Notes under the pieces: generated by a model
What the model was told of the DNA's origin: nothing
Databases searched by the model: none
Seen by the model: only the letters and a program-made list of their open reading frames with translations
Made by a program: the position numbers and the translations under genes
Assembly: GCA_009377385.1 (NCBI GenBank)
Contig: WHUD01000011.1
Span: 1-58,033 of the forward strand
Length of the DNA stretch: 58,033 bases
Reading direction: 5' to 3'
Origin: Actinophytocola sp.
Lineage (GTDB): Bacteria; Actinomycetota; Actinomycetes; Mycobacteriales; Pseudonocardiaceae
Part shown: positions 1-58,033 of the stretch, piece after piece
Position numbering within the stretch: the first letter of the stretch is position 1
Layout of the letters: each line of letters starts with the position of its first letter

Positions 1-621
1 CACCTCAATCTCGCGACGTTCATCTTCACCCGCACGCCGTATGACCCGAACGCCCTGCGCCATCTGCGGCAGACCGACGTCGACGCCAGCGACGGTGACA
101 CCGCGCGGCACGTCGCCCCAGTTGACAAGCACGTCAGCGAGGTAGGTGAGAACCAGCGCGGCCATCACGGCTCCGGTGATCATCATGGCCCTGCCGATGC
201 CGGAGCGCACCTTCTCGCCGGTCGGCTGGTTCTGCTGCGGGGGCGAAACCGGCCTGGTGATCGTGGTGGTCGCGAACTGGTCAGGGTCGCCTTGGCCGCC
301 AAGTCCGGGTGGCGCCGCGTCGTACGGACCTGCCTGCGGGAACTGGCCCTGGTACTGGCCAGGCGGCGGGACGAAGACGGTCGGCTCGTCTGTGACCTTC
401 GGTATGTGCTGCGTCGGTTGCGCGACCTGCTCCGTTGGCTCCGACCCCACCGGCAGGAAGGCGTCGGTCACCTGGTGCTCGGCTCCGGAATCGGCGCCGC
501 TGACCGTCGTGTTGTCGTGCTGCTGCGCGTCCCCCGCCGTTTCCGCCTGCCCCGATGGCTGGCCGGTCAGATTCCCGTTATCCGAATCCCATGCCGGCCA
601 GTAGTGCTCCTCATCGGCCAC
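1..621 (-). CDS. VanW/PG-binding-type membrane protein, N-terminal part (runs off window)
   Basis: The reading frame is open from a GTG at 621 to the left edge, giving 207 residues with no stop. GGGAGG lies just upstream of the GTG. The first ~140 residues are a Pro/Gln/Thr-rich cytoplasmic-type tail. One transmembrane helix follows (ITGAVMAALVLTYLADVLV), then VPRGVTVAGVDVG, the junction typical of actinobacterial VanW-family proteins with extracytoplasmic PG_binding_4 domains. Homologues usually continue with a second Gly and an acidic/leucine helix. Here the frame continues LPQMAQGVRVI, so the last ~20 residues may be divergent or frameshifted. It lies 14 bp downstream of the GroES-like gene and is probably cotranscribed. 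The role is likely cell-wall related, by family only. Confidence 0.55.
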   Translation of the reverse strand, partial: MADEEHYWPAWDSDNGNLTGQPSGQAETAGDAQQHDNTTVSGADSGAEHQVTDAFLPVGSEPTEQVAQPTQHIPKVTDEPTVFVPPPGQYQGQFPQAGPYDAAPPGLGGQGDPDQFATTTITRPVSPPQQNQPTGEKVRSGIGRAMMITGAVMAALVLTYLADVLVNWGDVPRGVTVAGVDVGLPQMAQGVRVIRRAGEDERREIEV

Positions 622-635
622 CGAAACCTCCCGGC

Positions 636-998
636 CTACAGATACAACCCCGTACCGTGCTCGGTACGTTCACTCGCGATCGCGTGGATGTCACGCTCCC
701 GCATGACCAGGTACGACCTGCCCTTTATCTCCACTTCAAGCTGGTCTTCCGGGTTGAAGAGCACCCGGTCATTGACCTTCACGGTGCGGACATTATTGCC
801 CACACCAAGTACATCGCCCCACATCAGACGGCGGGCGACCTGGGCCGTCGCCGGTATTACGATGCCGCCGCCGCTGCGTCGCTCGCCGTCGTCGGCCGTC
901 ACTCGCACCAGCACACGATCGTGTAATAGCTGTATTTCCAGCTTGTGGTCGTCGGGCGCCAGTCCAGGTTCAGACACGGCGGCAATCGTACTGGTCAC
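636..998 (-). CDS. GroES-like (Cpn10-fold) protein
   Basis: A 120-residue protein starting at GTG 998. After a ~20-residue leader it shows the Cpn10 pattern: LHDRVLVRV, then a Gly-rich mobile-loop-like segment (RRSGGGIVIPATAQ), then the GDVLGVG / VKVNDRVLFNPED turn, ending in YLVMRERDIHAI. That is the full-length co-chaperonin fold. No groEL is nearby, and the gene sits between a large beta-solenoid membrane protein and a VanW-type protein. It is therefore probably a divergent paralogue, not the housekeeping groES. Whether it works with GroEL cannot be told from the sequence. Confidence 0.78.
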   Translation of the reverse strand: MTSTIAAVSEPGLAPDDHKLEIQLLHDRVLVRVTADDGERRSGGGIVIPATAQVARRLMWGDVLGVGNNVRTVKVNDRVLFNPEDQLEVEIKGRSYLVMRERDIHAIASERTEHGTGLYL

Positions 999-1022
999 CT
1001 CGACCAGGTGGCGCAGTGGCCG

Positions 1023-3413
1023 CTATTGCCGCCGTAGCATCCTGGTCAGGCCCGCCGCCACCGTCGTCGCCAAGATCCAACCCGTTGCGGTGAATCCGGT
1101 GGCGACCCACTTGTCAATCCCGCCGGTGTGCCATCTCCCCTTGTTCCCGAAGTCCACGATCGGCACAAGCAGGTCGACGGTGTAGAGCACCGGGTTCCAC
1201 TCAAGGCCGGTGTCGTCGGCGTTGACGAGGCAGCGCGGACCGCTCACCGTGTAGCGCGGGTCGTGGATGCACGGATCGGGCAGCAGCCCGAACCACAGGC
1301 TGCCAGCGACAAGCAGCAGCACCAGCCAGCCGAGCGCACGGGTCGGCCGGTAGCCGTAGCCGACGACGGCGCGTTGCAGCCAGCTCCACAGCCACACGCC
1401 GGGCCCCATCAGCCCGGCGCCCTTGCGCAGCGCCTCGTAGCGATACTGCTGCTTGCGCAGCAGCACCGTCGATGCGTGTTCTTCGTTGCCGCTTGCCCGC
1501 AGCATGGCGGCTAGCTGGTCGTACGGGCCGGGCCGGTAGCGCCGCATCGCGTGCCGCAGCAGTGCGATGCGGTCGTGGACCTGGTCGTCGCGTTCCAGGT
1601 CGATTGGGGTGTGCAGCGCGTCGTAGCGGAACTCCTCAAGCTCGAGACCGCCGCTCGCCTGCCACAGCGCCACGTTGTCGTCCAGCGTCGCGCAGCGCGC
1701 CCTGCGCAGGACCACCGACCCGGCCGGCGGCTCGTGCGGGGTGAGCACGAACTCGTCCGCGATGACGTCGCTGGCGTCGAGCGCAACTCCCCTGACGAGG
1801 CTGCGGCCGTCGATACCCGCGGCCCTGGCCTGCCGGGACTCCGGCACGGACTGCAGCACCGCCCCAGCGAAGCTGATCCTGCGGCCCACCTTGGCACCGT
1901 CGAGCGTGACGCCGCCCGCCGCGGTGAACGGTTTCGCGCCGTGGGCGGTGAAGACGAGGTCCCTGCCGACAGACGCCGTCCGCAGGTCGACCGAGTAGCT
2001 GCGGGTGGTACGCAGCGTCGGCGACGTCAGCTCGGCCCCGAACAGCTCGATCGATCCGCCGACCTGGATGCCCTGAAGCTGGACCGTGCCGTCGATGGCG
2101 GTGTCCGCGAGCTGGACGTTGCCGGACACCTGGGAGCGGCGCGCGGAGAAGACGTCCCTGCCCGCGTGAGTGAAGGTGGCGTAGCGGGCGAGCAGGTTGC
2201 CGCCGACGGTGATGTCGGCCAGACGCAGCTGCCCCTCCGTGACCAGCCGCGTCGCCTGGATGTCGCCGGAGATCTCGCTGCCGTCGATGTGCAGCGCCCT
2301 GTCGTACTGCGGCACCTGCTGCTCCCTGCGCCGCACCGCGATCTCGGCGTTGGCCAGCCGCAGCGAGCCGCCGATCACGGCGTTGACCATACGAACGGTG
2401 CCATCGGCGCGGAAGCCGTCGCCGCAGATCAGGTTGCCGTCGAGCCGCATCCGGTCCGCGACGAGCGAAGGCCACGGGTCGATCGACGGGTCGCCGGTAT
2501 GCATGGCGTCGCGCCACTCCTCGATCGCGACATCGCCGCCGGGGTTGACCATCAGCCGCGCGCCGCGCATCACGAGGTCGCCGTCGATGTGGGCGCTCTG
2601 CACCGACACCATGCCCCTGGTTGAGAACCGCTGCTGGGTGTCGCCGACGCGGCGCTTGCCGTTCTCCGTCTCGCACAGCATGCTGCCGCCGATGTGCGCG
2701 CCCATCGCGTTCAGCGCGAGCCCGTGCGGGTTGTGCAGTCGCGCGCCGGAGAGGTTGACGTTGCCGCCTGTGCGCAGGCCGGGCAGCCTGACCTCGCCGT
2801 TGGTGTGCAGCCGGTAGGCCAGCAGCGCGCCGGACACCGAGAGCCGGTCGGCCTGGATCGCCTTGCCCTCCCGGTAGTCGATGCTGCTCCTGCTCAGCAC
2901 GACGGAGCCCTCGACGACGGCGTCGGTGAGCACCACGGCGGCGTCCGGCATGCCAGGTTCCTTGCGGGAGCCGAGCGCGAGGCTGGTCTGCGGCTCGTCG
3001 GAGCCGGCAGGATCGAGGTGGACGTGACTGCGCAACAGCCTGACGTCGTTCTTGCACTCAAGGTTGCGCGCCTTGAGCCCAGGCAGCCAGCAGCTCAGGA
3101 AGGCAAGCCCGAGCAGCCTTGACTCCCTGACGTCTGGCTGCTGCTCGAACCGGCAGTTCTCGAACCGCAGTAGGAAGTCGAGGTCGGCCCCGCGCAGGTC
3201 GAGCACGCCGGTGATGTAGCTGTCCTTGACGCTGAACGTCGGCGAGTTCGTTGCCGCGGCCCGCCTGCGCCACAGCCCGCCGGACTCCGGCTCGATGAGC
3301 TGCTTGACCAGGTCGGCGGCCTTGACCTCGTAGCGCAGATCGGGACCGAGCTTGGCGTCGAAGGCCGCCGCGTCCCGGTCGTCCTCCTGCTGGGCGATGT
3401 TCTCCCCCGGCAT
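1023..3413 (-). CDS. large beta-solenoid-like protein with two C-terminal TM helices
   Basis: About 796 residues from ATG 3413, which has GAGGGGA at good spacing; a TTG one codon upstream is also possible. Roughly residues 60-560 consist of irregular repeats built on patterns such as V-GG-L-L-A-I and IDGTVQLQGIQVGGSIEL, the look of a bactofilin or pentapeptide-like right-handed beta helix. A helical segment rich in Arg and Leu follows (~600-680), then a TM helix (~690-712), an extracytoplasmic loop with two Cys, and a second TM helix (~769-790) ending at MLRRQ. Similar actinobacterial proteins are sometimes labelled membrane-associated oxidoreductase, but no redox motif is visible. It lies 28 bp after the ABC transporter ATPase gene, in the same direction. 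Function unknown. Confidence 0.72.
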   Translation of the reverse strand: MPGENIAQQEDDRDAAAFDAKLGPDLRYEVKAADLVKQLIEPESGGLWRRRAAATNSPTFSVKDSYITGVLDLRGADLDFLLRFENCRFEQQPDVRESRLLGLAFLSCWLPGLKARNLECKNDVRLLRSHVHLDPAGSDEPQTSLALGSRKEPGMPDAAVVLTDAVVEGSVVLSRSSIDYREGKAIQADRLSVSGALLAYRLHTNGEVRLPGLRTGGNVNLSGARLHNPHGLALNAMGAHIGGSMLCETENGKRRVGDTQQRFSTRGMVSVQSAHIDGDLVMRGARLMVNPGGDVAIEEWRDAMHTGDPSIDPWPSLVADRMRLDGNLICGDGFRADGTVRMVNAVIGGSLRLANAEIAVRRREQQVPQYDRALHIDGSEISGDIQATRLVTEGQLRLADITVGGNLLARYATFTHAGRDVFSARRSQVSGNVQLADTAIDGTVQLQGIQVGGSIELFGAELTSPTLRTTRSYSVDLRTASVGRDLVFTAHGAKPFTAAGGVTLDGAKVGRRISFAGAVLQSVPESRQARAAGIDGRSLVRGVALDASDVIADEFVLTPHEPPAGSVVLRRARCATLDDNVALWQASGGLELEEFRYDALHTPIDLERDDQVHDRIALLRHAMRRYRPGPYDQLAAMLRASGNEEHASTVLLRKQQYRYEALRKGAGLMGPGVWLWSWLQRAVVGYGYRPTRALGWLVLLLVAGSLWFGLLPDPCIHDPRYTVSGPRCLVNADDTGLEWNPVLYTVDLLVPIVDFGNKGRWHTGGIDKWVATGFTATGWILATTVAAGLTRMLRRQ

Positions 3414-3441
3414 CAACGTCCCCCTCGTTGTGCGTGCCCGG

Positions 3442-4209
3442 CTAGCTTGGCGCGGCGGCCTCGTCGGCGTGGGTCGGGTTCAGCACCCGGTGCAGGAACA
3501 TCTTGGTCCGCTCGTGCTGCGGGTTGCCGATGACCCGTGCCGGTGCCCCCTGCTCGACGACGACGCCCTCGTCCATGAACAGCACGACGTCGGCCACCTC
3601 GCGGGCGAACTGCATCTCGTGCGTGACGACGAGCATCGTCATGCCCTCGTCGGCGAGCTGGCGCATCACGCTGAGCACGTCGCCGACCAGCTCGGGGTCG
3701 AGCGCGGACGTCGGCTCGTCGAACAGCATCACCGCAGGGTCCATCGACAACGCGCGCGCGATCGCGACGCGCTGCTGCTGGCCGCCGGAGAGCTGCGCGG
3801 GGTACTGCTTGGCCTTGTCCGCGACGCCGACCTTTTCCAGGTTGCGCATCGCGACCTCGGCCGCCGCCCGTTTGCCGCGCTTGAGCACCCGCCGCTGCGC
3901 GATGGTGACGTTGTCGAGTGCCGACAGGTGCCCGAAAAGGTTGAACTGCTGGAACACCATGCCGAGCTTGCGGCGGGCGGCGTCGATGTCGACGTCGATG
4001 TGGGTCAGCTCGGCGCCGCCAACGAAGACCTGCCCCGCAGTTGGCTGCTCAAGCAGGTTCACACAGCGCAGCAGCGTCGACTTGCCAGAGCCTGACGGGC
4101 CGATGACGCACACCACCTGGCCCGGCTCCACGGTGAAGTCGATGCCCTTGAGCACCTCGAGGTCGCCGAACGACTTGTGCAGTCCGACGAGTTGGACGGC
4201 ATGGGTCAT
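3442..4209 (-). CDS. polar amino-acid ABC transporter ATP-binding protein
   Basis: A 255-residue ATPase of the GlnQ/HisP family. It carries Walker [11 protein letters not shown]-loop MVFQQFNLF, signature LSGGQQQR, Walker [14 protein letters not shown] and the switch His in VVTHEM. It energises uptake of a polar amino acid with the permease and binding protein encoded just upstream. The ATG at 4209 overlaps the permease stop as TGATG, which sets the start and implies translational coupling; longer in-frame extensions would only read into the permease gene. GlnQ or GluA assignments are plausible, but the substrate is not fixed by sequence. Confidence 0.93.
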
Positions 4210-5051
4210 CACACCCGCCCCCTCTTCTGCTTCGCTTCCAACTTGCGGACCACGTACCCGAGCGGAACCGTCAGGCACAGGTAGAAGAAGCCCGCCAGGA
4301 TCATCGGCGTCGAGTTCCCGGTTTGCGTCGACAGCGACTCGCCGAACTTGAATAGCTCGTAGCCCGACAGCGTGAAGCCGATCACGAACACCAGCGACGA
4401 GTCCTTGAACAGCAGGATCAGCTCGTTGGTCAGCGGCGGGATCACGATCCGGATCGCCTGCGGGATGATGATGCTGAACGTCGCCCTGCCCTGCGACATG
4501 CCGAGCGACCTGGCGGCCTCCGCCTGGCCCCTCGGCACCGCCTGGATGCCTGCCCGGAACGTCTCGGCGAGGTAGGCGGCGCTGACGAGGCCGAGCGCGA
4601 GCGCGACGGTGCCGTACGGGTCGTGCGGCATCTCGAAGCCCTCGAAGGCGATCGGCACGCCGAAGCCGAGGATCATGAACACGACGATCGCGGGCAGGCC
4701 ACGGAAGATCTCGATGTAGATCAGCGCGACCGCCCGGTACGGCATGACGTCCGACAGCCGCATCAGCGCGACGACCAGGCCGAGGAAGAACCCGAGCACG
4801 TAGCCGGACACCGTGTAGATGATCGTGTTCTTCAGCCCGACGGTGATGATGCCGGGAAACGCCTTCTTCGCCTCGTCGACGTTGAGGAAGACGTGCTGGA
4901 TGGACTTCCAGTCCGCGATGAGCACGACCACCGCGATGACGACGGCGAACACCGCGTACTGGATCGCCAGGCTGATTTTCTTGCGCTTACGTGGGCTGAG
5001 GCGGGCCCGCGGCGCGGGTCCCGCCTCAGCGACGGTGCCATTGGTGGTCAT
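4209..5051 (-). CDS. amino-acid ABC transporter permease (HisM/GlnP family)
   Basis: A 280-residue inner-membrane permease. A basic cytoplasmic N-terminus is followed by five or more hydrophobic helices. The HAAT-type EAA loop lies at about residues 170-195 ([20 protein letters not shown]), contacting the ATPase. A single permease gene accompanies one binding protein and one ATPase, so the transporter presumably uses a homodimer of this subunit. It starts 7 bp after the binding-protein stop and its TGA overlaps the ATPase start. Confidence 0.92.
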
Positions 5052-5057
5052 CGGGCG

Positions 5058-5912
5058 TTAGGAACCACTTTCGGTTCCGGTCGGGGTCTTCTCCGGCGCC
5101 TCACCGATCCACTCCTCGTACGACTTCGCCCAGGTGCCGTCCTTGAACGCCTGCTTGAGCGACTCGTTGACCTGGTTGAGCAGCTCGGTGTTGCCCTTCT
5201 TCACCGCGTAGCCGTACTGGTCGCCGGTGTTGATCTTGTCGACGACCTCCCAGCCCTTCGCGATGTCCTCCTTGTTCTTCAGCCAGTCGAGCACCGTCGG
5301 CAGGTCCTGCAACACGACGTCGACCTGGTTGGCCTGCATCGCCTGCACCTGCAGGCCGGCGTGGCGGAAGACCTGCGGCGAGAAGCCCTCCGACTCGGCG
5401 TAGTCGAGGCTGGTGGTGTCGGCCTGCACGCCGAGGGTGAGGTTCTGCGACTTGACGTCGTCGAGGCTCTTGACGTCCGAGCCCTTCTGCACGACGAGGG
5501 CGAGGGTCTCGTCGAAGTACGGCACGGTGAAGTCGAGGTTCTGCTTGCGCTCCTCGGTGATCGTCATGCCTGCCGCGGCGACGTCGCACTTGCGCGCGTT
5601 GAGCGCGGCGCCGTTCTTGATCTGCGCGAAGTCGACGTCGATGATCTCCTGCTTGACGCCGAGGTCCTTGGCGACCTCGTCGATCATGTCGACGTCGAAG
5701 CCGACGACCTTGCCGCTCTGGTCCTGCGACTGGAACGGCGGGTACGGCAGGCTGGTGCACGTGGTCAGCACGCCGTCGTTGACCATTTCGACGTTGCTGC
5801 CATTGCCCTGCCCCGTGTCACCGCTGTCATCGCCACCGCACGCCGCCGCTGTCAGTGCTAGTGCGGCCGCAGGAAGCAGGGCAAGCCTTGTGAGCTTGGA
5901 TCGACGTGCCAC
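5058..5912 (-). CDS. amino-acid ABC transporter substrate-binding lipoprotein
   Basis: A 284-residue extracytoplasmic solute-binding protein of family 3. A basic start plus hydrophobic stretch ends in the lipobox LTAAAC at Cys25, followed by GGDDSG, so it is anchored by lipidation. The mature part has the SBP_bac_3 layout, YPPFQSQDQSGKVVGFDVDM then CDVAAAGMTITEERKQ. The GTG start at 5912 has a GGAG site about 8 bp upstream. It is the first gene of the transporter operon and its promoter must lie in the 149-bp gap shared with the end of the M20 peptidase gene. Confidence 0.93.
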   Translation of the reverse strand: MARRSKLTRLALLPAAALALTAAACGGDDSGDTGQGNGSNVEMVNDGVLTTCTSLPYPPFQSQDQSGKVVGFDVDMIDEVAKDLGVKQEIIDVDFAQIKNGAALNARKCDVAAAGMTITEERKQNLDFTVPYFDETLALVVQKGSDVKSLDDVKSQNLTLGVQADTTSLDYAESEGFSPQVFRHAGLQVQAMQANQVDVVLQDLPTVLDWLKNKEDIAKGWEVVDKINTGDQYGYAVKKGNTELLNQVNESLKQAFKDGTWAKSYEEWIGEAPEKTPTGTESGS

Positions 5913-6061
5913 GATGTAACTCCATCTCTGGGTGCTGTCCGATCGAGTGATCGCATCCTGCCACCCATCTCACGTGGCGAGAAGCCCAGGGCGGGCCAAA
6001 CGCGCACGGTGACCAACTTCGTAACCTCGACGTGACTCATTTGGGACCCGCGATGCTCCGC

Positions 6062-7480
6062 TTAGGCGCAGGCGTGCGCGTCAAGCAGGTGCGCGACGGC
6101 GGCCGTCACCCTGCGGGCGTGTGGCAGGTGCAGCCACTCGTCGGGGACGTGCGCGTTGGAGTCCGGCCCGAGCGCGCCGGTGACCAGGAACTGCGCGTCA
6201 GGGTACTTCTCGCCGAGCAGGCCCATGAACGGGATCGACCCGCCTAGCCCCGCTCCCCGCCACGGCGCGTCGAAGACGTCCTTGCTGACCGCGTCCAGCC
6301 CGCGTTCCAGCCACGGCGCGAGGTCGGGGGCGTGCCAGCCGTTCGCATGCTCCATGTCGGTGAGCTCGACCGTTGCGTTGTAGGGGACGTCGGTGCTCAG
6401 CGCCCGTTCAATCGCCGCGACGGCCGCCGCCGCGTTCGCCGTCGGCGGCAGCCGGAAGCTCAGCGCAAGCGTCGATGACGTCCTGAGCACGTTGCCCGCG
6501 TTGTCCGGGGTGGGGAAGCCGTCCGCGCCGATCACCGACAGCGTCGGCCGCCAGCTGGTGTTCAGCAGCAGCTCCACCTCGTCGTCCGACATCGGGCGGA
6601 CGCCGGGCGCCAGCGGGAAGCTCCGCAGCACCGAGCCCGGCGCCGACGCCACGGTCTGCTCCGCCTCCTGCCGCCGGTTCTCCGGGATCGACACCGACAG
6701 CTCAGGCAGCAGGACCTCCCCGGTGCCTTTGTCCTCGATGCGGTCGAGCAGCGACCGCATCACCCGGAACGAGCTCGGCACCGCGCCGCTGGCCATGCCG
6801 GAGTGCTGCGCGGTCTCCAGCACGGTCACCGTCACGCACACCTGCGCCAGCCCACGCAGGCTGGTGGTCAGCCACAGCCGCTCGTAGTCGTTGCCGCCGG
6901 AGTCGAGGCAGACGACGAATGTGACGTCGCCGAGCCGCTGTTCGAGGTGCTCCAGGTAGGCGGGCAGGTCCGGGCTGCCGGACTCCTCGCCGGTCTCGAG
7001 CAGCACGATCGCGCGGGCGTGCTCGCCGCCGTTCGCCCGCACGGCCTCAAGTGCCGCGGTCGCCGCGTATCCGGAGTAGCCGTCGTCTGCGGCGCCCCTG
7101 CCGTAGAGCCGGTCGTCGCGTAGCACCGGTTGCCACGGGCCGAGGCCGTCCGACCAGCCGCCGAGTGGGGGCTGCTTGTCGAGGTGGCCGTAGAGCAGCA
7201 CGGTGCCGTTGTCCACGCCGCCAGGCGTCGCTGGGACGTCGAGCAGCAGCACGGGGGAACGGCAAGGCAACTGGACGACGTCGATCTCGGCGCCGTCGAT
7301 CTTCCGCGCGCTGAGCCAGGACTTGACGTGCTCGATGGCTCTTGCCAGGGCGCCGGTCTGCTCCCAGTCCGGGTCGAAACCCGGTGACAGCGCTGGGATT
7401 TCGATCAGCCCGCTGAGGCTCGGCAGGACGTCGTCCCGCCAGGTCTGGTTCACCGTCGATGTCACTGCCGCTGCGTCCAC
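6062..7480 (-). CDS. M20-family metallopeptidase (dipeptidase-like)
   Basis: A 472-residue cytosolic hydrolase of the M20/M28 clan, probably a dipeptidase or acyl-amino-acid hydrolase. Zinc-site motifs are visible: LLYGHLDKQPP (His, Asp), GRGAADDGYSG (bridging Asp), LETGEESGSPDL (catalytic and metal Glu), CLDSGGND and a late His in DSNAHVPDEWLHLPHA. The dimerisation (lid) domain lies between the last two. GTG 7480 gives a normal family length; the open frame extends to 7609 but that part is Arg-rich and unlike the family. It faces the bkd operon and is followed by the amino-acid transporter, which fits peptide/amino-acid use. Confidence 0.88.
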   Translation of the reverse strand: MDAAAVTSTVNQTWRDDVLPSLSGLIEIPALSPGFDPDWEQTGALARAIEHVKSWLSARKIDGAEIDVVQLPCRSPVLLLDVPATPGGVDNGTVLLYGHLDKQPPLGGWSDGLGPWQPVLRDDRLYGRGAADDGYSGYAATAALEAVRANGGEHARAIVLLETGEESGSPDLPAYLEHLEQRLGDVTFVVCLDSGGNDYERLWLTTSLRGLAQVCVTVTVLETAQHSGMASGAVPSSFRVMRSLLDRIEDKGTGEVLLPELSVSIPENRRQEAEQTVASAPGSVLRSFPLAPGVRPMSDDEVELLLNTSWRPTLSVIGADGFPTPDNAGNVLRTSSTLALSFRLPPTANAAAAVAAIERALSTDVPYNATVELTDMEHANGWHAPDLAPWLERGLDAVSKDVFDAPWRGAGLGGSIPFMGLLGEKYPDAQFLVTGALGPDSNAHVPDEWLHLPHARRVTAAVAHLLDAHACA

Positions 7481-7526
7481 GGCGCAGATGATGCCACCGC
7501 TCGTCCGGGTGGCCGACGTCCGTCCA

Positions 7527-7550
7527 TGAGTGTGTCTGAGATCACACTCA
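7527..7550. promoter_or_regulatory. palindrome upstream of the M20 peptidase gene
   Basis: Perfect 8-bp arms TGAGTGTG / CACACTCA with an 8-bp spacer, 47 bp upstream of the peptidase start in the divergent promoter region. Geometry and position fit a dimeric repressor operator. The regulator is unknown. Confidence 0.4.
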
Positions 7551-7653
7551 ATCGGGATTTGTGAGCCGCGTCGGCGGAACGGGTCTCGCGCGCGGCGGGC
7601 ACGACGCACGCCAGGGTGGCGACAACACCACTCGGCGAGCGCGGTCTGAACAG

Positions 7654-7691
7654 CGACTACTCACCCCGAGCGACCGCTCGGACAGTAGTCG
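7654..7691. promoter_or_regulatory. nested inverted repeat in the bkd upstream region
   Basis: Outer arms CGACTACT / AGTAGTCG enclose inner arms CCGAGC / GCTCGG. It lies ~255 bp upstream of the bkdA start and ~175 bp from the peptidase start, inside a 464-bp non-coding divergent region. It could be an operator or an RNA hairpin of a bkd leader. No other gene-like content was seen in this region. Confidence 0.35.
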
Positions 7692-7944
7692 TTCGCAACA
7701 CCGACTCTCGGCGGCCCCATGTTCGGAAGACCAAGCAGTTTCCCCAGCTCAGCAGTCATATTGACACAACGAATCGGAATCTGGGGCTGACATCTTGCGC
7801 GGTGGTCATGCCAGGATATGAGACAGAACACCGTCAAGGCCGACGGCTGCCGGATCCTTCCTCACCGGAAGCCCCTGCGTCGTCGGCAGAGTCATCGTGC
7901 TCGCCACAAGCGGGCGCGAGGCGAGAGACCGAGGAGACAGCACC

Positions 7945-9171
7945 ATGTCGTCCCCAGAACAGTGGGCGCACCCGGATCAAGGAGCGGAGTCGGCCGCGAC
8001 GACGGTCCAACCAACTCCGGAGCAGGTGATCGCGGGTTTGCGCGCGACAACAGAAGGCGGAGCTGACCTGATTCAGCTGCTTACCCCAGAAGGTGAGCGA
8101 GTACCCTCCCCGATCTTCGATCCCTACGTCGCCGACGTCGACATTGAGTCCTTGCGCGAGCTTTATCGCGACATGGTTATCGTGCGCAGGGCGGACAGGG
8201 AAGCCAACGCGATGCAGCGGCAGGGGCAGCTCGGCATCTGGGTGCCGTTGCTCGGCCAGGAAGCCGCGCAGATCGGGTCAGGCAGGGCGCTGCTGTCGAA
8301 CGACATGGCGTTCCCCAGCTACCGCGAGCACGGCGTCGGCTACGCGCGCGGGGTCGACTTCAAAGAACTGCTCGGCATCTTCCGGTGCTCCGACCAGGGC
8401 CAATGGGACTTCGCCAGGCACGGCTTCCACCCGTACACCATCGTCATCGGCAACCAGGTGCTCAACGCATGTGGCTACGCGATGGGCCAGAAGTTCGAGG
8501 GCAAGGTCGGCAATCCTGAGTCGAGCGGTGGCGAGAACGAGGCCACCATCTGCTACTTCGGCGACGGCGCCACCAGCCAGGGCGACGTCCACGAGGGCTT
8601 TGTCTGGGCTGCCGTCTACGACGCGCCGCTGGTGTTCTTCTGCCAGAACAACCAGTGGGCGATCTCGGAGCCGACCGAGCGGCAGTCCCGGCTGCCGCTG
8701 TACCAGCGGGCGCGCGGCTACGGCTTCCCCGGCATGCGCGTCGACGGCAACGACGTCCTCGGCTGCCTCGCCGTCACCAGGTGGGCGCTCGACGCCTGCC
8801 GCAACGGCAACGGCCCCGTGCTGATCGAGGCGTTCACCTACCGGATGGACGCCCACACCACAACGGACGACCCGACGCGCTACCGGCTCTCGGACGAGCT
8901 TGAGGCGTGGAAGCTCAAGGACCCGATCGAGCGGGTGCGGGTGCACTTGACCCGCAACGGCGGCGCGGACGCCGACTTCTTCGCCGAGGTCGACAAGGCT
9001 GCCGACGACTTCGCCGCCGAGCTGCGCGAGTTCTGCTTCACCATGCCCGACCCGCCACCGGAACGGATATTCAGCAACGTCTACGCAGAGCCGTCCCCCG
9101 TGCTCGACGCAGAGCGGGACGAGTTCCTGTCCTACCTGGACGGTTTTGCCACCGCGGGAGGTGAGCGGTGA
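7945..9171 (+). CDS. bkdA: branched-chain 2-oxoacid dehydrogenase E1 alpha subunit
   Basis: A 408-residue thiamine-diphosphate enzyme subunit. It decarboxylates branched-chain 2-oxoacids (possibly pyruvate) and reductively acylates the lipoyl group of E2. The ThDP motif runs from GDGATSQGDVHEGF to CQNNQWA (~206-238), and the phosphorylation-loop-like YRMDAHTTTDDPTRYR follows. The ATG at 7945 follows GAGGAG by 8 bp. The stop overlaps the E1 beta start (TGATG). The layout E1a-E1b-E2 without E3 matches mycobacterial bkdABC, once annotated pdhABC. Substrate preference, branched-chain versus pyruvate, is inferred from the family. Confidence 0.9.
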   Translation: MSSPEQWAHPDQGAESAATTVQPTPEQVIAGLRATTEGGADLIQLLTPEGERVPSPIFDPYVADVDIESLRELYRDMVIVRRADREANAMQRQGQLGIWVPLLGQEAAQIGSGRALLSNDMAFPSYREHGVGYARGVDFKELLGIFRCSDQGQWDFARHGFHPYTIVIGNQVLNACGYAMGQKFEGKVGNPESSGGENEATICYFGDGATSQGDVHEGFVWAAVYDAPLVFFCQNNQWAISEPTERQSRLPLYQRARGYGFPGMRVDGNDVLGCLAVTRWALDACRNGNGPVLIEAFTYRMDAHTTTDDPTRYRLSDELEAWKLKDPIERVRVHLTRNGGADADFFAEVDKAADDFAAELREFCFTMPDPPPERIFSNVYAEPSPVLDAERDEFLSYLDGFATAGGER

Positions 9172-10217
9172 TGGCGGCACCAGCGAAGTCGGCCAACTCG
9201 GCAACGGTCAACCACCCGGAAGCGCCGTCGTCAGTACAGAACCTGACCATCGGCAAGGCGCTCAACCTCGGCCTGCGCAAGGCCATGGAGGACAACGACA
9301 AGGTCCTCATCCTCGGCGAGGACGTCGGCAAGCTCGGCGGCGTCTTCCGCATCACGGACGGCCTGCAGAAGGACTTCGGGGAGCAGCGCGTGCTGGACAC
9401 CCCGCTGGCGGAGTCCGGCATCATCGGCACCGCGGTCGGCCTCGCGGTACGCGGGTTCCGGCCGGTGTGTGAGATCCAGTTCGAGGGCTTCATCTTCCCC
9501 GGCTTCGACCAGATCAACAGCCAGCTCGCCAAGCTGCACTACCGCACCCAGGGCAAGATCAAGATGCCGGTCGTCATCCGGGTGCCCTATGGCGGCGGCA
9601 TCGGCGCGGTCGAGCACCACTCGGAGTCGCCGGAGTCACTGTTCGCGCACCTCGCTGGCCTCAAGGTCGTGTCATGCGCGAACCCGGTCGACGCCTACTG
9701 GATGATCCAGCAGGCCATCACGTCCGACGACCCGATCCTGTTCTTCGAGCCGAAGCGGCTCTACCATTCCGGCGCGCTCAAGGCCCCGGTCGACACGGCC
9801 GCGACGCCGGAACCGCTGCATAAGTCGCGGGTCATCCGGCAGGGCACTGCGGCAACGCTCGTCGGCTACGGCCCGTCGGTGCAGGTGTGCCTCGACGCGG
9901 CGACCGCGGCGTCAAGCGAGGGCACCGAGCTCGAGGTCATCGACCTCCGCTCGCTCTCGCCGCTCGACCTCGCGCCGGTGTTCGATTCGGTGCGTCGCAC
10001 CGGACGTCTCATCGCGGTCAACGAGGCCCCTTCGGAGTCCTCGCTGACATCGGAGATCGTCGCGCGGGTGCAGCAGGAGTGCTTCTACTCGCTCGAGGCG
10101 CCAGCGATGCGGGTGACCGGGTTCGACACGCCGTACCCGCCCGCCAAGCTGGAGGAGCACTATCTGCCGGACCTTGACCGGGTGCTCCACGCTGTCGACC
10201 GCGCGATGAACTGGTGA
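9171..10217 (+). CDS. bkdB: branched-chain 2-oxoacid dehydrogenase E1 beta subunit
   Basis: A 348-residue transketolase-like beta subunit that pairs with the preceding alpha subunit to form the E1 alpha2beta2 tetramer. It shows the conserved LILGEDVGKLGGVFRITDGL and DTPLAESGIIGTAVGLAVRG segments, the VRVPYGGGIGAVEHHSES region and the C-terminal transketolase domain ending in VTGFDTPYPPAKLEEHYLPD. ATG 9171 overlaps the bkdA TGA, with GGGAGG upstream; a GTG three bases earlier is possible. The E2 gene follows after 9 bp. Confidence 0.92.
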   Translation: MAAPAKSANSATVNHPEAPSSVQNLTIGKALNLGLRKAMEDNDKVLILGEDVGKLGGVFRITDGLQKDFGEQRVLDTPLAESGIIGTAVGLAVRGFRPVCEIQFEGFIFPGFDQINSQLAKLHYRTQGKIKMPVVIRVPYGGGIGAVEHHSESPESLFAHLAGLKVVSCANPVDAYWMIQQAITSDDPILFFEPKRLYHSGALKAPVDTAATPEPLHKSRVIRQGTAATLVGYGPSVQVCLDAATAASSEGTELEVIDLRSLSPLDLAPVFDSVRRTGRLIAVNEAPSESSLTSEIVARVQQECFYSLEAPAMRVTGFDTPYPPAKLEEHYLPDLDRVLHAVDRAMNW

Positions 10218-10226
10218 GGGGGACTG

Positions 10227-11633
10227 ATGCCTGAGTACAAGCAGTTTCCTCTTGCCGACACGGCGGAAGGCCTCACCGAAGCCGAGATCCTGAACTGGCT
10301 GGTCAAGCCGGGCGACGAGGTCACGGTGAACCAGATCGTCGTTGAGGTCGAGACCGCGAAGGCCGCCGTCGAGCTGCCGATCCCGTGGGCGGGTGTGGTC
10401 ACCGAGCTGCACGTGGAACCGGGGCAGGTGGTCGAGGTCGGCACGCCGATCCTCACCATGGACGTCGACCCGAACGGCGCCGAGGTGCCGCAGCAGGGCA
10501 CGGCCGAGTTGAACGGGGTGGCCGCCCCTGCCCCTGCCGCCGCGCCTGCGGAGGCCGCGGCGGAGGCCGCTGAAGAGGAGATGAAGCCGCTTGTCGGCTA
10601 CGGCTCCAAGCCGACGGTCACCAAGCGGCGGCCGCGCAAGGACACACCGGCGCCCGCCGAGGAACCGGCCCCCGCCGCACCGGCCCCGTCGGCTCCTGCC
10701 GCCCCCGCTCCTGCCGCGTCGGCGTCTACTCCCGCCCCGGCTGCCCCGGTTTCTTCGGACTACGTCCCGCTGGCCAAGCCGCCGGTGCGCAAGCTCGCCA
10801 AGGACCTCGGCATCGACCTGCGCACGGTCATCGGCCACGGCAGCGGCGGCGTCATCACCAGGGACGACGTCGAGCGTGTCGCCAACGGCTCCGCCGTCAC
10901 GGCGCCTGCCGTCGAGCCCGCTGCGGCGAGGGATCGCGGCGAACGCAGGGTGCCGATCAAGGGCGTCCGGCGGATGACCGCGGAGGCGATGGTCAAGTCG
11001 GCGTTCACCGCGCCGCACGTCACGGAGTTCCTCACCATCGACGTCACGCCGATGATGGAGCTGCGGGAGGAGCTGAAGAAGCACCCGGACCTCGCTGGCG
11101 TGAAGCTGACGCCGCTTGCCTTCGCCGCCAAGGCGATGTGCATGGCCGCCAAGCGCACGCCCGAGGTCAACGCGCGCTGGGACGGCGACGCCGGCGAGAT
11201 CGTCTACCACGACTACGTCCACCTGGGTGTCGCCGCCGCGACGCCGCGCGGGCTGGTCGTGCCGAAGGTCCGCGACGCCGATGAGCTGTCGCTCGTCGAG
11301 CTTGCCAAGGCGCTCGAGCAGCTGACGACGACCGCGCGGGACGGCAAGACGCCGCCGGAGGACATGCTCAACGGCACGATCACCATCACCAATGTGGGTG
11401 TCTTCGGCGCCGACACCGGCACGCCGATCATCAACCCTGGTGAGGCCGCGATCCTCGCGTTCGGCGCGATCAAGAACATGCCGTGGGTCGTGAACGGCGA
11501 AATCGTGCCGCGCAAGGTGTGCCAGCTCTCGCTGAGCTTCGACCACCGGCTGGTCGACGGCCAGCAGGGTTCGCAGTACCTCGCCGACGTCGGTGCGCTG
11601 CTTGCCAACCCGGCCATGGCCATCACGTACTGA
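10227..11633 (+). CDS. bkdC: branched-chain 2-oxoacid dehydrogenase E2 (dihydrolipoyl acyltransferase)
   Basis: A 468-residue E2 core. One N-terminal lipoyl domain carries the lipoyl lysine K45 in EVETAKAAVE. An Ala/Pro-rich swinging linker (~95-170) follows, then a peripheral subunit-binding domain (VRKLAKDLGIDL to GGVITRDDVERV) and the catalytic domain with DHRLVDG near the C-terminus. It transfers the acyl group from lipoate to CoA. GAGGGGG precedes the ATG. E3 (lipoamide dehydrogenase) is not in the window and must be supplied from elsewhere. Confidence 0.93.
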   Translation: MPEYKQFPLADTAEGLTEAEILNWLVKPGDEVTVNQIVVEVETAKAAVELPIPWAGVVTELHVEPGQVVEVGTPILTMDVDPNGAEVPQQGTAELNGVAAPAPAAAPAEAAAEAAEEEMKPLVGYGSKPTVTKRRPRKDTPAPAEEPAPAAPAPSAPAAPAPAASASTPAPAAPVSSDYVPLAKPPVRKLAKDLGIDLRTVIGHGSGGVITRDDVERVANGSAVTAPAVEPAAARDRGERRVPIKGVRRMTAEAMVKSAFTAPHVTEFLTIDVTPMMELREELKKHPDLAGVKLTPLAFAAKAMCMAAKRTPEVNARWDGDAGEIVYHDYVHLGVAAATPRGLVVPKVRDADELSLVELAKALEQLTTTARDGKTPPEDMLNGTITITNVGVFGADTGTPIINPGEAAILAFGAIKNMPWVVNGEIVPRKVCQLSLSFDHRLVDGQQGSQYLADVGALLANPAMAITY

Positions 11634-11644
11634 TCAGTGGCTTT

Positions 11645-11697
11645 GCGGTGAATGACGCTTTCGCTGCGTTCGATGCACTGAAGGCGTCATTCACCGC
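11645..11697. repeat. 53-bp near-palindrome after bkdC
   Basis: Perfect 14-bp outer arms (GCGGTGAATGACGC / GCGTCATTCACCGC) continue inward as imperfect pairing almost to the centre, so the whole element is close to its own reverse complement. It begins 12 bp after the bkdC stop and could act as a transcript end. No T-tract follows. Its shape also fits a dispersed extragenic palindrome. Only one copy is present in this window. Confidence 0.6.
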
Positions 11698-11760
11698 GCC
11701 GGGGAGGACGCCGGTCGACGGGTGGGAACGAAACCTCCCCGCACGTACGTTGAAGGGGAT

Positions 11761-12240
11761 ATGGGCGTAGTACTGCTGCTCTACCTGATCACCGAGGTCG
11801 TCGCCGTGTGGGCGGTGGCCTCCGCCGTCGGCGCGCTGTGGACGATCCTGCTGTTGCTCGCCGGCGCGATCGTGGGCTCGTGGCTGGCTCGCCGCGAGGG
11901 CGGCAAGGCGATGCGTGCGGTCATCGCCGCTGCACAGGCCGGGCGGTCCGGCCATCAGGAGATCACCGACGGGATGTTGGTCGCGCTGGGCGGCGTGCTG
12001 ATCTTCCTGCCCGGCTTCGTCACCGACGTGCTCGGCGTGCTCGCCATGGTGCCGCCAACCCGCACCGCGCTGCGTCGTGCCTGGTTGCGACGGCTGGAGC
12101 GCACCGCAGGCAGGATGCGGTACGGCAGCAGGGTGGTCGTCGACGGCCAGGTCGTCAACGACTCTTACGCCGACACCCACCGCGACACCCACGACCGGGA
12201 CGACCGCGACGACGGCCCGCCGCGCATCATCGAGGGATGA
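11761..12240 (+). CDS. fxsA: FxsA family membrane protein
   Basis: A 159-residue inner-membrane protein. It has the FxsA layout: an N-terminal helix (VLLLYLITEVVAVWAV), a second helix, the cytoplasmic WLARREGGKAMRAV loop, then GMLVALGGVLIFLPGFVTDVLG, the family hallmark. The C-terminal tail is charged and Asp/His/Arg-rich. In E. coli FxsA suppresses exclusion of phage T7 by F; its native role is unknown. GAAGGGG precedes ATG 11761. The gene converges on the SCP2-like gene, with one base between the stops. Confidence 0.85.
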   Translation: MGVVLLLYLITEVVAVWAVASAVGALWTILLLLAGAIVGSWLARREGGKAMRAVIAAAQAGRSGHQEITDGMLVALGGVLIFLPGFVTDVLGVLAMVPPTRTALRRAWLRRLERTAGRMRYGSRVVVDGQVVNDSYADTHRDTHDRDDRDDGPPRIIEG

Positions 12241-12241
12241 G

Positions 12242-12889
12242 TCAGGCCACCGGCTTCGGGATGTCGAAGTAGCTCGTCAGCATCGCCGCGACGGAGTAGT
12301 CGCCCTTGATCTTGACCTTGCCGGTGACGAACATCGACGCGAACGCGGCATTGCCCGTCGCCATCAGAATGAAGTCGTACACCGACACGGTCACCGTGGT
12401 GTCGGGAATTCTGTCGAGGTCTTTCGCCGCCGCGAAATCGCCGTCCTCGATGACCGTCTGATAACGGTCGTAACCGTCCTCGCCGTCGCCATTCGTGAAT
12501 CGCCACGAAACGACGATGCTCAAATCACGTACCTTTTCGCGAATGAGCTGATGTGACATCCGGCGAAATATTTCGTCCAGAAAGAACGGCCGCAGGATCT
12601 CGTCATCGGTGAGCGCCCTGAGCTGTTCCTTGCTCGCCCGCGACACCAGCCGGACGAGCGAGTCGGTGCTGAGTGTGTTCAGGTGGACACCCGCGCCCGC
12701 TTCGCCAAGCATGTGCAGGGTTTTCAGCAGTTGCGTGAACTGCTCCGGGGTCAGCTTGCTGAGGTCGAGCGCCTGGGCGAGCGTGTCGAGTTCGTCGCCG
12801 GTCGACGTCGCGTCGCCAGCCAACCGCTGCGCGAGGTAGCGCTGGCGCATGCGTTGGAACCACGCCTTCGGCGTCCGTTTCTTGGGCAC
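12242..12889 (-). CDS. SCP2 sterol-carrier-like domain protein (copy 1)
   Basis: A 215-residue protein. An N-terminal helical segment (about 1-100) is followed by a C-terminal SCP2-like lipid-binding fold: VSWRFTNGDGEDGYDRYQTVIEDG, TTVTVSVYDFILMATG, FVTGKVKIKGDYSVAAMLTSYFDIP. It is a clear paralogue of the next gene upstream, with the same order of motifs and the same FVTGK-KGD core. A lipid or acyl-CoA carrier role is inferred from the fold. It starts with GTG, 15 bp after the stop of copy 2, so the two probably form an operon. Confidence 0.75.
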   Translation of the reverse strand: MPKKRTPKAWFQRMRQRYLAQRLAGDATSTGDELDTLAQALDLSKLTPEQFTQLLKTLHMLGEAGAGVHLNTLSTDSLVRLVSRASKEQLRALTDDEILRPFFLDEIFRRMSHQLIREKVRDLSIVVSWRFTNGDGEDGYDRYQTVIEDGDFAAAKDLDRIPDTTVTVSVYDFILMATGNAAFASMFVTGKVKIKGDYSVAAMLTSYFDIPKPVA

Positions 12890-12904
12890 GTCAGCGATAG
12901 TACG

Positions 12905-13573
12905 TCACGCCTTCGGCGAAGGAAGATCGAAATACCTGATCAAACCGGCGGCGAATCCGAGATCACCTTTCACGGTCAATTTTCCGGTGACGAATAACAC
13001 AGCAGGAGAGGTCTGCCGTGTGGTGAGGCGGAGAAAATCAATCGGCGACACGGTGATGGTCGTGCGTGGCGTCCCACCCGTGGCGCCAGTGCGTACGGTG
13101 CAGCCGCCATCGGCGAAGTGGCACTCGTACCGGTCGTAACCGCCATTGCTGCCATTGTCGGTGCCGCCGGTGAGCCGCCACCGGACGACCGCCCGCAACT
13201 GCCCCACCCGGTCGGCCCGCACATGGCGCTCCATCCTCCGGAAGGTCTCGGCCAGCAGAGCCGTGCGCAGCTCGGGCGCGGCGAACACGGCGTCCAACTG
13301 TGCGCGAGAGGAGGCCGCGATCAGCGTCGCGAAGGTAGTGGACTCGACGTCACCGAGGCCGAAGGAGGGGACCGCAGCGCTGATCCTGTGGAGCGCGTCG
13401 AGTAGCCTGCGTACGCCGGACTTGTCCAGTTGGGCGGGATCGGCGGCGCGGACGATGGCGTCCGTGTCGAGTTCGGCGCGCTTGAACCCGGTCGGCTCGA
13501 TGGCCTCCAGTGTCTCGATGAGGCGGTGGCCACGTAACGACGGGAGCGCGTCGATGCTCGCGTTGTCCGGCAT
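12905..13573 (-). CDS. SCP2 sterol-carrier-like domain protein (copy 2)
   Basis: A 222-residue paralogue of the downstream neighbour. The N-terminal ~110 residues are helical, with an ISAAVPSFGLGDVESTTFATL segment. The SCP2-like part has VRWRLTGGTDNGSNGGYDRYE, TTITVSPIDFLRLTT and VLFVTGKLTVKGDLGFAAGL. AGGAGGGG precedes the ATG. Its promoter lies in the 163-bp gap shared with the divergent tetR gene, which holds a palindrome also found at the fabG4/fadA2 divergon. It may therefore belong to the same lipid-metabolism regulon. Confidence 0.75.
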   Translation of the reverse strand: MPDNASIDALPSLRGHRLIETLEAIEPTGFKRAELDTDAIVRAADPAQLDKSGVRRLLDALHRISAAVPSFGLGDVESTTFATLIAASSRAQLDAVFAAPELRTALLAETFRRMERHVRADRVGQLRAVVRWRLTGGTDNGSNGGYDRYECHFADGGCTVRTGATGGTPRTTITVSPIDFLRLTTRQTSPAVLFVTGKLTVKGDLGFAAGLIRYFDLPSPKA

Positions 13574-13623
13574 CGCCCCTCCTGTCAGTCACTGGCCTGC
13601 TGCGATGAACCTACTGGGTAGTA

Positions 13624-13643
13624 AACCTACCGACGAGTAGATT
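13624..13643. promoter_or_regulatory. TetR-type operator candidate upstream of tetR
   Basis: AACCTAC then six bases then GTAGATT, a 20-bp imperfect palindrome. It matches the site at 16701-16720 at 16 of 20 positions. A further half-site AACCTACT lies at 13608-13615. It sits between the divergent SCP2 and tetR genes, as expected for autoregulation. Confidence 0.6.
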
Positions 13644-13736
13644 ACGAGACAACTCGATGTGAACGATCTAATGTTGGCGGTTGATGTCGGTACGGGTCGG
13701 CTCAGTACCCTCACGCGGCGACAGGGAGGTGCGGGA

Positions 13737-14393
13737 GTGCAGGAGAAGACGAAGCGGGCACGACGGCTGCCCCGTGAGGTGCGGGAGCGCCAGATCCTCG
13801 ACGCCGCGGTCGAGGTGTTCTCCGCCAACGGCTACCACGCCGCGTCGATGGACGAGGTCGCAGAGGTCGCCGGGGTGTCGAAGCCGATGGTCTACACCTA
13901 CCTCGGCTCCAAGGAGGACCTGTTCGCCAAGTGCATCCGGCGGGAGGCGAAGCGGCTGCTCGACGCCGTCGCCGAGGGTGTCGACACCGACATGTCGCCG
14001 GACATGCAGCTGTGGAGCGGACTGCGGTCGTTCTTCTCGTTCGTGGGCGACAACCGCAGCTCGTGGCTGGTGCTGCACCGGCAGGCGCTGTCGGTCGGCG
14101 GCTCGTTCGCCGAGGAGATCTCGCAGATGCGGGCGCGCTCGATCGAGCTGGTCGCGGCCGTCGTCGTCGCGACGGGCACCAGGCAGGGCATCGGCGAGCA
14201 GGCCGAGAAGTCGGCCGAGGGGCTGGCCGCCGCGCTGGTCGGCGCGGCGGAGTCCCTCGCGGTGTGGTGGCTGGACCACCCCGACGTCAGCGACGGCCTG
14301 CTCGCCTCGTGGCTGATGAACCTGGTCTGGCTCGGCTTCGGTGACCTGGTCAAGGGCGAGGTCTGGACGCCGAACCTCCCCGCGGCCACCTAG
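13737..14393 (+). CDS. TetR family transcriptional regulator
   Basis: A 218-residue one-component repressor. After a basic N-terminus it has the TetR signature RERQILDAAVEVFSANGYHA followed by the helix-turn-helix MDEVAEVAGVSKPMVYTYLG (~32-55). The all-helical ligand domain then extends to the C-terminus. GTG 13737 is chosen because AGGGAGG lies 7 bp upstream. It converges with maoC, the two stop codons sharing CTAG. Synteny (TetR, MaoC, FabG4, FadA2) matches the Mycobacterium Rv0238-Rv0243 region. Two related palindromes in the window are its likely operators. Confidence 0.9.
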   Translation: MQEKTKRARRLPREVRERQILDAAVEVFSANGYHAASMDEVAEVAGVSKPMVYTYLGSKEDLFAKCIRREAKRLLDAVAEGVDTDMSPDMQLWSGLRSFFSFVGDNRSSWLVLHRQALSVGGSFAEEISQMRARSIELVAAVVVATGTRQGIGEQAEKSAEGLAAALVGAAESLAVWWLDHPDVSDGLLASWLMNLVWLGFGDLVKGEVWTPNLPAAT

Positions 14394-15250
14394 AGCCTGC
14401 GGATGCTGCCTTCCAGGTACGGCTTCGGCTTGCGGGAGTCCCACAGCTCGAAGGCGTACCCCTCCGCCGTCGTCCAGCTGGTGAACCCTGCCTTCGCTGG
14501 CAGCAACACCGGCAGCTTGAACGTCACGTCGATCTCGTAGGCGTCCGGCAGCTTGCCCTCGAACGCCGCGAGGCTGTGCGCCTTGGTCCACATGCCGTGC
14601 GCGATGGCGCGCGGGAAGCCGAGCAGCTTCGCGGTGGCGTTGTAGAGGTGGATCGGGTTGTGGTCGCCGGACACCTCGGCGTAGCGCCTGCCGATGTCAG
14701 CGGGAACCCGCCAGATCGCCCGCGCCGTCGGCTGGGCCAATTGCTCCTTTTTGGACTTTCCGCCACCTGAGCCGCCGCCGCGCTTCAGATATGTCGACAC
14801 GTCGACCCACGCGGGCTCGTCCTCGCCAGCGGGGATTACCTCGCTGATGACGTCGAACTGCGTGCCTTTCTCGTGGTCGCGCAGGTTCTCCACGTGCACC
14901 CGCAGCGTGAACGTGTCCGCCAGCGTGATCGGCAGACGTTGGGTGATCTTGTTCGACAGGTGCACGAGACCCATCAGCGGGAACGGGAACGACGGGTCCG
15001 ACATCAGCTTGACCTGCAACGGAAACGCCAGGATGTGCGGGTACGTCGCGGGAAGCGCGTCGGTCAGCCGGAACCCGCACACCTCGTTGTACTTCGCGAG
15101 GTGATCCGGGTCCACGACGACGTCCTTCCGCACCAGCACGGTGTCCGGCAGGTCCTTCCGCCGCGACGCGACGCCGGGCAGCATGCCCATGACTGCCCTG
15201 CCGAACAGCGGCCCGAGCTTCGGCGGCGAGTCGAGTTCTACGACGCTCAT
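14390..15250 (-). CDS. htdX: MaoC/hot-dog acyl-thioester (R)-hydratase (HtdX-like)
   Basis: A 286-residue double hot-dog protein, predicted (R)-specific 3-hydroxyacyl-thioester dehydratase. The catalytic hydratase-2 motif is present near residue 205 (YAEVSGDHNPIHLYNATA), followed by FPRAIAHGMWT. The N-terminal half is the degenerate hot-dog repeat that shapes the acyl tunnel. A Gly/Lys-rich linker (GGGSGGGKSKK) joins the halves. It follows fabG4 by 4 bp in the same transcript, so reductase and dehydratase act in sequence on 3-oxoacyl thioesters. The symbol follows the syntenic mycobacterial gene. Confidence 0.85.
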   Translation of the reverse strand: MSVVELDSPPKLGPLFGRAVMGMLPGVASRRKDLPDTVLVRKDVVVDPDHLAKYNEVCGFRLTDALPATYPHILAFPLQVKLMSDPSFPFPLMGLVHLSNKITQRLPITLADTFTLRVHVENLRDHEKGTQFDVISEVIPAGEDEPAWVDVSTYLKRGGGSGGGKSKKEQLAQPTARAIWRVPADIGRRYAEVSGDHNPIHLYNATAKLLGFPRAIAHGMWTKAHSLAAFEGKLPDAYEIDVTFKLPVLLPAKAGFTSWTTAEGYAFELWDSRKPKPYLEGSIRRL

Positions 15251-15254
15251 GGCT

Positions 15255-16604
15255 TCACGCCCCGATCAGTGCCTGGCCGCAGACGCGGACGATGTTGCCG
15301 TTGACCCCTGCCGACGCCGGGTTGGCGTACCAGGCGATGGTCTCCGCGACGTCCACCGGAAGCCCGCCCTGTGCGAGGCTGGAAAGTCGCCGCGCAGGCT
15401 CGCGGATGGTGGCGGGGATCTTCGCCGTCATCCGCGTCTCGATGAAGCCGGGCGCGACTGCGTTGAAGGTGTGCCCCTTCTCCGCGACGGCGGGCGCGGT
15501 GCTGTCGACCATGCCGATGACGCCTGCCTTGCTGGTGCCGTAGTTGGTCTGGCCGAGGTTGCCCGCGATGCCTGCCACCGAGGACACCCCGATGAACCGT
15601 GCGTTCTCGCCGAGCACTGACGACGCAAGCAGCGTGGCGTTGACGGCGAGCTGCGACAGCAGGTTCACCGACAGCACGGAGTCCCAGCGGCCCTCGTCCA
15701 TGTTGGCCAGCTTCTTGTCGCGGGTGATGCCAGCATTGTGCACGACGATGTCGAGCTTGCCGTGCCGCTCGGTGAAGTAGTCGACCAGCTTGGTGCCGGC
15801 GTCGGCTGCTGTGATGTCGAGCTGCAGCGCCGAGCCGCCGACCTTGTTCGCGACATGGGAGAGGTCGGCGCCCTGGGCGGGGATGTCGAGCACGACGACG
15901 TGTGCGCCGTCGCGCGCGAGCACGTCCGCGATGGCAGCGCCGATGCCCCGCGACGCGCCGGTGACAAGGGCGACCTTGCCGTCCAGCGGCTTCTCCCAGT
16001 TGTTCGGCGCGGTGATCGTCGCGCCGCCAGCGCCTGCGGTGCCGACTCGGATGACTTGGCCGTCGACGAACGCCGACTTCGCCGAGAGCAGGAACCGCAG
16101 CGTGGACTCGGTCGCACTCTCGCTACCCGGCGCGACGTAGACGAGCTGCGACGTCGCCCCCTTGGTCAGCTCCTTGCCGACCGAACGGGTGAATCCCTCC
16201 AGTGCGCGCTGCGCGACCTGCTCCTTGCCGCTGGTCAGCTCCGGCGGGGTGCCGAGCACGACCACACGGCCGCAGTAACCGACCTGGCGCATCACGGGGT
16301 GGAAGAAGTCGTACGCCTCGCGCAGTTGCGCGGGGTCGGTGATGCCGGTGGCGTCGAAGACGAGCGCGCCGTACGTGCCGCCGTCTGACGCCTCGGTGCG
16401 GACCTCGATACCTGCGCTATTGAGCTGCTCGGCGACGGTCTTCTCCAGCCGTCCACTCTTGGCGGCGCCGAGCAGGGCGGGGCCGTCAAGCGGTGCCTGG
16501 CCCGGCTCGTGGCGGCGCAGCGGGGTCGGCATCGGCAGACCGAGCTTGGGCGCGAGGAACTTGCCTACGGATGAATTGGTGAACTGTGTGTACCTGTCGG
16601 CCAT
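15255..16604 (-). CDS. fabG4: high-molecular-weight 3-oxoacyl reductase FabG4
   Basis: A 449-residue two-domain SDR, the size of mycobacterial FabG4 and much longer than housekeeping FabG. The N-terminal ~200 residues form a degenerate Rossmann-like domain. The C-terminal part has the NAD(P) motif VTGASRGIGAAIADVLA, VHNAGI, catalytic Ser in GVSSVAGIAG and Tyr/Lys in NYGTSKAG. It reduces 3-oxoacyl thioesters. ATG 16604 (MADRYTQF) matches the family; the frame upstream to 16673 is unlike it. It is transcribed away from fadA2, and a perfect palindrome sits in the shared promoter region. Confidence 0.92.
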   Translation of the reverse strand: MADRYTQFTNSSVGKFLAPKLGLPMPTPLRRHEPGQAPLDGPALLGAAKSGRLEKTVAEQLNSAGIEVRTEASDGGTYGALVFDATGITDPAQLREAYDFFHPVMRQVGYCGRVVVLGTPPELTSGKEQVAQRALEGFTRSVGKELTKGATSQLVYVAPGSESATESTLRFLLSAKSAFVDGQVIRVGTAGAGGATITAPNNWEKPLDGKVALVTGASRGIGAAIADVLARDGAHVVVLDIPAQGADLSHVANKVGGSALQLDITAADAGTKLVDYFTERHGKLDIVVHNAGITRDKKLANMDEGRWDSVLSVNLLSQLAVNATLLASSVLGENARFIGVSSVAGIAGNLGQTNYGTSKAGVIGMVDSTAPAVAEKGHTFNAVAPGFIETRMTAKIPATIREPARRLSSLAQGGLPVDVAETIAWYANPASAGVNGNIVRVCGQALIGA

Positions 16605-16699
16605 ACCTGCCTCCTTGGTGGTGTGCCAAGCCGTGTTCCGTGGTGGGCTACCCCGCGAGGACCCACATCCCACGTGTGGACGTGTGTCAGCGCACAGCC

Positions 16700-16721
16700 T
16701 AACCTACTTGCGAGTAGGTTA
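16700..16721. promoter_or_regulatory. perfect palindromic operator in the fabG4/fadA2 divergon
   Basis: Arms TAACCTACT / AGTAGGTTA, a 9-bp perfect dyad with spacer TGCG, ~95 bp upstream of fabG4 and ~200 bp upstream of fadA2. It strongly resembles the site upstream of the neighbouring tetR gene, so that TetR protein is the likely binder. The rest of the 318-bp divergent region shows no gene. Confidence 0.72.
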
Positions 16722-16922
16722 AACTCTCCAGTGACGACAGAGCCAGACACGTGCAGATACTGGGTCGTTCGTCACGGTAGGCGCATTCGCCGGCCGCGAC
16801 GACCGGACGCCGTCAGGGAGCACCAAAGAGCTGATGCCGACCGTCGCGTAATGCGAGACACTGGCCACGCGCATGCGGACAGGTAGCAGCTTCCATCCCC
16901 GCACGACAGCAGGAGGATTCAC

Positions 16923-18236
16923 ATGGCCACATCGAAGAAGGCAGCCGGAAGCGCGGGCGGCCGCAAGTCGGTCCGCAAGGTGGCGATCATCGGCGCCAAC
17001 CGCATCCCGTTCGCGCGCTCGAATGGCCCGTACGCCAAGGCGTCCAACCAGGACATGCTCTCCGCTGCGCTCGACGGCCTCGTCAGCCGGTTCGGCCTGC
17101 AAGGCGAGCGCATCGGCGAGCTCGCCGCAGGCGCCGTGCTCAAGCACTCGCGGGACTTCAACCTCGCGCGCGAGACCGTGCTCGGTAGCCAGCTCGCGGC
17201 CGAGACGCCCGCATCAGACGTCCAGATGGCTTGTGGCACCGGGCTGCAGGCGATCGTCAACGTCGCGAACAAGATCGCGCTCGGCCAGATCGACTCCGCC
17301 ATCGCGGGTGGCGTCGACACCACAAGCGACGCGCCGCTCGCCGTCAACGACGACCTGCGCAAGATCCTCGTTCAGCTCAACGCGGCCAAGACCCCCGGTA
17401 AGCGGATCAAGCTGCTTGGCAAGGTCCGGCCGGGCCACATCGTGCCGGAGATTCCCCAGAACGCCGAGCCGCGCACCGGGCTGTCGATGGGCGACCACGC
17501 GGCGTTGACCGCGAAGGCGTGGGACATCACCCGCGAGGCGCAGGACGAACTGGCCGTCGCCAGCCATCGGAATCTCGCCGCCGCCTACGAGCGGGGGTTC
17601 TTCGACGATCTGATGACGCCGTACCTGAAGCTCACCCGCGACCAGAACCTGCGTGGCGACTCGACTGTGGAGAAGCTGGCGAAGCTCAAGCCGGTCTTCG
17701 GTGGACCGGAGGGCACCATGACGGCGGCCAACTCGACGCCGCTGTCCGACGGCGCGTCGGTGGTGCTGCTCGGCACGGCGGAGTGGGCGCGGCAGCACAA
17801 GCTGCCGGTGCTCGCGTACCTGACGTACAGCCAGACCGCAGCCGTCGACTACGTGCACGGCGACGAGGGCCTGCTGATGGCGCCGACCTACGCGGTGCCG
17901 AGGATGCTGGACCAGGCCAGTCTCGGCCTCGGCGACTTCGACTACTACGAGATCCACGAGGCGTTCGCATCGCAGGTGCTCTCGACGTTGAAGGCGTGGG
18001 AGGACCCGGCGTTCGCCAAGGAGAAGCTGGGCCTCGACGCGCCGCTCGGCTCGATCGACCGCTCGAAGCTCAACGTCAACGGCTCGTCGCTGGCCGCTGG
18101 TCACCCGTTCGCCGCAACCGGCGGCCGGATCGTGGCCACGCTTGCGAAGCTGCTGAACGAGAAGGGCTCCGGCAAGGGCCTGATCTCCATCTGCGCCGCT
18201 GGCGGCCAGGGCATCACCGCGATCCTGGAGAAGTAG
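16923..18236 (+). CDS. fadA2: acetyl-CoA C-acyltransferase (thiolase, FadA2-like)
   Basis: A 437-residue thiolase that cleaves or forms 3-oxoacyl-CoA. The acyl-accepting Cys is in VQMACGTGLQA (about residue 103). The second-domain motifs are EIHEAFASQ, NVNGSSLAAGHPFAATGGR (His base) and SICAAGGQG (second Cys). The N-terminus has an Ala/Lys/Gly-rich extension before KVAIIGANRIPFARS. AGGAGG lies 8 bp upstream of the ATG. It is divergent from fabG4-htdX; together the three enzymes cover three steps of beta-oxidation or chain elongation. Confidence 0.93.
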   Translation: MATSKKAAGSAGGRKSVRKVAIIGANRIPFARSNGPYAKASNQDMLSAALDGLVSRFGLQGERIGELAAGAVLKHSRDFNLARETVLGSQLAAETPASDVQMACGTGLQAIVNVANKIALGQIDSAIAGGVDTTSDAPLAVNDDLRKILVQLNAAKTPGKRIKLLGKVRPGHIVPEIPQNAEPRTGLSMGDHAALTAKAWDITREAQDELAVASHRNLAAAYERGFFDDLMTPYLKLTRDQNLRGDSTVEKLAKLKPVFGGPEGTMTAANSTPLSDGASVVLLGTAEWARQHKLPVLAYLTYSQTAAVDYVHGDEGLLMAPTYAVPRMLDQASLGLGDFDYYEIHEAFASQVLSTLKAWEDPAFAKEKLGLDAPLGSIDRSKLNVNGSSLAAGHPFAATGGRIVATLAKLLNEKGSGKGLISICAAGGQGITAILEK

Positions 18237-18397
18237 CCGGCACTCGGCCATCACCTCGACGTACGCCGTTGGGGTGATGGCCGTTGCGCTCTCCAGGGGT
18301 TCATCGCGCGCCCCGGCCAGGTGCGGGTTATGGTCGCGGCGGTCCGAAGCCAACGGCAGGCCGCGTCATCCGCGCTGGCGCGCTGGGAGGAGAAGCC

Positions 18398-18871
18398 ATG
18401 GGGATCTTCGACATCTCGTTCAGCAAGTTCATAACGCCTGCCGTGATCAAAGTCGTCTACATCCTCCTCATGGTGGCGCTGGGACTGGCGTACGTCATCG
18501 CGGTCATCAGCGCGTTCTCCGAGGAGGCCATCGCCGGGATACTCGTGCTGGTGATCGGCCCGATCGTCGGTTTCCTGTACCTGCTGCTGATCCGGGTCCT
18601 CCTCGAAGGCATGCTCGCGGTGGTCCGCACGGCGGAGAACACCACCGAACTGCTGCGCATCCAGGGCGGTGGCGGCGGTGGTGCCGCGGCGGGTGGCCCG
18701 CCTCCGCCGCCCTTCGGCGGTCCGCCGCCCGGCCAGGCCCCGTACGGTGGTCCGCCTCCTGGCCAGCCTGGTCCGCCGCCGCACACCGGCCCGCAGCCGC
18801 AGCAACCCCCGTACGGCGGCCAGCAGCCCCCGCCGCAGACGCCGCCGCCCGGTTTCTACCCGAACCAATAG
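18398..18871 (+). CDS. DUF4282-type membrane protein with Pro/Gly-rich tail
   Basis: A 157-residue protein. Residues 1-80 contain two hydrophobic helices (VIKVVYILLMVALGLAYVIAV and AIAGILVLVIGPIVGFLYLLLI) with the pattern of DUF4282 proteins. Residues ~95-157 are a low-complexity Pro/Gly/Gln tail (PPPPFGGPPPGQAPYGG type), presumably cytoplasmic and flexible. ATG 18398 has GGGAGGAG upstream, so the longer open frame is ignored. Function unknown; no operon partner is evident. Confidence 0.75.
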   Translation: MGIFDISFSKFITPAVIKVVYILLMVALGLAYVIAVISAFSEEAIAGILVLVIGPIVGFLYLLLIRVLLEGMLAVVRTAENTTELLRIQGGGGGGAAAGGPPPPPFGGPPPGQAPYGGPPPGQPGPPPHTGPQPQQPPYGGQQPPPQTPPPGFYPNQ

Positions 18872-18872
18872 C

Positions 18873-18956
18873 GTCGTGTCCCCCGCTCCGGACGTCGTGT
18901 TCGCCGTTCCGGACGTCGTGTTCGCCGTTCCGGACGTCGTGTTGCGCTTTCGGCCC
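18873..18956. repeat. 21-bp tandem repeat block A1 (four units)
   Basis: Four head-to-tail 21-bp units of the type GTCGTGTTCGCCGTTCCGGAC; units 2 and 3 are identical and units 1 and 4 degenerate. It starts at the stop codon of the DUF4282 gene. The same unit, in inverse orientation, recurs at 22233-22358. Confidence 0.8.
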
Positions 18957-19013
18957 TCCGTGTCAGCCAACTGAGCCGCGCCGGTCTCATTCCCCGAAGG
19001 AGTTTCAGCTCAG

Positions 19014-19081
19014 GGAAAAACCCTGACGCTTTTGTCGGTGGTTGTCCTTAGCATGGCTTAGGCGTCAGTGGGAGTGACGCC
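19014..19081. promoter_or_regulatory. leader of the DrrAB-type transporter with two small dyads
   Basis: A TCAGGG-AAAAA-CCCTGA hairpin (~19012-19026) followed by TTTT may be a weak transcript end. A perfect dyad GGCGTCA / TGACGCC (19061-19067, 19075-19081) lies ~95 bp before the ABC ATPase gene and could be an operator. No gene was seen between 18957 and 19173. Confidence 0.3.
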
Positions 19082-19173
19082 GTATTTCGACACTGGTCGT
19101 TCGGCGCCCTGCTGTATGTCGCCCGGCGAACGGCTGCCATGAGCGCGGATTCGCGCTCGTTTCGGAGGGAAAC

Positions 19174-20157
19174 ATGGGATCTGGCTTCAATGGTGTCGCC
19201 GTGCGCGCAGAGGGGTTAGTCAAGTCGTTCGGCTCGACTCGCGCGCTCAACGGCGTCGACCTGGAAATACCGACCGGTCAGGTGCTGGGGCTGCTCGGCC
19301 CGAACGGCGCTGGCAAGACGACGACGGTGCGCATCCTGACGACGTTGCTCAAGCCGGACTCCGGCAGCGCCATGGTCGCTGGGCATGACGCGCTGGCCGA
19401 CCCGGAGGCGGTGCGCCGCTCGATCGGGCTGTCCGGGCAGTACGCGGCGGTGGACGAGAACCTCACCGGGTTCGAGAACCTCTACATGGTCGCGCGGCTG
19501 TACGGCATGAGTCGCTCGCAGTCCCGCGCCCGTGCCCGTGATCTGCTGGAACGGTTCCGGCTGACCGAGGACGGCGACCGGCCGTCGAAGGAGTACTCGG
19601 GCGGAATGCGACGTCGGCTCGACCTCGCGGGCGCGCTTGTTGCGCGGCCGATCGTCGTGGTGCTGGACGAGCCGACCACCGGCCTTGACCCGCGCGGCAG
19701 GATGGACACCTGGGAGATCATCTCGGAGCTGGTCGACGACGGCACCACCGTTCTGCTCACCACACAATACCTGGAGGAGGCCGACCAGCTCGCCGACTCC
19801 ATCGTCGTCATCGACAAGGGCAAAGTCATCGCGCGCGGCTCAGCGGACGAGCTGAAGAACCAGGTCGGCGGCGAGCGGCTGGAGCTCATCGTCGCAGACC
19901 CGACCGACTTGCCAGCCACCGCGCGGGTGCTAGCCGAGGTCGGATCGGGCCACCCGTCAACGGACGAGCACACCCGCAAGGCCGACGTCTTCGTGGACGC
20001 CGGGCCGAAGGCGCTGATCGAGGCGCTGCGCAGGCTGGACGCGGAGAGCATCCTCGTCTCCGACGTCGCACTGCACCGGCCGACGCTGGACGACGTCTTC
20101 CTCGCGCTCACCGGACACGCCGCCGAGGAGCCGGTCGAGCAGAAGGGAGCGGCATGA
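19174..20157 (+). CDS. DrrA-type ABC exporter ATP-binding protein
   Basis: A 327-residue ATPase of the daunorubicin-resistance (DrrA) family. Walker A is GPNGAGKTTTVR, the signature YSGGMRRRLDLAGAL, Walker B IVVVLDEPTTGLDPRG, and the switch region TTQYLEEADQL. The C-terminal ~90 residues are the DrrA-type extension ending in PTLDDVFLALTG. It powers export of a drug or lipid with the permease whose start overlaps its stop (ATGA at 20154-20157). Such systems export antibiotics or cell-envelope lipids; the substrate is not evident. Confidence 0.92.
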   Translation: MGSGFNGVAVRAEGLVKSFGSTRALNGVDLEIPTGQVLGLLGPNGAGKTTTVRILTTLLKPDSGSAMVAGHDALADPEAVRRSIGLSGQYAAVDENLTGFENLYMVARLYGMSRSQSRARARDLLERFRLTEDGDRPSKEYSGGMRRRLDLAGALVARPIVVVLDEPTTGLDPRGRMDTWEIISELVDDGTTVLLTTQYLEEADQLADSIVVIDKGKVIARGSADELKNQVGGERLELIVADPTDLPATARVLAEVGSGHPSTDEHTRKADVFVDAGPKALIEALRRLDAESILVSDVALHRPTLDDVFLALTGHAAEEPVEQKGAA

Positions 20158-20993
20158 CGGCGATCACACTCGCGCCACCGCAGGGCGGATTCGGCGGCGC
20201 CATCGCGCGCAACTTCCGCGACGGCGGCGTCGTCACCTGGCGCAATCTGATGAACGTCCGGCGCAACCCTGAGCTGCTGCTCGGCGCGACGATCCAGCCG
20301 ATCATGTTCGTGCTGCTGTTCGCGTACGTCTTCGGCGGCAGCTTCGGTGGCGCGCCGTACCGGGAGTTCCTGATGGGCGGCATCTTCGCGCAGACGGTGG
20401 CGTTCAACTCGGCGTTCACCACCATCGGGATGGCCAACGACCTGCAGAAGGGCGTCATCGACCGGTTCCGGTCGCTGCCGATGTCGCGAATGGCGGTGCT
20501 GCTCGGCCGCACCACGGCGGACATGGCCGTCAATGCGCTCGGACTCGTCGTGATGTCGCTGTGCGGGCTGATCGTCGGCTGGCGGATTCGCGGCAGCTTC
20601 GGTGACGCGGTGCTCGGCTTCGCGGTGCTGCTGCTGTTCGGGTTCGTGATGTCGTGGATCGGCGCGCTGGTGGGGATGCTGGCAGGCAAGGTCGAGGTGG
20701 CGCAGAGCGCGGGGTTCATCTGGATGTTCCCTGTCACGTTCATCTCGTCCGCGTTCGTGGTGCAGACGACGCTTCCAGGTCCACTTCGGACGTTCGCCGA
20801 GTGGAATCCGGTGACGGCGGTGGCCGACTCGGCCCGCAGCCTGTTCGGCAACCCGCCATTGCCCGGCTTCGAGCGCCCAGACGGCTGGCCCACCGACAAC
20901 GCGACGCTGTACGCGATCCTGTGCTGCATCGCGATCTTCGTGATCTTCGCGCCACTCGCCGTTGCGAAGTACCGCAAGGTCGCGAGTAAGTAG
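20154..20993 (+). CDS. DrrB-type ABC-2 permease
   Basis: A 279-residue membrane protein of the ABC-2 family. NVRRNPELLLGATIQPIMFVLLFAYVFGG is the usual first helix region, followed by five more hydrophobic segments and the DrrB-type FIWMFPVTFISSAFV motif. It forms the channel partner of the preceding ATPase, with which it is translationally coupled. No self-resistance or biosynthetic gene lies near, so a housekeeping lipid or toxin export role is as likely as antibiotic resistance. Confidence 0.92.
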   Translation: MTAITLAPPQGGFGGAIARNFRDGGVVTWRNLMNVRRNPELLLGATIQPIMFVLLFAYVFGGSFGGAPYREFLMGGIFAQTVAFNSAFTTIGMANDLQKGVIDRFRSLPMSRMAVLLGRTTADMAVNALGLVVMSLCGLIVGWRIRGSFGDAVLGFAVLLLFGFVMSWIGALVGMLAGKVEVAQSAGFIWMFPVTFISSAFVVQTTLPGPLRTFAEWNPVTAVADSARSLFGNPPLPGFERPDGWPTDNATLYAILCCIAIFVIFAPLAVAKYRKVASK

Positions 20994-21110
20994 GACGAAA
21001 CGGGGTGTCGCAGCGGGGTGTGGTCGTATGGCCGCACCCCGCTCTTCGTTTGTCTGCCGTCGTCTAGCGCTGCGCGTAGACCACGCTAGAAGACGATCGC
21101 CCGTGCCCTC

Positions 21111-21220
21111 CGCGAGTCGCACCTTCGTCGGGCGCGAGTCGCACCTTTGTCGGCGCAAGTTCCACCTCCGCGGACGCGAGTCCTCCGTTGCGGTGCCGCG
21201 AGTCCCGCGTTCCTGTTCGG
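21111..21220. repeat. 21-22-bp tandem repeat block B (five degenerate units)
   Basis: Five degenerate units each starting CGCGAGTC or close to it (CGCGAGTCGCACCTTCGTCG, then GCGCGAGTCGCACCTTTGTC and so on) lie between the exporter and the tipA-like gene. The family differs in sequence from the A blocks but has the same period. No gene is seen in 20994-21330. Confidence 0.6.
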
Positions 21221-21334
21221 TGAGTTCTGAGATCTGGGGCCGTGTGTTCGTAGCGCGGTATTCCATTTTCTTGTTCTTGAGCTAGAAAGCTGTAGACGTC
21301 GCCAGAAAGCCCTAGCGAGGCCGAGAATCCGCGC

Positions 21335-21365
21335 TTGACCTTGGCGTAACGTCAACTTCTACCGT
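21335..21365 (+). promoter_or_regulatory. MerR-type promoter of the tipA-like gene
   Basis: A TTGACC -35-like box and a TACCGT -10-like box lie 19 bp apart, with the dyad TTGAC / GTCAA in the spacer. The overlong spacer with a central dyad is the hallmark of promoters activated by MerR-family proteins, so the gene is probably autoregulated. Confidence 0.5.
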
Positions 21366-21367
21366 GA

Positions 21368-22162
21368 TTGTCACCGACGCCACAGGGGAAGGAGGACGTT
21401 GGGGCTACCCAGGAGTGGTCGATCCAGGAAATCGCGCGCGTGGCGGGCACGACCAGTCGCACGTTGCGGCACTACGACGACGTGGGGCTGCTCGCGCCCA
21501 GCCGGGTCGGTAACAACGGGTACCGCTACTACGACCAACAATGCCTCGTACGGCTACAGCGCATCCTGCTGTTGCGGGAGCTAGGCCTCTGCCTGCCCGT
21601 CATCGCGGATGTCCTCGACGGCGAGCGCGACAGCGCCGCCGCGCTGGGCGTGCACCTGGAGTGGCTGCGCCAGGAGCGCGACCGCATCGAGCGGCAGATC
21701 GCGTCGGTGACCACGACCCTGCGCAAGTTGGAAGGAGGTGAACAGATCATGGCAACTGAAGCATTCGACGGCTTCGATCACACCCAGTACAAGGACGAGG
21801 TGATCGAGCGCTGGGGCAAGGGAGCCTGGGAGCGCGGCGACAACTGGTGGCGCTCGCTGTCCGATGAGGACAAACGCGAGTTCCAGCGGCGGCAGCACGA
21901 CATCGCCGCCGACTTCGCTGAGGCGCGTAAGCAAGGCAAGCCCGCCGACAGCGACGACGTTCAGGCGATCGTCCAGCGTCAGTACGACTGGGTCACGGTC
22001 GCCTGGCAAAGCAAGCGTCCGACGGCGGACGAGTTCGCCGGACTCGGTCAGATGTACGTCGATGACCCGAGATTCACGGCGAAATACGACCGCCACGGCG
22101 AGGGCACGGCTGCGTTCATCCGAGACGCCATGGCCGCTTATGCCGAGCGCACCCTGCGCTAG
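21368..22162 (+). CDS. tipA: MerR family regulator with TipAS antibiotic-recognition domain
   Basis: About 264 residues from the TTG at 21368. The MerR helix-turn-helix is at ~18-85 (WSIQEIARVAGTTSRTLRHY, GYRYYDQQCLVRLQRI), then a long dimerisation helix, then a TipAS domain (~140-262: ERWGKGAWERGDNWW, GQMYVDDPRFTAKYDRHGEGTAAFIRDAMAAYA). TipA proteins bind thiopeptides and activate transcription. The N-terminal start is uncertain: a good AAGGAGG at 21389-21395 leads to a TTG in another frame, and TTG 21368 overlaps the predicted promoter. An internal ATG at 21749 has a perfect ribosome-binding site, so a free TipAS form is likely, as in Streptomyces tipA. Confidence 0.85.
   Translation: MSPTPQGKEDVGATQEWSIQEIARVAGTTSRTLRHYDDVGLLAPSRVGNNGYRYYDQQCLVRLQRILLLRELGLCLPVIADVLDGERDSAAALGVHLEWLRQERDRIERQIASVTTTLRKLEGGEQIMATEAFDGFDHTQYKDEVIERWGKGAWERGDNWWRSLSDEDKREFQRRQHDIAADFAEARKQGKPADSDDVQAIVQRQYDWVTVAWQSKRPTADEFAGLGQMYVDDPRFTAKYDRHGEGTAAFIRDAMAAYAERTLR
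21732..21751 (+). promoter_or_regulatory. internal ribosome-binding site and start for a TipAS short form
   Basis: AAGGAGGTGA, a perfect anti-SD complement, lies 7 bp before an in-frame ATG (21749-21751) inside the tipA-like gene. Translation from here gives a 137-residue ligand-binding domain without the DNA-binding part. Confidence 0.7.
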
Positions 22163-22232
22163 CTCGCCAGGCGTGCGCCTGTCGTCAGCCACACCGGCCG
22201 GAGCCGCGGATCCGGCCGGACCGCGCCGAACG

Positions 22233-22358
22233 ACGAACACGACGTCGGGAGCGGGGGACACGGTGCACGGAGCGGCGAACACGGCGTCGGGAACGGGGGA
22301 CACGGCGCACGGAGCGACGAACACGGCGCACGGAGCGGGGGACACGACGCAACGGTGC
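22233..22358. repeat. 21-bp tandem repeat block A2 (six units)
   Basis: Six head-to-tail 21-bp units such as GGGGACACGGCGCACGGAGCG and ACGAACACGACGTCGGGAGCG. The reverse complement of the unit matches the block at 18873-18956. Units alternate between GGGGACAC and RCGAACAC starts. The block fills the gap between tipA and the AAA ATPase gene. Confidence 0.8.
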
Positions 22359-22429
22359 CCGCGACACGCGCGTAGCGGAATATGCCGGAATATCGGGCTG
22401 GTGCTAGAAACGTCGATACCGTGCTAGGC

Positions 22430-23626
22430 ATGGATCCGGTACGGAACCCGTTCGCGCCAGGTGCTGGCCAGCGCCCGCCGGAGCTGGCTGGCAGGGAGAA
22501 GGAGCTGAAAGCCTTCGACGTCGTGCTGGAACGGGTCGCGCGCGGCAGACCGGAGCGCAGCCTTGTCCTCACCGGACTACGCGGCGTCGGCAAGACGGTG
22601 CTGCTCGGCGAACTCCGGTCGATGGCGATGCGCCGCCGCTGGGGTACGGGCAAGATCGAGGCGCGTCCGGACGCCGAACTGCGCAAACCGCTGTCCGCCG
22701 CGCTCCATCGGGCGATCCGCGACCTCGCCGTGCGGCACCGCGCGCCGGACCGCGTCGAGGAGGTCCTCGGCGTGCTCAAGGCGTTCGCGCTGCGCGCCAA
22801 CCGATCGGACGCCAAGCTGCGCGACCGCTGGCAGCCGGGCATCGACGTGCCAGCCGCGCAGGGCCGCGCTGACTCCGGCGACATCGAGATCGACCTCGTG
22901 GAGCTGTTCACCGACGTCGCGGAGCTGGCCGCCGACGTCGGCACCGGCGTCGCGCTGCTGATCGACGAGATGCAGGACATCCGCCCGGACGACGTCTCCG
23001 CGCTGTGCGCGGCCTGCCACGAGCTGTCGCAGTCCGGTGCGCCGCTTGTCGTGGTTGGCGCCGGACTGCCGCACGTGCCTGCGGTGCTGTCGGCGTCGAA
23101 GTCGTACTCGGAGCGGCTGTTCCGCTACGCGCGCATCGACCGACTGGACCGCGAGCACGCCGACGTCGCTGTCCTCGCGCCGATCGAGCGGGAGGACACC
23201 GGCATCGAGCCGGAAGCACTGGACGCGTTGTTCGACGTTTCGGGTGGCTACCCGTACTTCATTCAGGCGTACGGCAAAGCTGCGTGGGACGCCGCGCCCG
23301 CCGATCCGATCACGCACGAGGACGTCAAGGTCGCCGCGCCAGAGGCGGAGGCGGAGCTGGCGGTCGGCTTCTTCGGCTCCCGCTACGAGCGCGCGACGCC
23401 CGCCGAGCGCGAGTACCTCGTCGCGATGGCCGAGCTGACCCACGGCCGCGACGAACCGGCAGGCAGTTCCGACGTCGCCGTGTACCTCGGGCGCAAACCG
23501 TCCTCGCTCTCGCCAGCGCGTGACAGTCTGATGAAGAAAGGCCTTGTGTATTCAGCCGAACGGGGTCAGATCGCGTTCACCGTGCCGCACTTCGGCCACT
23601 ACCTGTTGGGCAAGCGGGAAGACTAA
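22430..23626 (+). CDS. AAA-type ATP-binding protein (archaeal-type ATPase-like)
   Basis: About 398 residues. It begins NPFAPGAGQRPPELAGREKEL, the usual opening of this ATPase group. Walker A is LTGLRGVGKTVLL (~50), Walker B GVALLIDEMQDI (~185), followed by a sensor-like VVVGAGLPHVP. The C-terminal ~100 residues look like a winged helix (AVYLGRKPSSLSPARDSLMKKGLVY). The group resembles Orc1/Cdc6 and STAND ATPases; the role is unknown. ATG 22430 is chosen by alignment to the common N-terminus, but no good ribosome-binding site precedes it, so the mRNA may be leaderless; ATG 22382 is an alternative. Confidence 0.8.
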   Translation: MDPVRNPFAPGAGQRPPELAGREKELKAFDVVLERVARGRPERSLVLTGLRGVGKTVLLGELRSMAMRRRWGTGKIEARPDAELRKPLSAALHRAIRDLAVRHRAPDRVEEVLGVLKAFALRANRSDAKLRDRWQPGIDVPAAQGRADSGDIEIDLVELFTDVAELAADVGTGVALLIDEMQDIRPDDVSALCAACHELSQSGAPLVVVGAGLPHVPAVLSASKSYSERLFRYARIDRLDREHADVAVLAPIEREDTGIEPEALDALFDVSGGYPYFIQAYGKAAWDAAPADPITHEDVKVAAPEAEAELAVGFFGSRYERATPAEREYLVAMAELTHGRDEPAGSSDVAVYLGRKPSSLSPARDSLMKKGLVYSAERGQIAFTVPHFGHYLLGKRED

Positions 23627-23737
23627 ATCTGGACATACATCTGAAAGCGGGCCATGATACCAGTGCGAAGTAGTGAGCCAGGACACAATTGGGTGAAGGT
23701 GTAACGCTGACAGGAAGGCTGTCGATACTCCAGATGA

Positions 23738-23784
23738 CCCCGTGGTGCTGGCGGACCCCCGACCTGGCAGCATCACGGGGTTTT
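23738..23784 (+). terminator. rho-independent terminator in a 276-bp gap
   Basis: A 13-bp stem with one G-U pair (CCCCGTGGTGCTG / CAGCATCACGGGG), a 17-nt loop and TTTT. It lies 111 bp after the ATPase stop and ~120 bp before the hydrolase start. It may end the ATPase transcript or be an attenuator in the hydrolase leader. A small GACAG/CTGTC hairpin lies just upstream. Confidence 0.7.
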
Positions 23785-23902
23785 CCAATGTCTTACCGCC
23801 TGGGATTCATGCGTACCCCGAGGGTTCGCGATCTTGGCGCGCGGTACACAATTCGGTACCGAGAGTCACCGCCCGCGCCCCTTCGACGAATCCAGGACTC
23901 CC

Positions 23903-25552
23903 ATGACACGACTGAGGCACGCCGTGGTGATTCCCGCGGCCGTAGTGGGATTGATCGGGGGCGCCGTTCCCGCGCTATCCGTCCAGGAAGCACCGGCCGA
24001 CCGGCTCGCCACCTACACCGAGCAGCGCGTCGACTGGGGTCCGTGCGAGAGGGTCCCCGAGTCTTACCCGGACGTCGCGAAGAAACTGCGCTGCGGTGAG
24101 TTCACCGTGCCGATGGACTGGGACAACCCCACCGACGGTAGGGATGTCACGATCGCGGTGAGCAAGCTCCCCGCCAAGGGCACCGCGCGCGGCTCGATCG
24201 TCACCAATCCGGGTGGTCCCGGGGCGCCGGGCAGGCTGTTCCCGGTGCGGTTCCGCACGCAGCAGCGGGTGCGGGCGAACTACGACATCATCGGCTTCGA
24301 TCCGCGCGGTACCGGCGAGAGCAGCAACATCACCTGCGGCGGCGCGACGAGCGACGTCGATCCGCTCGACCCGAGGGACCGCAGCGCGAATAACCTCGAC
24401 CTGATCCTGGACACCACCGAGGCCGCGGCCGACGCCTGCCAGCAGAAGTCCGGCGCGCTCGGGCGTTTCATCAACACGTACCAGACCGTGCGCGACATCG
24501 ACGTGCTGCGCGGGCTGCTCAACCGGAAGAAGATCAGCTGGATCGGCTACTCGGCGGGTACTTGGCTCGGCGCGCACTACGCGACGGCGTTCCCCAACAG
24601 GGTGGACAAGATGGTGCTCGACTCCAACATCGAGTTCACCACCAACTGGCAGGACGCCTTCGACTGGCAGCCGCTCGGTTTCGAGCGCCGCTGGCGCGCC
24701 GACTTCCTGCCGTGGCTGGCGCGGCACAACGACGTCTACGGCTACGGCCGCACCAGCCAGAGCGCCCGCATACGTTACGAGAAGGTGCGTAACGCGCTTG
24801 AGGACAAGCCGGTCCGGCTGGACGGTAGGAACATCGGTCCGAACGACTTCGACTTGCAGATCGCCGGCGCGATGTACAACAAGCTCGCCTTCCCCGGGTT
24901 GGGTGACTACCTGCGCGCCGTGCACGACCTGGCAATGGACCGTGCCCACGGGCAGCGCCGTGAAGACGCCCTTCACACACTGCGAAAGCTGCGACTGCGG
25001 GACAACAACGGCGGCCCGCTGCCGCTCGCGGTCGGCACAAACGGCCGCGCCGGTGCACCCGGCGGCGAATACGACGATGCCTTCGATGCCAGCTTCTGGA
25101 CCATCCCATGCAATGAGACCGAGTGGCACGGCGACCGGCGCAGCGTCGTCGCCCAGTCGGACTATCTCGGTCAGCGGTATCCCCTGCTCGGCTGGGGATG
25201 GTTGATCCAGCCCTGCGTCTTCTGGGACAACCCCGATCCGGTCGACTTGCCGACACCGACCGGCGAGGGCGTGCCGCCAGTGCTGATGGTGCAGTCGACC
25301 CACGACCCAGCGACACCGCTGGAAGGCGCGCGGCGTGCTCATGCGAACTTCGCGGGATCGCGGATGATCACCGTGACCAACGAGGGCGACCACGGCATCT
25401 ACGCAGGGGGCAACGGCTGTGTGGACTACCTGGTGAACGACTACCTTGTGGATAACCGGGTGCCATCGGACTCGCTGTGCCCCGGCCGGCCGCTACCCGA
25501 GCCGGAAACCACGCCCGCGCAGCGGCCGGAGCGGGGCGTTTCCTTCCGGTGA
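23903..25552 (+). CDS. secreted alpha/beta hydrolase, tripeptidyl aminopeptidase (TAP) type
   Basis: A 549-residue exported serine hydrolase of the Streptomyces SlpD/SlpE/TAP group. A signal peptide (VVIPAAVVGLIGGAVPALS) is followed by WGPCERV and CGEFTVPMDWDNP, the usual family start. The oxyanion segment is TNPGGPGAPG, the nucleophile Ser217 is in GYSAG, and the C-terminal TAP domain supplies Asp (HDPATP) and His (GDHGIY). ATG 23903 gives a clean signal peptide. Secretion and peptide trimming from N-termini are known for the family. The 3-prime end overlaps a convergent small gene by ~60 bp. Confidence 0.88.
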   Translation: MTRLRHAVVIPAAVVGLIGGAVPALSVQEAPADRLATYTEQRVDWGPCERVPESYPDVAKKLRCGEFTVPMDWDNPTDGRDVTIAVSKLPAKGTARGSIVTNPGGPGAPGRLFPVRFRTQQRVRANYDIIGFDPRGTGESSNITCGGATSDVDPLDPRDRSANNLDLILDTTEAAADACQQKSGALGRFINTYQTVRDIDVLRGLLNRKKISWIGYSAGTWLGAHYATAFPNRVDKMVLDSNIEFTTNWQDAFDWQPLGFERRWRADFLPWLARHNDVYGYGRTSQSARIRYEKVRNALEDKPVRLDGRNIGPNDFDLQIAGAMYNKLAFPGLGDYLRAVHDLAMDRAHGQRREDALHTLRKLRLRDNNGGPLPLAVGTNGRAGAPGGEYDDAFDASFWTIPCNETEWHGDRRSVVAQSDYLGQRYPLLGWGWLIQPCVFWDNPDPVDLPTPTGEGVPPVLMVQSTHDPATPLEGARRAHANFAGSRMITVTNEGDHGIYAGGNGCVDYLVNDYLVDNRVPSDSLCPGRPLPEPETTPAQRPERGVSFR

Positions 25553-25681
25553 CAGCGGATCATCCTGGCGCGGGTCGGCGGCGCCGTCGTCTTCCTCGTC
25601 GCCGGCGTCCCCGAAGCCCACGCACAGCACCATGATCAGCGCACCAAGTGCGAGAACCAGCATCGCGAAACCAGCGATCAT
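25493..25681 (-). CDS. small single-TM protein with acidic tail
   Basis: A 62-residue protein not recognised by family. One N-terminal transmembrane helix (MIAGFAMLVLALGALIMVL) is followed by a soluble tail starting with the acidic GDEEDDGAADPRQDD and ending basic. A perfect ribosome-binding site AAGGAGGTGA lies 6 bp before the ATG, which argues strongly that it is translated. It overlaps the convergent hydrolase 3-prime end. Its upstream region carries the DnaA-box-like cluster at 25834-25893. Confidence 0.62.
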   Translation of the reverse strand: MIAGFAMLVLALGALIMVLCVGFGDAGDEEDDGAADPRQDDPLSPEGNAPLRPLRGRGFRLG

Positions 25682-25833
25682 GGTGGGTCACCTCCTTAGC
25701 CGCCTCGCCGTGTGACTGCTGTCACCGTTGAGACGTACCAAGTTCCGCCTCCGTTGCATCACTGCGGTCGCGGCCTGGTCACAGCTCGGCATGTCCACCG
25801 GTAACGGCCGGTCGTCCACCGAATGGAGCAGCG

Positions 25834-25893
25834 AGTCCACAGCTTGTTCACAGAGTTATCCACAACCTGGGGGCAACTGGGCGCTGTGGACAA
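25834..25893. promoter_or_regulatory. cluster of DnaA-box-like sites
   Basis: Within 60 bp: TTATCCACA (25856-25864, the classical consensus), TTGTCCACA on the minus strand (25885-25893, the actinobacterial consensus), TTGTTCACA (25844-25852, one mismatch) and GAGTCCACA (25834-25842, weaker). They lie between the small membrane protein gene and the end of the sulfatase gene. The rest of 25694-25986 contains loosely repeated CTGGGG/GGCAAC words and no gene. Confidence 0.55.
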
Positions 25894-25986
25894 CCGGCAA
25901 CCTGGGCCAAGTGGGCGCTGGGGCAACCGGCGGCTGGGGAACTGGTGTGGCTGGGGACACCCCGTGCCTGGGGACAGCGCGACGGC

Positions 25987-27457
25987 TCAGCGCTGGCACA
26001 GGCGGCCGCGGCAGTGCCCCATCGCCGCGAGCTTCGCGGCGAGCCTTGCCCGCTCGACCTGGTACTCAGGATCGGCGTGGCGGGAGCGCAGCTGGTGGGG
26101 GTCACGGCGCATGTCGTACAGCTCCACCTCGCCGGTCGCCGGGTACTCCGCGTACAGGTATCTCGGGTCCCGCACCCCTGAGTACAGGGGTATGCCGTCG
26201 CTGTTCCATGCCTCGACAACCAGGTGTCTGTTCCTCGGCCCAGGGTTGTGGATCAGGTTGTCGAGACTGATGCCGTCCAGTTCGTGCGGCGCGGTTGTGC
26301 GGGCGAGGTCGAGCACGGTGGGGGCGATGTCGATGCTCATCGACACCCGCTGCGTCACGCGCCGGTCAGCGGGGATGCCGGGGCCTCGGATGTAGAGCGG
26401 CGTGCTCATCACCTCCCCGTACGGCAGGACCTTGCCCGCCGGGCGGCGGTGCTCGCCAAGCGAGTAGCCGTTGTCGGAGGTAAAGATGATCACGGTGTTG
26501 TCGAGCTGTCCGGTGCGCCGCAGCGTGCGGACGAGCTGGCGAATGCCACGGTCGACGGCCTGCAACGACTCCACCCGCTGCTGCCGCGCCTCCTTGATCT
26601 CCCTCGCCATTTTCCGGTCGATCCTTGGCAGCTCACGAATATGGGACGGCTTGTCGGACACGTACCGTTCGTTGAACGCGGGGGACTTCACGTTGCCGAG
26701 GTGGCGGAACGTGTTGCGGTCCCGGTCCGCCACGTTCGGGGTCACCAGCCGCGCCGGGTCGTCCGGCTGGTCGGGGCCGCCGTGGTGTGGGGCGACATAC
26801 GACAGCCACATGAAGAACGGCTTCGGGTTCGACGCCTGCTTGCGGACCACGTTGACGGCGATGTCGTTGAGCACGTGGGTGCTGTAGCGGCCCTCGTACG
26901 CGCGGAACCGGCCTGGCCGGTGGCGGATGGCGATGTTCCGGTAGTCGTAGGTGCTCACGGTCGCCTTCCACGACGACCAGCCGGGGTCCTTGGGCGCGTT
27001 CGCCCTGCCGTACTCGTTCACGGAGTAGGACTCATAGCCGTTCAGGAACTTCCCGAGCATCACCGTGTGGTACCCGGACTCTTGCAGCCACACCGGCAAG
27101 GTCGACTGGTTCGCCCCTGTCTCCACCCACTTCCGGTAGGACCCTGCTGGGTACTCGTGGTGCTGCACGCCGTGGTTGTGGGCGTACTGGCCGGTGAGGA
27201 TGGAGGCGCGCGCGGCAGCACAGCGGATACGACAACGACGCATGCGGGAACTCCGCCCCCGGCCCCTTGATCAGCCGGTTGACGTGGCGCATGAACCTGA
27301 TGTCGTCGACGCGGGCGTCGTCCACCATGACGAACACGACGTTCGGCCTGTCTTCCGCCACCGCGAGTCCGGTGCTCGCACCCGTTCCTATCGAGGCCAC
27401 ACCTGCAGCACAAAGCAGCGGTGCCACGACGGCGAGCGCCATTGATCGGATACCCAT
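25987..27457 (-). pseudogene. secreted sulfatase, frameshifted at the active-site motif
   Basis: The N-terminal frame starts at ATG 27457 with a signal peptide and NVVFVMVDDARVDDIRFM (metal-binding Asp pair). It reads to SYPLCC near 27215 and then leaves frame. The rest of the enzyme is in another frame, from ARASILTGQYAHNHG to the stop at 25987, with FFMWLSYVAPHHGG, IIFTSDNGYSLGEH and YLYAEYPATGEVELYD intact. Restoring the sulfatase CxPxR motif (CCPAR) needs two extra bases in a GC-repeat (GCGCGCGC) at ~27205-27215. So it is a frameshift mutant or a sequencing/assembly error in a GC run; otherwise the gene looks under normal constraint. Confidence 0.8.
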
Positions 27458-27602
27458 CGACCCACCCAGTAAGACATGAGCGAAGCTCATATATCGCTAA
27501 ACTGGACTCAATGGTGACAGATAGCGCTCAACAGCTCAATACGAAGTAATCAGAAAATCCAGACATCTTGACTAACGTTATACGGCGTCTGGCGAACACG
27601 AA

Positions 27603-27650
27603 CGGGCCCGGGGCCCGCCCGGCAACCACACCGGACGGGCCCCGGGCCCG
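27603..27650 (-). terminator. strong hairpin downstream of pckG
   Basis: 20-bp arms (CGGGCCCGGGGCCCGCCCGG / CCGGACGGGCCCCGGGCCCG) with one mismatch and an 8-nt loop, 18 bp after the pckG stop. There is no long T-tract, as is common in high-GC actinobacteria. No gene lies in 27458-27668. Confidence 0.75.
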
Positions 27651-27668
27651 TAGTTAGCTCTGCGAACC

Positions 27669-29495
<1,827 letters not shown>

Positions 29496-29778
29496 CTCGT
29501 AAATCTCCTGACTCCGACACGGGTAGCCCGCGTGGGGAACACGCAGGACATGGTGATCGGCGTGCGGGCTTCGTTGCCGGCGACCGAATGGCTTCGCGCA
29601 CCGGGAAGCGGGCAAATGCTTCGTCGGCGTGCTCGTTTTGTGGGATCCCTTGAGAGTAGCCGGGTGAAAGCCAGGTAACCGAGCCTTGCGCTGAGGGTTC
29701 TCTCACAAGAACGATAAGGGAATCGATTCAGTTTTCCGGTGTCGATCACGTTTGGAGTAGCCGTGCGGCGTTGCATCC

Positions 29779-29801
29779 GGCCGCCTGGTGCCAGGGCGGC
29801 C
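29779..29801 (-). terminator. hairpin between pckG and the DUF6802-like gene
   Basis: Arms GGCCGCCTGG / CCAGGGCGGCC with one bulged base and a 2-nt loop, ~70 bp after the DUF6802-like gene stop, so it probably ends the GTPase operon transcript. Confidence 0.5.
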
Positions 29802-29869
29802 AGTATGCTGTATGTGATATGCACGTTAGATCGGGTCAGAAGATTCTTCGGCGGTGGCGGCGATCGGCC

Positions 29870-30610
29870 TCAGTTTGGGCTCAACCACTGCCCGGTGTGC
29901 GGATCGATTTTGGCCACACCCTCGACGTTCGTTGTGACCCCGCTCACTCCGTCGTCGTTGGCCGCCGACGCGATGTCACCGCCGACGCCCTGTGCCCCAC
30001 TGGTCTGGGTGGCGCCCGTGTCGACGCGCTCCCACGTGCCGTCGCCGGTGTGCTTCAGCGTGGCCGTGCTGCCGTCGCTCTCAACGACGAGCGCGTAGTC
30101 CGCCTCCCCGTCGCTGTTGGCGTCGGTGAAATAGAAGGTGTTGCCAGCGTCGTCCTTGGTGACGGCGGTGTCCTTCACGCCGTCATCGTTGGTGTCGATC
30201 GTCGCGGGGCCGACCTCGACCTCCCCCTGTGGCATGTCGGCCGTCATCGGCTTGTCGGTGCCGGGAGCGCTCTCGCTGGTCTGGGTGTCCGTCGGCGTCG
30301 TGGTGTCCCCCTGGCCCTGCGCGGCGGGGTCGACGGCGATCCACTCGCCGGACTCGTCGTCGAACCGCGCCTCGGCGATGGTGTTGCCCTGTTCGTCGGC
30401 CTCCATGTAGACGTCGGCGTCGCCGTCGCCGTCCTCGTCCATGTAGGCGCTGTGGGTGCCGTCGGCGTTGTCGACGATCGCCGTGTCGACGTGGCCGTCC
30501 GAGTCGAGGTCGGCGTTCATCTCGACGTCGTACTCCTGCCCGTCAACGGTGACGGCCACGTCCTCGCTGGTCACCGTCTCGTCGCTGCCGCCGGACTCAT
30601 CCACGTACAT
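29870..30610 (-). CDS. Asp-rich protein with calcium-loop repeats (DUF6802-like)
   Basis: A 246-residue, very acidic protein with no signal peptide or TM helix. Four EF-hand-like DxDxDG loops are visible: DLDSDGHVD, DEDGDGDAD, DTNDDGVKD and DANSDGEAD. They are separated by a Thr/Gln/Asp-rich linker. It ends VAKIDPHTGQWLSPN. Such loops usually bind Ca2+; DUF6802 is my best family guess. It is the last gene of the dynamin-GrpE-dynamin operon, 64 bp downstream, so a shared transcript is possible but not certain. Confidence 0.72.
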   Translation of the reverse strand: MYVDESGGSDETVTSEDVAVTVDGQEYDVEMNADLDSDGHVDTAIVDNADGTHSAYMDEDGDGDADVYMEADEQGNTIAEARFDDESGEWIAVDPAAQGQGDTTTPTDTQTSESAPGTDKPMTADMPQGEVEVGPATIDTNDDGVKDTAVTKDDAGNTFYFTDANSDGEADYALVVESDGSTATLKHTGDGTWERVDTGATQTSGAQGVGGDIASAANDDGVSGVTTNVEGVAKIDPHTGQWLSPN

Positions 30611-30674
30611 CGCCCTGGTATCCCCTCGTGTTCACGCCCGAACGGGCACTAGCGCCAGACGTCGTCACTGAGAC

Positions 30675-32537
30675 TCACCGTAGGCCCACCCGGTTCCCCG
30701 GCACAATCAATCGCAGCGAGTCGAGCAGCGTGCGGGCGGTGTCGAGGCCGGCCGCCGCGTCCTTGAGGTGGGCGCCGACGGCGGCGAGCTGCCTGGACTT
30801 CTCCGCCGCGCTCAGCTTCAACGTTTTGTCGACCTGCTTGACCTCCGCATCGATCGCCTCGATCCGCCTGGTCACCGCCTCGTCAAGCGCCAGCGACAGC
30901 TGGTGCTCCGCCTCGATGATCTGTTCGGACACCACCTGGTCGACTGCGGACCGGGCGTCGGCGATGGCCTCGGTCAACCACGTCTTGACGTGCTGCTTGT
31001 TCGCGGCGTGCCGCCGCGTCCTGCCGATCCACCAGCCAGCGCCGAGCCCGACGACAAGCACCGGGACGGCGACAAGGCCCGCCGTCGCCAGCGTCATCGC
31101 GCCGCCGGTGGCCAGGCTCAGCCCCGTCCCGCTCGCGCCGATGCCCATGTAGGTGCCCATCCCGACCATGAGCTTGTCCTCGGCGGTCGGGGGCCGCTTC
31201 TCCGGCGGGCGCAGCATGACCGGCTGTCCGCCGCCCCGCGTGAACTGCGCCCGGATCACCCGCAGCTCGTCCTCGCCGAACAGGTCGGCGAGCGCGTTCT
31301 CCGTTGCTTCGTTGAGCCGCTGGTCGAGTAGGACGTTCAGCCGGGAGGACACCAGTTGCAGTGCGGCCTCGACCTCCTGCGGCAGCGCGTCGAGGGTGTC
31401 GGCGTCCGCGCCGTCGATGCGCTGCCGGAACCAGGACTGGACGTCGCGCATCTGCCGCGCGACCTCGTGGGTGCAGTCGACCCGCGTGCGCTGGATCTCG
31501 CTGCGCAGTGTGAGCTGCCAACCGCGCGTTGACGACTTCCGCTCCGCCTGGAGCGCGTCGCGGCGCTGTCGCAGCGCGTCGCCCTCCGCCTCGCCGGAGT
31601 GCAGGGCCCTGCGCTCCGCGGTGAGCCGCGTCGTCTGCTCCTCGAACGCGGTGACCAGTGTGCGCAGCGTGTTCGCCGTCCGCAGCGCGTCCGCCCTGCC
31701 GATGACGGCTTCCTGCACCGCGGTCTGCAACGCGATCACGCCGGACCGTTCCCGCAGCATCGCGGCGGCGTCGTCCGACGGCGCGTTGCCCGCCATCTCG
31801 AACATCCGCGCCGACACCGGCAGGAACTCGGCGTCGGCGAACCGGGGCGCGTGTTCCGCGAGCAGCGCGGTGTTGGCGTCGAGCACCTGCCGCCAGCCCT
31901 TGAAGACGTCCGTTTTGGACAGCGCGAACAGCACGGTCTCGACCTTGTCGCTCATCCTCCGCAGGAAGCTCAGCTCGCTCGCGGTGAACGGCGCGGACGC
32001 GTCGACGACGAACAGCAGCGCGGTCGCCGACGCCGCCGCCCCGATGGCAAGCTCCCCGTGCATGGAGTCGAGCCCGCCGACGCCCGGTGTGTCCACAAGC
32101 GACACTCGCTGCAGCAGCGGGCACGGGTAGGCCACCTCGATGTAGCGCGGCGGGAGCTGATCCTCCGGCAGCTCGCTCGTCGCTGACGTCCAGTTGGCGA
32201 GTTCGGCTAGCTCGAACGGGACGGGCGGCCGCTGGGCGTAGCAGGCCTGCGCCTGGGGGGTATCGCCATGGACGAACCGCAGGTAGGTCGACGTCGCGAC
32301 CTCGGCATCCACAGGGGACAGTCCAGGGCTGGCGAGCATGGCGTTGACAAGCGAACTCTTGCCGCGCTTGGTCTCGCCAACGACGACGACGGCAGGCGCG
32401 CCATGCTGTCGCTCGCGGGTCTCACGCACCCATCCCGCCGCGTCGGCGTCGATATCGTCCAGCGTCGCGATGAGCGAGTCGCAGCCCTTCGTCGCCTTCT
32501 CGACCGGCGTTAGCTTGTCGAAGAACGCCGACGTCAC
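30675..32537 (-). CDS. dynamin-like GTPase with membrane hairpin (IniA-like)
   Basis: A 620-residue bacterial dynamin-like protein. G1 is GETKRGKSSLVNAML (~54), G3 SLVDTPGVGG (~146) and G4 ALSKTD (~207). Long helical stalk regions flank a hydrophobic hairpin at ~462-505 (GIGASGTGLSLATGGAMTLA, then LVAVPVLVVGLGAGWWIG), which would insert in the membrane. Mycobacterial IniA and Streptomyces DynA/B belong to this family and act in membrane repair or septation. Its ATG overlaps the grpE-like stop (ATGA), so it is translationally coupled to it. Confidence 0.87.
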   Translation of the reverse strand: MTSAFFDKLTPVEKATKGCDSLIATLDDIDADAAGWVRETRERQHGAPAVVVVGETKRGKSSLVNAMLASPGLSPVDAEVATSTYLRFVHGDTPQAQACYAQRPPVPFELAELANWTSATSELPEDQLPPRYIEVAYPCPLLQRVSLVDTPGVGGLDSMHGELAIGAAASATALLFVVDASAPFTASELSFLRRMSDKVETVLFALSKTDVFKGWRQVLDANTALLAEHAPRFADAEFLPVSARMFEMAGNAPSDDAAAMLRERSGVIALQTAVQEAVIGRADALRTANTLRTLVTAFEEQTTRLTAERRALHSGEAEGDALRQRRDALQAERKSSTRGWQLTLRSEIQRTRVDCTHEVARQMRDVQSWFRQRIDGADADTLDALPQEVEAALQLVSSRLNVLLDQRLNEATENALADLFGEDELRVIRAQFTRGGGQPVMLRPPEKRPPTAEDKLMVGMGTYMGIGASGTGLSLATGGAMTLATAGLVAVPVLVVGLGAGWWIGRTRRHAANKQHVKTWLTEAIADARSAVDQVVSEQIIEAEHQLSLALDEAVTRRIEAIDAEVKQVDKTLKLSAAEKSRQLAAVGAHLKDAAAGLDTARTLLDSLRLIVPGNRVGLR

Positions 32538-32953
32538 GCCGTCGTCCCTGCGGTGTAGACGGTCACGACCGGCGCGCGCAGCAGCATGTCGCCGTCGCGG
32601 AACCCGACGAGCTCGGTCTCCGCGACGGTGCCTGCCAGCGAGGCGTCCGATGTGGACACCGCGCCGCCCGCCTCGTGGCGCGCGGGGTCGAACAGCTCGC
32701 CATCAGGGCGCAGCGCACTCACCCCGACGCCCGCCAGCCCCTCCTCGATCCGCGCGACGACGCCGTCGCTGCGGGCGCGGTCCAGGGCGTACAGGCAGAG
32801 CTGGATCAGCGCGGCCCGGTCGTCGCGTAGCCGCTGGACGTCCTGCCCGCTGGTGTCGGCCGCCGCGATGAGGTGCGCCGCGATCTCGCCCGTCGGCACG
32901 TCATCGGCGTTGTCGTGCCGGTTGAACCACGCTGCCACTGCCACCACTCTCAT
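32534..32953 (-). CDS. GrpE-like nucleotide exchange factor
   Basis: A 139-residue protein. The C-terminal half matches the GrpE beta-rich head: IEEGLAGVGVSALRPDGELFDPARHEAGG then GFRDGDMLLRAPVVTVY. The long N-terminal coiled coil of true GrpE is shortened. It sits between two dynamin-like GTPases, starting directly at the stop of the upstream one (TAG-ATG) and overlapping the downstream one by 4 bp. No Hsp70 gene is in the window. It may serve a dedicated Hsp70 encoded elsewhere, or act on the GTPases; both are inference. Confidence 0.8.
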   Translation of the reverse strand: MRVVAVAAWFNRHDNADDVPTGEIAAHLIAAADTSGQDVQRLRDDRAALIQLCLYALDRARSDGVVARIEEGLAGVGVSALRPDGELFDPARHEAGGAVSTSDASLAGTVAETELVGFRDGDMLLRAPVVTVYTAGTTA

Positions 32954-34462
32954 CTATCTCTCGCGCAACTGCTGCCAGATGAGGAAATACGCCCGGTGCA
33001 CCACGTGCGCCACCCTGCTTTGCGCCGGGGTCGCGCCGAACGAGGCGAACGAACGCCACCAGCCCGCCCGCTCCAGCGCGTGCGTGGTGAGCTGCTCCCT
33101 GTCGGCATCCGGCATGCCGAGCTGCGCCCTGACGTCGGCGTTGCTGCCCACCCGCAGGACCTCCTCCGTGAGGTCGTCCGCCAGGTCGATCGCGCCCGAT
33201 GTCACCAGCGTGAGCGCTTCGAGCACCCGCAGTTGGTGCGCCTCCGGTTTGGCGAGCAGCACCTCGATCGCGTCGTGCACCTTCGCGCGCTCGGTGGGAT
33301 CCGGCGCGGAGTGGGCGAGCGCGGTGATTGACGCCAGCGCGGCCGCCGCCTTGATGCCGTCCGCCCGCGCCGCGAACACCGTGTTCAGCCGTGCCCTGAC
33401 GGCTTCGAGCCCTGATGCGTCCCCGATGGTGCGGCGCAGGTCGCCAGCGGTGATGTCCGGCTCCGCCCTGGTGGCGTCAATGCCGCACCGGACGCCGTAG
33501 AGGTCGAGCCGGTCGAGCAGCCGCGTCCTCGTCCCGGCAGGGACGTCGCAGTCCCAGCTGGTGAAGACGTCCGCCGCGAGCAGCATCGTCTCAAGCGTGG
33601 CGTCGTCCAGTTCGGACAGCGCCCGGAGCGCGTCGGCGTCCGCCGAGGTGAACCCGCCGGACTCCGCCGACTCGGCGAGCAGCCCGATCACTGGGAGGAC
33701 GTCGGCCACCTTCGGCTTGAGCGACGCCGCCTGCGCCTCGGCCAGCAGCGACGCCGCACGCCAGACGTCGCCGTCGGCGCCAGCGACCGACTCAGGGGCG
33801 ACGGTGTCCGCCTTGTTCAGCACGGCGATGGCGTTGACCGGACCGGCTTCCCTGCTGGCGGTGGCGGCGGTGAACGCGGCGAGCGCCTGCTGGTCGTCGG
33901 CCCGCACGCTCTGCGTCACCACGTACAGCACCGCCTCCGCCCCCGCGACGGCGTCCCGCGACGTGGGGTCGAGCACGGCATCGGTGCGGGCCACCGACGC
34001 CGAGTCCAGCGAGCCGAGGCCAGGGGTGTCGATCACCGTCATGTCCTTGAGGACGGCGTTGGTCAGGTACGCCTCGATGTGCGAGACGGTATCCAGGTCG
34101 ATGCCGAGTGACGCGGGGATCATGCCGTCTGCATCGAACGGCAACACCGTCGTGCTGCCGTCGGTGAGCACCACCTCGACCCGGTCCACCGTGCCGTACT
34201 CGTACCGGGTGACGAGCCGGGTGCACTCGCCGACGTCCGTCGGCGCGACCCTGCGCCCGATCAGCCCGTTGACCAGCGTGGACTTGCCCGATTTGATCCG
34301 CCCGGCCACGGCGACCTGCAACGGGGCGCCCAGCCTGCGGAGCACCTCGGCGAACCCTGCCGCCGTCGCCTGCCCGACCTGGGGTTGCAGCCTGCGGCAG
34401 AGGTTGGCGACCGACGTCGACAGCGGACCGGCGAGCGTGCCCTGCTCCGTCACTGCGGTCAC
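32954..34462 (-). CDS. dynamin-like GTPase without membrane hairpin (IniC-like)
   Basis: About 502 residues from GTG 34462, chosen because a purine-rich GGAAGGGGATGGGGGA precedes it; ATG 34486 is an alternative. G1 is GRIKSGKSTLVNGL (~57), G3 VIDTPGLGSLDS (~140), G4 VLNKAD (~213). The C-terminal half is helical and lacks a clear TM segment, so it may act as the soluble partner of the membrane-anchored GTPase two genes downstream, as IniC does with IniA. It is the first gene of the operon, divergent from the histidine kinase. Confidence 0.86.
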   Translation of the reverse strand: MTAVTEQGTLAGPLSTSVANLCRRLQPQVGQATAAGFAEVLRRLGAPLQVAVAGRIKSGKSTLVNGLIGRRVAPTDVGECTRLVTRYEYGTVDRVEVVLTDGSTTVLPFDADGMIPASLGIDLDTVSHIEAYLTNAVLKDMTVIDTPGLGSLDSASVARTDAVLDPTSRDAVAGAEAVLYVVTQSVRADDQQALAAFTAATASREAGPVNAIAVLNKADTVAPESVAGADGDVWRAASLLAEAQAASLKPKVADVLPVIGLLAESAESGGFTSADADALRALSELDDATLETMLLAADVFTSWDCDVPAGTRTRLLDRLDLYGVRCGIDATRAEPDITAGDLRRTIGDASGLEAVRARLNTVFAARADGIKAAAALASITALAHSAPDPTERAKVHDAIEVLLAKPEAHQLRVLEALTLVTSGAIDLADDLTEEVLRVGSNADVRAQLGMPDADREQLTTHALERAGWWRSFASFGATPAQSRVAHVVHRAYFLIWQQLRER

Positions 34463-34576
34463 TCCCCCATCCCCTTCCGCTTGCATCGTGCCACGACACG
34501 GGTCCGACCGAGGTTCACCCCAGGGTGCTACCTGAGGCGGACGCGCGACCGATGTTCCCAACATAGTGTGAGTCGC

Positions 34577-35797
34577 ATGCGCCGGCTGAGCCTGTGGCTG
34601 CACGCCCATCCGATGGTCGGGGACACCACGATGGCCCTGCTGATCGCGACGTTCGACCTGCTGCTCGTCACCGTCGACGACGAGCAGCGGACGGGCCCGC
34701 CCGCGCCGACCGCCGTCCTCGCCGTGATCGTCATCGCGACCGTCGCGCCGCTCGTGATCCGCCGCAGGCATCCGATCTGGTTTGCCTACCTCGTGCTGGT
34801 CATCGGCACCCTGCACGCGGCGTATGAGCTGGGACTCGCCGCTGTCGCCACCGCGTGCATCGCCGTTTACACGCTGATCGCCTACGTCGATCGGCGGCAG
34901 ACGCTGATCTATTTCTGCGTGCAGGTCGTCGCTGCCACGGTGCAGATCCTGATCCAGGTCGACCGCTCGGAATGGCTGATGGCGCTCGGCTTCACCTTCG
35001 GCGCGCTGGCGTTCTCCTGGATCCTCGGCGAGTTCGTCGGCGCAAGGCGTGCTTACCGGGCCGAGCTTGAGGCACGGCTGCACCTTCTCGAGACCGAGCG
35101 CGACAACGCCTCCCGCATCGCCGTCGCCGAGGAGCGCAGCCGGATCGCGCGGGAGCTGCACGACGTCATCGCGCACGCGGTGAGCGTCATCGTGGTGCAG
35201 GCCGACGGCGCGATCTACGCCATCGAGCGCGACCCAGGCACCGCGCGGGACGCGCTGCGCACCATCGCAGAGACCGGCAGGAGCACACTCGACGAGCTGC
35301 GCGGGCTGCTCGACGTCCTCCGCGACTCCGGCGGCGCCGCCGAGCAGCCGCTCGCCCCGCAGCCTGGCATCGCCGCACTGCCCGAACTGGCAGAACGGAT
35401 GCGCGCGGCAGGCATGCCGGTGCGCCTCGACCTCGACGGCGACTTCGCCGACGTCTCGACCGGCGTCGGCCTCGGCGTGTTCCGCATCGTGCAGGAGGCG
35501 CTGACCAATACGCTCAAGCACGCGGGCCGTGGTGCCGCCGCGATCGCGACGGTGGCGCTGGCCGACGACTCGGTCGAGGTCGCGGTCGCCGACGACGGGG
35601 CTGGCAAGGCCCATCCGGTCTTCGCTGGTGACGGCGAGAGCGCAAGTGGAAATGGCCTCATTGGCATGCGCGAGCGCGCGTCGGTGTTCGGTGGCACGCT
35701 GAGCGTCGGCCCGCAACCGGGTGGCGGCTGGCAGGTGCACGCCGTCATCCCGCACCAGGGCAGGTCGGCCGCGTCCGGCGAATGGGGAAGCCAGTGA
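34577..35797 (+). CDS. two-component sensor histidine kinase (HisKA_3, NarL-type)
   Basis: A 406-residue membrane sensor. The N-terminal ~160 residues contain several TM helices. The dimerisation/phosphoacceptor helix is EERSRIARELHDVIAHAVS with the His near residue 195. The HATPase domain has VQEALTNTLKHAG (N box), AVADDGAG and GNGLIGMRERA (G boxes). The start is uncertain: ATG 34577 or GTG 34568, neither with a clear ribosome-binding site, so a leaderless mRNA is possible. It overlaps the response regulator gene and probably controls the ABC transporter that follows. Confidence 0.9.
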   Translation: MRRLSLWLHAHPMVGDTTMALLIATFDLLLVTVDDEQRTGPPAPTAVLAVIVIATVAPLVIRRRHPIWFAYLVLVIGTLHAAYELGLAAVATACIAVYTLIAYVDRRQTLIYFCVQVVAATVQILIQVDRSEWLMALGFTFGALAFSWILGEFVGARRAYRAELEARLHLLETERDNASRIAVAEERSRIARELHDVIAHAVSVIVVQADGAIYAIERDPGTARDALRTIAETGRSTLDELRGLLDVLRDSGGAAEQPLAPQPGIAALPELAERMRAAGMPVRLDLDGDFADVSTGVGLGVFRIVQEALTNTLKHAGRGAAAIATVALADDSVEVAVADDGAGKAHPVFAGDGESASGNGLIGMRERASVFGGTLSVGPQPGGGWQVHAVIPHQGRSAASGEWGSQ

Positions 35798-36444
35798 TCC
35801 GAGTGGTGCTTGTCGACGACCAGGAGCTGATGCGCGTCGGCTTCCGGATGGTGCTCGGCGCGCAGCCCGACATCGACGTCGTCGCCGAGGCGGGTGACGG
35901 CGAGGCGGCCGTGGGGCTCGCGGAGCGGCACCGGCCGGACGTCGTGCTGATGGACGTCAGGATGCCTGTGCTCGACGGCGTCGAGGCGACCAGGCGCATC
36001 ATCGCGGCGGAAACCGCGCGGGTTCTGGTGATGACGACGTTCGACCTTGACGAGTACGTCTACTCCGCGCTGCGCGGCGGGGCGAGCGGGTTCCTGCTCA
36101 AGGACACTCCGCCGGACGAGCTGGTGTACGCCATCCGGTCGGTGGCAAGCGGCGAAGCGGTGGTGTCGCCGAGCGTGACCCGGCGGCTGCTCGACCGGTT
36201 CGTCGACTCCGCGAGCGCCCCGCGCGACGCCGCCGTGCTCGACGTGCTGACGGAGCGGGAGCGCGAGGTGCTGGCGCTGGTGGCGCGCGGGATGTCGAAT
36301 ATCGAGATCGCCGGGACGCTGTACCTGTCTGAGGCCACGGTCAAGACGCACGTCGGGCGCATCCTGACCAAGCTCGACCTGCGCGACCGGGTACAGGCCG
36401 TCGTGCTCGCCTACGAGACAGGGCTGGCGAGACCCGGCGTCTGA
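35794..36444 (+). CDS. NarL/LuxR-type response regulator
   Basis: A 216-residue regulator. The receiver domain has VVLVDDQELMR and phosphoacceptor Asp54 in VVLMDVRMP, with Thr in VLVMTTFD and Lys in GFLLKDTPP. The C-terminal LuxR helix-turn-helix is LTEREREVLALVARGMSN to TVKTHVGRILTKL. GTG 35794 overlaps the kinase stop by 4 bp (GTGA); ATG 35782 would overlap by 16 bp and is also possible. Partner of the preceding kinase. Confidence 0.92.
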   Translation: MIRVVLVDDQELMRVGFRMVLGAQPDIDVVAEAGDGEAAVGLAERHRPDVVLMDVRMPVLDGVEATRRIIAAETARVLVMTTFDLDEYVYSALRGGASGFLLKDTPPDELVYAIRSVASGEAVVSPSVTRRLLDRFVDSASAPRDAAVLDVLTEREREVLALVARGMSNIEIAGTLYLSEATVKTHVGRILTKLDLRDRVQAVVLAYETGLARPGV

Positions 36445-36622
36445 AATCGGGGTCCGGTCAGGGTTCTCACCGATACCGATCAGCCCTGGGTACGGGCACG
36501 CTACGACCTGGGTCGGGAGAGAAATGGACCCGAGGGATGACGCGGGATGACGAGCGACTCGCCCACGATGGCAGCACAAGGCCAGACCAGTAACACCGCA
36601 GGCCAACCACAGGGAGACATCA

Positions 36623-37522
36623 ATGATCGAGGCGAAGGGCCTCACCAAGCGCTACGGCGACACCCTCGCCGTCAACGACCTGTCCTTTCAGGTGCGGTCG
36701 GGCACGGTGACCGGGTTTCTCGGGCCGAACGGCGCTGGCAAGTCGACGACGATGCGGATGATCCTCGGCCTCGACCGGCCGACCAAGGGCGTCGCGACCG
36801 TCAACGGCAAGCGCTACCACGAGCTGCGGCACGCGCTGAGCACCGTCGGCGCGCTGCTCGAAGCCAAGTGGGTACATCCCAACCGCTCCGCGCGGGCGCA
36901 CCTGACCTGGCTGGCGCGGGCCAACGGCATCAGCAAGAGCAGGGTGGACGAGGTCCTCGACATCGTCGGCCTGACGAGCGTCGCGAACAAGCGCGCTGGC
37001 GGCTACTCGCTCGGCATGTCGCAGCGGCTCGGCATCGCGGGCGCGCTGCTCGGCGACCCTGAGGTGTTGTTGTTCGACGAGCCGGTGAACGGCCTCGACC
37101 CTGAGGGCATCCTCTGGATGCGCAAGTTCATGCACCGGCTCGCCGACGAGGGTCGCACGGTGTTCGTGTCAAGCCACCTGCTCTCCGAGATGTCGCTGAC
37201 CGCGAACGAGCTGATCGTCATCGGCAAGGGCGAGCTTGTCGCGCAGAGCAGCACGGCGGACTTCGTCGCCCGCGCCACGGAGCAGGCGGTACGAGTCCGC
37301 TCGCCGCAGTTGTCGCTGCTCAAGGACGCCCTTACGAGCGACGGCGTGACCGTGCGCGATGAAGACGACGGCGTCGTCGTGTCCGGAATGGACAGCGAAA
37401 CCATCGGCGAGCTGGCGGCAAAGCACAGCATCGTGCTGCACGAGCTGAGCCCGCAGCTCGGCTCGCTCGAGCAGGCGTTCATGAACCTCACCGGCGACAC
37501 CGTCGAGTACCACGCCCACTGA
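36623..37522 (+). CDS. ABC transporter ATP-binding protein
   Basis: A 299-residue ATPase of the ABC-2 (CcmA/BcrA) class. Walker A is GPNGAGKSTTMRM, the signature YSLGMSQRLGIAGALL, Walker B VLLFDEPVNGLDPEG and the switch VSSHLLSEM. The C-terminal extension (~215-299) ends SLEQAFMNLTGDTVEYHAH. GGAGACATCA precedes the ATG. It pairs with the permease 21 bp downstream. The two-component system just upstream suggests induction by an envelope-acting compound; this is inference from gene order. Confidence 0.92.
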   Translation: MIEAKGLTKRYGDTLAVNDLSFQVRSGTVTGFLGPNGAGKSTTMRMILGLDRPTKGVATVNGKRYHELRHALSTVGALLEAKWVHPNRSARAHLTWLARANGISKSRVDEVLDIVGLTSVANKRAGGYSLGMSQRLGIAGALLGDPEVLLFDEPVNGLDPEGILWMRKFMHRLADEGRTVFVSSHLLSEMSLTANELIVIGKGELVAQSSTADFVARATEQAVRVRSPQLSLLKDALTSDGVTVRDEDDGVVVSGMDSETIGELAAKHSIVLHELSPQLGSLEQAFMNLTGDTVEYHAH

Positions 37523-37543
37523 CCACAGAAGGCTGACACAGAC

Positions 37544-38305
37544 ATGACTCTGCTCGCAGTAGAACGGATCAAGCTGCTCACGACGCGCTCGCCGTGGTGG
37601 TGCGCCGCCGTCACGCTGGCCATCGTCATCGGCTTCGCCGCGCTGATCACCGGAACCATGGAGACCGACGCCCAGGTGAGCGTCGGCAGTTCCCAGTTCG
37701 GCTACGGCTTCGGGCTCGCGGTGATCATGGTGCTCGCCGCGCTGTCCATCACCACCGAGTACCGCTTCGGCACCATCAAGACGACGTTCCTCGCCGTGCC
37801 CAACCGGCCAGCTGTGCTGCTCGCCAAGGCGGCTGTCGTCGCGCTGCTCGCGCTGGTGATCGGCGAGCTCGCCGCGTTCGGCGCGCTCGGGGTGTCCGTG
37901 CTGCTCGCACCATCCGCCGACCTCGCGCTCAACAGCGGCGCCGACTGGCAGCAGGTCGCTGGCATCGGCGGCATCTACGCGCTGACCGCCGTCATGGGCG
38001 TCGCCGTCGGCGCGCTCGTCCGGCACAGTGCGGGCGCGATCTCGCTGCTGCTGATCTACGCCATGGTCGCCGAGCCGCTGGTGCAGATCGTCCCCAGGAT
38101 CGGCGACGACATCTACAAGTGGCTGCCGTTCAACGTCGCCGAGAAGTTCCTCAGCGGTGACGGCGCCGCGCGCGGCGCTTCCCAGGCCGGACCGCCGCTG
38201 TCGACGTCGACGCTGAGCCCCTGGCTGGCACTCGCGTACTTCGCGGGCATCGCCGTCGCGCTGCTCACCGCGGCGATCCTGGTCGCGCGTAGGCGGGACG
38301 CCTGA
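37544..38305 (+). CDS. ABC-2 type permease
   Basis: A 253-residue membrane protein with about six hydrophobic helices, starting MTLLAVERIKLLTTRSPWW, typical of BcrB/NatB-like permeases. TTEYRFGTIKTTFLAVPNR is the conserved cytoplasmic segment after helix 2. It ends VALLTAAILVARRRDA. It forms a transporter with the preceding ATPase. Two hairpins follow the gene. Confidence 0.9.
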   Translation: MTLLAVERIKLLTTRSPWWCAAVTLAIVIGFAALITGTMETDAQVSVGSSQFGYGFGLAVIMVLAALSITTEYRFGTIKTTFLAVPNRPAVLLAKAAVVALLALVIGELAAFGALGVSVLLAPSADLALNSGADWQQVAGIGGIYALTAVMGVAVGALVRHSAGAISLLLIYAMVAEPLVQIVPRIGDDIYKWLPFNVAEKFLSGDGAARGASQAGPPLSTSTLSPWLALAYFAGIAVALLTAAILVARRRDA

Positions 38306-38308
38306 GAA

Positions 38309-38345
38309 CCCCCGTCGTGTGCCTTCGGGGTGCGCACGGCGGGGC
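38309..38345 (+). terminator. terminator hairpin after the ABC-2 operon
   Basis: A 13-bp stem CCCCGTCGTGTGC / GCGCACGGCGGGG with two G-U pairs, starting 4 bp after the permease stop. No T-tract. Confidence 0.6.
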
Positions 38346-38355
38346 TTCGGGGATA

Positions 38356-38393
38356 GAGGGTCCGGGTCGCATTCGGGGGCGGCCCGGACCCTC
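38356..38393. terminator. second hairpin in the same gap
   Basis: Perfect 11-bp arms GAGGGTCCGGG / CCCGGACCCTC with a 16-nt loop, directly after the first hairpin, so termination may be bipartite. Confidence 0.5.
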
Positions 38394-38501
38394 GCCGTAT
38401 CGGAGTAGTAACGAATCGGTGTTCGGGCCGCGATACGTAGGATGAGGCCCTATACCGCACTCGGCGGGCGACCACGGCCGTGACCGGTTAGGTTTCACCT
38501 T

Positions 38502-38515
38502 GTGAGAACTCTCAC
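38502..38515. promoter_or_regulatory. palindrome upstream of the 38.6-kb gene
   Basis: GTGAGA-AC-TCTCAC, a perfect 6-bp dyad, 71 bp before the next start codon. It may be an operator. TTGTGAGA also occurs in the pckG upstream region at ~29700, but only as a half. Confidence 0.35.
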
Positions 38516-38586
38516 GAACGGCCGACATCGGCTCGCTGAGCTGCGAAAATGGCATAAGTCGTCATTGAGACGCCTTGGAGGTGACC

Positions 38587-39189
38587 ATGACGGCGACCGA
38601 AACACAACACGGCAGCGACGAGGACACCGCCGCTGACCCCGACACGGCGCCGAGGGAGCAACGCGGCGGGCTGCGTGTCGAACCCACCGCTGGCCTGCAG
38701 TGGTCGCAGGCGCTGGAACTGCCACACGCCGCGGCGGACGCCACCCGGCCCGCCGAGATTCGCAGGGCGTACATCCACCGCGCGCCGGAAACCCACGTGC
38801 TCGCGCTGTACCGCGAGGCATGCGGCGCCGATGAGCCGAGGGCGGACGTGCCTGCGCCGTGGTGGCTGCGCGCGCTCGCTCGGGACGACATCGACTCCCG
38901 CACCGCCGCGTTCCGCGTTGAGGACCGCATCGCGCAGCTCCTGCTGCCCCGCCCGGGCTGGGAGTTCGTGCCGTGGGCCGCGGATGGCGAGTCCGGCTAC
39001 TGGGAGTTCATGCCGTCGGAGCGCGGCCCTTCCGGGTACACAGTGCCGACAACGGTGCTCAACACCGACCGGCACACCGGCTGGATCGACGTGCTGCCAG
39101 CGCACTCGGGGGCGACACCTGAGCCGATCGCGATCGCGGGGCCCGCCGAACTGCGGGCGAGACTCGGTGAGATCGAGGCCATTCGCTGA
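38587..39189 (+). CDS. hypothetical protein
   Basis: A 200-residue soluble protein I do not recognise. The first ~35 residues are acidic and low-complexity (GSDEDTAADPDTAPREQ). The rest is globular, with Trp-rich segments (GLQWSQALELPHAA, WWLRALARDD, GWEFVPWAADGESGYWEF) and no metal or nucleotide motif. GGAGGTGA precedes ATG 38587. It lies alone, 47 bp upstream of trmB in the same direction. Confidence 0.7.
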   Translation: MTATETQHGSDEDTAADPDTAPREQRGGLRVEPTAGLQWSQALELPHAAADATRPAEIRRAYIHRAPETHVLALYREACGADEPRADVPAPWWLRALARDDIDSRTAAFRVEDRIAQLLLPRPGWEFVPWAADGESGYWEFMPSERGPSGYTVPTTVLNTDRHTGWIDVLPAHSGATPEPIAIAGPAELRARLGEIEAIR

Positions 39190-39236
39190 GGCAGCGCAGG
39201 CGGGAGCCGGCGTAGCCGCTGGGTAAGGTCGTTCCG

Positions 39237-39941
39237 GTGAGCGGCCAGGAACGACCAACCCACGTGGCCCACCCGCGCAGCGTGGTCAGCTACGTCAAGC
39301 GCGGCGGGCGGATGACCGTCGGCCAGGAGCGCGCGTGGCGCGAGCATTGGCCCGCGCTCGGCAAGACGGTGTCCGAGCTCGACGGCACGCTCGACGTCGA
39401 CGCCTGGTTCGGCCGCAAGGCCCCCGTCGTGCTCGAGATCGGCTCCGGCATGGGCGAGACGACGTCGGAGCTCGCTAAGCGCGAACCAGACGTCAACTAC
39501 ATCGCCATCGAGGTCTACGACGCCGGGCTCGGCCAGCTCATGCTGCGCGCCGAGAGGCTCGGTGTCGACAACCTGCGGCTGCTGCACGGCGACGCCGTCG
39601 TGCTGCTCACCGACCACGTCGCGCCCGACTCGCTTGACGTCGTGCGGATCTTCTACCCGGACCCCTGGCCGAAGAAGCGTCACCACAAGCGCAGGCTGAT
39701 CCAGCCCGAGTTCGTCCGGCTCGTGGCGTCGCGGCTGCGGGTCGGCGGCACGCTCCACCTGGCGACCGACTGGGAGCACTACGCCGAGCAGATGCGCGAG
39801 GTCTGCGATGGCGAGCCGCTGCTGGGCAACGCCTACTCTGGCTGGGCGCCGAGGCCGGATTGGCGGCCGGTCACCAAGTTCGAGTCCCGCGCAGAACGCG
39901 AGGGCAGGGTGTCACGCGATCTGATCTACGAGCGGCGGTAA
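39237..39941 (+). CDS. trmB: tRNA (guanine-N7-)-methyltransferase
   Basis: A 234-residue class I methyltransferase that makes m7G46 in tRNA. SAM motif I is VLEIGSGMGE. The TrmB signature DVVRIFYPDPWPKKRHHKRRL is clear, followed by GGTLHLATDWEHYAEQM and the C-terminal TKFESRAEREGR. It starts at GTG 39237. Length and motif order are complete for the family. Confidence 0.95.
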   Translation: MSGQERPTHVAHPRSVVSYVKRGGRMTVGQERAWREHWPALGKTVSELDGTLDVDAWFGRKAPVVLEIGSGMGETTSELAKREPDVNYIAIEVYDAGLGQLMLRAERLGVDNLRLLHGDAVVLLTDHVAPDSLDVVRIFYPDPWPKKRHHKRRLIQPEFVRLVASRLRVGGTLHLATDWEHYAEQMREVCDGEPLLGNAYSGWAPRPDWRPVTKFESRAEREGRVSRDLIYERR

Positions 39942-39969
39942 GCCGGGCGATTTCTGGCAGGATCGAGCC

Positions 39970-41286
39970 ATGTCGGTTCGTTTGCACGCCCCCGCGTTAC
40001 TGCCTTGCGATCGTGACGACGTCTGCCCCGTCGTGCGCGATGCCGCGCTCGACGTCGACGCTGCGGGCCGCATCAGCTACGCGGGGCCGCGGGCGAACGC
40101 GCCATGGCTGAACGGCGCCACGGTCACCGAACTGCCCGGCATCCTCCTGCCAGGGCTGATCAACGCGCACGCGCACAGCCCGATGACCGTGCTCCGCGGC
40201 ATGGGCGGGGACCTGCCGCTGCTGCGCTGGCTGCGCGAGGTGATCTGGCCCGCCGAGGCGCGCATGGGGCCAGCGGAGATCCGCGCGGGCATGGTGCTCG
40301 GCTCCGTCGAGATGCTGCGCCACGGCGTGACGACCAGCGCCGAGATGTACTTCCAGGGCGACAAGGTCGTCGACGCGGTGCTCGCCACGGGCGCGCGGAT
40401 CGTCCTCGGCTGCCCGATCATCGACCTGCCTGGCATGGACTGGCGCGCCATGGTCGCCGAGGTTGACCGCTGGATCGACGCCGACGGCGTGCGGTTCGGG
40501 CCTGCCGATCGGGTCGAGATCGGCTATGGCCCGCACTCGGCGTACATGTTGCCGGAAGGCGCACTGCGGCAGGTGGCCGACTCGGCGGGGGCGCGCGGCG
40601 CGCTGGTGCAGGTGCACGTCGCCGAGGCGCGCGACGAGGACGTCAACCAGCGCGAGGGCCATGGCTCGGTGCCCAAGCTGCTCGACGCCGTCGGCATGCT
40701 CGACGGCAGGGTGCTCGCCGCGCATTGCGTGCACATGTCCGACGAGGACATCGCGTTGTTCGCCCGGCGCGGTGTCGGGGTGGCGCACTGTCCCGGCTCC
40801 AACGCCAAGCTGGCCTCCGGCATCGCCCGGCTGACCGACCTGCGGGCGGCAGGCATCCCGATCGGCCTCGGCACCGACGGCCCAGCCAGCAACGACGACC
40901 TCGACCTTTGGCACGAGGTGCAGCTCGCCGCGATGCTGGCGCGACTGTCCACTCACGACTCGACGGCGTTGTCGGCAGATGAGGCGCTGCTGATGGCGAC
41001 GCGGGGCGGCGCAGCTGCGCTCGGCAGGGCTGACATCGGCGTGCTCGAACCGGGCCGCTGGGCGGACCTGGTGCACGTCGACCTTGACGACCCCACGTTC
41101 GCCGGGGGCATCGACGTCCCCGACGAGCAGTTGCTGGCGAACCTGGTGTGGGGCGCAGGTTCGCGCCGGGTGCGCGACGTCTGGGTGGCTGGGGAACAGG
41201 TGGTGTCCGCCGCAGAGCCGACCAAGGTGGACCGAGCGGAGGCACAGCGCGTAGTCCGTTCAGCGGGCCACAAAGTGCGCGTCTGA
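39970..41286 (+). CDS. amidohydrolase (SAH/MTA deaminase, AtzB/TrzF-like group)
   Basis: A 438-residue amidohydrolase-superfamily TIM barrel. Metal ligands are visible: LINAHAHSP (HxH), VQVHVAEARDED (His), LAAHCVHMSDED (His) and GLGTDGPASND (Asp). This is the pattern of cytosine/adenosine-nucleoside deaminases such as MtaD and of triazine hydrolases. Likely a nucleoside or S-adenosylhomocysteine deaminase; the substrate is unproven. It starts 28 bp after trmB. Confidence 0.87.
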   Translation: MSVRLHAPALLPCDRDDVCPVVRDAALDVDAAGRISYAGPRANAPWLNGATVTELPGILLPGLINAHAHSPMTVLRGMGGDLPLLRWLREVIWPAEARMGPAEIRAGMVLGSVEMLRHGVTTSAEMYFQGDKVVDAVLATGARIVLGCPIIDLPGMDWRAMVAEVDRWIDADGVRFGPADRVEIGYGPHSAYMLPEGALRQVADSAGARGALVQVHVAEARDEDVNQREGHGSVPKLLDAVGMLDGRVLAAHCVHMSDEDIALFARRGVGVAHCPGSNAKLASGIARLTDLRAAGIPIGLGTDGPASNDDLDLWHEVQLAAMLARLSTHDSTALSADEALLMATRGGAAALGRADIGVLEPGRWADLVHVDLDDPTFAGGIDVPDEQLLANLVWGAGSRRVRDVWVAGEQVVSAAEPTKVDRAEAQRVVRSAGHKVRV

Positions 41287-41305
41287 GCTGGGACGATGAC
41301 GCGGA

Positions 41306-42094
41306 GTGAAAAGCTCCGCAAAGGGCTGGCGTTATCACTCGTTAGTGGTACGTTACCTGGCCGTGACCTACTACCGTGCGCGAAGACCCCGGGTGCTGGC
41401 CGCGCTGATCGGCATGGTTCTCGGTGGACTGACGGCTGGTGGCTACACGGTCGCCACCAGCGCGATGCTCGGCGCGGAGCCGGTCGCCGACCGGCCGGAC
41501 AACACCGGTGCGAGCGCGCTTGGCTCGTCGCCTGTTCCCGCGCCCACCACGACATCGGAGTCGCGGCAGCGCCCGCAACGCCCTACGGAGACGACGACCC
41601 GGCCGAAGCCCAAGCCGAAGCCGACAACGACGTCTCCGACAACGACGACCCCGCCACCGACAACGACGACACGCACCACGCGGCGGCTCCCCGTCACGCC
41701 GGACGTGACGACGTCGATCAGCCCGCCCCCGGTGCGCCCGTCGCCCATGACCGACCGCCTGGTGCGGATGGTCAACGACGTCCGCGCGGACCACGGCTGC
41801 GAGCCGGTGACCGTGGACGAACGGATCGAGCGCGCGGCGAGCAAGCACAGCGCCGACATGGCCGAGCGGGACTACTTCTCGCACGACACCCCGGACGGCG
41901 TCGGATTCGAGGAGCGGATCAGGGACGAGGGCTACCCACGGCCGGGCGCGGAGAACATCGCCAAGGGCTACCGCAGCGCGGCCGACGTCATGGCGGGTTG
42001 GATGGACTCCGACGGACACCGGGCCAACATCCTCAACTGCGACCTCACGACCGTCGGAGTCGGCCTCGACACCGACGGCTGGCTCTGGACGTAG
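41306..42094 (+). CDS. CAP/SCP-domain extracellular protein, probably shortened by a stop
   Basis: A protein of about 262 residues. A basic N-terminus precedes one TM/signal-anchor helix (VLAALIGMVLGGLTAGGYTVAT). A Thr/Pro-rich wall-spanning linker (~75-145) is followed by a CAP domain: VRMVNDVRADHGCEPVTVD, SADMAERDYFSHDTPDG, GENIAKGY and HRANILNCDLTTVGVG. It ends WLWT at a TAG. The next in-frame codons read D-F-G-Y then TAG, and the family normally ends W-T-Q-D-F-G, so a CAG-to-TAG change likely removed the last five residues. The start is uncertain: GTG 41306 or GTG 41363. Confidence 0.8.
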   Translation: MKSSAKGWRYHSLVVRYLAVTYYRARRPRVLAALIGMVLGGLTAGGYTVATSAMLGAEPVADRPDNTGASALGSSPVPAPTTTSESRQRPQRPTETTTRPKPKPKPTTTSPTTTTPPPTTTTRTTRRLPVTPDVTTSISPPPVRPSPMTDRLVRMVNDVRADHGCEPVTVDERIERAASKHSADMAERDYFSHDTPDGVGFEERIRDEGYPRPGAENIAKGYRSAADVMAGWMDSDGHRANILNCDLTTVGVGLDTDGWLWT

Positions 42095-42205
42095 GACTTC
42101 GGGTACTAGCGCGGGGACGCGCCCGGCGGGGTCGGCTACGGGCGTCAGCTGCTGGCGCGGGAGCGTGGCAACGTCTGGTCGTGGGATCTTGATCTGCTTA
42201 CCCTG

Positions 42206-42215
42206 GGTTATAACC
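42206..42215. promoter_or_regulatory. GGTTATAACC palindrome in a 214-bp convergent gap
   Basis: A perfect 10-bp AT-centred palindrome between the convergent CAP and SDR genes. No promoter is needed here, so its meaning is unclear. The gap holds nothing else recognisable. Confidence 0.2.
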
Positions 42216-42308
42216 AAGCGATGTCCATTTGGTCCGGTTTCCGTGGTCACACGGCAGGGGAAGTAGATCAACTCCAGGCATCAACCGGCGTGCCGGAGCA
42301 GCCCCGCT

Positions 42309-42977
42309 CTAGCGCGGCCGGATGCTGACCTCCGTCACGTGCGCGTCTTCCCCGGCCGTCACCGCGCCGAGCACGGCATTCGCGACCGACTCCGGCCGCA
42401 GGAAGTCCGCCGCTTGGTACTCGCGGCCCTCCCCTGCGACGATGCGCTCCTGCATGGGCGTGTCGGTGCGTCCGGGGTGCACCGATGTCACCCGCAGCGA
42501 CGGCTCCTCGGCCCGCAGCGCGTCGCCGAACGCCCTGAGCGCGAACTTGCTCGCCGCGTAGGGTGCCCAGCCTGGCCGCGCGTTGTAGCCCGCACCGGAG
42601 TTGATCAGCACAACGTGACCGGACGCCGCGCGCAGCGCGGGCAGCAGCAGCCGGGTCAGCTCGACGACGGCCAGCACGTTGACGTCGAAGTTCCGCTGCC
42701 AGTCCGCCCTGTCGGCGTCCTCTATCCTGCCGAGCGGCGCGACACCGGCCGAGTGGACCAGCAGGTCCAGCGCGTCGATGTCCCCGACGGCCTGCGAGAC
42801 CGCGTCCGGGTCGGTCAGCTCAACGGCGAGCGGGGAGGCGTCCGGCAGTTCCTTGGCGAGTGCGGCCAGCGCGTCGGCGTCCGTGCCGCCGAGCAGCAGC
42901 CGGTGGGTGGGGGCGAGTGCACGCGCGATGGCGGTGCCGATGCCCTTGGATGCTCCGGTGACCAGTGCGAGTGGCAT
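42309..42977 (-). CDS. short-chain dehydrogenase/reductase
   Basis: A 222-residue classical SDR. The cofactor motif is ALVTGASKGIGTAIARAL, then LVHSAGV, catalytic Ser in VLINSGAGYN and Tyr/Lys in YAASKFALRAF. GGTDADAL after strand 2 suggests no clear NAD/NADP preference. ATG 42977 has TGGGAG upstream. The substrate is unknown. It is divergent from the small peptide-nitrobindin pair. Confidence 0.9.
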   Translation of the reverse strand: MPLALVTGASKGIGTAIARALAPTHRLLLGGTDADALAALAKELPDASPLAVELTDPDAVSQAVGDIDALDLLVHSAGVAPLGRIEDADRADWQRNFDVNVLAVVELTRLLLPALRAASGHVVLINSGAGYNARPGWAPYAASKFALRAFGDALRAEEPSLRVTSVHPGRTDTPMQERIVAGEGREYQAADFLRPESVANAVLGAVTAGEDAHVTEVSIRPR

Positions 42978-43038
42978 GGCTCCCAGTGTGATGCCTCGTT
43001 CCGGTGGCGCCGCCGTGGGTGGGTTAGAGTTACCAGCC

Positions 43039-43137
43039 GTGGAGATCCTGTTTACGACCTTGCTTGTCCTGGCCATCGTGGCCGTGACCTGGTTCGCTGG
43101 CTACGTCGTCTACCGGCTGTACGCAGACCAGAGCTGA
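43039..43137 (+). CDS. 32-residue single-TM peptide coupled to nitrobindin
   Basis: GTG 43039 opens a 32-codon frame. Most of it is one transmembrane helix (FTTLLVLAIVAVTWFAGYVV), followed by YRLYADQS. It ends in TGATG, overlapping the nitrobindin start by one base, which implies translational coupling. The length is below usual gene-calling cut-offs. Support is the coupling and the helix; there is no strong ribosome-binding site. Its promoter must lie in the 61 bp before it. Confidence 0.6.
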   Translation: MEILFTTLLVLAIVAVTWFAGYVVYRLYADQS

Positions 43138-43763
43138 TGACCGACAGCGGCAACGAAGCGATCGAAGCCGCGGCGCGGCGCGCCGAGCAGACGCAGGACC
43201 GCAACATCAGGCAGTCGCCAGACCTGCCTGAGCTGCCTATCGCCGGCGACACCGCCAACCTGCGGGAAGGCGCCAGCCTGAACGACGCCTGCCTCGCGCT
43301 GCTGCCGCTCGTCGGCGTCTGGCGCGGCGAGGGCCAGGTCGACTACCCCACCATCGACGGCCCCGTCCGCTACGCGCAGCAGCTCACCATCGCGCACGAC
43401 GGTAGGCCGTTCCTGTTCCACGAGGCCCGCTCCTGGCTGCTCGACGAGAACGGCGAGGTCATCAGGCAAGCCGCCCGCGAGGTCGGCTGGTGGCGCCCGC
43501 AGCAGGACGACACCATCGAGCTGCTGCTCGCCCACAACACCGGCATCCTCGAAGTCTTCTACGGCGAGCCGCGCACGCAGACGTCATGGGAGCTGTCGAC
43601 CGACGCCGTTGTGCGCTCGACCAGCGCCAAGGACGTCACCGGGGCGAAGCGGCTCTACGGCATCATCAGCGACGGCGACCTCGGCTACGTCGAGGAGCGC
43701 GCCATGGTCGGCCAGCCGCTCCAGCCACACACCTCGGCGCAGCTCAAGCGCATAGCGGGATGA
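43137..43763 (+). CDS. nitrobindin / FABP-like heme-binding protein
   Basis: A 208-residue protein. After a ~55-residue N-terminal extension comes the 10-stranded beta-barrel of nitrobindins, with the signature [15 protein letters not shown], then [12 protein letters not shown] and [16 protein letters not shown]-terminal His ([12 protein letters not shown]) is the expected axial heme ligand. Nitrobindins bind ferric heme and isomerise peroxynitrite. The family and ligand pattern are seen; activity is inferred. Confidence 0.88.
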
Positions 43764-43830
43764 CCGCGGGCTGACCGTAGCCGTCAGGGGTGCATACTCA
43801 CAGAGAGCACCTCTGCCGGGATGGTCCGCG

Positions 43831-45429
43831 ATGTCCGAAACACTCCACCAGGCGCGCGCGGCATACGCGCGCCGCGACTGGCCGCTGGCGCGCGAGCTGT
43901 ACGCGGCGGCCGACCCCGACGGCGCCGACGACCTGAGCCGGTTCGGCGACGCGGCGTGGTGGCTCGGCAGGATCAACGAGACGCTGACCGTCTCGGAGCG
44001 CGCCTACCACGCCCACCTCGCCGAGGGCGGCACCCGAGCGGCGGCGATGAGCGCGATGGAGTTGGCGTTCCTCCGGTTCCTGCGCGCCGAGGAATCGCTC
44101 GGCGGGGCGTGGCTCGCCACGGCGCGGCGGCTGCTCACCGACGATATCGACTGCGTCGAGCACGCCTACCTGCGTTACTTCCTTGAGGTGGAAGCCGCCG
44201 TCGAGACCCAGGACGTCGAGCGGGTCGCCGCCACCGCGCGGGACATCCGCGCGCTGGCCGACCAGTACGGCGACGCCTGCCTCGCGGCGATGGCGACCGT
44301 GGCCGAGGGCAGGGCGCGGATCACGCTCGGGGACGTCGCGGCCGGGCTCGCGCTGCTCGATGAGGCCATGGCGGTCGTGCTCACCGACGAGCTACCGCCC
44401 GGCTGGACCGGCAACATCTACTGCAACGTCATCGCCACCTGCCACGAACTTGTCGACCTGCGGCGGATGCGGTCCTGGACGGAGTCGCTCGAAGAGTGGT
44501 GCGGCGCGATGCCAGCCGCCGTCGTGTTCTCCGGCATCTGCCGCGTCCACCGAGCCCAGCTGATGCAGACGCGCGGCGACTGGACCCGGTCGGAGTCCGA
44601 GGCACGGCGGGTCTGCGACGACCTGGCCGACCTGACGGTGTTCACCACGGCGAACGCGCACTACGTCGTCGGCGACTCGCTTCGGCTGCGCGGCGAGTTC
44701 GACGCCGCCGAGCGGGCGTACCTGCGCGCCCACGAGCTCGCCCGCGACCCGCAGCCGGGGATGTCGCTGCTGCGGCTGGCGCAGGGCCGCCCCGACGTCG
44801 CCGCCCGGTCCATCCACGCCGCGCTCGCCGCCACCGGCGCTCCGCTCGCCCGCGCCCCGCTGTGCTTCGCCGCCGTGGAGATCGACCTTGCCGCCGGTGA
44901 GCCCGGCCGCGTGGCCGCCGATGAACTGGACGACCTCGCTCGCCGTTACCCGAGCCCAGGACTGCGTGCGATGGCGCTGCACGCACGCGGTGCCGTGCTG
45001 CTCGGCGAGGGACGCCCCGCCGACGCGCTGCTCGCCCTGCGCCAGGCGTGCACGAGCTGGCTGCGGCTCGATGCGCCGTACGAGTGCGCCCGAGTCCGGC
45101 TCCTGCTCGCGGACGCGTACGCCGTGCTCGACGACCTCGACGCGAGCGCGCGGGAACGCAATGCGGCCGAGGCAGTGTTGACCCGCCTCGGTGCGCCACC
45201 ACCCACGACCACGCACGACGTCCCCGACGGGCTCTCCGCGCGGGAGGTCGAGGTGCTGGCGCTTGTCGCGCACGGCAAGACCAACCGCGAGGTCGCCGCC
45301 GAACTAGTGCTCAGCGAGAAGACCGTGGCGCGGCACCTGTCCAACATCTTCACCAAGCTCGGGCTGCCGTCCAGGACGGCGGCTGCCGCATACGCCTTCG
45401 AGCGCGGCCTCGCGCGCCGGAGTGGGTAG
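43831..45429 (+). CDS. LuxR-family transcriptional regulator with TPR-like sensor region
   Basis: A 532-residue protein. Residues 1-455 are all-alpha, Ala/Arg-rich TPR-like repeats (for example [20 protein letters not shown]). There is no nucleotide-binding motif, so it is not a MalT/LAL-type ATPase. Residues ~465-530 are a LuxR helix-turn-helix ([21 protein letters not shown] to [18 protein letters not shown]). It lies 102 bp upstream of a methyltransferase gene with the same direction and probably controls it. Confidence 0.85.
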
Positions 45430-45531
45430 GACGGCCCATCGCCCGCCGCGCGGTTGCACGCTTTGCCCGATGTCGCGCCGCCGCCCCCGCCCTAGCGTCG
45501 AGTGCGAGACACCCGACAGGAGGGCAGCACC

Positions 45532-46608
45532 ATGACCACCACACCCGAGCTCAGCATCGACCAAACCGCAGTAGACGACTTCGCCGAGCGGCTGTTCGGC
45601 GACTACACCAGCGGCATGGTGACCCTGATGATCGACATCGGGCACCGCACCGGCCTGTTCGACGCCGCTGCCGCGGGGCCTGCGACCAGTGCCGAGCTCG
45701 CCGACCGCGCCGGGCTGACCGAGCGCTACGTCCGGGAATGGCTCGGCGCGATCACTACGGCGGGCATCACCAGCTACGACCCGCTGACCCGCACCTACAC
45801 GCTGCCCGCCGAGCACGCGGCCTGCCTCACCGGCGGCGGGTCGACCAACGTCGCCCCGGTGAGCCTGATCGTCGGCCACCTCGCCACCCACATCGATGAG
45901 GTGGCGACGGCGTTCCGCGATGGCGGCGGGGTGCCGTACGAGAAGTTCCGGCCCGGGTTCACCGACGTCATGGACGGCATCAGCCGGGGCGGCTTCGACG
46001 GCCAGCTCATCGACGGGATTCTGCCGCTGACCGGCGACCTGCCGGACCGGCTGCGCTCCGGCATCCGCGTCGCGGACATCGGCTGCGGTACCGGCCACGC
46101 GCTCACCCTGCTCGCCGAGGCGTTTCCGGCGTCGACGTTCGTCGGCTACGACATCGCGACCGACGCCATCGAGCGGGCACGGGCCGAGGCGGCCGACGCC
46201 GGGCTGACGAACGTGACATTCGAGGTGTGCGACGTCGCGAAACTGCCGGACGACGCCCGGTTCGACGCGGTGTTCGCGTTCGACGCCATCCACGACCAGG
46301 CCGACCCGGAGGGCGTGCTGCGCGGCGTGCACGACGCGCTTGTGCCCGGCGGGACCTTCGTCGCACTCGACATCAAGGCGTCGAGCCACCTTGAGAACAA
46401 CGTCGGCAACCCGCTCGCGCCGTTCCTCTACGGCGTCAGCACGCTGCACTGCATGACCGTCTCGCTCGCGCTCGGTGGCGCTGGCCTCGGCACGGTGTGG
46501 GGCGAGGAGCTGGCGCGGCAGATGTTCGCCGACGCCGGGTTCGAGGTCGTCTCGGTCAACGACGTGCCGGACGACCCGGTGAACGTCCTCTACGTGTGCC
46601 GCCGGTGA
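45532..46608 (+). CDS. class I SAM-dependent methyltransferase with N-terminal winged helix
   Basis: A 358-residue protein. The N-terminal ~90 residues form a winged-helix-like dimerisation domain (TSAELADRAGLTERYVREWL), as in plant-type O-methyltransferases. The Rossmann domain has motif I VADIGCGTGHALTLLAEAFP, then FVGYDIATDAIERAR and FDAVFAFDAIHDQADP. The substrate is unknown. AGGAGGGCAG precedes ATG 45532. The adjacent TPR-LuxR gene suggests regulated expression. Confidence 0.87.
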   Translation: MTTTPELSIDQTAVDDFAERLFGDYTSGMVTLMIDIGHRTGLFDAAAAGPATSAELADRAGLTERYVREWLGAITTAGITSYDPLTRTYTLPAEHAACLTGGGSTNVAPVSLIVGHLATHIDEVATAFRDGGGVPYEKFRPGFTDVMDGISRGGFDGQLIDGILPLTGDLPDRLRSGIRVADIGCGTGHALTLLAEAFPASTFVGYDIATDAIERARAEAADAGLTNVTFEVCDVAKLPDDARFDAVFAFDAIHDQADPEGVLRGVHDALVPGGTFVALDIKASSHLENNVGNPLAPFLYGVSTLHCMTVSLALGGAGLGTVWGEELARQMFADAGFEVVSVNDVPDDPVNVLYVCRR

Positions 46609-46630
46609 CGGCGTCACACCGCAGGGGTGA

Positions 46631-47476
46631 TCAACGACGGTACTCGGACTCGTACGCCGCGACGAGGTCTGCGTGCAGCTCCCGCGTGTCGGGAAGCAGC
46701 TCGCCGTCCAGTGTGTGCACGCGGGTGATCTCGCGGATCGACGACGTCAGGAACAGCCCGTCCGCTGTGCGCAGGTCCTCTGTGCGCAGTGGCTCGACCT
46801 TGATGTGCCACCCGGCGCGCTGCGCGGCGCGGAACAGCGCGGCCTGCGACGTCCCAGGCAGGATGCCGATGGTCGGCGGCGGCGTGTAGAGCGTGCGGTC
46901 GCGCGCGATGACCACGGTGGACGTCGGCCCCTCGAGCACCGCACCGTCCGTCGCGAGGAAGATCGCGTCGTCGGCGCCGCGCCGGTTGGCCTCCCTGATC
47001 GCGGCCATGTTCACCGCGTACGACAGCGACTTCGCGCCGAGCAGCAGCCACGGCGCGCGTTCGGCAAGCCCCTCGTCGATGCCCCTGTCGAGCGTCACAG
47101 CGGCGATCCCGGTGACGCGGGCCTGCTTGATCTTGTCGTCGACGTCCATGCCAAGCGCGAACGCCAGCGGCTCGCCGTCCGGCTCGGAGCCACGGGTGCA
47201 GATGAGTTTGAGCACCATCTCGCGGTCGCGTGGCCAGCGCGCCAGCACCTCGTCCACGGTGCGCTGCCACCGCTCGACGTCCTGCTCGGGAAGGTCGAGC
47301 ATCGCGGCGGACCGGCGTAGCCGATCGAGGTGGGGACGCAGTTCGCGGGGATGGCCGTCGCGGACAAGGATCGTCTCGAATACCCCGTCGCCCCGTTGCA
47401 GGCCGAGGTCATCCACCCGAATCTGGGGTGAATCAGGATCCTCGACGGATCCATCGAGGAATACCAGAACGCGCAT
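46631..47476 (-). CDS. pabC: class IV aminotransferase / aminodeoxychorismate lyase
   Basis: A 281-residue PLP enzyme of fold type IV. It begins VFLDGSVEDPDSPQIRVDDLGLQRGDGVFET, as in PabC. The PLP-binding Lys149 is in GAKSLSYAVNMAA. Later motifs are DAIFLATDGAVLEGPTSTVV and TIGILPGTSQAAL. PabC makes 4-aminobenzoate for folate, which fits the divergent folate-binding YgfZ gene 47 bp away. D-amino-acid or branched-chain transaminase activity cannot be excluded. Confidence 0.85.
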   Translation of the reverse strand: MRVLVFLDGSVEDPDSPQIRVDDLGLQRGDGVFETILVRDGHPRELRPHLDRLRRSAAMLDLPEQDVERWQRTVDEVLARWPRDREMVLKLICTRGSEPDGEPLAFALGMDVDDKIKQARVTGIAAVTLDRGIDEGLAERAPWLLLGAKSLSYAVNMAAIREANRRGADDAIFLATDGAVLEGPTSTVVIARDRTLYTPPPTIGILPGTSQAALFRAAQRAGWHIKVEPLRTEDLRTADGLFLTSSIREITRVHTLDGELLPDTRELHADLVAAYESEYRR

Positions 47477-47523
47477 AATAGTCAGGGTAGCTAGAACCAG
47501 GGAACCTATTTCGAGGAGCTATC

Positions 47524-48663
47524 GTGCAGTCTCCCGTGCTCGGGCGGCAGGGCGCTGTCGCCGCGCCGGAAGGACATCCAGAAGCAGGCGTTCCGTGGCA
47601 CTTCGGTGACCCGTTCGCCGAGCAGCGGGCGGCGGTCCGATCGGCGGCGCTCATCGACAGATCCCATCGCCAGGTACTCGCCGTCACCGGAAGCGACCGT
47701 CTGTCCTGGCTGCACCTTGTGATCTCGCAGCACGTCACGGAGCTGGCAGATGGCAGCGGCACCGAGGCGTTGATCCTGGACGCCCACGGCAGGGTTGAGT
47801 CGCACCTCGTGCTCGCGCACACGACGCTGGACGGCGAGCCGACGGTGCTGCTGGACACCGAGGCAGGCGCGGAGATAACCAGTGCGCTGCCGAAGGGCGG
47901 CCCGCAATCGCTGCTTGAGTACCTGGACGCGATGCGGTTCTGGTCCGACGTCGCTGTCTCCGATGTCACCGAGGACTGGGCGCTGCTGACACTGCTCGGC
48001 CCACACGCCGACGTCACCCTCGACGAGCTGGACCTCGATCTCGACCTCGACTCGGAGCGGTACGCCGTCGCGGCGGGGTCGGGGGCCGTCGCGCGCAGGA
48101 TGTCGTGTCCCGCCCCTGGTGGCATCGACCTGCTCGTGCCGCGTGCCGAGCTGCTCGACTGGTGGCAGCGGCTGGTGGCCGCTGGCGCGCGTGAGGCGGG
48201 CAGCTGGGCGTTCGACGCGCTGCGGGTTGAGTCGATGCGTCCGCGCAGGGGCGTCGACACCGACGAGCGCACCATTCCGCACGAGGTCGGCTGGATCGGC
48301 AGCGCGGCGCACGTCGCCAAGGGCTGCTACCGGGGCCAGGAGACCGTGTCGAAGGTGTTCAACGTCGGCAGGCCGCCGCGCAACATGCTGCTGCTGCACA
48401 TCGACGGTTCACAGGAGATCTACCCCGAGACGGGTGATCCGGTGCTGCACAACGACCGCACCGTCGGCAGGGTCGGCACGGTCGTACAGCACCACGAGCT
48501 CGGCCCGATCGCGCTGGCGCTGATCAAGCGTTCTGTGCCGGCCGACGCCGAACTCTTCGCAGGCCAGGACGACCGGATGGCGCAGGCGGCGATCGATCCG
48601 GACTCCGTGCCGGAGGAAGGTCCCGCGCCGGGGAGGGCTGCGGTGCACCGGTTGCGCGGGTGA
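47524..48663 (+). CDS. ygfZ: YgfZ/GcvT-like folate-binding protein
   Basis: A 379-residue protein of the YgfZ family. These are tetrahydrofolate-binding relatives of GcvT that help maintain Fe-S enzymes such as MiaB. The diagnostic KGCYRGQETV motif with Cys268 is present, preceded by ALRVESMRPRRGVDTDERTIPHEVGW. The GTG start gives an intact N-terminal aminomethyltransferase domain. Divergent from pabC, with a 47-bp shared promoter region. Confidence 0.9.
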   Translation: MQSPVLGRQGAVAAPEGHPEAGVPWHFGDPFAEQRAAVRSAALIDRSHRQVLAVTGSDRLSWLHLVISQHVTELADGSGTEALILDAHGRVESHLVLAHTTLDGEPTVLLDTEAGAEITSALPKGGPQSLLEYLDAMRFWSDVAVSDVTEDWALLTLLGPHADVTLDELDLDLDLDSERYAVAAGSGAVARRMSCPAPGGIDLLVPRAELLDWWQRLVAAGAREAGSWAFDALRVESMRPRRGVDTDERTIPHEVGWIGSAAHVAKGCYRGQETVSKVFNVGRPPRNMLLLHIDGSQEIYPETGDPVLHNDRTVGRVGTVVQHHELGPIALALIKRSVPADAELFAGQDDRMAQAAIDPDSVPEEGPAPGRAAVHRLRG

Positions 48664-48724
48664 GTGTCCGCCATCACGTGATCGGCCATGATCGGCACCG
48701 CCATCCGCGTGATAATGCGGCGGG

Positions 48725-49312
48725 GTGCTTGGCATTGGCCGTTACCTGGAGCACGATGTCGGCGTGATTGAAGTCCGCCCCGGCGGCAGGCGCCGCATCG
48801 ATCGGGTGCTCGCCGCTGACTACGTCCGTGGCCTTGAGCGGCTGATCCTCGGGGACCTGCGGGCGCGTCGTGACGAGGCGGCGCAGGAGGAGACGGACCT
48901 GTCGTATCTGCGGCGGCTGCTGCACGCGCGGATCGACATCGTGCGCGCGGAGCAGCGCAGGCGCAGCACCGGTGGCTCGTCCGACGTCGTCGAGCAGTTG
49001 ACGGAGATCCTGGCCGATGACGCGGTCGGCACGGCTGGCAGGCACCAGTCGCTCGAACCGACCCGGGTTGGGGAGCGCAGGCGGCTCGGCGAGTCGCTTG
49101 TCGCAGACGCGGGCCTGTCCGACGTAGCATCGCTGTCCGACGAGGCGCTGGAGCGCAGCCTGGCCACGTTCACCGAGGAGGAGCGCTCGGTGTCCGGCAG
49201 GCGGCGCGAGGTGCAGGTGGTCGTCGACACGCTGAACTCCGAGATCGCCGGCCGCTACGCGCACGGCGCCGCGTCGGTGGACGACCTGATCGCCGCCGAG
49301 CGCGACGGCTGA
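48725..49312 (+). CDS. rsiG: RsiG-family c-di-GMP-binding anti-sigma factor homologue
   Basis: A 195-residue helical protein matching RsiG (formerly AmfC). Streptomyces RsiG sequesters the sporulation sigma factor WhiG when bound to c-di-GMP. The E-x3-S-x2-R-x3-Q-x3-D signature appears twice: E56, S60, R63, H67, D71 (His in place of Gln) and E153, S157, R160, Q164, D168 (perfect). The two helices would pair as the antiparallel coiled coil that holds c-di-GMP. The GTG start is the first in frame; a second GTG at 48764 could also serve. No whiG is in the window. Confidence 0.8.
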   Translation: MLGIGRYLEHDVGVIEVRPGGRRRIDRVLAADYVRGLERLILGDLRARRDEAAQEETDLSYLRRLLHARIDIVRAEQRRRSTGGSSDVVEQLTEILADDAVGTAGRHQSLEPTRVGERRRLGESLVADAGLSDVASLSDEALERSLATFTEEERSVSGRRREVQVVVDTLNSEIAGRYAHGAASVDDLIAAERDG

Positions 49313-49316
49313 GCCG

Positions 49317-50222
49317 CTAGTTGAACCGCTCGCGCGCGGCCAGCTCGCCCCAGTAGTCACGCAGCCCGGTGAACAGGTCGGTCAGCTCCTCGACGTCGCC
49401 GGACTCCAGCGCGTGCAGAATGCTGTGCACCTCTTCCGCCGAGGTGTCCGACTCAAGGAGCGGGTCCGCGATCAGCTGCACCAGTCCGCCGTAGTCCAGC
49501 TCGACAGCCGAATGCGCGTCGAACGAGGCGAGCCACCGGTCGGTGTCGATGAGCACCTTCGTCGGGCCCTGGTCGCCGAGCACGTTCTCCGCGAGGTCAC
49601 GCGCTTTGGCGACCCTGCGGCGTGCGTCGGTCATCGCCACCCGCCATGACAGCTCCCGTTCGGGGTCGTCCATGCCGGTGCCGAGGTTGAGCGTGCGTTG
49701 TTCCGGGTCGACCAGCGTGAACCACGGCAGGGGGATGGTCCAGGTGACCGACAGGACGTGCAGCGCCGCGGAGTGCACCTGGCCGAGCGCAGCCGCCGTG
49801 TGGGCACGGGCTCCTTCAAGGTTGATCTCGTTGGCGTCGAGCACCGCGCCGCGCAGCGCGGGGTGGGAGTCGTCGAGGAACGACGTCAGCGCAGCGGCCG
49901 AACGCGGGCGGAGCTCGAGCGGGCACACCAGCGGACCAGGTCCGACCGTGACGCCCTCCGTCGTCGGCACGTCCTCCGGCCGCAGCACGAGGACGTCGGT
50001 CAGCCCGCTCGGCGCGGACCTGCCGTCCGCGAGCTCGGCAGGGAGCAGCCGGGTCGGCTTGGCGAGCTGTGACTTGAGCCACATGTGCTCTTCGTGTGCG
50101 ATCGAATCCGCCCTCGTCATCGTCGCCTGCTCCACCGCGGCGACAAGCCGTCCGTCCGGCGGATCGCCGAAGGCCGAGAGCGGCTCGTAGACGCGGAGGT
50201 AGGCGCTGAACGGGCGGGGCAC
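49317..50222 (-). CDS. hypothetical actinobacterial protein
   Basis: A 301-residue soluble protein starting at GTG 50222 (VPRPFSAYLRVYEPLSAF). I do not recognise a domain. Visible are VEQATMTRADSIAHEEHMWLKSQLA, a Pro-rich middle (LVLRPEDVPTTEGVTVGPGPLVCPLELRPR), a hydrophobic beta-rich segment (ALHVLSVTWTIPLPWFTLVDP) and a helical acidic C-terminus. It is syntenic with rsiG and DUF3073 here. The frame upstream to 50339 is not protein-like. Confidence 0.72.
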   Translation of the reverse strand: MPRPFSAYLRVYEPLSAFGDPPDGRLVAAVEQATMTRADSIAHEEHMWLKSQLAKPTRLLPAELADGRSAPSGLTDVLVLRPEDVPTTEGVTVGPGPLVCPLELRPRSAAALTSFLDDSHPALRGAVLDANEINLEGARAHTAAALGQVHSAALHVLSVTWTIPLPWFTLVDPEQRTLNLGTGMDDPERELSWRVAMTDARRRVAKARDLAENVLGDQGPTKVLIDTDRWLASFDAHSAVELDYGGLVQLIADPLLESDTSAEEVHSILHALESGDVEELTDLFTGLRDYWGELAARERFN

Positions 50223-50376
50223 AGACGAATCGTGACACGGAGTGTGGCCGCCTCGCTGCCCCGGGCGGCCAAAGGTGGCAATTTCGCGATGTGTGGTGGC
50301 TTCCACGCCATGCCGCGTCGCGTCCGCGAGGCAAGACACGGTACGGTAGAGGGCAGGAAATAGTTGTCGAGTCGAT

Positions 50377-50421
50377 GCGGGGCTGCCGTTCCCCCGGCTG
50401 CCCCGCCCCTGTGTGAGGGGG
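50377..50421 (+). promoter_or_regulatory. double hairpin in the DUF3073 leader, second one covering the SD
   Basis: Hairpin 1: 12-bp arms GCGGGGCTGCCG / CGGCTGCCCCGC with one mismatch (50377-50406). Hairpin 2: CCCCT-GTGTG-AGGGG (50406-50420), whose right arm is the AGGGGG Shine-Dalgarno of the DUF3073 gene starting at 50429. Such a layout can modulate translation. Confidence 0.45.
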
Positions 50422-50428
50422 TCGAGCC

Positions 50429-50611
50429 ATGGGGCGCGGCCGAGCGAAGGCCAAGCAGGCGAAAGTGGCCCGGGAGCTCAAGTACAGCACTCCCCCCACA
50501 GACCTTGAAGCCTTGCAGCGCGAACTGGCAGGCAAATCGCCTGACAAAGGCCAAGACGAGGACCGGTACTCCGACCCGTACGAAGACTACGACGACGAGT
50601 ACCGCCGCTGA
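50429..50611 (+). CDS. DUF3073 protein
   Basis: A 60-residue protein matching the DUF3073 family of actinobacteria: MGRGRAKAKQAKVARELKYS, then FXXX-free TPPTDLEALQREL, ending in an acidic, Tyr-rich tail (DRYSDPYEDYDDEYRR). The basic N-terminus and acidic C-terminus suggest a nucleic-acid or ribosome-associated protein, but the function is unknown. The start has an AGGGGG site that can be hidden in a hairpin. Confidence 0.88.
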   Translation: MGRGRAKAKQAKVARELKYSTPPTDLEALQRELAGKSPDKGQDEDRYSDPYEDYDDEYRR

Positions 50612-50687
50612 GTGCACCCACAGGCGCGAGGGGTGGCCGCCTGGCCCTCCCTCGCGCTTGTGTCGTGCCCGCGAAACGGAGTGAGAG

Positions 50688-51557
50688 ATGACGGTGTCCG
50701 ATCAGATCAAGCGTGTCGGCGTAATCGGGGCCGGGCTCATGGGCTCCGGCATCGCGGAGGTCAATGCGAAGGCTGGCATCGACGTCACGGTCAGTGAGGT
50801 GTCTCAGCCTGCCCTCGATGCGGGCAAGGCGCGCATCGAGAAGTCGCTGCACCGTGCGGTGCGGAGCGGCAAGTTGACCGAGGGGGACGCCGATGCGGCA
50901 GTCGGCAGGCTGACGTTCACATCGTCGCTGGACGACTTCGCTGACCGCGACGTCGTCATCGAGGCGATCGTGGAGAACGAGCAGGCCAAGCTCGACGTCT
51001 TCCGCACCCTCGACAAGGTCGTCGAACGCGAGGACGCCATCCTCGCCTCCAACACGTCGTCCATCCCGATCATGAAGCTGGGCATGGCGACCGGTCGCCC
51101 CACCCAGGTCGTCGGGGTGCACTTCTTCAACCCGGTGCCGGTGCTGCCGCTCGTCGAGCTGGTGCCCTCGCTGCTGACCGGCGAGGACACGATCGAGCGG
51201 TCGCGTGCCTACGTCACCGACGTGCTGAACAAGACCGTCATCCGCTCGCAGGACAGGGCTGGCTTCATCGTCAACGCCCTGCTCGTGCCGTATCTGCTTT
51301 CGGCGATCCGGATGTTCGAGTCCGGCTTCGCATCTGCCGAGGACATCGACCGGGGTATGGAGCTCGGTACCGCGCACCCGATGGGGCCGCTGCGGCTGAG
51401 CGACCTGATCGGCCTCGACACCATCAAGTCGATCACCGAGTCGATGTACGAGGAGTTCAAGGAGCCGCTGTACTCCGCGCCGCCGCTGCTGCTGCGGATG
51501 GTGGACGCCGGCCTGCTCGGCAAGAAGACCGGGCGCGGCTTCTACGACTACCACTGA
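50688..51557 (+). CDS. fadB2: 3-hydroxybutyryl-CoA dehydrogenase
   Basis: A 289-residue NAD-dependent enzyme oxidising or forming 3-hydroxyacyl-CoA. The Rossmann motif is VGVIGAGLMGSGIAEVNAKAG, then NTSSIPIMKLG (Ser), the catalytic His in VGVHFFNPVPVLPLVELV, and the C-terminal domain GFIVNALLVPYL to DLIGLDTIKSI. This is the full FadB2/HbdA length without a fused hydratase. It sits 76 bp after DUF3073 in the same direction. Confidence 0.93.
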   Translation: MTVSDQIKRVGVIGAGLMGSGIAEVNAKAGIDVTVSEVSQPALDAGKARIEKSLHRAVRSGKLTEGDADAAVGRLTFTSSLDDFADRDVVIEAIVENEQAKLDVFRTLDKVVEREDAILASNTSSIPIMKLGMATGRPTQVVGVHFFNPVPVLPLVELVPSLLTGEDTIERSRAYVTDVLNKTVIRSQDRAGFIVNALLVPYLLSAIRMFESGFASAEDIDRGMELGTAHPMGPLRLSDLIGLDTIKSITESMYEEFKEPLYSAPPLLLRMVDAGLLGKKTGRGFYDYH

Positions 51558-51597
51558 CGACTCGCCGGAGCCGTGATCCGTTGGGACGCTGAGCCCC

Positions 51598-52182
51598 ATG
51601 GATCTTCTCGACGCACACGGCGACGCGATGGACCGGTTCGACCACCTCGTGCGCCGCATCGGCGATCGGTTGGACGCGCCGACGCCGTGCACCGAGTGGG
51701 CGGTCCACGACCTGCTCAACCACCTCGTTTCGGAACAGCTCTGGGCGCCGTGGCTGCTTGACGGCGCCACGATGGACGAGGTGGGCGACCGGTTCGACGG
51801 CAACGTGCTCGGCCCCGACCCGGTCACGGCCTGGGTGGATTCCAGCACGGCGGCGCGGGCGGCGTTCCGTAAGCCCGGTGCGCTCGACGGTGACGTGCAC
51901 GTGTCGGTCGGCATGATCGACGCCGTCGAGTACGGGTGGCAGATGACGACCGACCTCGCGGTGCACGGCTGGGACCTCGCCATGGCGATCGGCGAGCCGC
52001 AGCCCATCAGCGACGAGGTGGCGGACGAGCTGATCCCGCTTTTCGAGCCGCAGATTGATGCGCTGCAGGGCCACGGCATCTTCGAGCCTCCTGTACCGGT
52101 TGGTGATGACGCCTCTCCTGCCGACCGTCTTGTCGCCTTGCTGGGCCGCGACCCCGCGTGGCGTTCTCCTGCCGGCGCGTGA
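51598..52182 (+). CDS. TIGR03086-type metal-binding protein (DinB/mycothiol-related fold)
   Basis: A 194-residue protein with the MDMPI/DinB four-helix fold. Characteristic segments are TPCTEWAVHDLLNHLVSEQLW (metal His) and TDLAVHGWDLAMAIG (second His region), ending GRDPAWRSP. Members are typed TIGR03086 and relate to mycothiol-dependent maleylpyruvate isomerase. The substrate is unknown. It follows fadB2 by 40 bp. Confidence 0.85.
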   Translation: MDLLDAHGDAMDRFDHLVRRIGDRLDAPTPCTEWAVHDLLNHLVSEQLWAPWLLDGATMDEVGDRFDGNVLGPDPVTAWVDSSTAARAAFRKPGALDGDVHVSVGMIDAVEYGWQMTTDLAVHGWDLAMAIGEPQPISDEVADELIPLFEPQIDALQGHGIFEPPVPVGDDASPADRLVALLGRDPAWRSPAGA

Positions 52183-52280
52183 CCTGAGGCGCGGCAGGGG
52201 GCCCAGGCGGCCGCGCGGCAGCCGGCGGGCGCCACACGGCCAGCGCGGCAGCCGAGACCGGCGCCACCCGCCGGGCCGCC

Positions 52281-52724
52281 CTAATCCCCGTCGAAGCCGC
52301 TCCTGCGGTCGCGCTTGAGCCTGCCGCGCTGCTTCTTCGCCGACAGTCGCCGTTCCTTCGCGCCCCTGGTCGGCTTGGTCGGCTTGCGCTTTCGCGGCGG
52401 TGGAGCGGCGGCCTCCGCCAGTAGCGCCGTCAGCCGTTCCCGCGCGGCCTCCCGGTTCGCCAACTGCGCCCGGTGCTCGCTCGCCACCACCGTCACCACG
52501 CCGTCGACCAGCCGGGAGCGCAGCCGATCCAGCATCCGCTGCCGCAGCGACTCCGGCACGCTGGCCGACCGCGCCACATCGAACGACAACTCCACCCTGG
52601 AATCCGTCGTGTTCACGCCCTGCCCGCCGGGTCCGGACGACCGCGAGAACCGTTCCCGCAGCTCACCGGCCGGGATGGTGAACCGCGAGTTCACCACCAC
52701 GTCGCCGCGTGCGTCGGCCGTCAT
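52281..52724 (-). CDS. arfB: alternative ribosome-rescue factor / peptidyl-tRNA hydrolase ArfB
   Basis: A 147-residue protein. It has the class I release-factor GGQ domain (RSSGPGGQGVNTTDSRVEL) with no codon-recognition domain. A long basic C-terminal tail follows (PPPRKRKPTKPTRGAKERRL to GRLKRDRRS) that enters the empty mRNA channel of stalled ribosomes. It hydrolyses peptidyl-tRNA on ribosomes lacking a stop codon. ATG 52724 matches the family start. It begins 10 bp after the purM stop and may be read from the purine operon. Confidence 0.92.
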   Translation of the reverse strand: MTADARGDVVVNSRFTIPAGELRERFSRSSGPGGQGVNTTDSRVELSFDVARSASVPESLRQRMLDRLRSRLVDGVVTVVASEHRAQLANREAARERLTALLAEAAAPPPRKRKPTKPTRGAKERRLSAKKQRGRLKRDRRSGFDGD

Positions 52725-52734
52725 CAGAACAGGT

Positions 52735-53835
52735 TCAGAACCTCGGGTGGTCGCCGTGCAACGTGGCGCGGGCGCCCTCCGGGTCATCGGCGGGCCGGAT
52801 GTCGCCGAGCACCCATGCCGGCACGTGCCGCGCGGTCAGCACGGCCAGCGCGCGGTCGACGTCCTCCGGCGCGATGATCGCGACCATCCCGACGCCCATG
52901 TTGAACGTCTTCTCCATCTCGGCGCGGGCGACCTTGCCGCGCTGCGCGATCATCCGGTAGATCGGCTGCGGCGTCCAGCTCGACCGCTCCAGGTTCGCGA
53001 TCAGCCCGCGCGGGATCACCCGCTCCAGGTTCGCCTCAAGCCCACCGCCGGTGATGTGCGCGAAGGTGCGCGCGTGCGTCTCGGCCGCGAGCGCGAGGCA
53101 GTCCCGCGCGTAGATGCGGGTCGGCTCGAGCATCTCCTCGCCAAGCGTGCGGCCGAACTCCTCGACGTGTCCGTGCAGCGGCATCCGCGCGTCCGTCAGC
53201 AGCACCTTGCGCGCCAGCGAGTAGCCGTTGGAGTGCAGCCCCGTCGAGCCCATCGCGATCACGACGTCGCCAGGACGCACCCGGTCCGGCCCGAGCAACT
53301 CGGACGCCTCGACGGCGCCGACACCGGTGGCCGAGACGTCGTAGTCGTCGTCGCCCATCAGCCCGCGATGCTCCGCCGTCTCGCCGCCGAGCAGCGCACA
53401 GCCAGCCTGGACGCAACCCTCGGCGATCCCGGCGACGATGTCGGCGACGCGCTCCGGTTTGACCTTGCCGATGGCGATGTAGTCCTGCAGGAACAGCGGC
53501 TCGGCGCCGGTCACGACCAGGTCGTCGACAACCATCGCCACCAGGTCGATACCGATGGTGTCGTGCGTGTCCATCGCCTGCGCGACGGCGAGCTTGGTGC
53601 CGACGCCGTCCGTCGACGACGCGAGCACCGGCTCTTTCCAGCGGTCCAGCTTGAGCGAGAACAGCCCCGCGAAACCGCCGACGCCGCCAAGCACCTCCGG
53701 CCTGCTCGCCCGCTTCGCGTGCGGTTTGAGCAGCTCGACGGCCGCGTCGCCAGCCTCGATGTCGACACCGGCGCCGGCGTACGTCGCTCCTGCGGGGCGT
53801 TCCGGCTGTGCAGGGGGTGGCACAGTGCACTCCAT
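52735..53835 (-). CDS. purM: phosphoribosylformylglycinamidine cyclo-ligase (AIR synthetase)
   Basis: A 366-residue enzyme of step 5 of purine biosynthesis, making AIR from FGAM with ATP. It shows STDGVGTKLAVAQAMDTHDTIG, DLVVTGAEPLFLQDYIA, ALLGGETAEHRG, GSTGLHSNGYSL and the HITGGGLEANLERV loop, all typical of PurM. A ~18-residue N-terminal extension precedes TYAGAGVDIEAGD. It follows purF by 18 bp in the same operon. Confidence 0.96.
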   Translation of the reverse strand: MECTVPPPAQPERPAGATYAGAGVDIEAGDAAVELLKPHAKRASRPEVLGGVGGFAGLFSLKLDRWKEPVLASSTDGVGTKLAVAQAMDTHDTIGIDLVAMVVDDLVVTGAEPLFLQDYIAIGKVKPERVADIVAGIAEGCVQAGCALLGGETAEHRGLMGDDDYDVSATGVGAVEASELLGPDRVRPGDVVIAMGSTGLHSNGYSLARKVLLTDARMPLHGHVEEFGRTLGEEMLEPTRIYARDCLALAAETHARTFAHITGGGLEANLERVIPRGLIANLERSSWTPQPIYRMIAQRGKVARAEMEKTFNMGVGMVAIIAPEDVDRALAVLTARHVPAWVLGDIRPADDPEGARATLHGDHPRF

Positions 53836-53853
53836 CCTGATGTTGTGAAAGCT

Positions 53854-55443
53854 CTACGGACGCTTGACAGCGTCTTCGGCACCATAGCCTGCCTGCGGTA
53901 CCGAGAGTGAAGACGTCGCTGACGGCTCATCAGGTTGCCGCGCCGGTTGCAGACTCTCCAGCACGTGCTTGCCGATCAGTTCGTCGTCGGGCAACGGAAT
54001 CGGGTACTCACCATCGAAACATGCTGCGCACAGCCTGGACGCGGGCTGCTCGGACGCCGCGATGAGCCCGTCGAGCGACACGTAACCGAGCGAGTCGGCG
54101 CCGATGGAGCGGCGGATGCCCTCCATGTCGAGCCCGTTGGCGATCAGCTCGGCGCGGGAGGCGAAGTCGATGCCGTAGAAACACGGCCAGCGCACCGGCG
54201 GCGACGCGATCCTGACGTGCACCTCGAGCGCACCGGCCTCGCGCAGCATCCGCACCAGCGCGCGCTGGGTGTTGCCGCGCACGATGGAGTCGTCGACGAC
54301 GACAAGCCGCTTGCCCCTGATCACGTCGCGCAGCGGGTTGAGCTTGAGCCGGATGCCGAGCTGCCGGATGGTCTGCGACGGCTGTATGAACGTCCTGCCG
54401 ACGTAGGCGTTCTTGACGAGGCCGGAGCCGTAGGGGATGCCAGAGGACTGCGCGTAGCCGATCGCGGCAGGCGTGCCCGACTCAGGCACCGGGATGACGA
54501 GGTCGCCCTCTGCGGGGTGCTCCTGTGCCAGCCTGCGGCCGATCTCGACGCGGGTGGCGTGCACGCTGCGACCCGCGATGGTGGTGTCCGGCCGGGCCAG
54601 GTAGACGTACTCGAACACGCAGCCCTTCGGCTCCGGCGCGGCGAACCGGGAGGAGCGCAGGCCGTCTGCGTCGATGGCGAGCAGTTCGCCAGGCTCGACC
54701 TCGCGCACGAACGACGCGCCGACGATGTCAAGCCCCGCCGTCTCGCTTGCGACGACCCAGCCGCGCTCAAGCCTGCCGAGCACGAGCGGGCGGACGCCCT
54801 GCGGGTCGCGGGCGGCGTACAGGGTGTTCTCGTCGGCGAAGACAAGGCAGAACGCGCCCTTGAAGGTGGGCAGCAGCTCCAACGCGGCCGCTTCGACACC
54901 CTTATCGGCCGCCGCGGAGGCGAGCAGCGCCGTCATCACGTCGGAGTCGGTCGTCGCGCGGTTGTCCTGGCGCGGGCCGCGCAGGTCATCGCCGTTGCCG
55001 ATGGCGCCGATCTCGGCCGCTCGCGCCGCGAGTTCGGCCGTGTTGACGAGGTTGCCGTTGTGGCCGAGCGCGATGCCGCTGCCGGTCGCTGTGTTGCGGA
55101 AGGTGGGCTGGGCGTTCTCCCATGTGCTGCCGCCTGTGGTGGAGTAGCGGCAGTGGCCGACGGCGATGTGGCCTTCGAGCGCGCAGAGCACCTGCTCATC
55201 GAACACCTGGCTGACAAGGCCGAGATCCTTGAAGACGACGGTCTGCGAGCCGTCAGAGACGGAGATGCCCGCCGCCTCCTGGCCGCGGTGCTGCAGCGCG
55301 TAGAGCCCGTAGTAGGCGAGCTTGGCGACTTCTTCTCCAGGTGCCCAAGCCCCGAAAACCCCGCACTCTTCGCGGGGCTCGGGGTCGGTGCTGTGATCCA
55401 AGGCTAGGTCGCCGGTGTTGTCGTTGGCGCCGTGCGATGCCAC
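53854..55443 (-). CDS. purF: amidophosphoribosyltransferase
   Basis: A 529-residue enzyme of the first committed purine step, PRPP + Gln to phosphoribosylamine. The N-terminal nucleophile is Cys27 in EECGVFG after a propeptide that is removed in the family. Glutaminase motifs include HRGQEAAGIS, GHCRYSTTGGS and GHNGNLVNT. The PRPP motif is RLVVVDDSIVRGNTQ. Cys residues near the C-terminus (SRLCAACFDGEYP) fit the Fe-S class. GTG 55443 has AGGAG upstream. Only the purF-purM pair is seen here; purL is outside the window. Confidence 0.96.
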   Translation of the reverse strand: MASHGANDNTGDLALDHSTDPEPREECGVFGAWAPGEEVAKLAYYGLYALQHRGQEAAGISVSDGSQTVVFKDLGLVSQVFDEQVLCALEGHIAVGHCRYSTTGGSTWENAQPTFRNTATGSGIALGHNGNLVNTAELAARAAEIGAIGNGDDLRGPRQDNRATTDSDVMTALLASAAADKGVEAAALELLPTFKGAFCLVFADENTLYAARDPQGVRPLVLGRLERGWVVASETAGLDIVGASFVREVEPGELLAIDADGLRSSRFAAPEPKGCVFEYVYLARPDTTIAGRSVHATRVEIGRRLAQEHPAEGDLVIPVPESGTPAAIGYAQSSGIPYGSGLVKNAYVGRTFIQPSQTIRQLGIRLKLNPLRDVIRGKRLVVVDDSIVRGNTQRALVRMLREAGALEVHVRIASPPVRWPCFYGIDFASRAELIANGLDMEGIRRSIGADSLGYVSLDGLIAASEQPASRLCAACFDGEYPIPLPDDELIGKHVLESLQPARQPDEPSATSSLSVPQAGYGAEDAVKRP

Positions 55444-55516
55444 CAATAGCTCCTGCGAGGACGAGGGACGGCCGTTCCCAGTGTAGCCGCTCAACCTGCC
55501 CTAAACGGGCGTCCTC

Positions 55517-55534
55517 GAGTGGGACTGCCCACTC
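55517..55534. terminator. small hairpin between purF and the upstream gene
   Basis: GAGTGGG-ACTG-CCCACTC, a 7-bp perfect stem, 20 bp after the stop of the upstream minus-strand gene and 74 bp before purF. It may be a weak terminator or part of the purF leader. Confidence 0.35.
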
Positions 55535-55553
55535 CGACCGGGCCGCAGGGTGA

Positions 55554-55916
55554 TCAGCCGACCGTGGCGAGCCACTTGGCAGCGCCGGGGCGTACCGGCA
55601 CCCAGCAGCCGCTGTTCTCGCCCTTGCGCGACGGCACGGCGTGGTCGTCCGGCAGCGCGAGCATCGCGCCGAGCACCGTGCCCACGTACCCGCTCGTCTG
55701 CCACAGCACGCGGCGCGGGGCGAGGACGTCGGTCTCGTCGCCCGGCATCCGCATGGCGTGCACGTCGTTCTCGTCGTGCAGCTTGACGACGTCGATGACG
55801 CCGTTGTGCACCCGCACACCGACGACGGCGGCGATCTCGCCGTCGTCGTCGGTGGGGTGCACGAACCGAAAGCCGCGTGTGACGAGCTGCCGCAGCTGGT
55901 CAGCTGTGCTGATCAC
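55554..55916 (-). CDS. hypothetical protein
   Basis: A ~120-residue soluble protein of unknown function, starting at GTG 55916 (VISTADQLRQLVTRGFRFVHP) with a GGAG site. ATG 55946 is an alternative and would overlap the DUF397 gene by 17 bp. Its beta-rich middle (AAVVGVRVHNGVIDVVKLHDENDVHAMRM) ends in GCWVPVRPGAAKWLA. It lies just downstream of the DUF397 gene on the same strand, so probably the same transcript. Confidence 0.65.
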   Translation of the reverse strand: MISTADQLRQLVTRGFRFVHPTDDDGEIAAVVGVRVHNGVIDVVKLHDENDVHAMRMPGDETDVLAPRRVLWQTSGYVGTVLGAMLALPDDHAVPSRKGENSGCWVPVRPGAAKWLATVG

Positions 55917-55929
55917 GGTGGCTCCAGTG

Positions 55930-56169
55930 TCAGCTTGCGATGTCATCGAACTCGCCGTCTTTGGCGCCTGCGACGAACGCTGCGATCTCCGCCTTGGTGT
56001 AGACCAGCGCGGGGCCGTCCGGGAAGCGGGAGTTGCGCATCGCGATCTCGCCGTTGGTCAGCCGCGCCACTTCGACACAGTTGCCGACCGCGCCACTTCG
56101 GGAACTCTTGTGCCACGTAACGTCAGTCAAGTCCGTTGCGGGCATACCGTTGGCGATGGAGTTCGCCAT
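55930..56169 (-). CDS. DUF397 protein
   Basis: A 79-residue DUF397 member: DVTWHKSSRSGAVGNCVEVARL then VRNS-like IAMRNSRFPDGPALVYTKAEIAAFV. In actinobacteria DUF397 proteins often lie beside Scr1-type XRE regulators and may act as their antitoxin-like or signalling partners; here the XRE gene is upstream. GGGAGGTGAGG precedes the ATG. It is the same strand as the Scr1 gene, 290 bp downstream. Confidence 0.88.
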   Translation of the reverse strand: MANSIANGMPATDLTDVTWHKSSRSGAVGNCVEVARLTNGEIAMRNSRFPDGPALVYTKAEIAAFVAGAKDGEFDDIAS

Positions 56170-56195
56170 CTCTTCCCTCACCTCCCGACTTAAAG

Positions 56196-56270
56196 GGATG
56201 CATCTGCACGTGCATCCGGCTGTGCGACGCAATCTAGCACGTGTACCGGCAGACGCAAATGCATGTGCAT
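56196..56270. promoter_or_regulatory. two TGCA-rich palindromes upstream of the DUF397 gene
   Basis: Site 1: GGATGCA / TGCATCC arms with 8-bp spacer (56196-56217). Site 2: ATGCA-TG-TGCAT (56259-56270). They share TGCA(T) words and sit 27 and 90 bp before the DUF397 start. Candidate operators for the adjacent Scr1-type regulator. Confidence 0.45.
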
Positions 56271-56299
56271 CAAACCTGTCACCAGGAGTGCACAGAGTG

Positions 56300-56407
56300 C
56301 TTAAGAGCTCGTCTCATATTCACGTCCGGGTGACAAGGATTGCTGCGTCAGTGGAACCAGCTGTATACGCCGATCAGTGCAAGGTTCCGCTGACCGGGGC
56401 TCTTAAG
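56300..56407. repeat. nested inverted repeat between DUF397 and Scr1 genes
   Basis: Outer perfect 9-bp arms CTTAAGAGC (56300-56308) and GCTCTTAAG (56399-56407). Inside, 12-bp arms GTCAGTGGAACC (56347-56358) and GGTTCCGCTGAC (56383-56394) with one mismatch (G-U in RNA). It may be a structured RNA, terminator or mini-element. No reading frame in it. Confidence 0.55.
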
Positions 56408-56459
56408 GGCCTGATCATCCAATCGGGCGGCAAATAGTGACGCGCCGGTGAACAGTGGC

Positions 56460-57344
56460 TTAAATCTCGTTACGGACCTTCTCGATCAACGCGCGGGACT
56501 GCTCCGGCGTCTCCGCATCGACCGCGAGCTGGTCGATGACGCGCGCGTACGGCTCGAGGTCGTCCTGCTTGTCGAGATACACCGCACCGGTGAGGTACTC
56601 GACGTAGACGATGTCCGGAAGCTCCTGCTCGGCGAAGCGCAGCACACTGAACGCGCCCTCAGCGCCGTGGCTGCTGCGGCTGTACGGCAGCACCTGGAGC
56701 GCGATGTGCGGCATCTTCGTCCACTCGATCAGCACGTCGAGCTGGTCCTTCAGCACGGCGTGCCCGCCGACGGGGCGGTGCAGCACCGCTTCGTCGATGA
56801 ACGCCCACACTCGGGGCGCGTTGGGCCGGGTGAGGATCTTCTGCCTTCGCATGCGCAGCGCGATGCGGCGTTCGACGGCGTCGGTGACGAACTCCGGCCT
56901 TCCCCTGTTCGCGACGGCCCGCGCGTAGTCCTCCGTCTGCAGCAGGCCTGGCACGAACTGGAGCTCGAACGTCTGGATACGCGACGCGGACTCCTCAAGC
57001 CCGACGTAGTTGGTGAACCAGCTCGGCAGCAGGTCGTGGTAGCGGTACCACCAGCCAGGCTCGTTGGAGTCCTCCACCATCTGCATGTACTCGGCGCGCT
57101 CCTGCGGGTTGGAGAGCCCGTAGAGCGTCATCAGGTCCTCGATGTCGCGTGGCTTGAAGCCGACCCTGCCCAGCTCCATCCGGCTGATCTTGGACTCCGA
57201 GCCTCGGATGTGGAATCCCGCGTCAGCGCGGGAGACTCCCGCCGCCTCCCGCAGTCGCCGCAGCTGTGCCCCGAGCACCATGCGACGAGCGGTCGGTGTT
57301 CCGCTGCTCTGGTCCGTGCCACCCCTACCGGACTGGAGTGTCAT
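56460..57344 (-). CDS. XRE-family regulator with DUF5753 (Scr1 type)
   Basis: A 294-residue regulator. The helix-turn-helix is LGAQLRRLREAAGVSRADAGFHIRGSESKISRMELGRV (~24-60). The DUF5753 ligand domain follows (IQTFELQFVPGLLQTEDYARAV, AFIDEAVLHRPVGGHAVLKDQL, YSRSSHGAEGAFSVLRF). Paired DUF397/Scr1 genes are numerous in this order and regulate secondary metabolism or toxin-like pairs. Divergent from the methyltransferase gene at 57507, which probably belongs to the same group. Confidence 0.9.
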   Translation of the reverse strand: MTLQSGRGGTDQSSGTPTARRMVLGAQLRRLREAAGVSRADAGFHIRGSESKISRMELGRVGFKPRDIEDLMTLYGLSNPQERAEYMQMVEDSNEPGWWYRYHDLLPSWFTNYVGLEESASRIQTFELQFVPGLLQTEDYARAVANRGRPEFVTDAVERRIALRMRRQKILTRPNAPRVWAFIDEAVLHRPVGGHAVLKDQLDVLIEWTKMPHIALQVLPYSRSSHGAEGAFSVLRFAEQELPDIVYVEYLTGAVYLDKQDDLEPYARVIDQLAVDAETPEQSRALIEKVRNEI

Positions 57345-57506
57345 CTCTGCCTCTCGCTCCTGGCATCTCAAGCCGTCCCCGCCCGATCACTCAGCGTACA
57401 AGGCCGGGTGCTCGCGTCAAGCGCGACTCCCGCGTTTACGGGGTGATCGACGGACCTCTAGGCTACGTGTGATCCGCGTTACGTGAATACAGGTACGAGG
57501 TTGTCG

Positions 57507-58033
57507 ATGACAAATGCTGTCCCGGATTATCCCGTTCCCGCCGGAGTCGACCCAACGAAAGTGAGTATCGCTCGGGTTTACGACGCCTTCCTCAACGGCA
57601 AGGACAACTTCGAGGTCGACCGCCAGGTCCTCAAGATGGTCCGGAGCAAGGTGCCAGAAGCCCAGGACATGGCCACCGAGAACCGCACGTTCCTGATCAG
57701 GGCGGTGCGGTTCCTGGCAAGCCAGACCGGCATCAACCAGTTCCTCGACTGCGGTTCCGGGTTGCCCACAGCGGAAAACGTGCATCAGGTAGCGCAGCGG
57801 ATCAACCCGGAGGCACGGGTCGTCTACGTCGACAACGATCCGGTCGTCCTCGCGCACGGGCGCGCGTTGCTTGAGGAAAACGAGCGGACGCACTTCACGT
57901 CGGCCGACATCTTCAAGCCGAAGGAGATCCTGGAGAACGACGTCGTCCGCAAGCACATCAACCTCTCGGAGCCGCTGATCTTCCTGCAGGTCGGCACGTT
58001 CCAGCTGCACGACGGCCCGCGCGAAGAGCCCGC
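57507..58033 (+). CDS. SAM-dependent methyltransferase, PF04672 (DUF574) type, N-terminal part
   Basis: ATG 57507 opens a frame running off the right edge, 175 residues with no stop. It begins PVPAGVDPTKVSIARVYDAFLNGKDNFEVDRQVL and continues to FLASQTGINQFLDCGSGLPTAENVHQ (SAM motif) and VVYVDNDPVVLAHGRALL. This is the start of PF04672 proteins, which are common beside Scr1/DUF397 pairs. The substrate is unknown. Confidence 0.9.
   Translation, partial: MTNAVPDYPVPAGVDPTKVSIARVYDAFLNGKDNFEVDRQVLKMVRSKVPEAQDMATENRTFLIRAVRFLASQTGINQFLDCGSGLPTAENVHQVAQRINPEARVVYVDNDPVVLAHGRALLEENERTHFTSADIFKPKEILENDVVRKHINLSEPLIFLQVGTFQLHDGPREEP

Follow-up and report, generated by a model that had tools for sequence, protein, structure and literature searches.

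Bacterial dynamins are widespread and little is known about their control. In the closest known system, iniBAC of mycobacteria, the GTPase IniA is reported to have membrane-cutting activity in vitro, with a helper role proposed for IniC (PMC6715688). On the chaperone side, the available sections of a study of the Mycobacterium tuberculosis Hsp70-GrpE complex describe a long GrpE helix that touches the Hsp70 substrate-binding domain and is essential for DnaK refolding, and name the GrpE beta domain as the main site of contact to the Hsp70 ATPase domain (PMC10803776). A dnaK-like gene adjoins iniR in M. smegmatis, and the available passages on this neighbourhood mention no GrpE-like gene and propose no function for the dnaK-like gene (PMC5760070). 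To judge by titles and opening abstract lines, none of the open-access papers that our searches returned deals with a link between bacterial dynamins and a GrpE or an Hsp70.

We analyzed a 58,033-nucleotide stretch of DNA (the window) from Actinophytocola sp. (contig WHUD01000011.1) in which a GrpE-like gene is flanked by two genes for dynamin-like GTPases (Table 1). The TAG stop codon of the GTPase1 gene runs directly, with zero gap, into the ATG of the GrpE-head gene, as a first-pass annotation of the sequence had noticed. The 64-bp gap that it gave before the acidic gene was also correct, and so was the 4-bp length of the second junction, which reads GTGA rather than the annotated ATGA because the GTPase2 start codon is GTG. 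The order GTPase1, GrpE-like, GTPase2 that it described is kept in 78 of the 80 relatives in a comparison of related loci; the two without the full trio (L022 and L061) are cut by contig ends, an apparent GTPase2 match at L022 being a cross-hit. The gap between the GTPase1 and GrpE genes exceeds 600 bp in 20 of 79 measurable loci. The three-gene arrangement exceeds chance.

Table 1. Features of the GTPase-GrpE-GTPase locus, in window coordinates.
Feature	Position	Strand	Description
GTPase1	34462-32954	minus	GTG start, 502 aa; Dynamin_N (Pfam), motifs, Foldseek
GrpE-head protein	32953-32534	minus	139 aa; short helical pair and GrpE beta domain (predicted)
GTGA overlap of GrpE-head gene stop and GTPase2 GTG start	32534..32537	minus	sequence
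GTPase2	32537-30675	minus	GTG start, 620 aa; Dynamin_N, match to IniA (6j72)
Acidic DUF6802 protein	30610-29870	minus	246 aa; Pfam match, loops

Both GTPases carry the G1, G3 and G4 motifs of the dynamin superfamily GTPase domain, as GRIKSGKS, DTPG and NKAD in GTPase1 (Pfam Dynamin_N, 47.2 bits; cutoff 27) and as GETKRGKS, DTPG and SKTD (the G4 motif) in GTPase2 (Dynamin_N, 61.6 bits, above the curated cutoff). Among solved structures, GTPase2 comes closest to IniA (6j72), which it matches over most of its length, residues 48-536 (phmmer, E = 1e-23). A strongly hydrophobic stretch in GTPase2 (residues 480-498, hydropathy 2.18) is probably membrane-binding, whereas a hydropathy scan of GTPase1 peaked at 1.25 and revealed no strongly hydrophobic segment. 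The GTPase1 model was of moderate quality (pTM 0.64) and was therefore used for fold class only; its best Foldseek matches were BDLP, the oligomerised bacterial dynamin pair 5owv/5oxf (from Campylobacter jejuni), mitofusins and IniA. GTPase1 is close to IniC in length. The cluster resembles iniBAC in its two adjacent dynamin-like GTPases (approximately 620 and 500 aa) and in the match of GTPase2 to the IniA structure, but differs in its order: IniC-like, GrpE head, IniA-like. No iniB-like ORF was seen by eye beside the pair, nor did one appear among the Pfam matches of the four proteins. Other dynamin pairs encountered in the order score well apart from this type (at most 308 versus at least 560 bits).

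The GrpE-like protein matched PF01025 over residues 69-132 with 24.6 bits, just below the cutoff of 25.8, and its relatives L110, L158 and L159 exceeded it (29.0, 32.2 and 38.4 bits). The AlphaFold2 model comprises about 35 poorly predicted residues, a 24-residue helix (36-59), a 13-residue helix and a beta domain, with a pLDDT of about 94-97 over residues 41-130. VIA-align placed seven GrpE entries on top (Z 8.0-10.8, the last for 1dkg), the next unrelated entry scoring 4.6, and GrpE chains occupied ranks 1-12 in Foldseek. As modelled, the protein has a GrpE head fold. PASTA domains showed a weak similarity to the GrpE beta domain (VIA-align Z about 3), which we took as a common arrangement. 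The long helix is absent from the model, in line with the shortened N-terminal coiled coil noted in the first-pass annotation, and the beta domain is well kept. Most of the DnaK-contact residues given for the M. tuberculosis complex in the accessible text (PMC10803776) are changed or deleted in the GrpE head when mapped by eye. N-termini vary and the head is conserved among GrpE-head proteins of several families, with 36-71% identity to the window protein and 12 invariant columns across 20 rows. Hydropathy profiles place two hydrophobic segments ahead of the head in 11 of 23 proteins outside the window's own family, and a helix, LxLCLYALDRARS, is near-invariant among own-family proteins. We rejected the idea that a housekeeping GrpE had been misread as special: scores are bimodal, and the window's genome has a complete canonical grpE elsewhere, beside dnaK, on C554.

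With each profile run on the same 150 genomes of the order, GTPase1 (at least 560 bits; next 308) and GTPase2 (at least 586 bits; next 355) turned up together in one identical set of 44. The GrpE-like protein (at least 68 bits; the rest, at 30-33 bits, were ordinary GrpE) was present in 43 genomes, 42 of them among the 44. By the first-pass annotation, the module idea would fail if homologous clusters rarely kept the GrpE-like gene; it was kept in 42 of the 44 two-GTPase genomes, always between both GTPases and on one strand, and the gap between the GrpE-like and GTPase2 matches was 300 bp or less in 38 of the 42. In two genomes (G006 and G059) the profile search found the two GTPases with an Hsp70 nearby but no GrpE head. 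All 19 own-family genomes with the GTPases have one copy of each at this score level, and none of the genomes listed without a GTPase match, nearer kin first, belongs to that family. A wider sample of 346 genomes of the phylum included few from the order and, among those listed, only the window's own genome from its family. In this sample GTPase1 reached 560 bits in that genome only (15 others scored 216-284), and the GrpE-like profile gave 136 bits there and at most 55, the range of ordinary GrpE, in the others. One of the latter matches, in G242, turned out to be a GrpE head with Hsp70-like and dynamin genes as neighbours.

The first-pass annotation had also suggested looking for a linked Hsp70 gene. 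Among the 25 genomes from other families that carry the GTPases, 21 have one at a centre-to-centre distance of at most 15 kb from GTPase1, against 0.4 expected, which largely answers where the Hsp70 is encoded. Thirteen of these genes lie upstream on the same strand and eight downstream in convergent orientation; the linkage therefore comes in two arrangements. Across the order, an Hsp70 profile match (E ≤ 1e-80) was found in 43 of the 44 two-GTPase genomes versus 12 of the other 106, and a stricter set (at least 480 bits) in 36 versus 1; these are lower bounds, scored on the best 12 first-look candidates per genome, and the genomes are related, so Fisher tests on these counts overstate independence. 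Next to dynamin genes at the divergent loci L158 and L159, a GrpE-head gene and an Hsp70-like gene share a 4-nt overlap. Hsp70 is unlinked in G070, G105 and G119, and G050 has the GTPases and GrpE head and yielded no Hsp70 match in the profile search. In one genus with an unlinked Hsp70, all three genomes inspected have a J-domain protein 0.9-2.4 kb from the cluster (confirmed with Pfam in one). Within the own family, a single genome out of 19 has a linked Hsp70. Five of the 19 have no match other than one scoring in the class of C222, and the two of them that were placed in a tree group with C222. In the window's genome, the closest Hsp70 copy (C667) stops within the ATPase domain, with the remainder not found in its 15-kb stretch, and the paralogue C222 is intact. 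Given that the C667 gene is truncated in this assembly, C222 may serve instead. Taken together, the association of GTPase pair, GrpE head and Hsp70 is well supported.

The linked Hsp70s, such as L120 and L108 (PF00012, 115.7 and 108.9 bits), are cut down as well. In these two examples the PF00012 match breaks off early, at positions 368 and 377 of a 599-position profile, and there is no substrate-binding domain. The ATPase domain is followed by a proline-rich linker and a hydrophobic segment; hydropathy detected this segment in 33 of 36 frames, and of the remaining three frames two are truncated. K70 and T175 are kept in 28 of 28 proteins, and all 28 have R at the GrpE-contact position N56, Q at Y106 and a gap at Y257. 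The system thus shares the GrpE head fold and the Hsp70 ATPase motifs with DnaK-GrpE but differs in its GrpE, which is without the long helix, in its linked Hsp70, which has a predicted membrane segment and no substrate-binding domain, and in its contact residues, most of which are altered in the Hsp70 and, as judged by eye, also in the GrpE head. Such changes would fit an altered interface and equally a lost one. The two cut-down forms match, a GrpE without the long helix and an Hsp70 without the domain that this helix touches, and this counts for the reading that follows.

We propose, with a probability of roughly 0.55, that the IniA/IniC-like dynamin pair is under the control of a switch formed by a membrane Hsp70-type ATPase together with a GrpE head of its own. 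The cluster would encode most of a membrane-remodelling machine, placing the dynamins under an Hsp70-type ATPase and its matching GrpE head, with the Hsp70 partner encoded away from the cluster in the window's organism. The partner would be a nucleotide-binding domain tied to the membrane through its proline-rich linker and transmembrane segment, and in its nucleotide cycle it would capture or release GTPase1, GTPase2 or both at the membrane. By opening the nucleotide cleft, the GrpE head would reset the Hsp70, so that ATP would clock dynamin assembly and GTP-driven scission. Contact between the GrpE head and Hsp70, putative nucleotide exchange by the former on the latter, an effect on the dynamins and a role in envelope repair or remodelling are what this proposal would entail. 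Somewhat short of even odds, in our estimate, is the fuller version, a chaperone-type ATPase diverted from protein folding to membrane switching, in which the anchored ATPase domain, free of a substrate-binding domain and reset by the helix-less head, itself binds and clocks the dynamins, its ATP state timing GTP-driven remodelling.

The first-pass annotation had offered two alternatives, a chaperone-assisted machine with an Hsp70 encoded elsewhere and a GrpE head repurposed to act on the dynamins. The former is favoured by the linkage in 21 of 25 genomes and by the overlaps at L158 and L159; the latter, which we consider unlikely, keeps some support from the unlinked Hsp70 of the own family and from the headless G006 and G059. 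In that case the head would have been recruited away from Hsp70 to bind the dynamins, as a GTPase1-GTPase2 adaptor or a regulator of nucleotide state. Its invariable position between the GTPases (42 of 42 genomes), also where the Hsp70 is elsewhere, the short distance to GTPase2 (38 of 42), the loss or change by eye of most DnaK-contact residues known from the available text and the near-invariant own-family helix are consistent with such a role. However, the Hsp70 lies near the cluster across families and co-occurs with it, GrpE heads overlap Hsp70-like genes in two divergent loci and the beta domain, the major ATPase-domain contact in the accessible account of the known complex, is well kept.

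It is improbable that the housekeeping DnaK uses the GrpE-like protein as an additional exchange factor, encoded by a gene co-transcribed with an ordinary envelope-stress operon of the IniA/IniC type. The GrpE fold, the dnaK-grpE locus on C554 and a GTPase pair some 6 kb from dnaK-grpE in L155, from another family, would agree with such a function, but the protein is without the long helix that the available M. tuberculosis text describes as essential for DnaK refolding (PMC10803776), the genome already has a complete canonical grpE and 11 of 23 proteins of other families have predicted membrane segments. A dynamin-type anti-phage or membrane-surveillance system is about as improbable. LeoABC, too, has paired bacterial dynamins, and GTPase2 matched the PADLOC models LeoA (88 bits) and LeoBC (75 bits), which carry no curated cutoff; the PADLOC search (E ≤ 0.01) returned nothing beyond these. 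The single copy of each GTPase in 19 own-family genomes is, however, unlike patchy defence islands, and GTPase2 is nearest to IniA among solved structures. That the GrpE-like gene is a passenger inherited with the operon and without a dynamin role, as its absence from G006 and G059 might hint, is scarcely credible against its retention between the GTPases in 42 of 44 genomes of several families and the conservation of its head (36-71% identity, 12 invariant columns in 20 rows) next to varied N-termini.

Many actinobacteria carry a dynamin pair flanking a GrpE head, in most cases outside the own family with a membrane-anchored Hsp70-type ATPase encoded nearby. This points to an as yet unstudied machine that would place membrane remodelling under ATP switching of the chaperone type. 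If an Hsp70/GrpE pair does control the dynamins, bacteria would have a dynamin system regulated by a testable ATP switch, as well as a clear instance of an Hsp70 used without its substrate-binding domain. It would also give a frame for the dnaK-like gene that adjoins iniR in M. smegmatis and for the part of iniBAC in envelope stress. A separate locus on C23 of the window's genome combines a dynamin and an iniB-like gene (the latter judged by eye) with a LuxR/AAA gene and a gene for an Hsp70-like protein.

The acidic protein downstream of GTPase2 matches DUF6802 (PF20615, 36.4 bits; cutoff 27). The first-pass annotation had called it a Ca-loop protein and four DxDxDG-like loops, putative calcium-binding sites, are indeed present. 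A same-strand relative follows downstream in 71 of 80 related loci, within the stretch fetched for each, in some cases 2-4 kb away.

Four open reading frames lie on the minus strand of the window: GTPase1, GrpE-like protein, GTPase2 and acidic DUF6802 protein, in that order. The stop codon TAG of the GTPase1 gene is followed directly by the ATG of the GrpE-like gene, as the first-pass annotation had read it; the overlap at the second junction, given there as ATGA, is GTGA, a small error. By sequence match (6j72, E 1e-23), GTPase2 is IniA-like, and its residues 480-498 form a strongly hydrophobic stretch.

Cluster genes of the window and J-domain proteins near related clusters (L-numbers, fetched loci)
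Feature	Position	Strand	Evidence
GTPase1	34462-32954	minus	ORF; Pfam Dynamin_N, 47 bits (cutoff 27)
GrpE-like	32953-32534	minus	ORF; 24.6 bits, just below Pfam cutoff 25.8
GTPase2	32537-30675	minus	ORF; Pfam Dynamin_N, 62 bits (cutoff 27)
Acidic protein	30610-29870	minus	ORF; DUF6802, 36 bits (cutoff 27)
J-domain protein	L116 14404-15672		regular expression and Pfam
J-domain protein	L123 4217-5563		regular expression
J-domain protein	L124 13031-14386		regular expression

The predicted structure of the GrpE-like protein comprises 35 poorly modelled N-terminal residues, two helices of 24 and then 13 residues, and a GrpE beta domain, with pLDDT values of about 94-97 across residues 41-130 and without the long GrpE helix. 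In M. tuberculosis that helix is essential for refolding by DnaK (PMC10803776). Foldseek placed GrpE chains at ranks 1-12, and seven GrpE entries scored Z 8.0-10.8 in VIA-align (next unrelated row, 4.6), with GrpEL1 aligning over 93 residues at 2.6 A. The canonical grpE of this genome adjoins dnaK on contig C554. When we scanned 23 GrpE-like proteins from outside the Pseudonocardiaceae for hydrophobic segments (L103-L126, except L125, where no frame was found), 11 had two such segments ahead of the GrpE head; the others appear soluble, like the protein of the window.

The three-gene order is strongly conserved. In a scan of species genomes we used the best 80 of 96 loci, which from their organism names we take to be nearly all Pseudonocardiaceae, and all three genes were present in order in 78; the other two (L022 and L061) are interrupted by contig ends. 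In 71 of the 80 loci the fetched stretch also included a downstream DUF6802 gene of the same orientation, at a distance of 2-4 kb in some. The gap between the GTPase1 and GrpE genes exceeded 600 bp in 20 of 79 measurable loci, and in the inspected Amycolatopsis loci (most clearly L016, L031 and L053) the insert encodes a small membrane protein and a TetR-like regulator, both named by eye. One record, named Rhodococcus rhodnii NRRL B-16535 (L010), may be mislabelled, because its GrpE-like protein differs from that of Kibdelosporangium aridum (L009) at only 3 of 136 residues.

Scores were bimodal among 150 genomes of the order Mycobacteriales. The two GTPases occupy an identical set of 44 genomes, GTPase1 scoring at least 560 bits (next score, 308) and GTPase2 at least 586 bits (next score, 355). 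A GrpE-like match of at least 68 bits occurred in 43 genomes, the other matches being ordinary GrpE at up to 30-33 bits. At these levels 42 genomes have all three genes, with the GrpE head between the GTPases on one strand in every case, and 105 have none. Two genomes (G006 and G059) have both GTPases without the GrpE head. Only G010 has the head with neither GTPase, as the C-terminal domain of a predicted membrane protein; a weaker dynamin pair and an Hsp70-like gene lie together on a different contig of that genome. In family f4, 0.9-5 kb separates the GrpE head and GTPase2 matches in four genomes (G003, G019, G073 and G087), and five loci (L104, L105, L107, L108 and L135) have two DUF6802 genes downstream of the cluster.

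Cluster loci were fetched from 32 genomes, including every one of the 24 outside the Pseudonocardiaceae that have a GrpE-like match of at least 68 bits; most of these 24 clusters have adjoining Hsp70-family genes. An Hsp70 profile (A5) of 16 ATPase domains (14 linked, plus two Pseudonocardiaceae relatives) was then run on the same 150 genomes, scoring the best 12 first-look candidates per genome; one genome reached 12. In 21 of the 25 GTPase-bearing genomes outside the Pseudonocardiaceae, the profile located the linked Hsp70 that the first-pass annotation had proposed seeking, with its centre no more than 15 kb from that of GTPase1; the chance expectation from match numbers and genome sizes, with the best 12 candidates per genome, is 0.4. 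Thirteen of these genes lie upstream on the same strand and eight downstream in convergent orientation. Among the other four genomes, the cluster of G050 sits on a contig of only 4.2 kb and that genome gave no profile match among its best 12 candidates; G070, G105 and G119 have a match away from the cluster. Linkage is rare within the Pseudonocardiaceae (1 of 19 genomes). Across the order sample, an Hsp70 match at E<=1e-80 occurred in at least 43 of the 44 GTPase genomes versus at least 12 of the 106 others, and one of 480 bits or more in at least 36 versus at least one; Fisher values for this co-occurrence are only a guide because the sampled genomes are related. In the three fetched genomes of one genus where the Hsp70 is unlinked, the cluster has a J-domain protein at a distance of 0.9-2.4 kb; these three were the only regular-expression matches among the frames scanned.

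The cluster-type Hsp70s retain K70 and T175 in the ATPase domain (28/28), and the Pfam match of two examples stops at profile positions 368 and 377 of 599, so these have no substrate-binding domain. By hydropathy, a proline-rich linker and then a hydrophobic segment follow the ATPase domain in 33 of 36 frames; two of the other three are themselves cut short. At the GrpE-contact positions of DnaK the sequences are altered, N56 to R, Y106 to Q and Y257 to a gap in all 28 proteins; E236 is kept in 17 and G32 in 21. In a tree of 55 rows, linked Hsp70s and unlinked Pseudonocardiaceae copies form one group (30 rows, 87/89), within which the gene on contig C667 of the window's genome falls in the Pseudonocardiaceae group (7 rows, 100/100). 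The copy on contig C222 belongs to a sister group (3 rows, 100/100) that joins the larger one (33 rows, 100/99). DnaK is placed far outside, and the 33 rows also exclude both Hsp70s that adjoin L126, the most divergent cluster. The C667 gene is truncated within its ATPase domain in this assembly, and its remainder was not found in its 15-kb stretch. On C222 (580-6644), the membrane Hsp70 paralogue lies directly 3' of a 1401-aa FtsK/SpoIIIE-type gene, presumably EccC-like and of type VII secretion, and upstream of genes resembling, by eye, those of ribosomal proteins L13/S9.

The likeliest mechanism is that both dynamins assemble under the control of an Hsp70-type ATPase switch that is anchored in the membrane and has a GrpE head of its own. 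Membrane repair or remodelling would be the likely output, because IniA shows membrane-cutting activity in vitro, with IniC proposed to assist it (PMC6715688). It is possible that the GrpE head instead acts directly on the dynamins. The most direct sign that GrpE heads belong with Hsp70s comes from gene arrangement at two divergent loci, L158 (from another class) and L159, where a GrpE-head gene shares 4 nt with an Hsp70-like gene and dynamin genes adjoin the pair. The open-access literature searched yielded no paper linking GrpE or Hsp70 to bacterial dynamins; the parts of the proposed Hsp70-GrpE switch are of known kinds, and their combination, in which both chaperone partners are cut down in matching fashion, did not turn up in that literature.

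L158 and L159 are among 19 stretches that we fetched around weaker GTPase1-type matches in the phylum and order samples. Among 346 genomes of the phylum (few from the Mycobacteriales), none besides the window's genome reached 560 bits for GTPase1, and 15 had matches of 216-284 bits. Hsp70-family matches were found in 16 of the 19 stretches, some of them weak (67-139 bits) and one being housekeeping DnaK (L155), and none in L160, L164 and L165; a non-housekeeping GrpE head (35-46 bits) was present in L158, L159, L164 and L165. Two family f8 stretches hold an IniA/IniC-like pair: in L155 (1621-13394) about 6 kb separate it from housekeeping dnaK-grpE, and in L156 (2969-5377) it is divergent from a frame of 802 aa whose Hsp70 domain spans residues 245-516. 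The window's genome has a second dynamin locus on contig C23 (L097, 3-7252), with an iniB-like gene (by eye), a dynamin gene interrupted by the contig end, and divergent genes for an Hsp70-like protein (415 aa) and a LuxR/AAA protein (826 aa, IniR-like by arrangement). It looks similar to the M. smegmatis locus with a dnaK-like gene next to iniR (PMC5760070).
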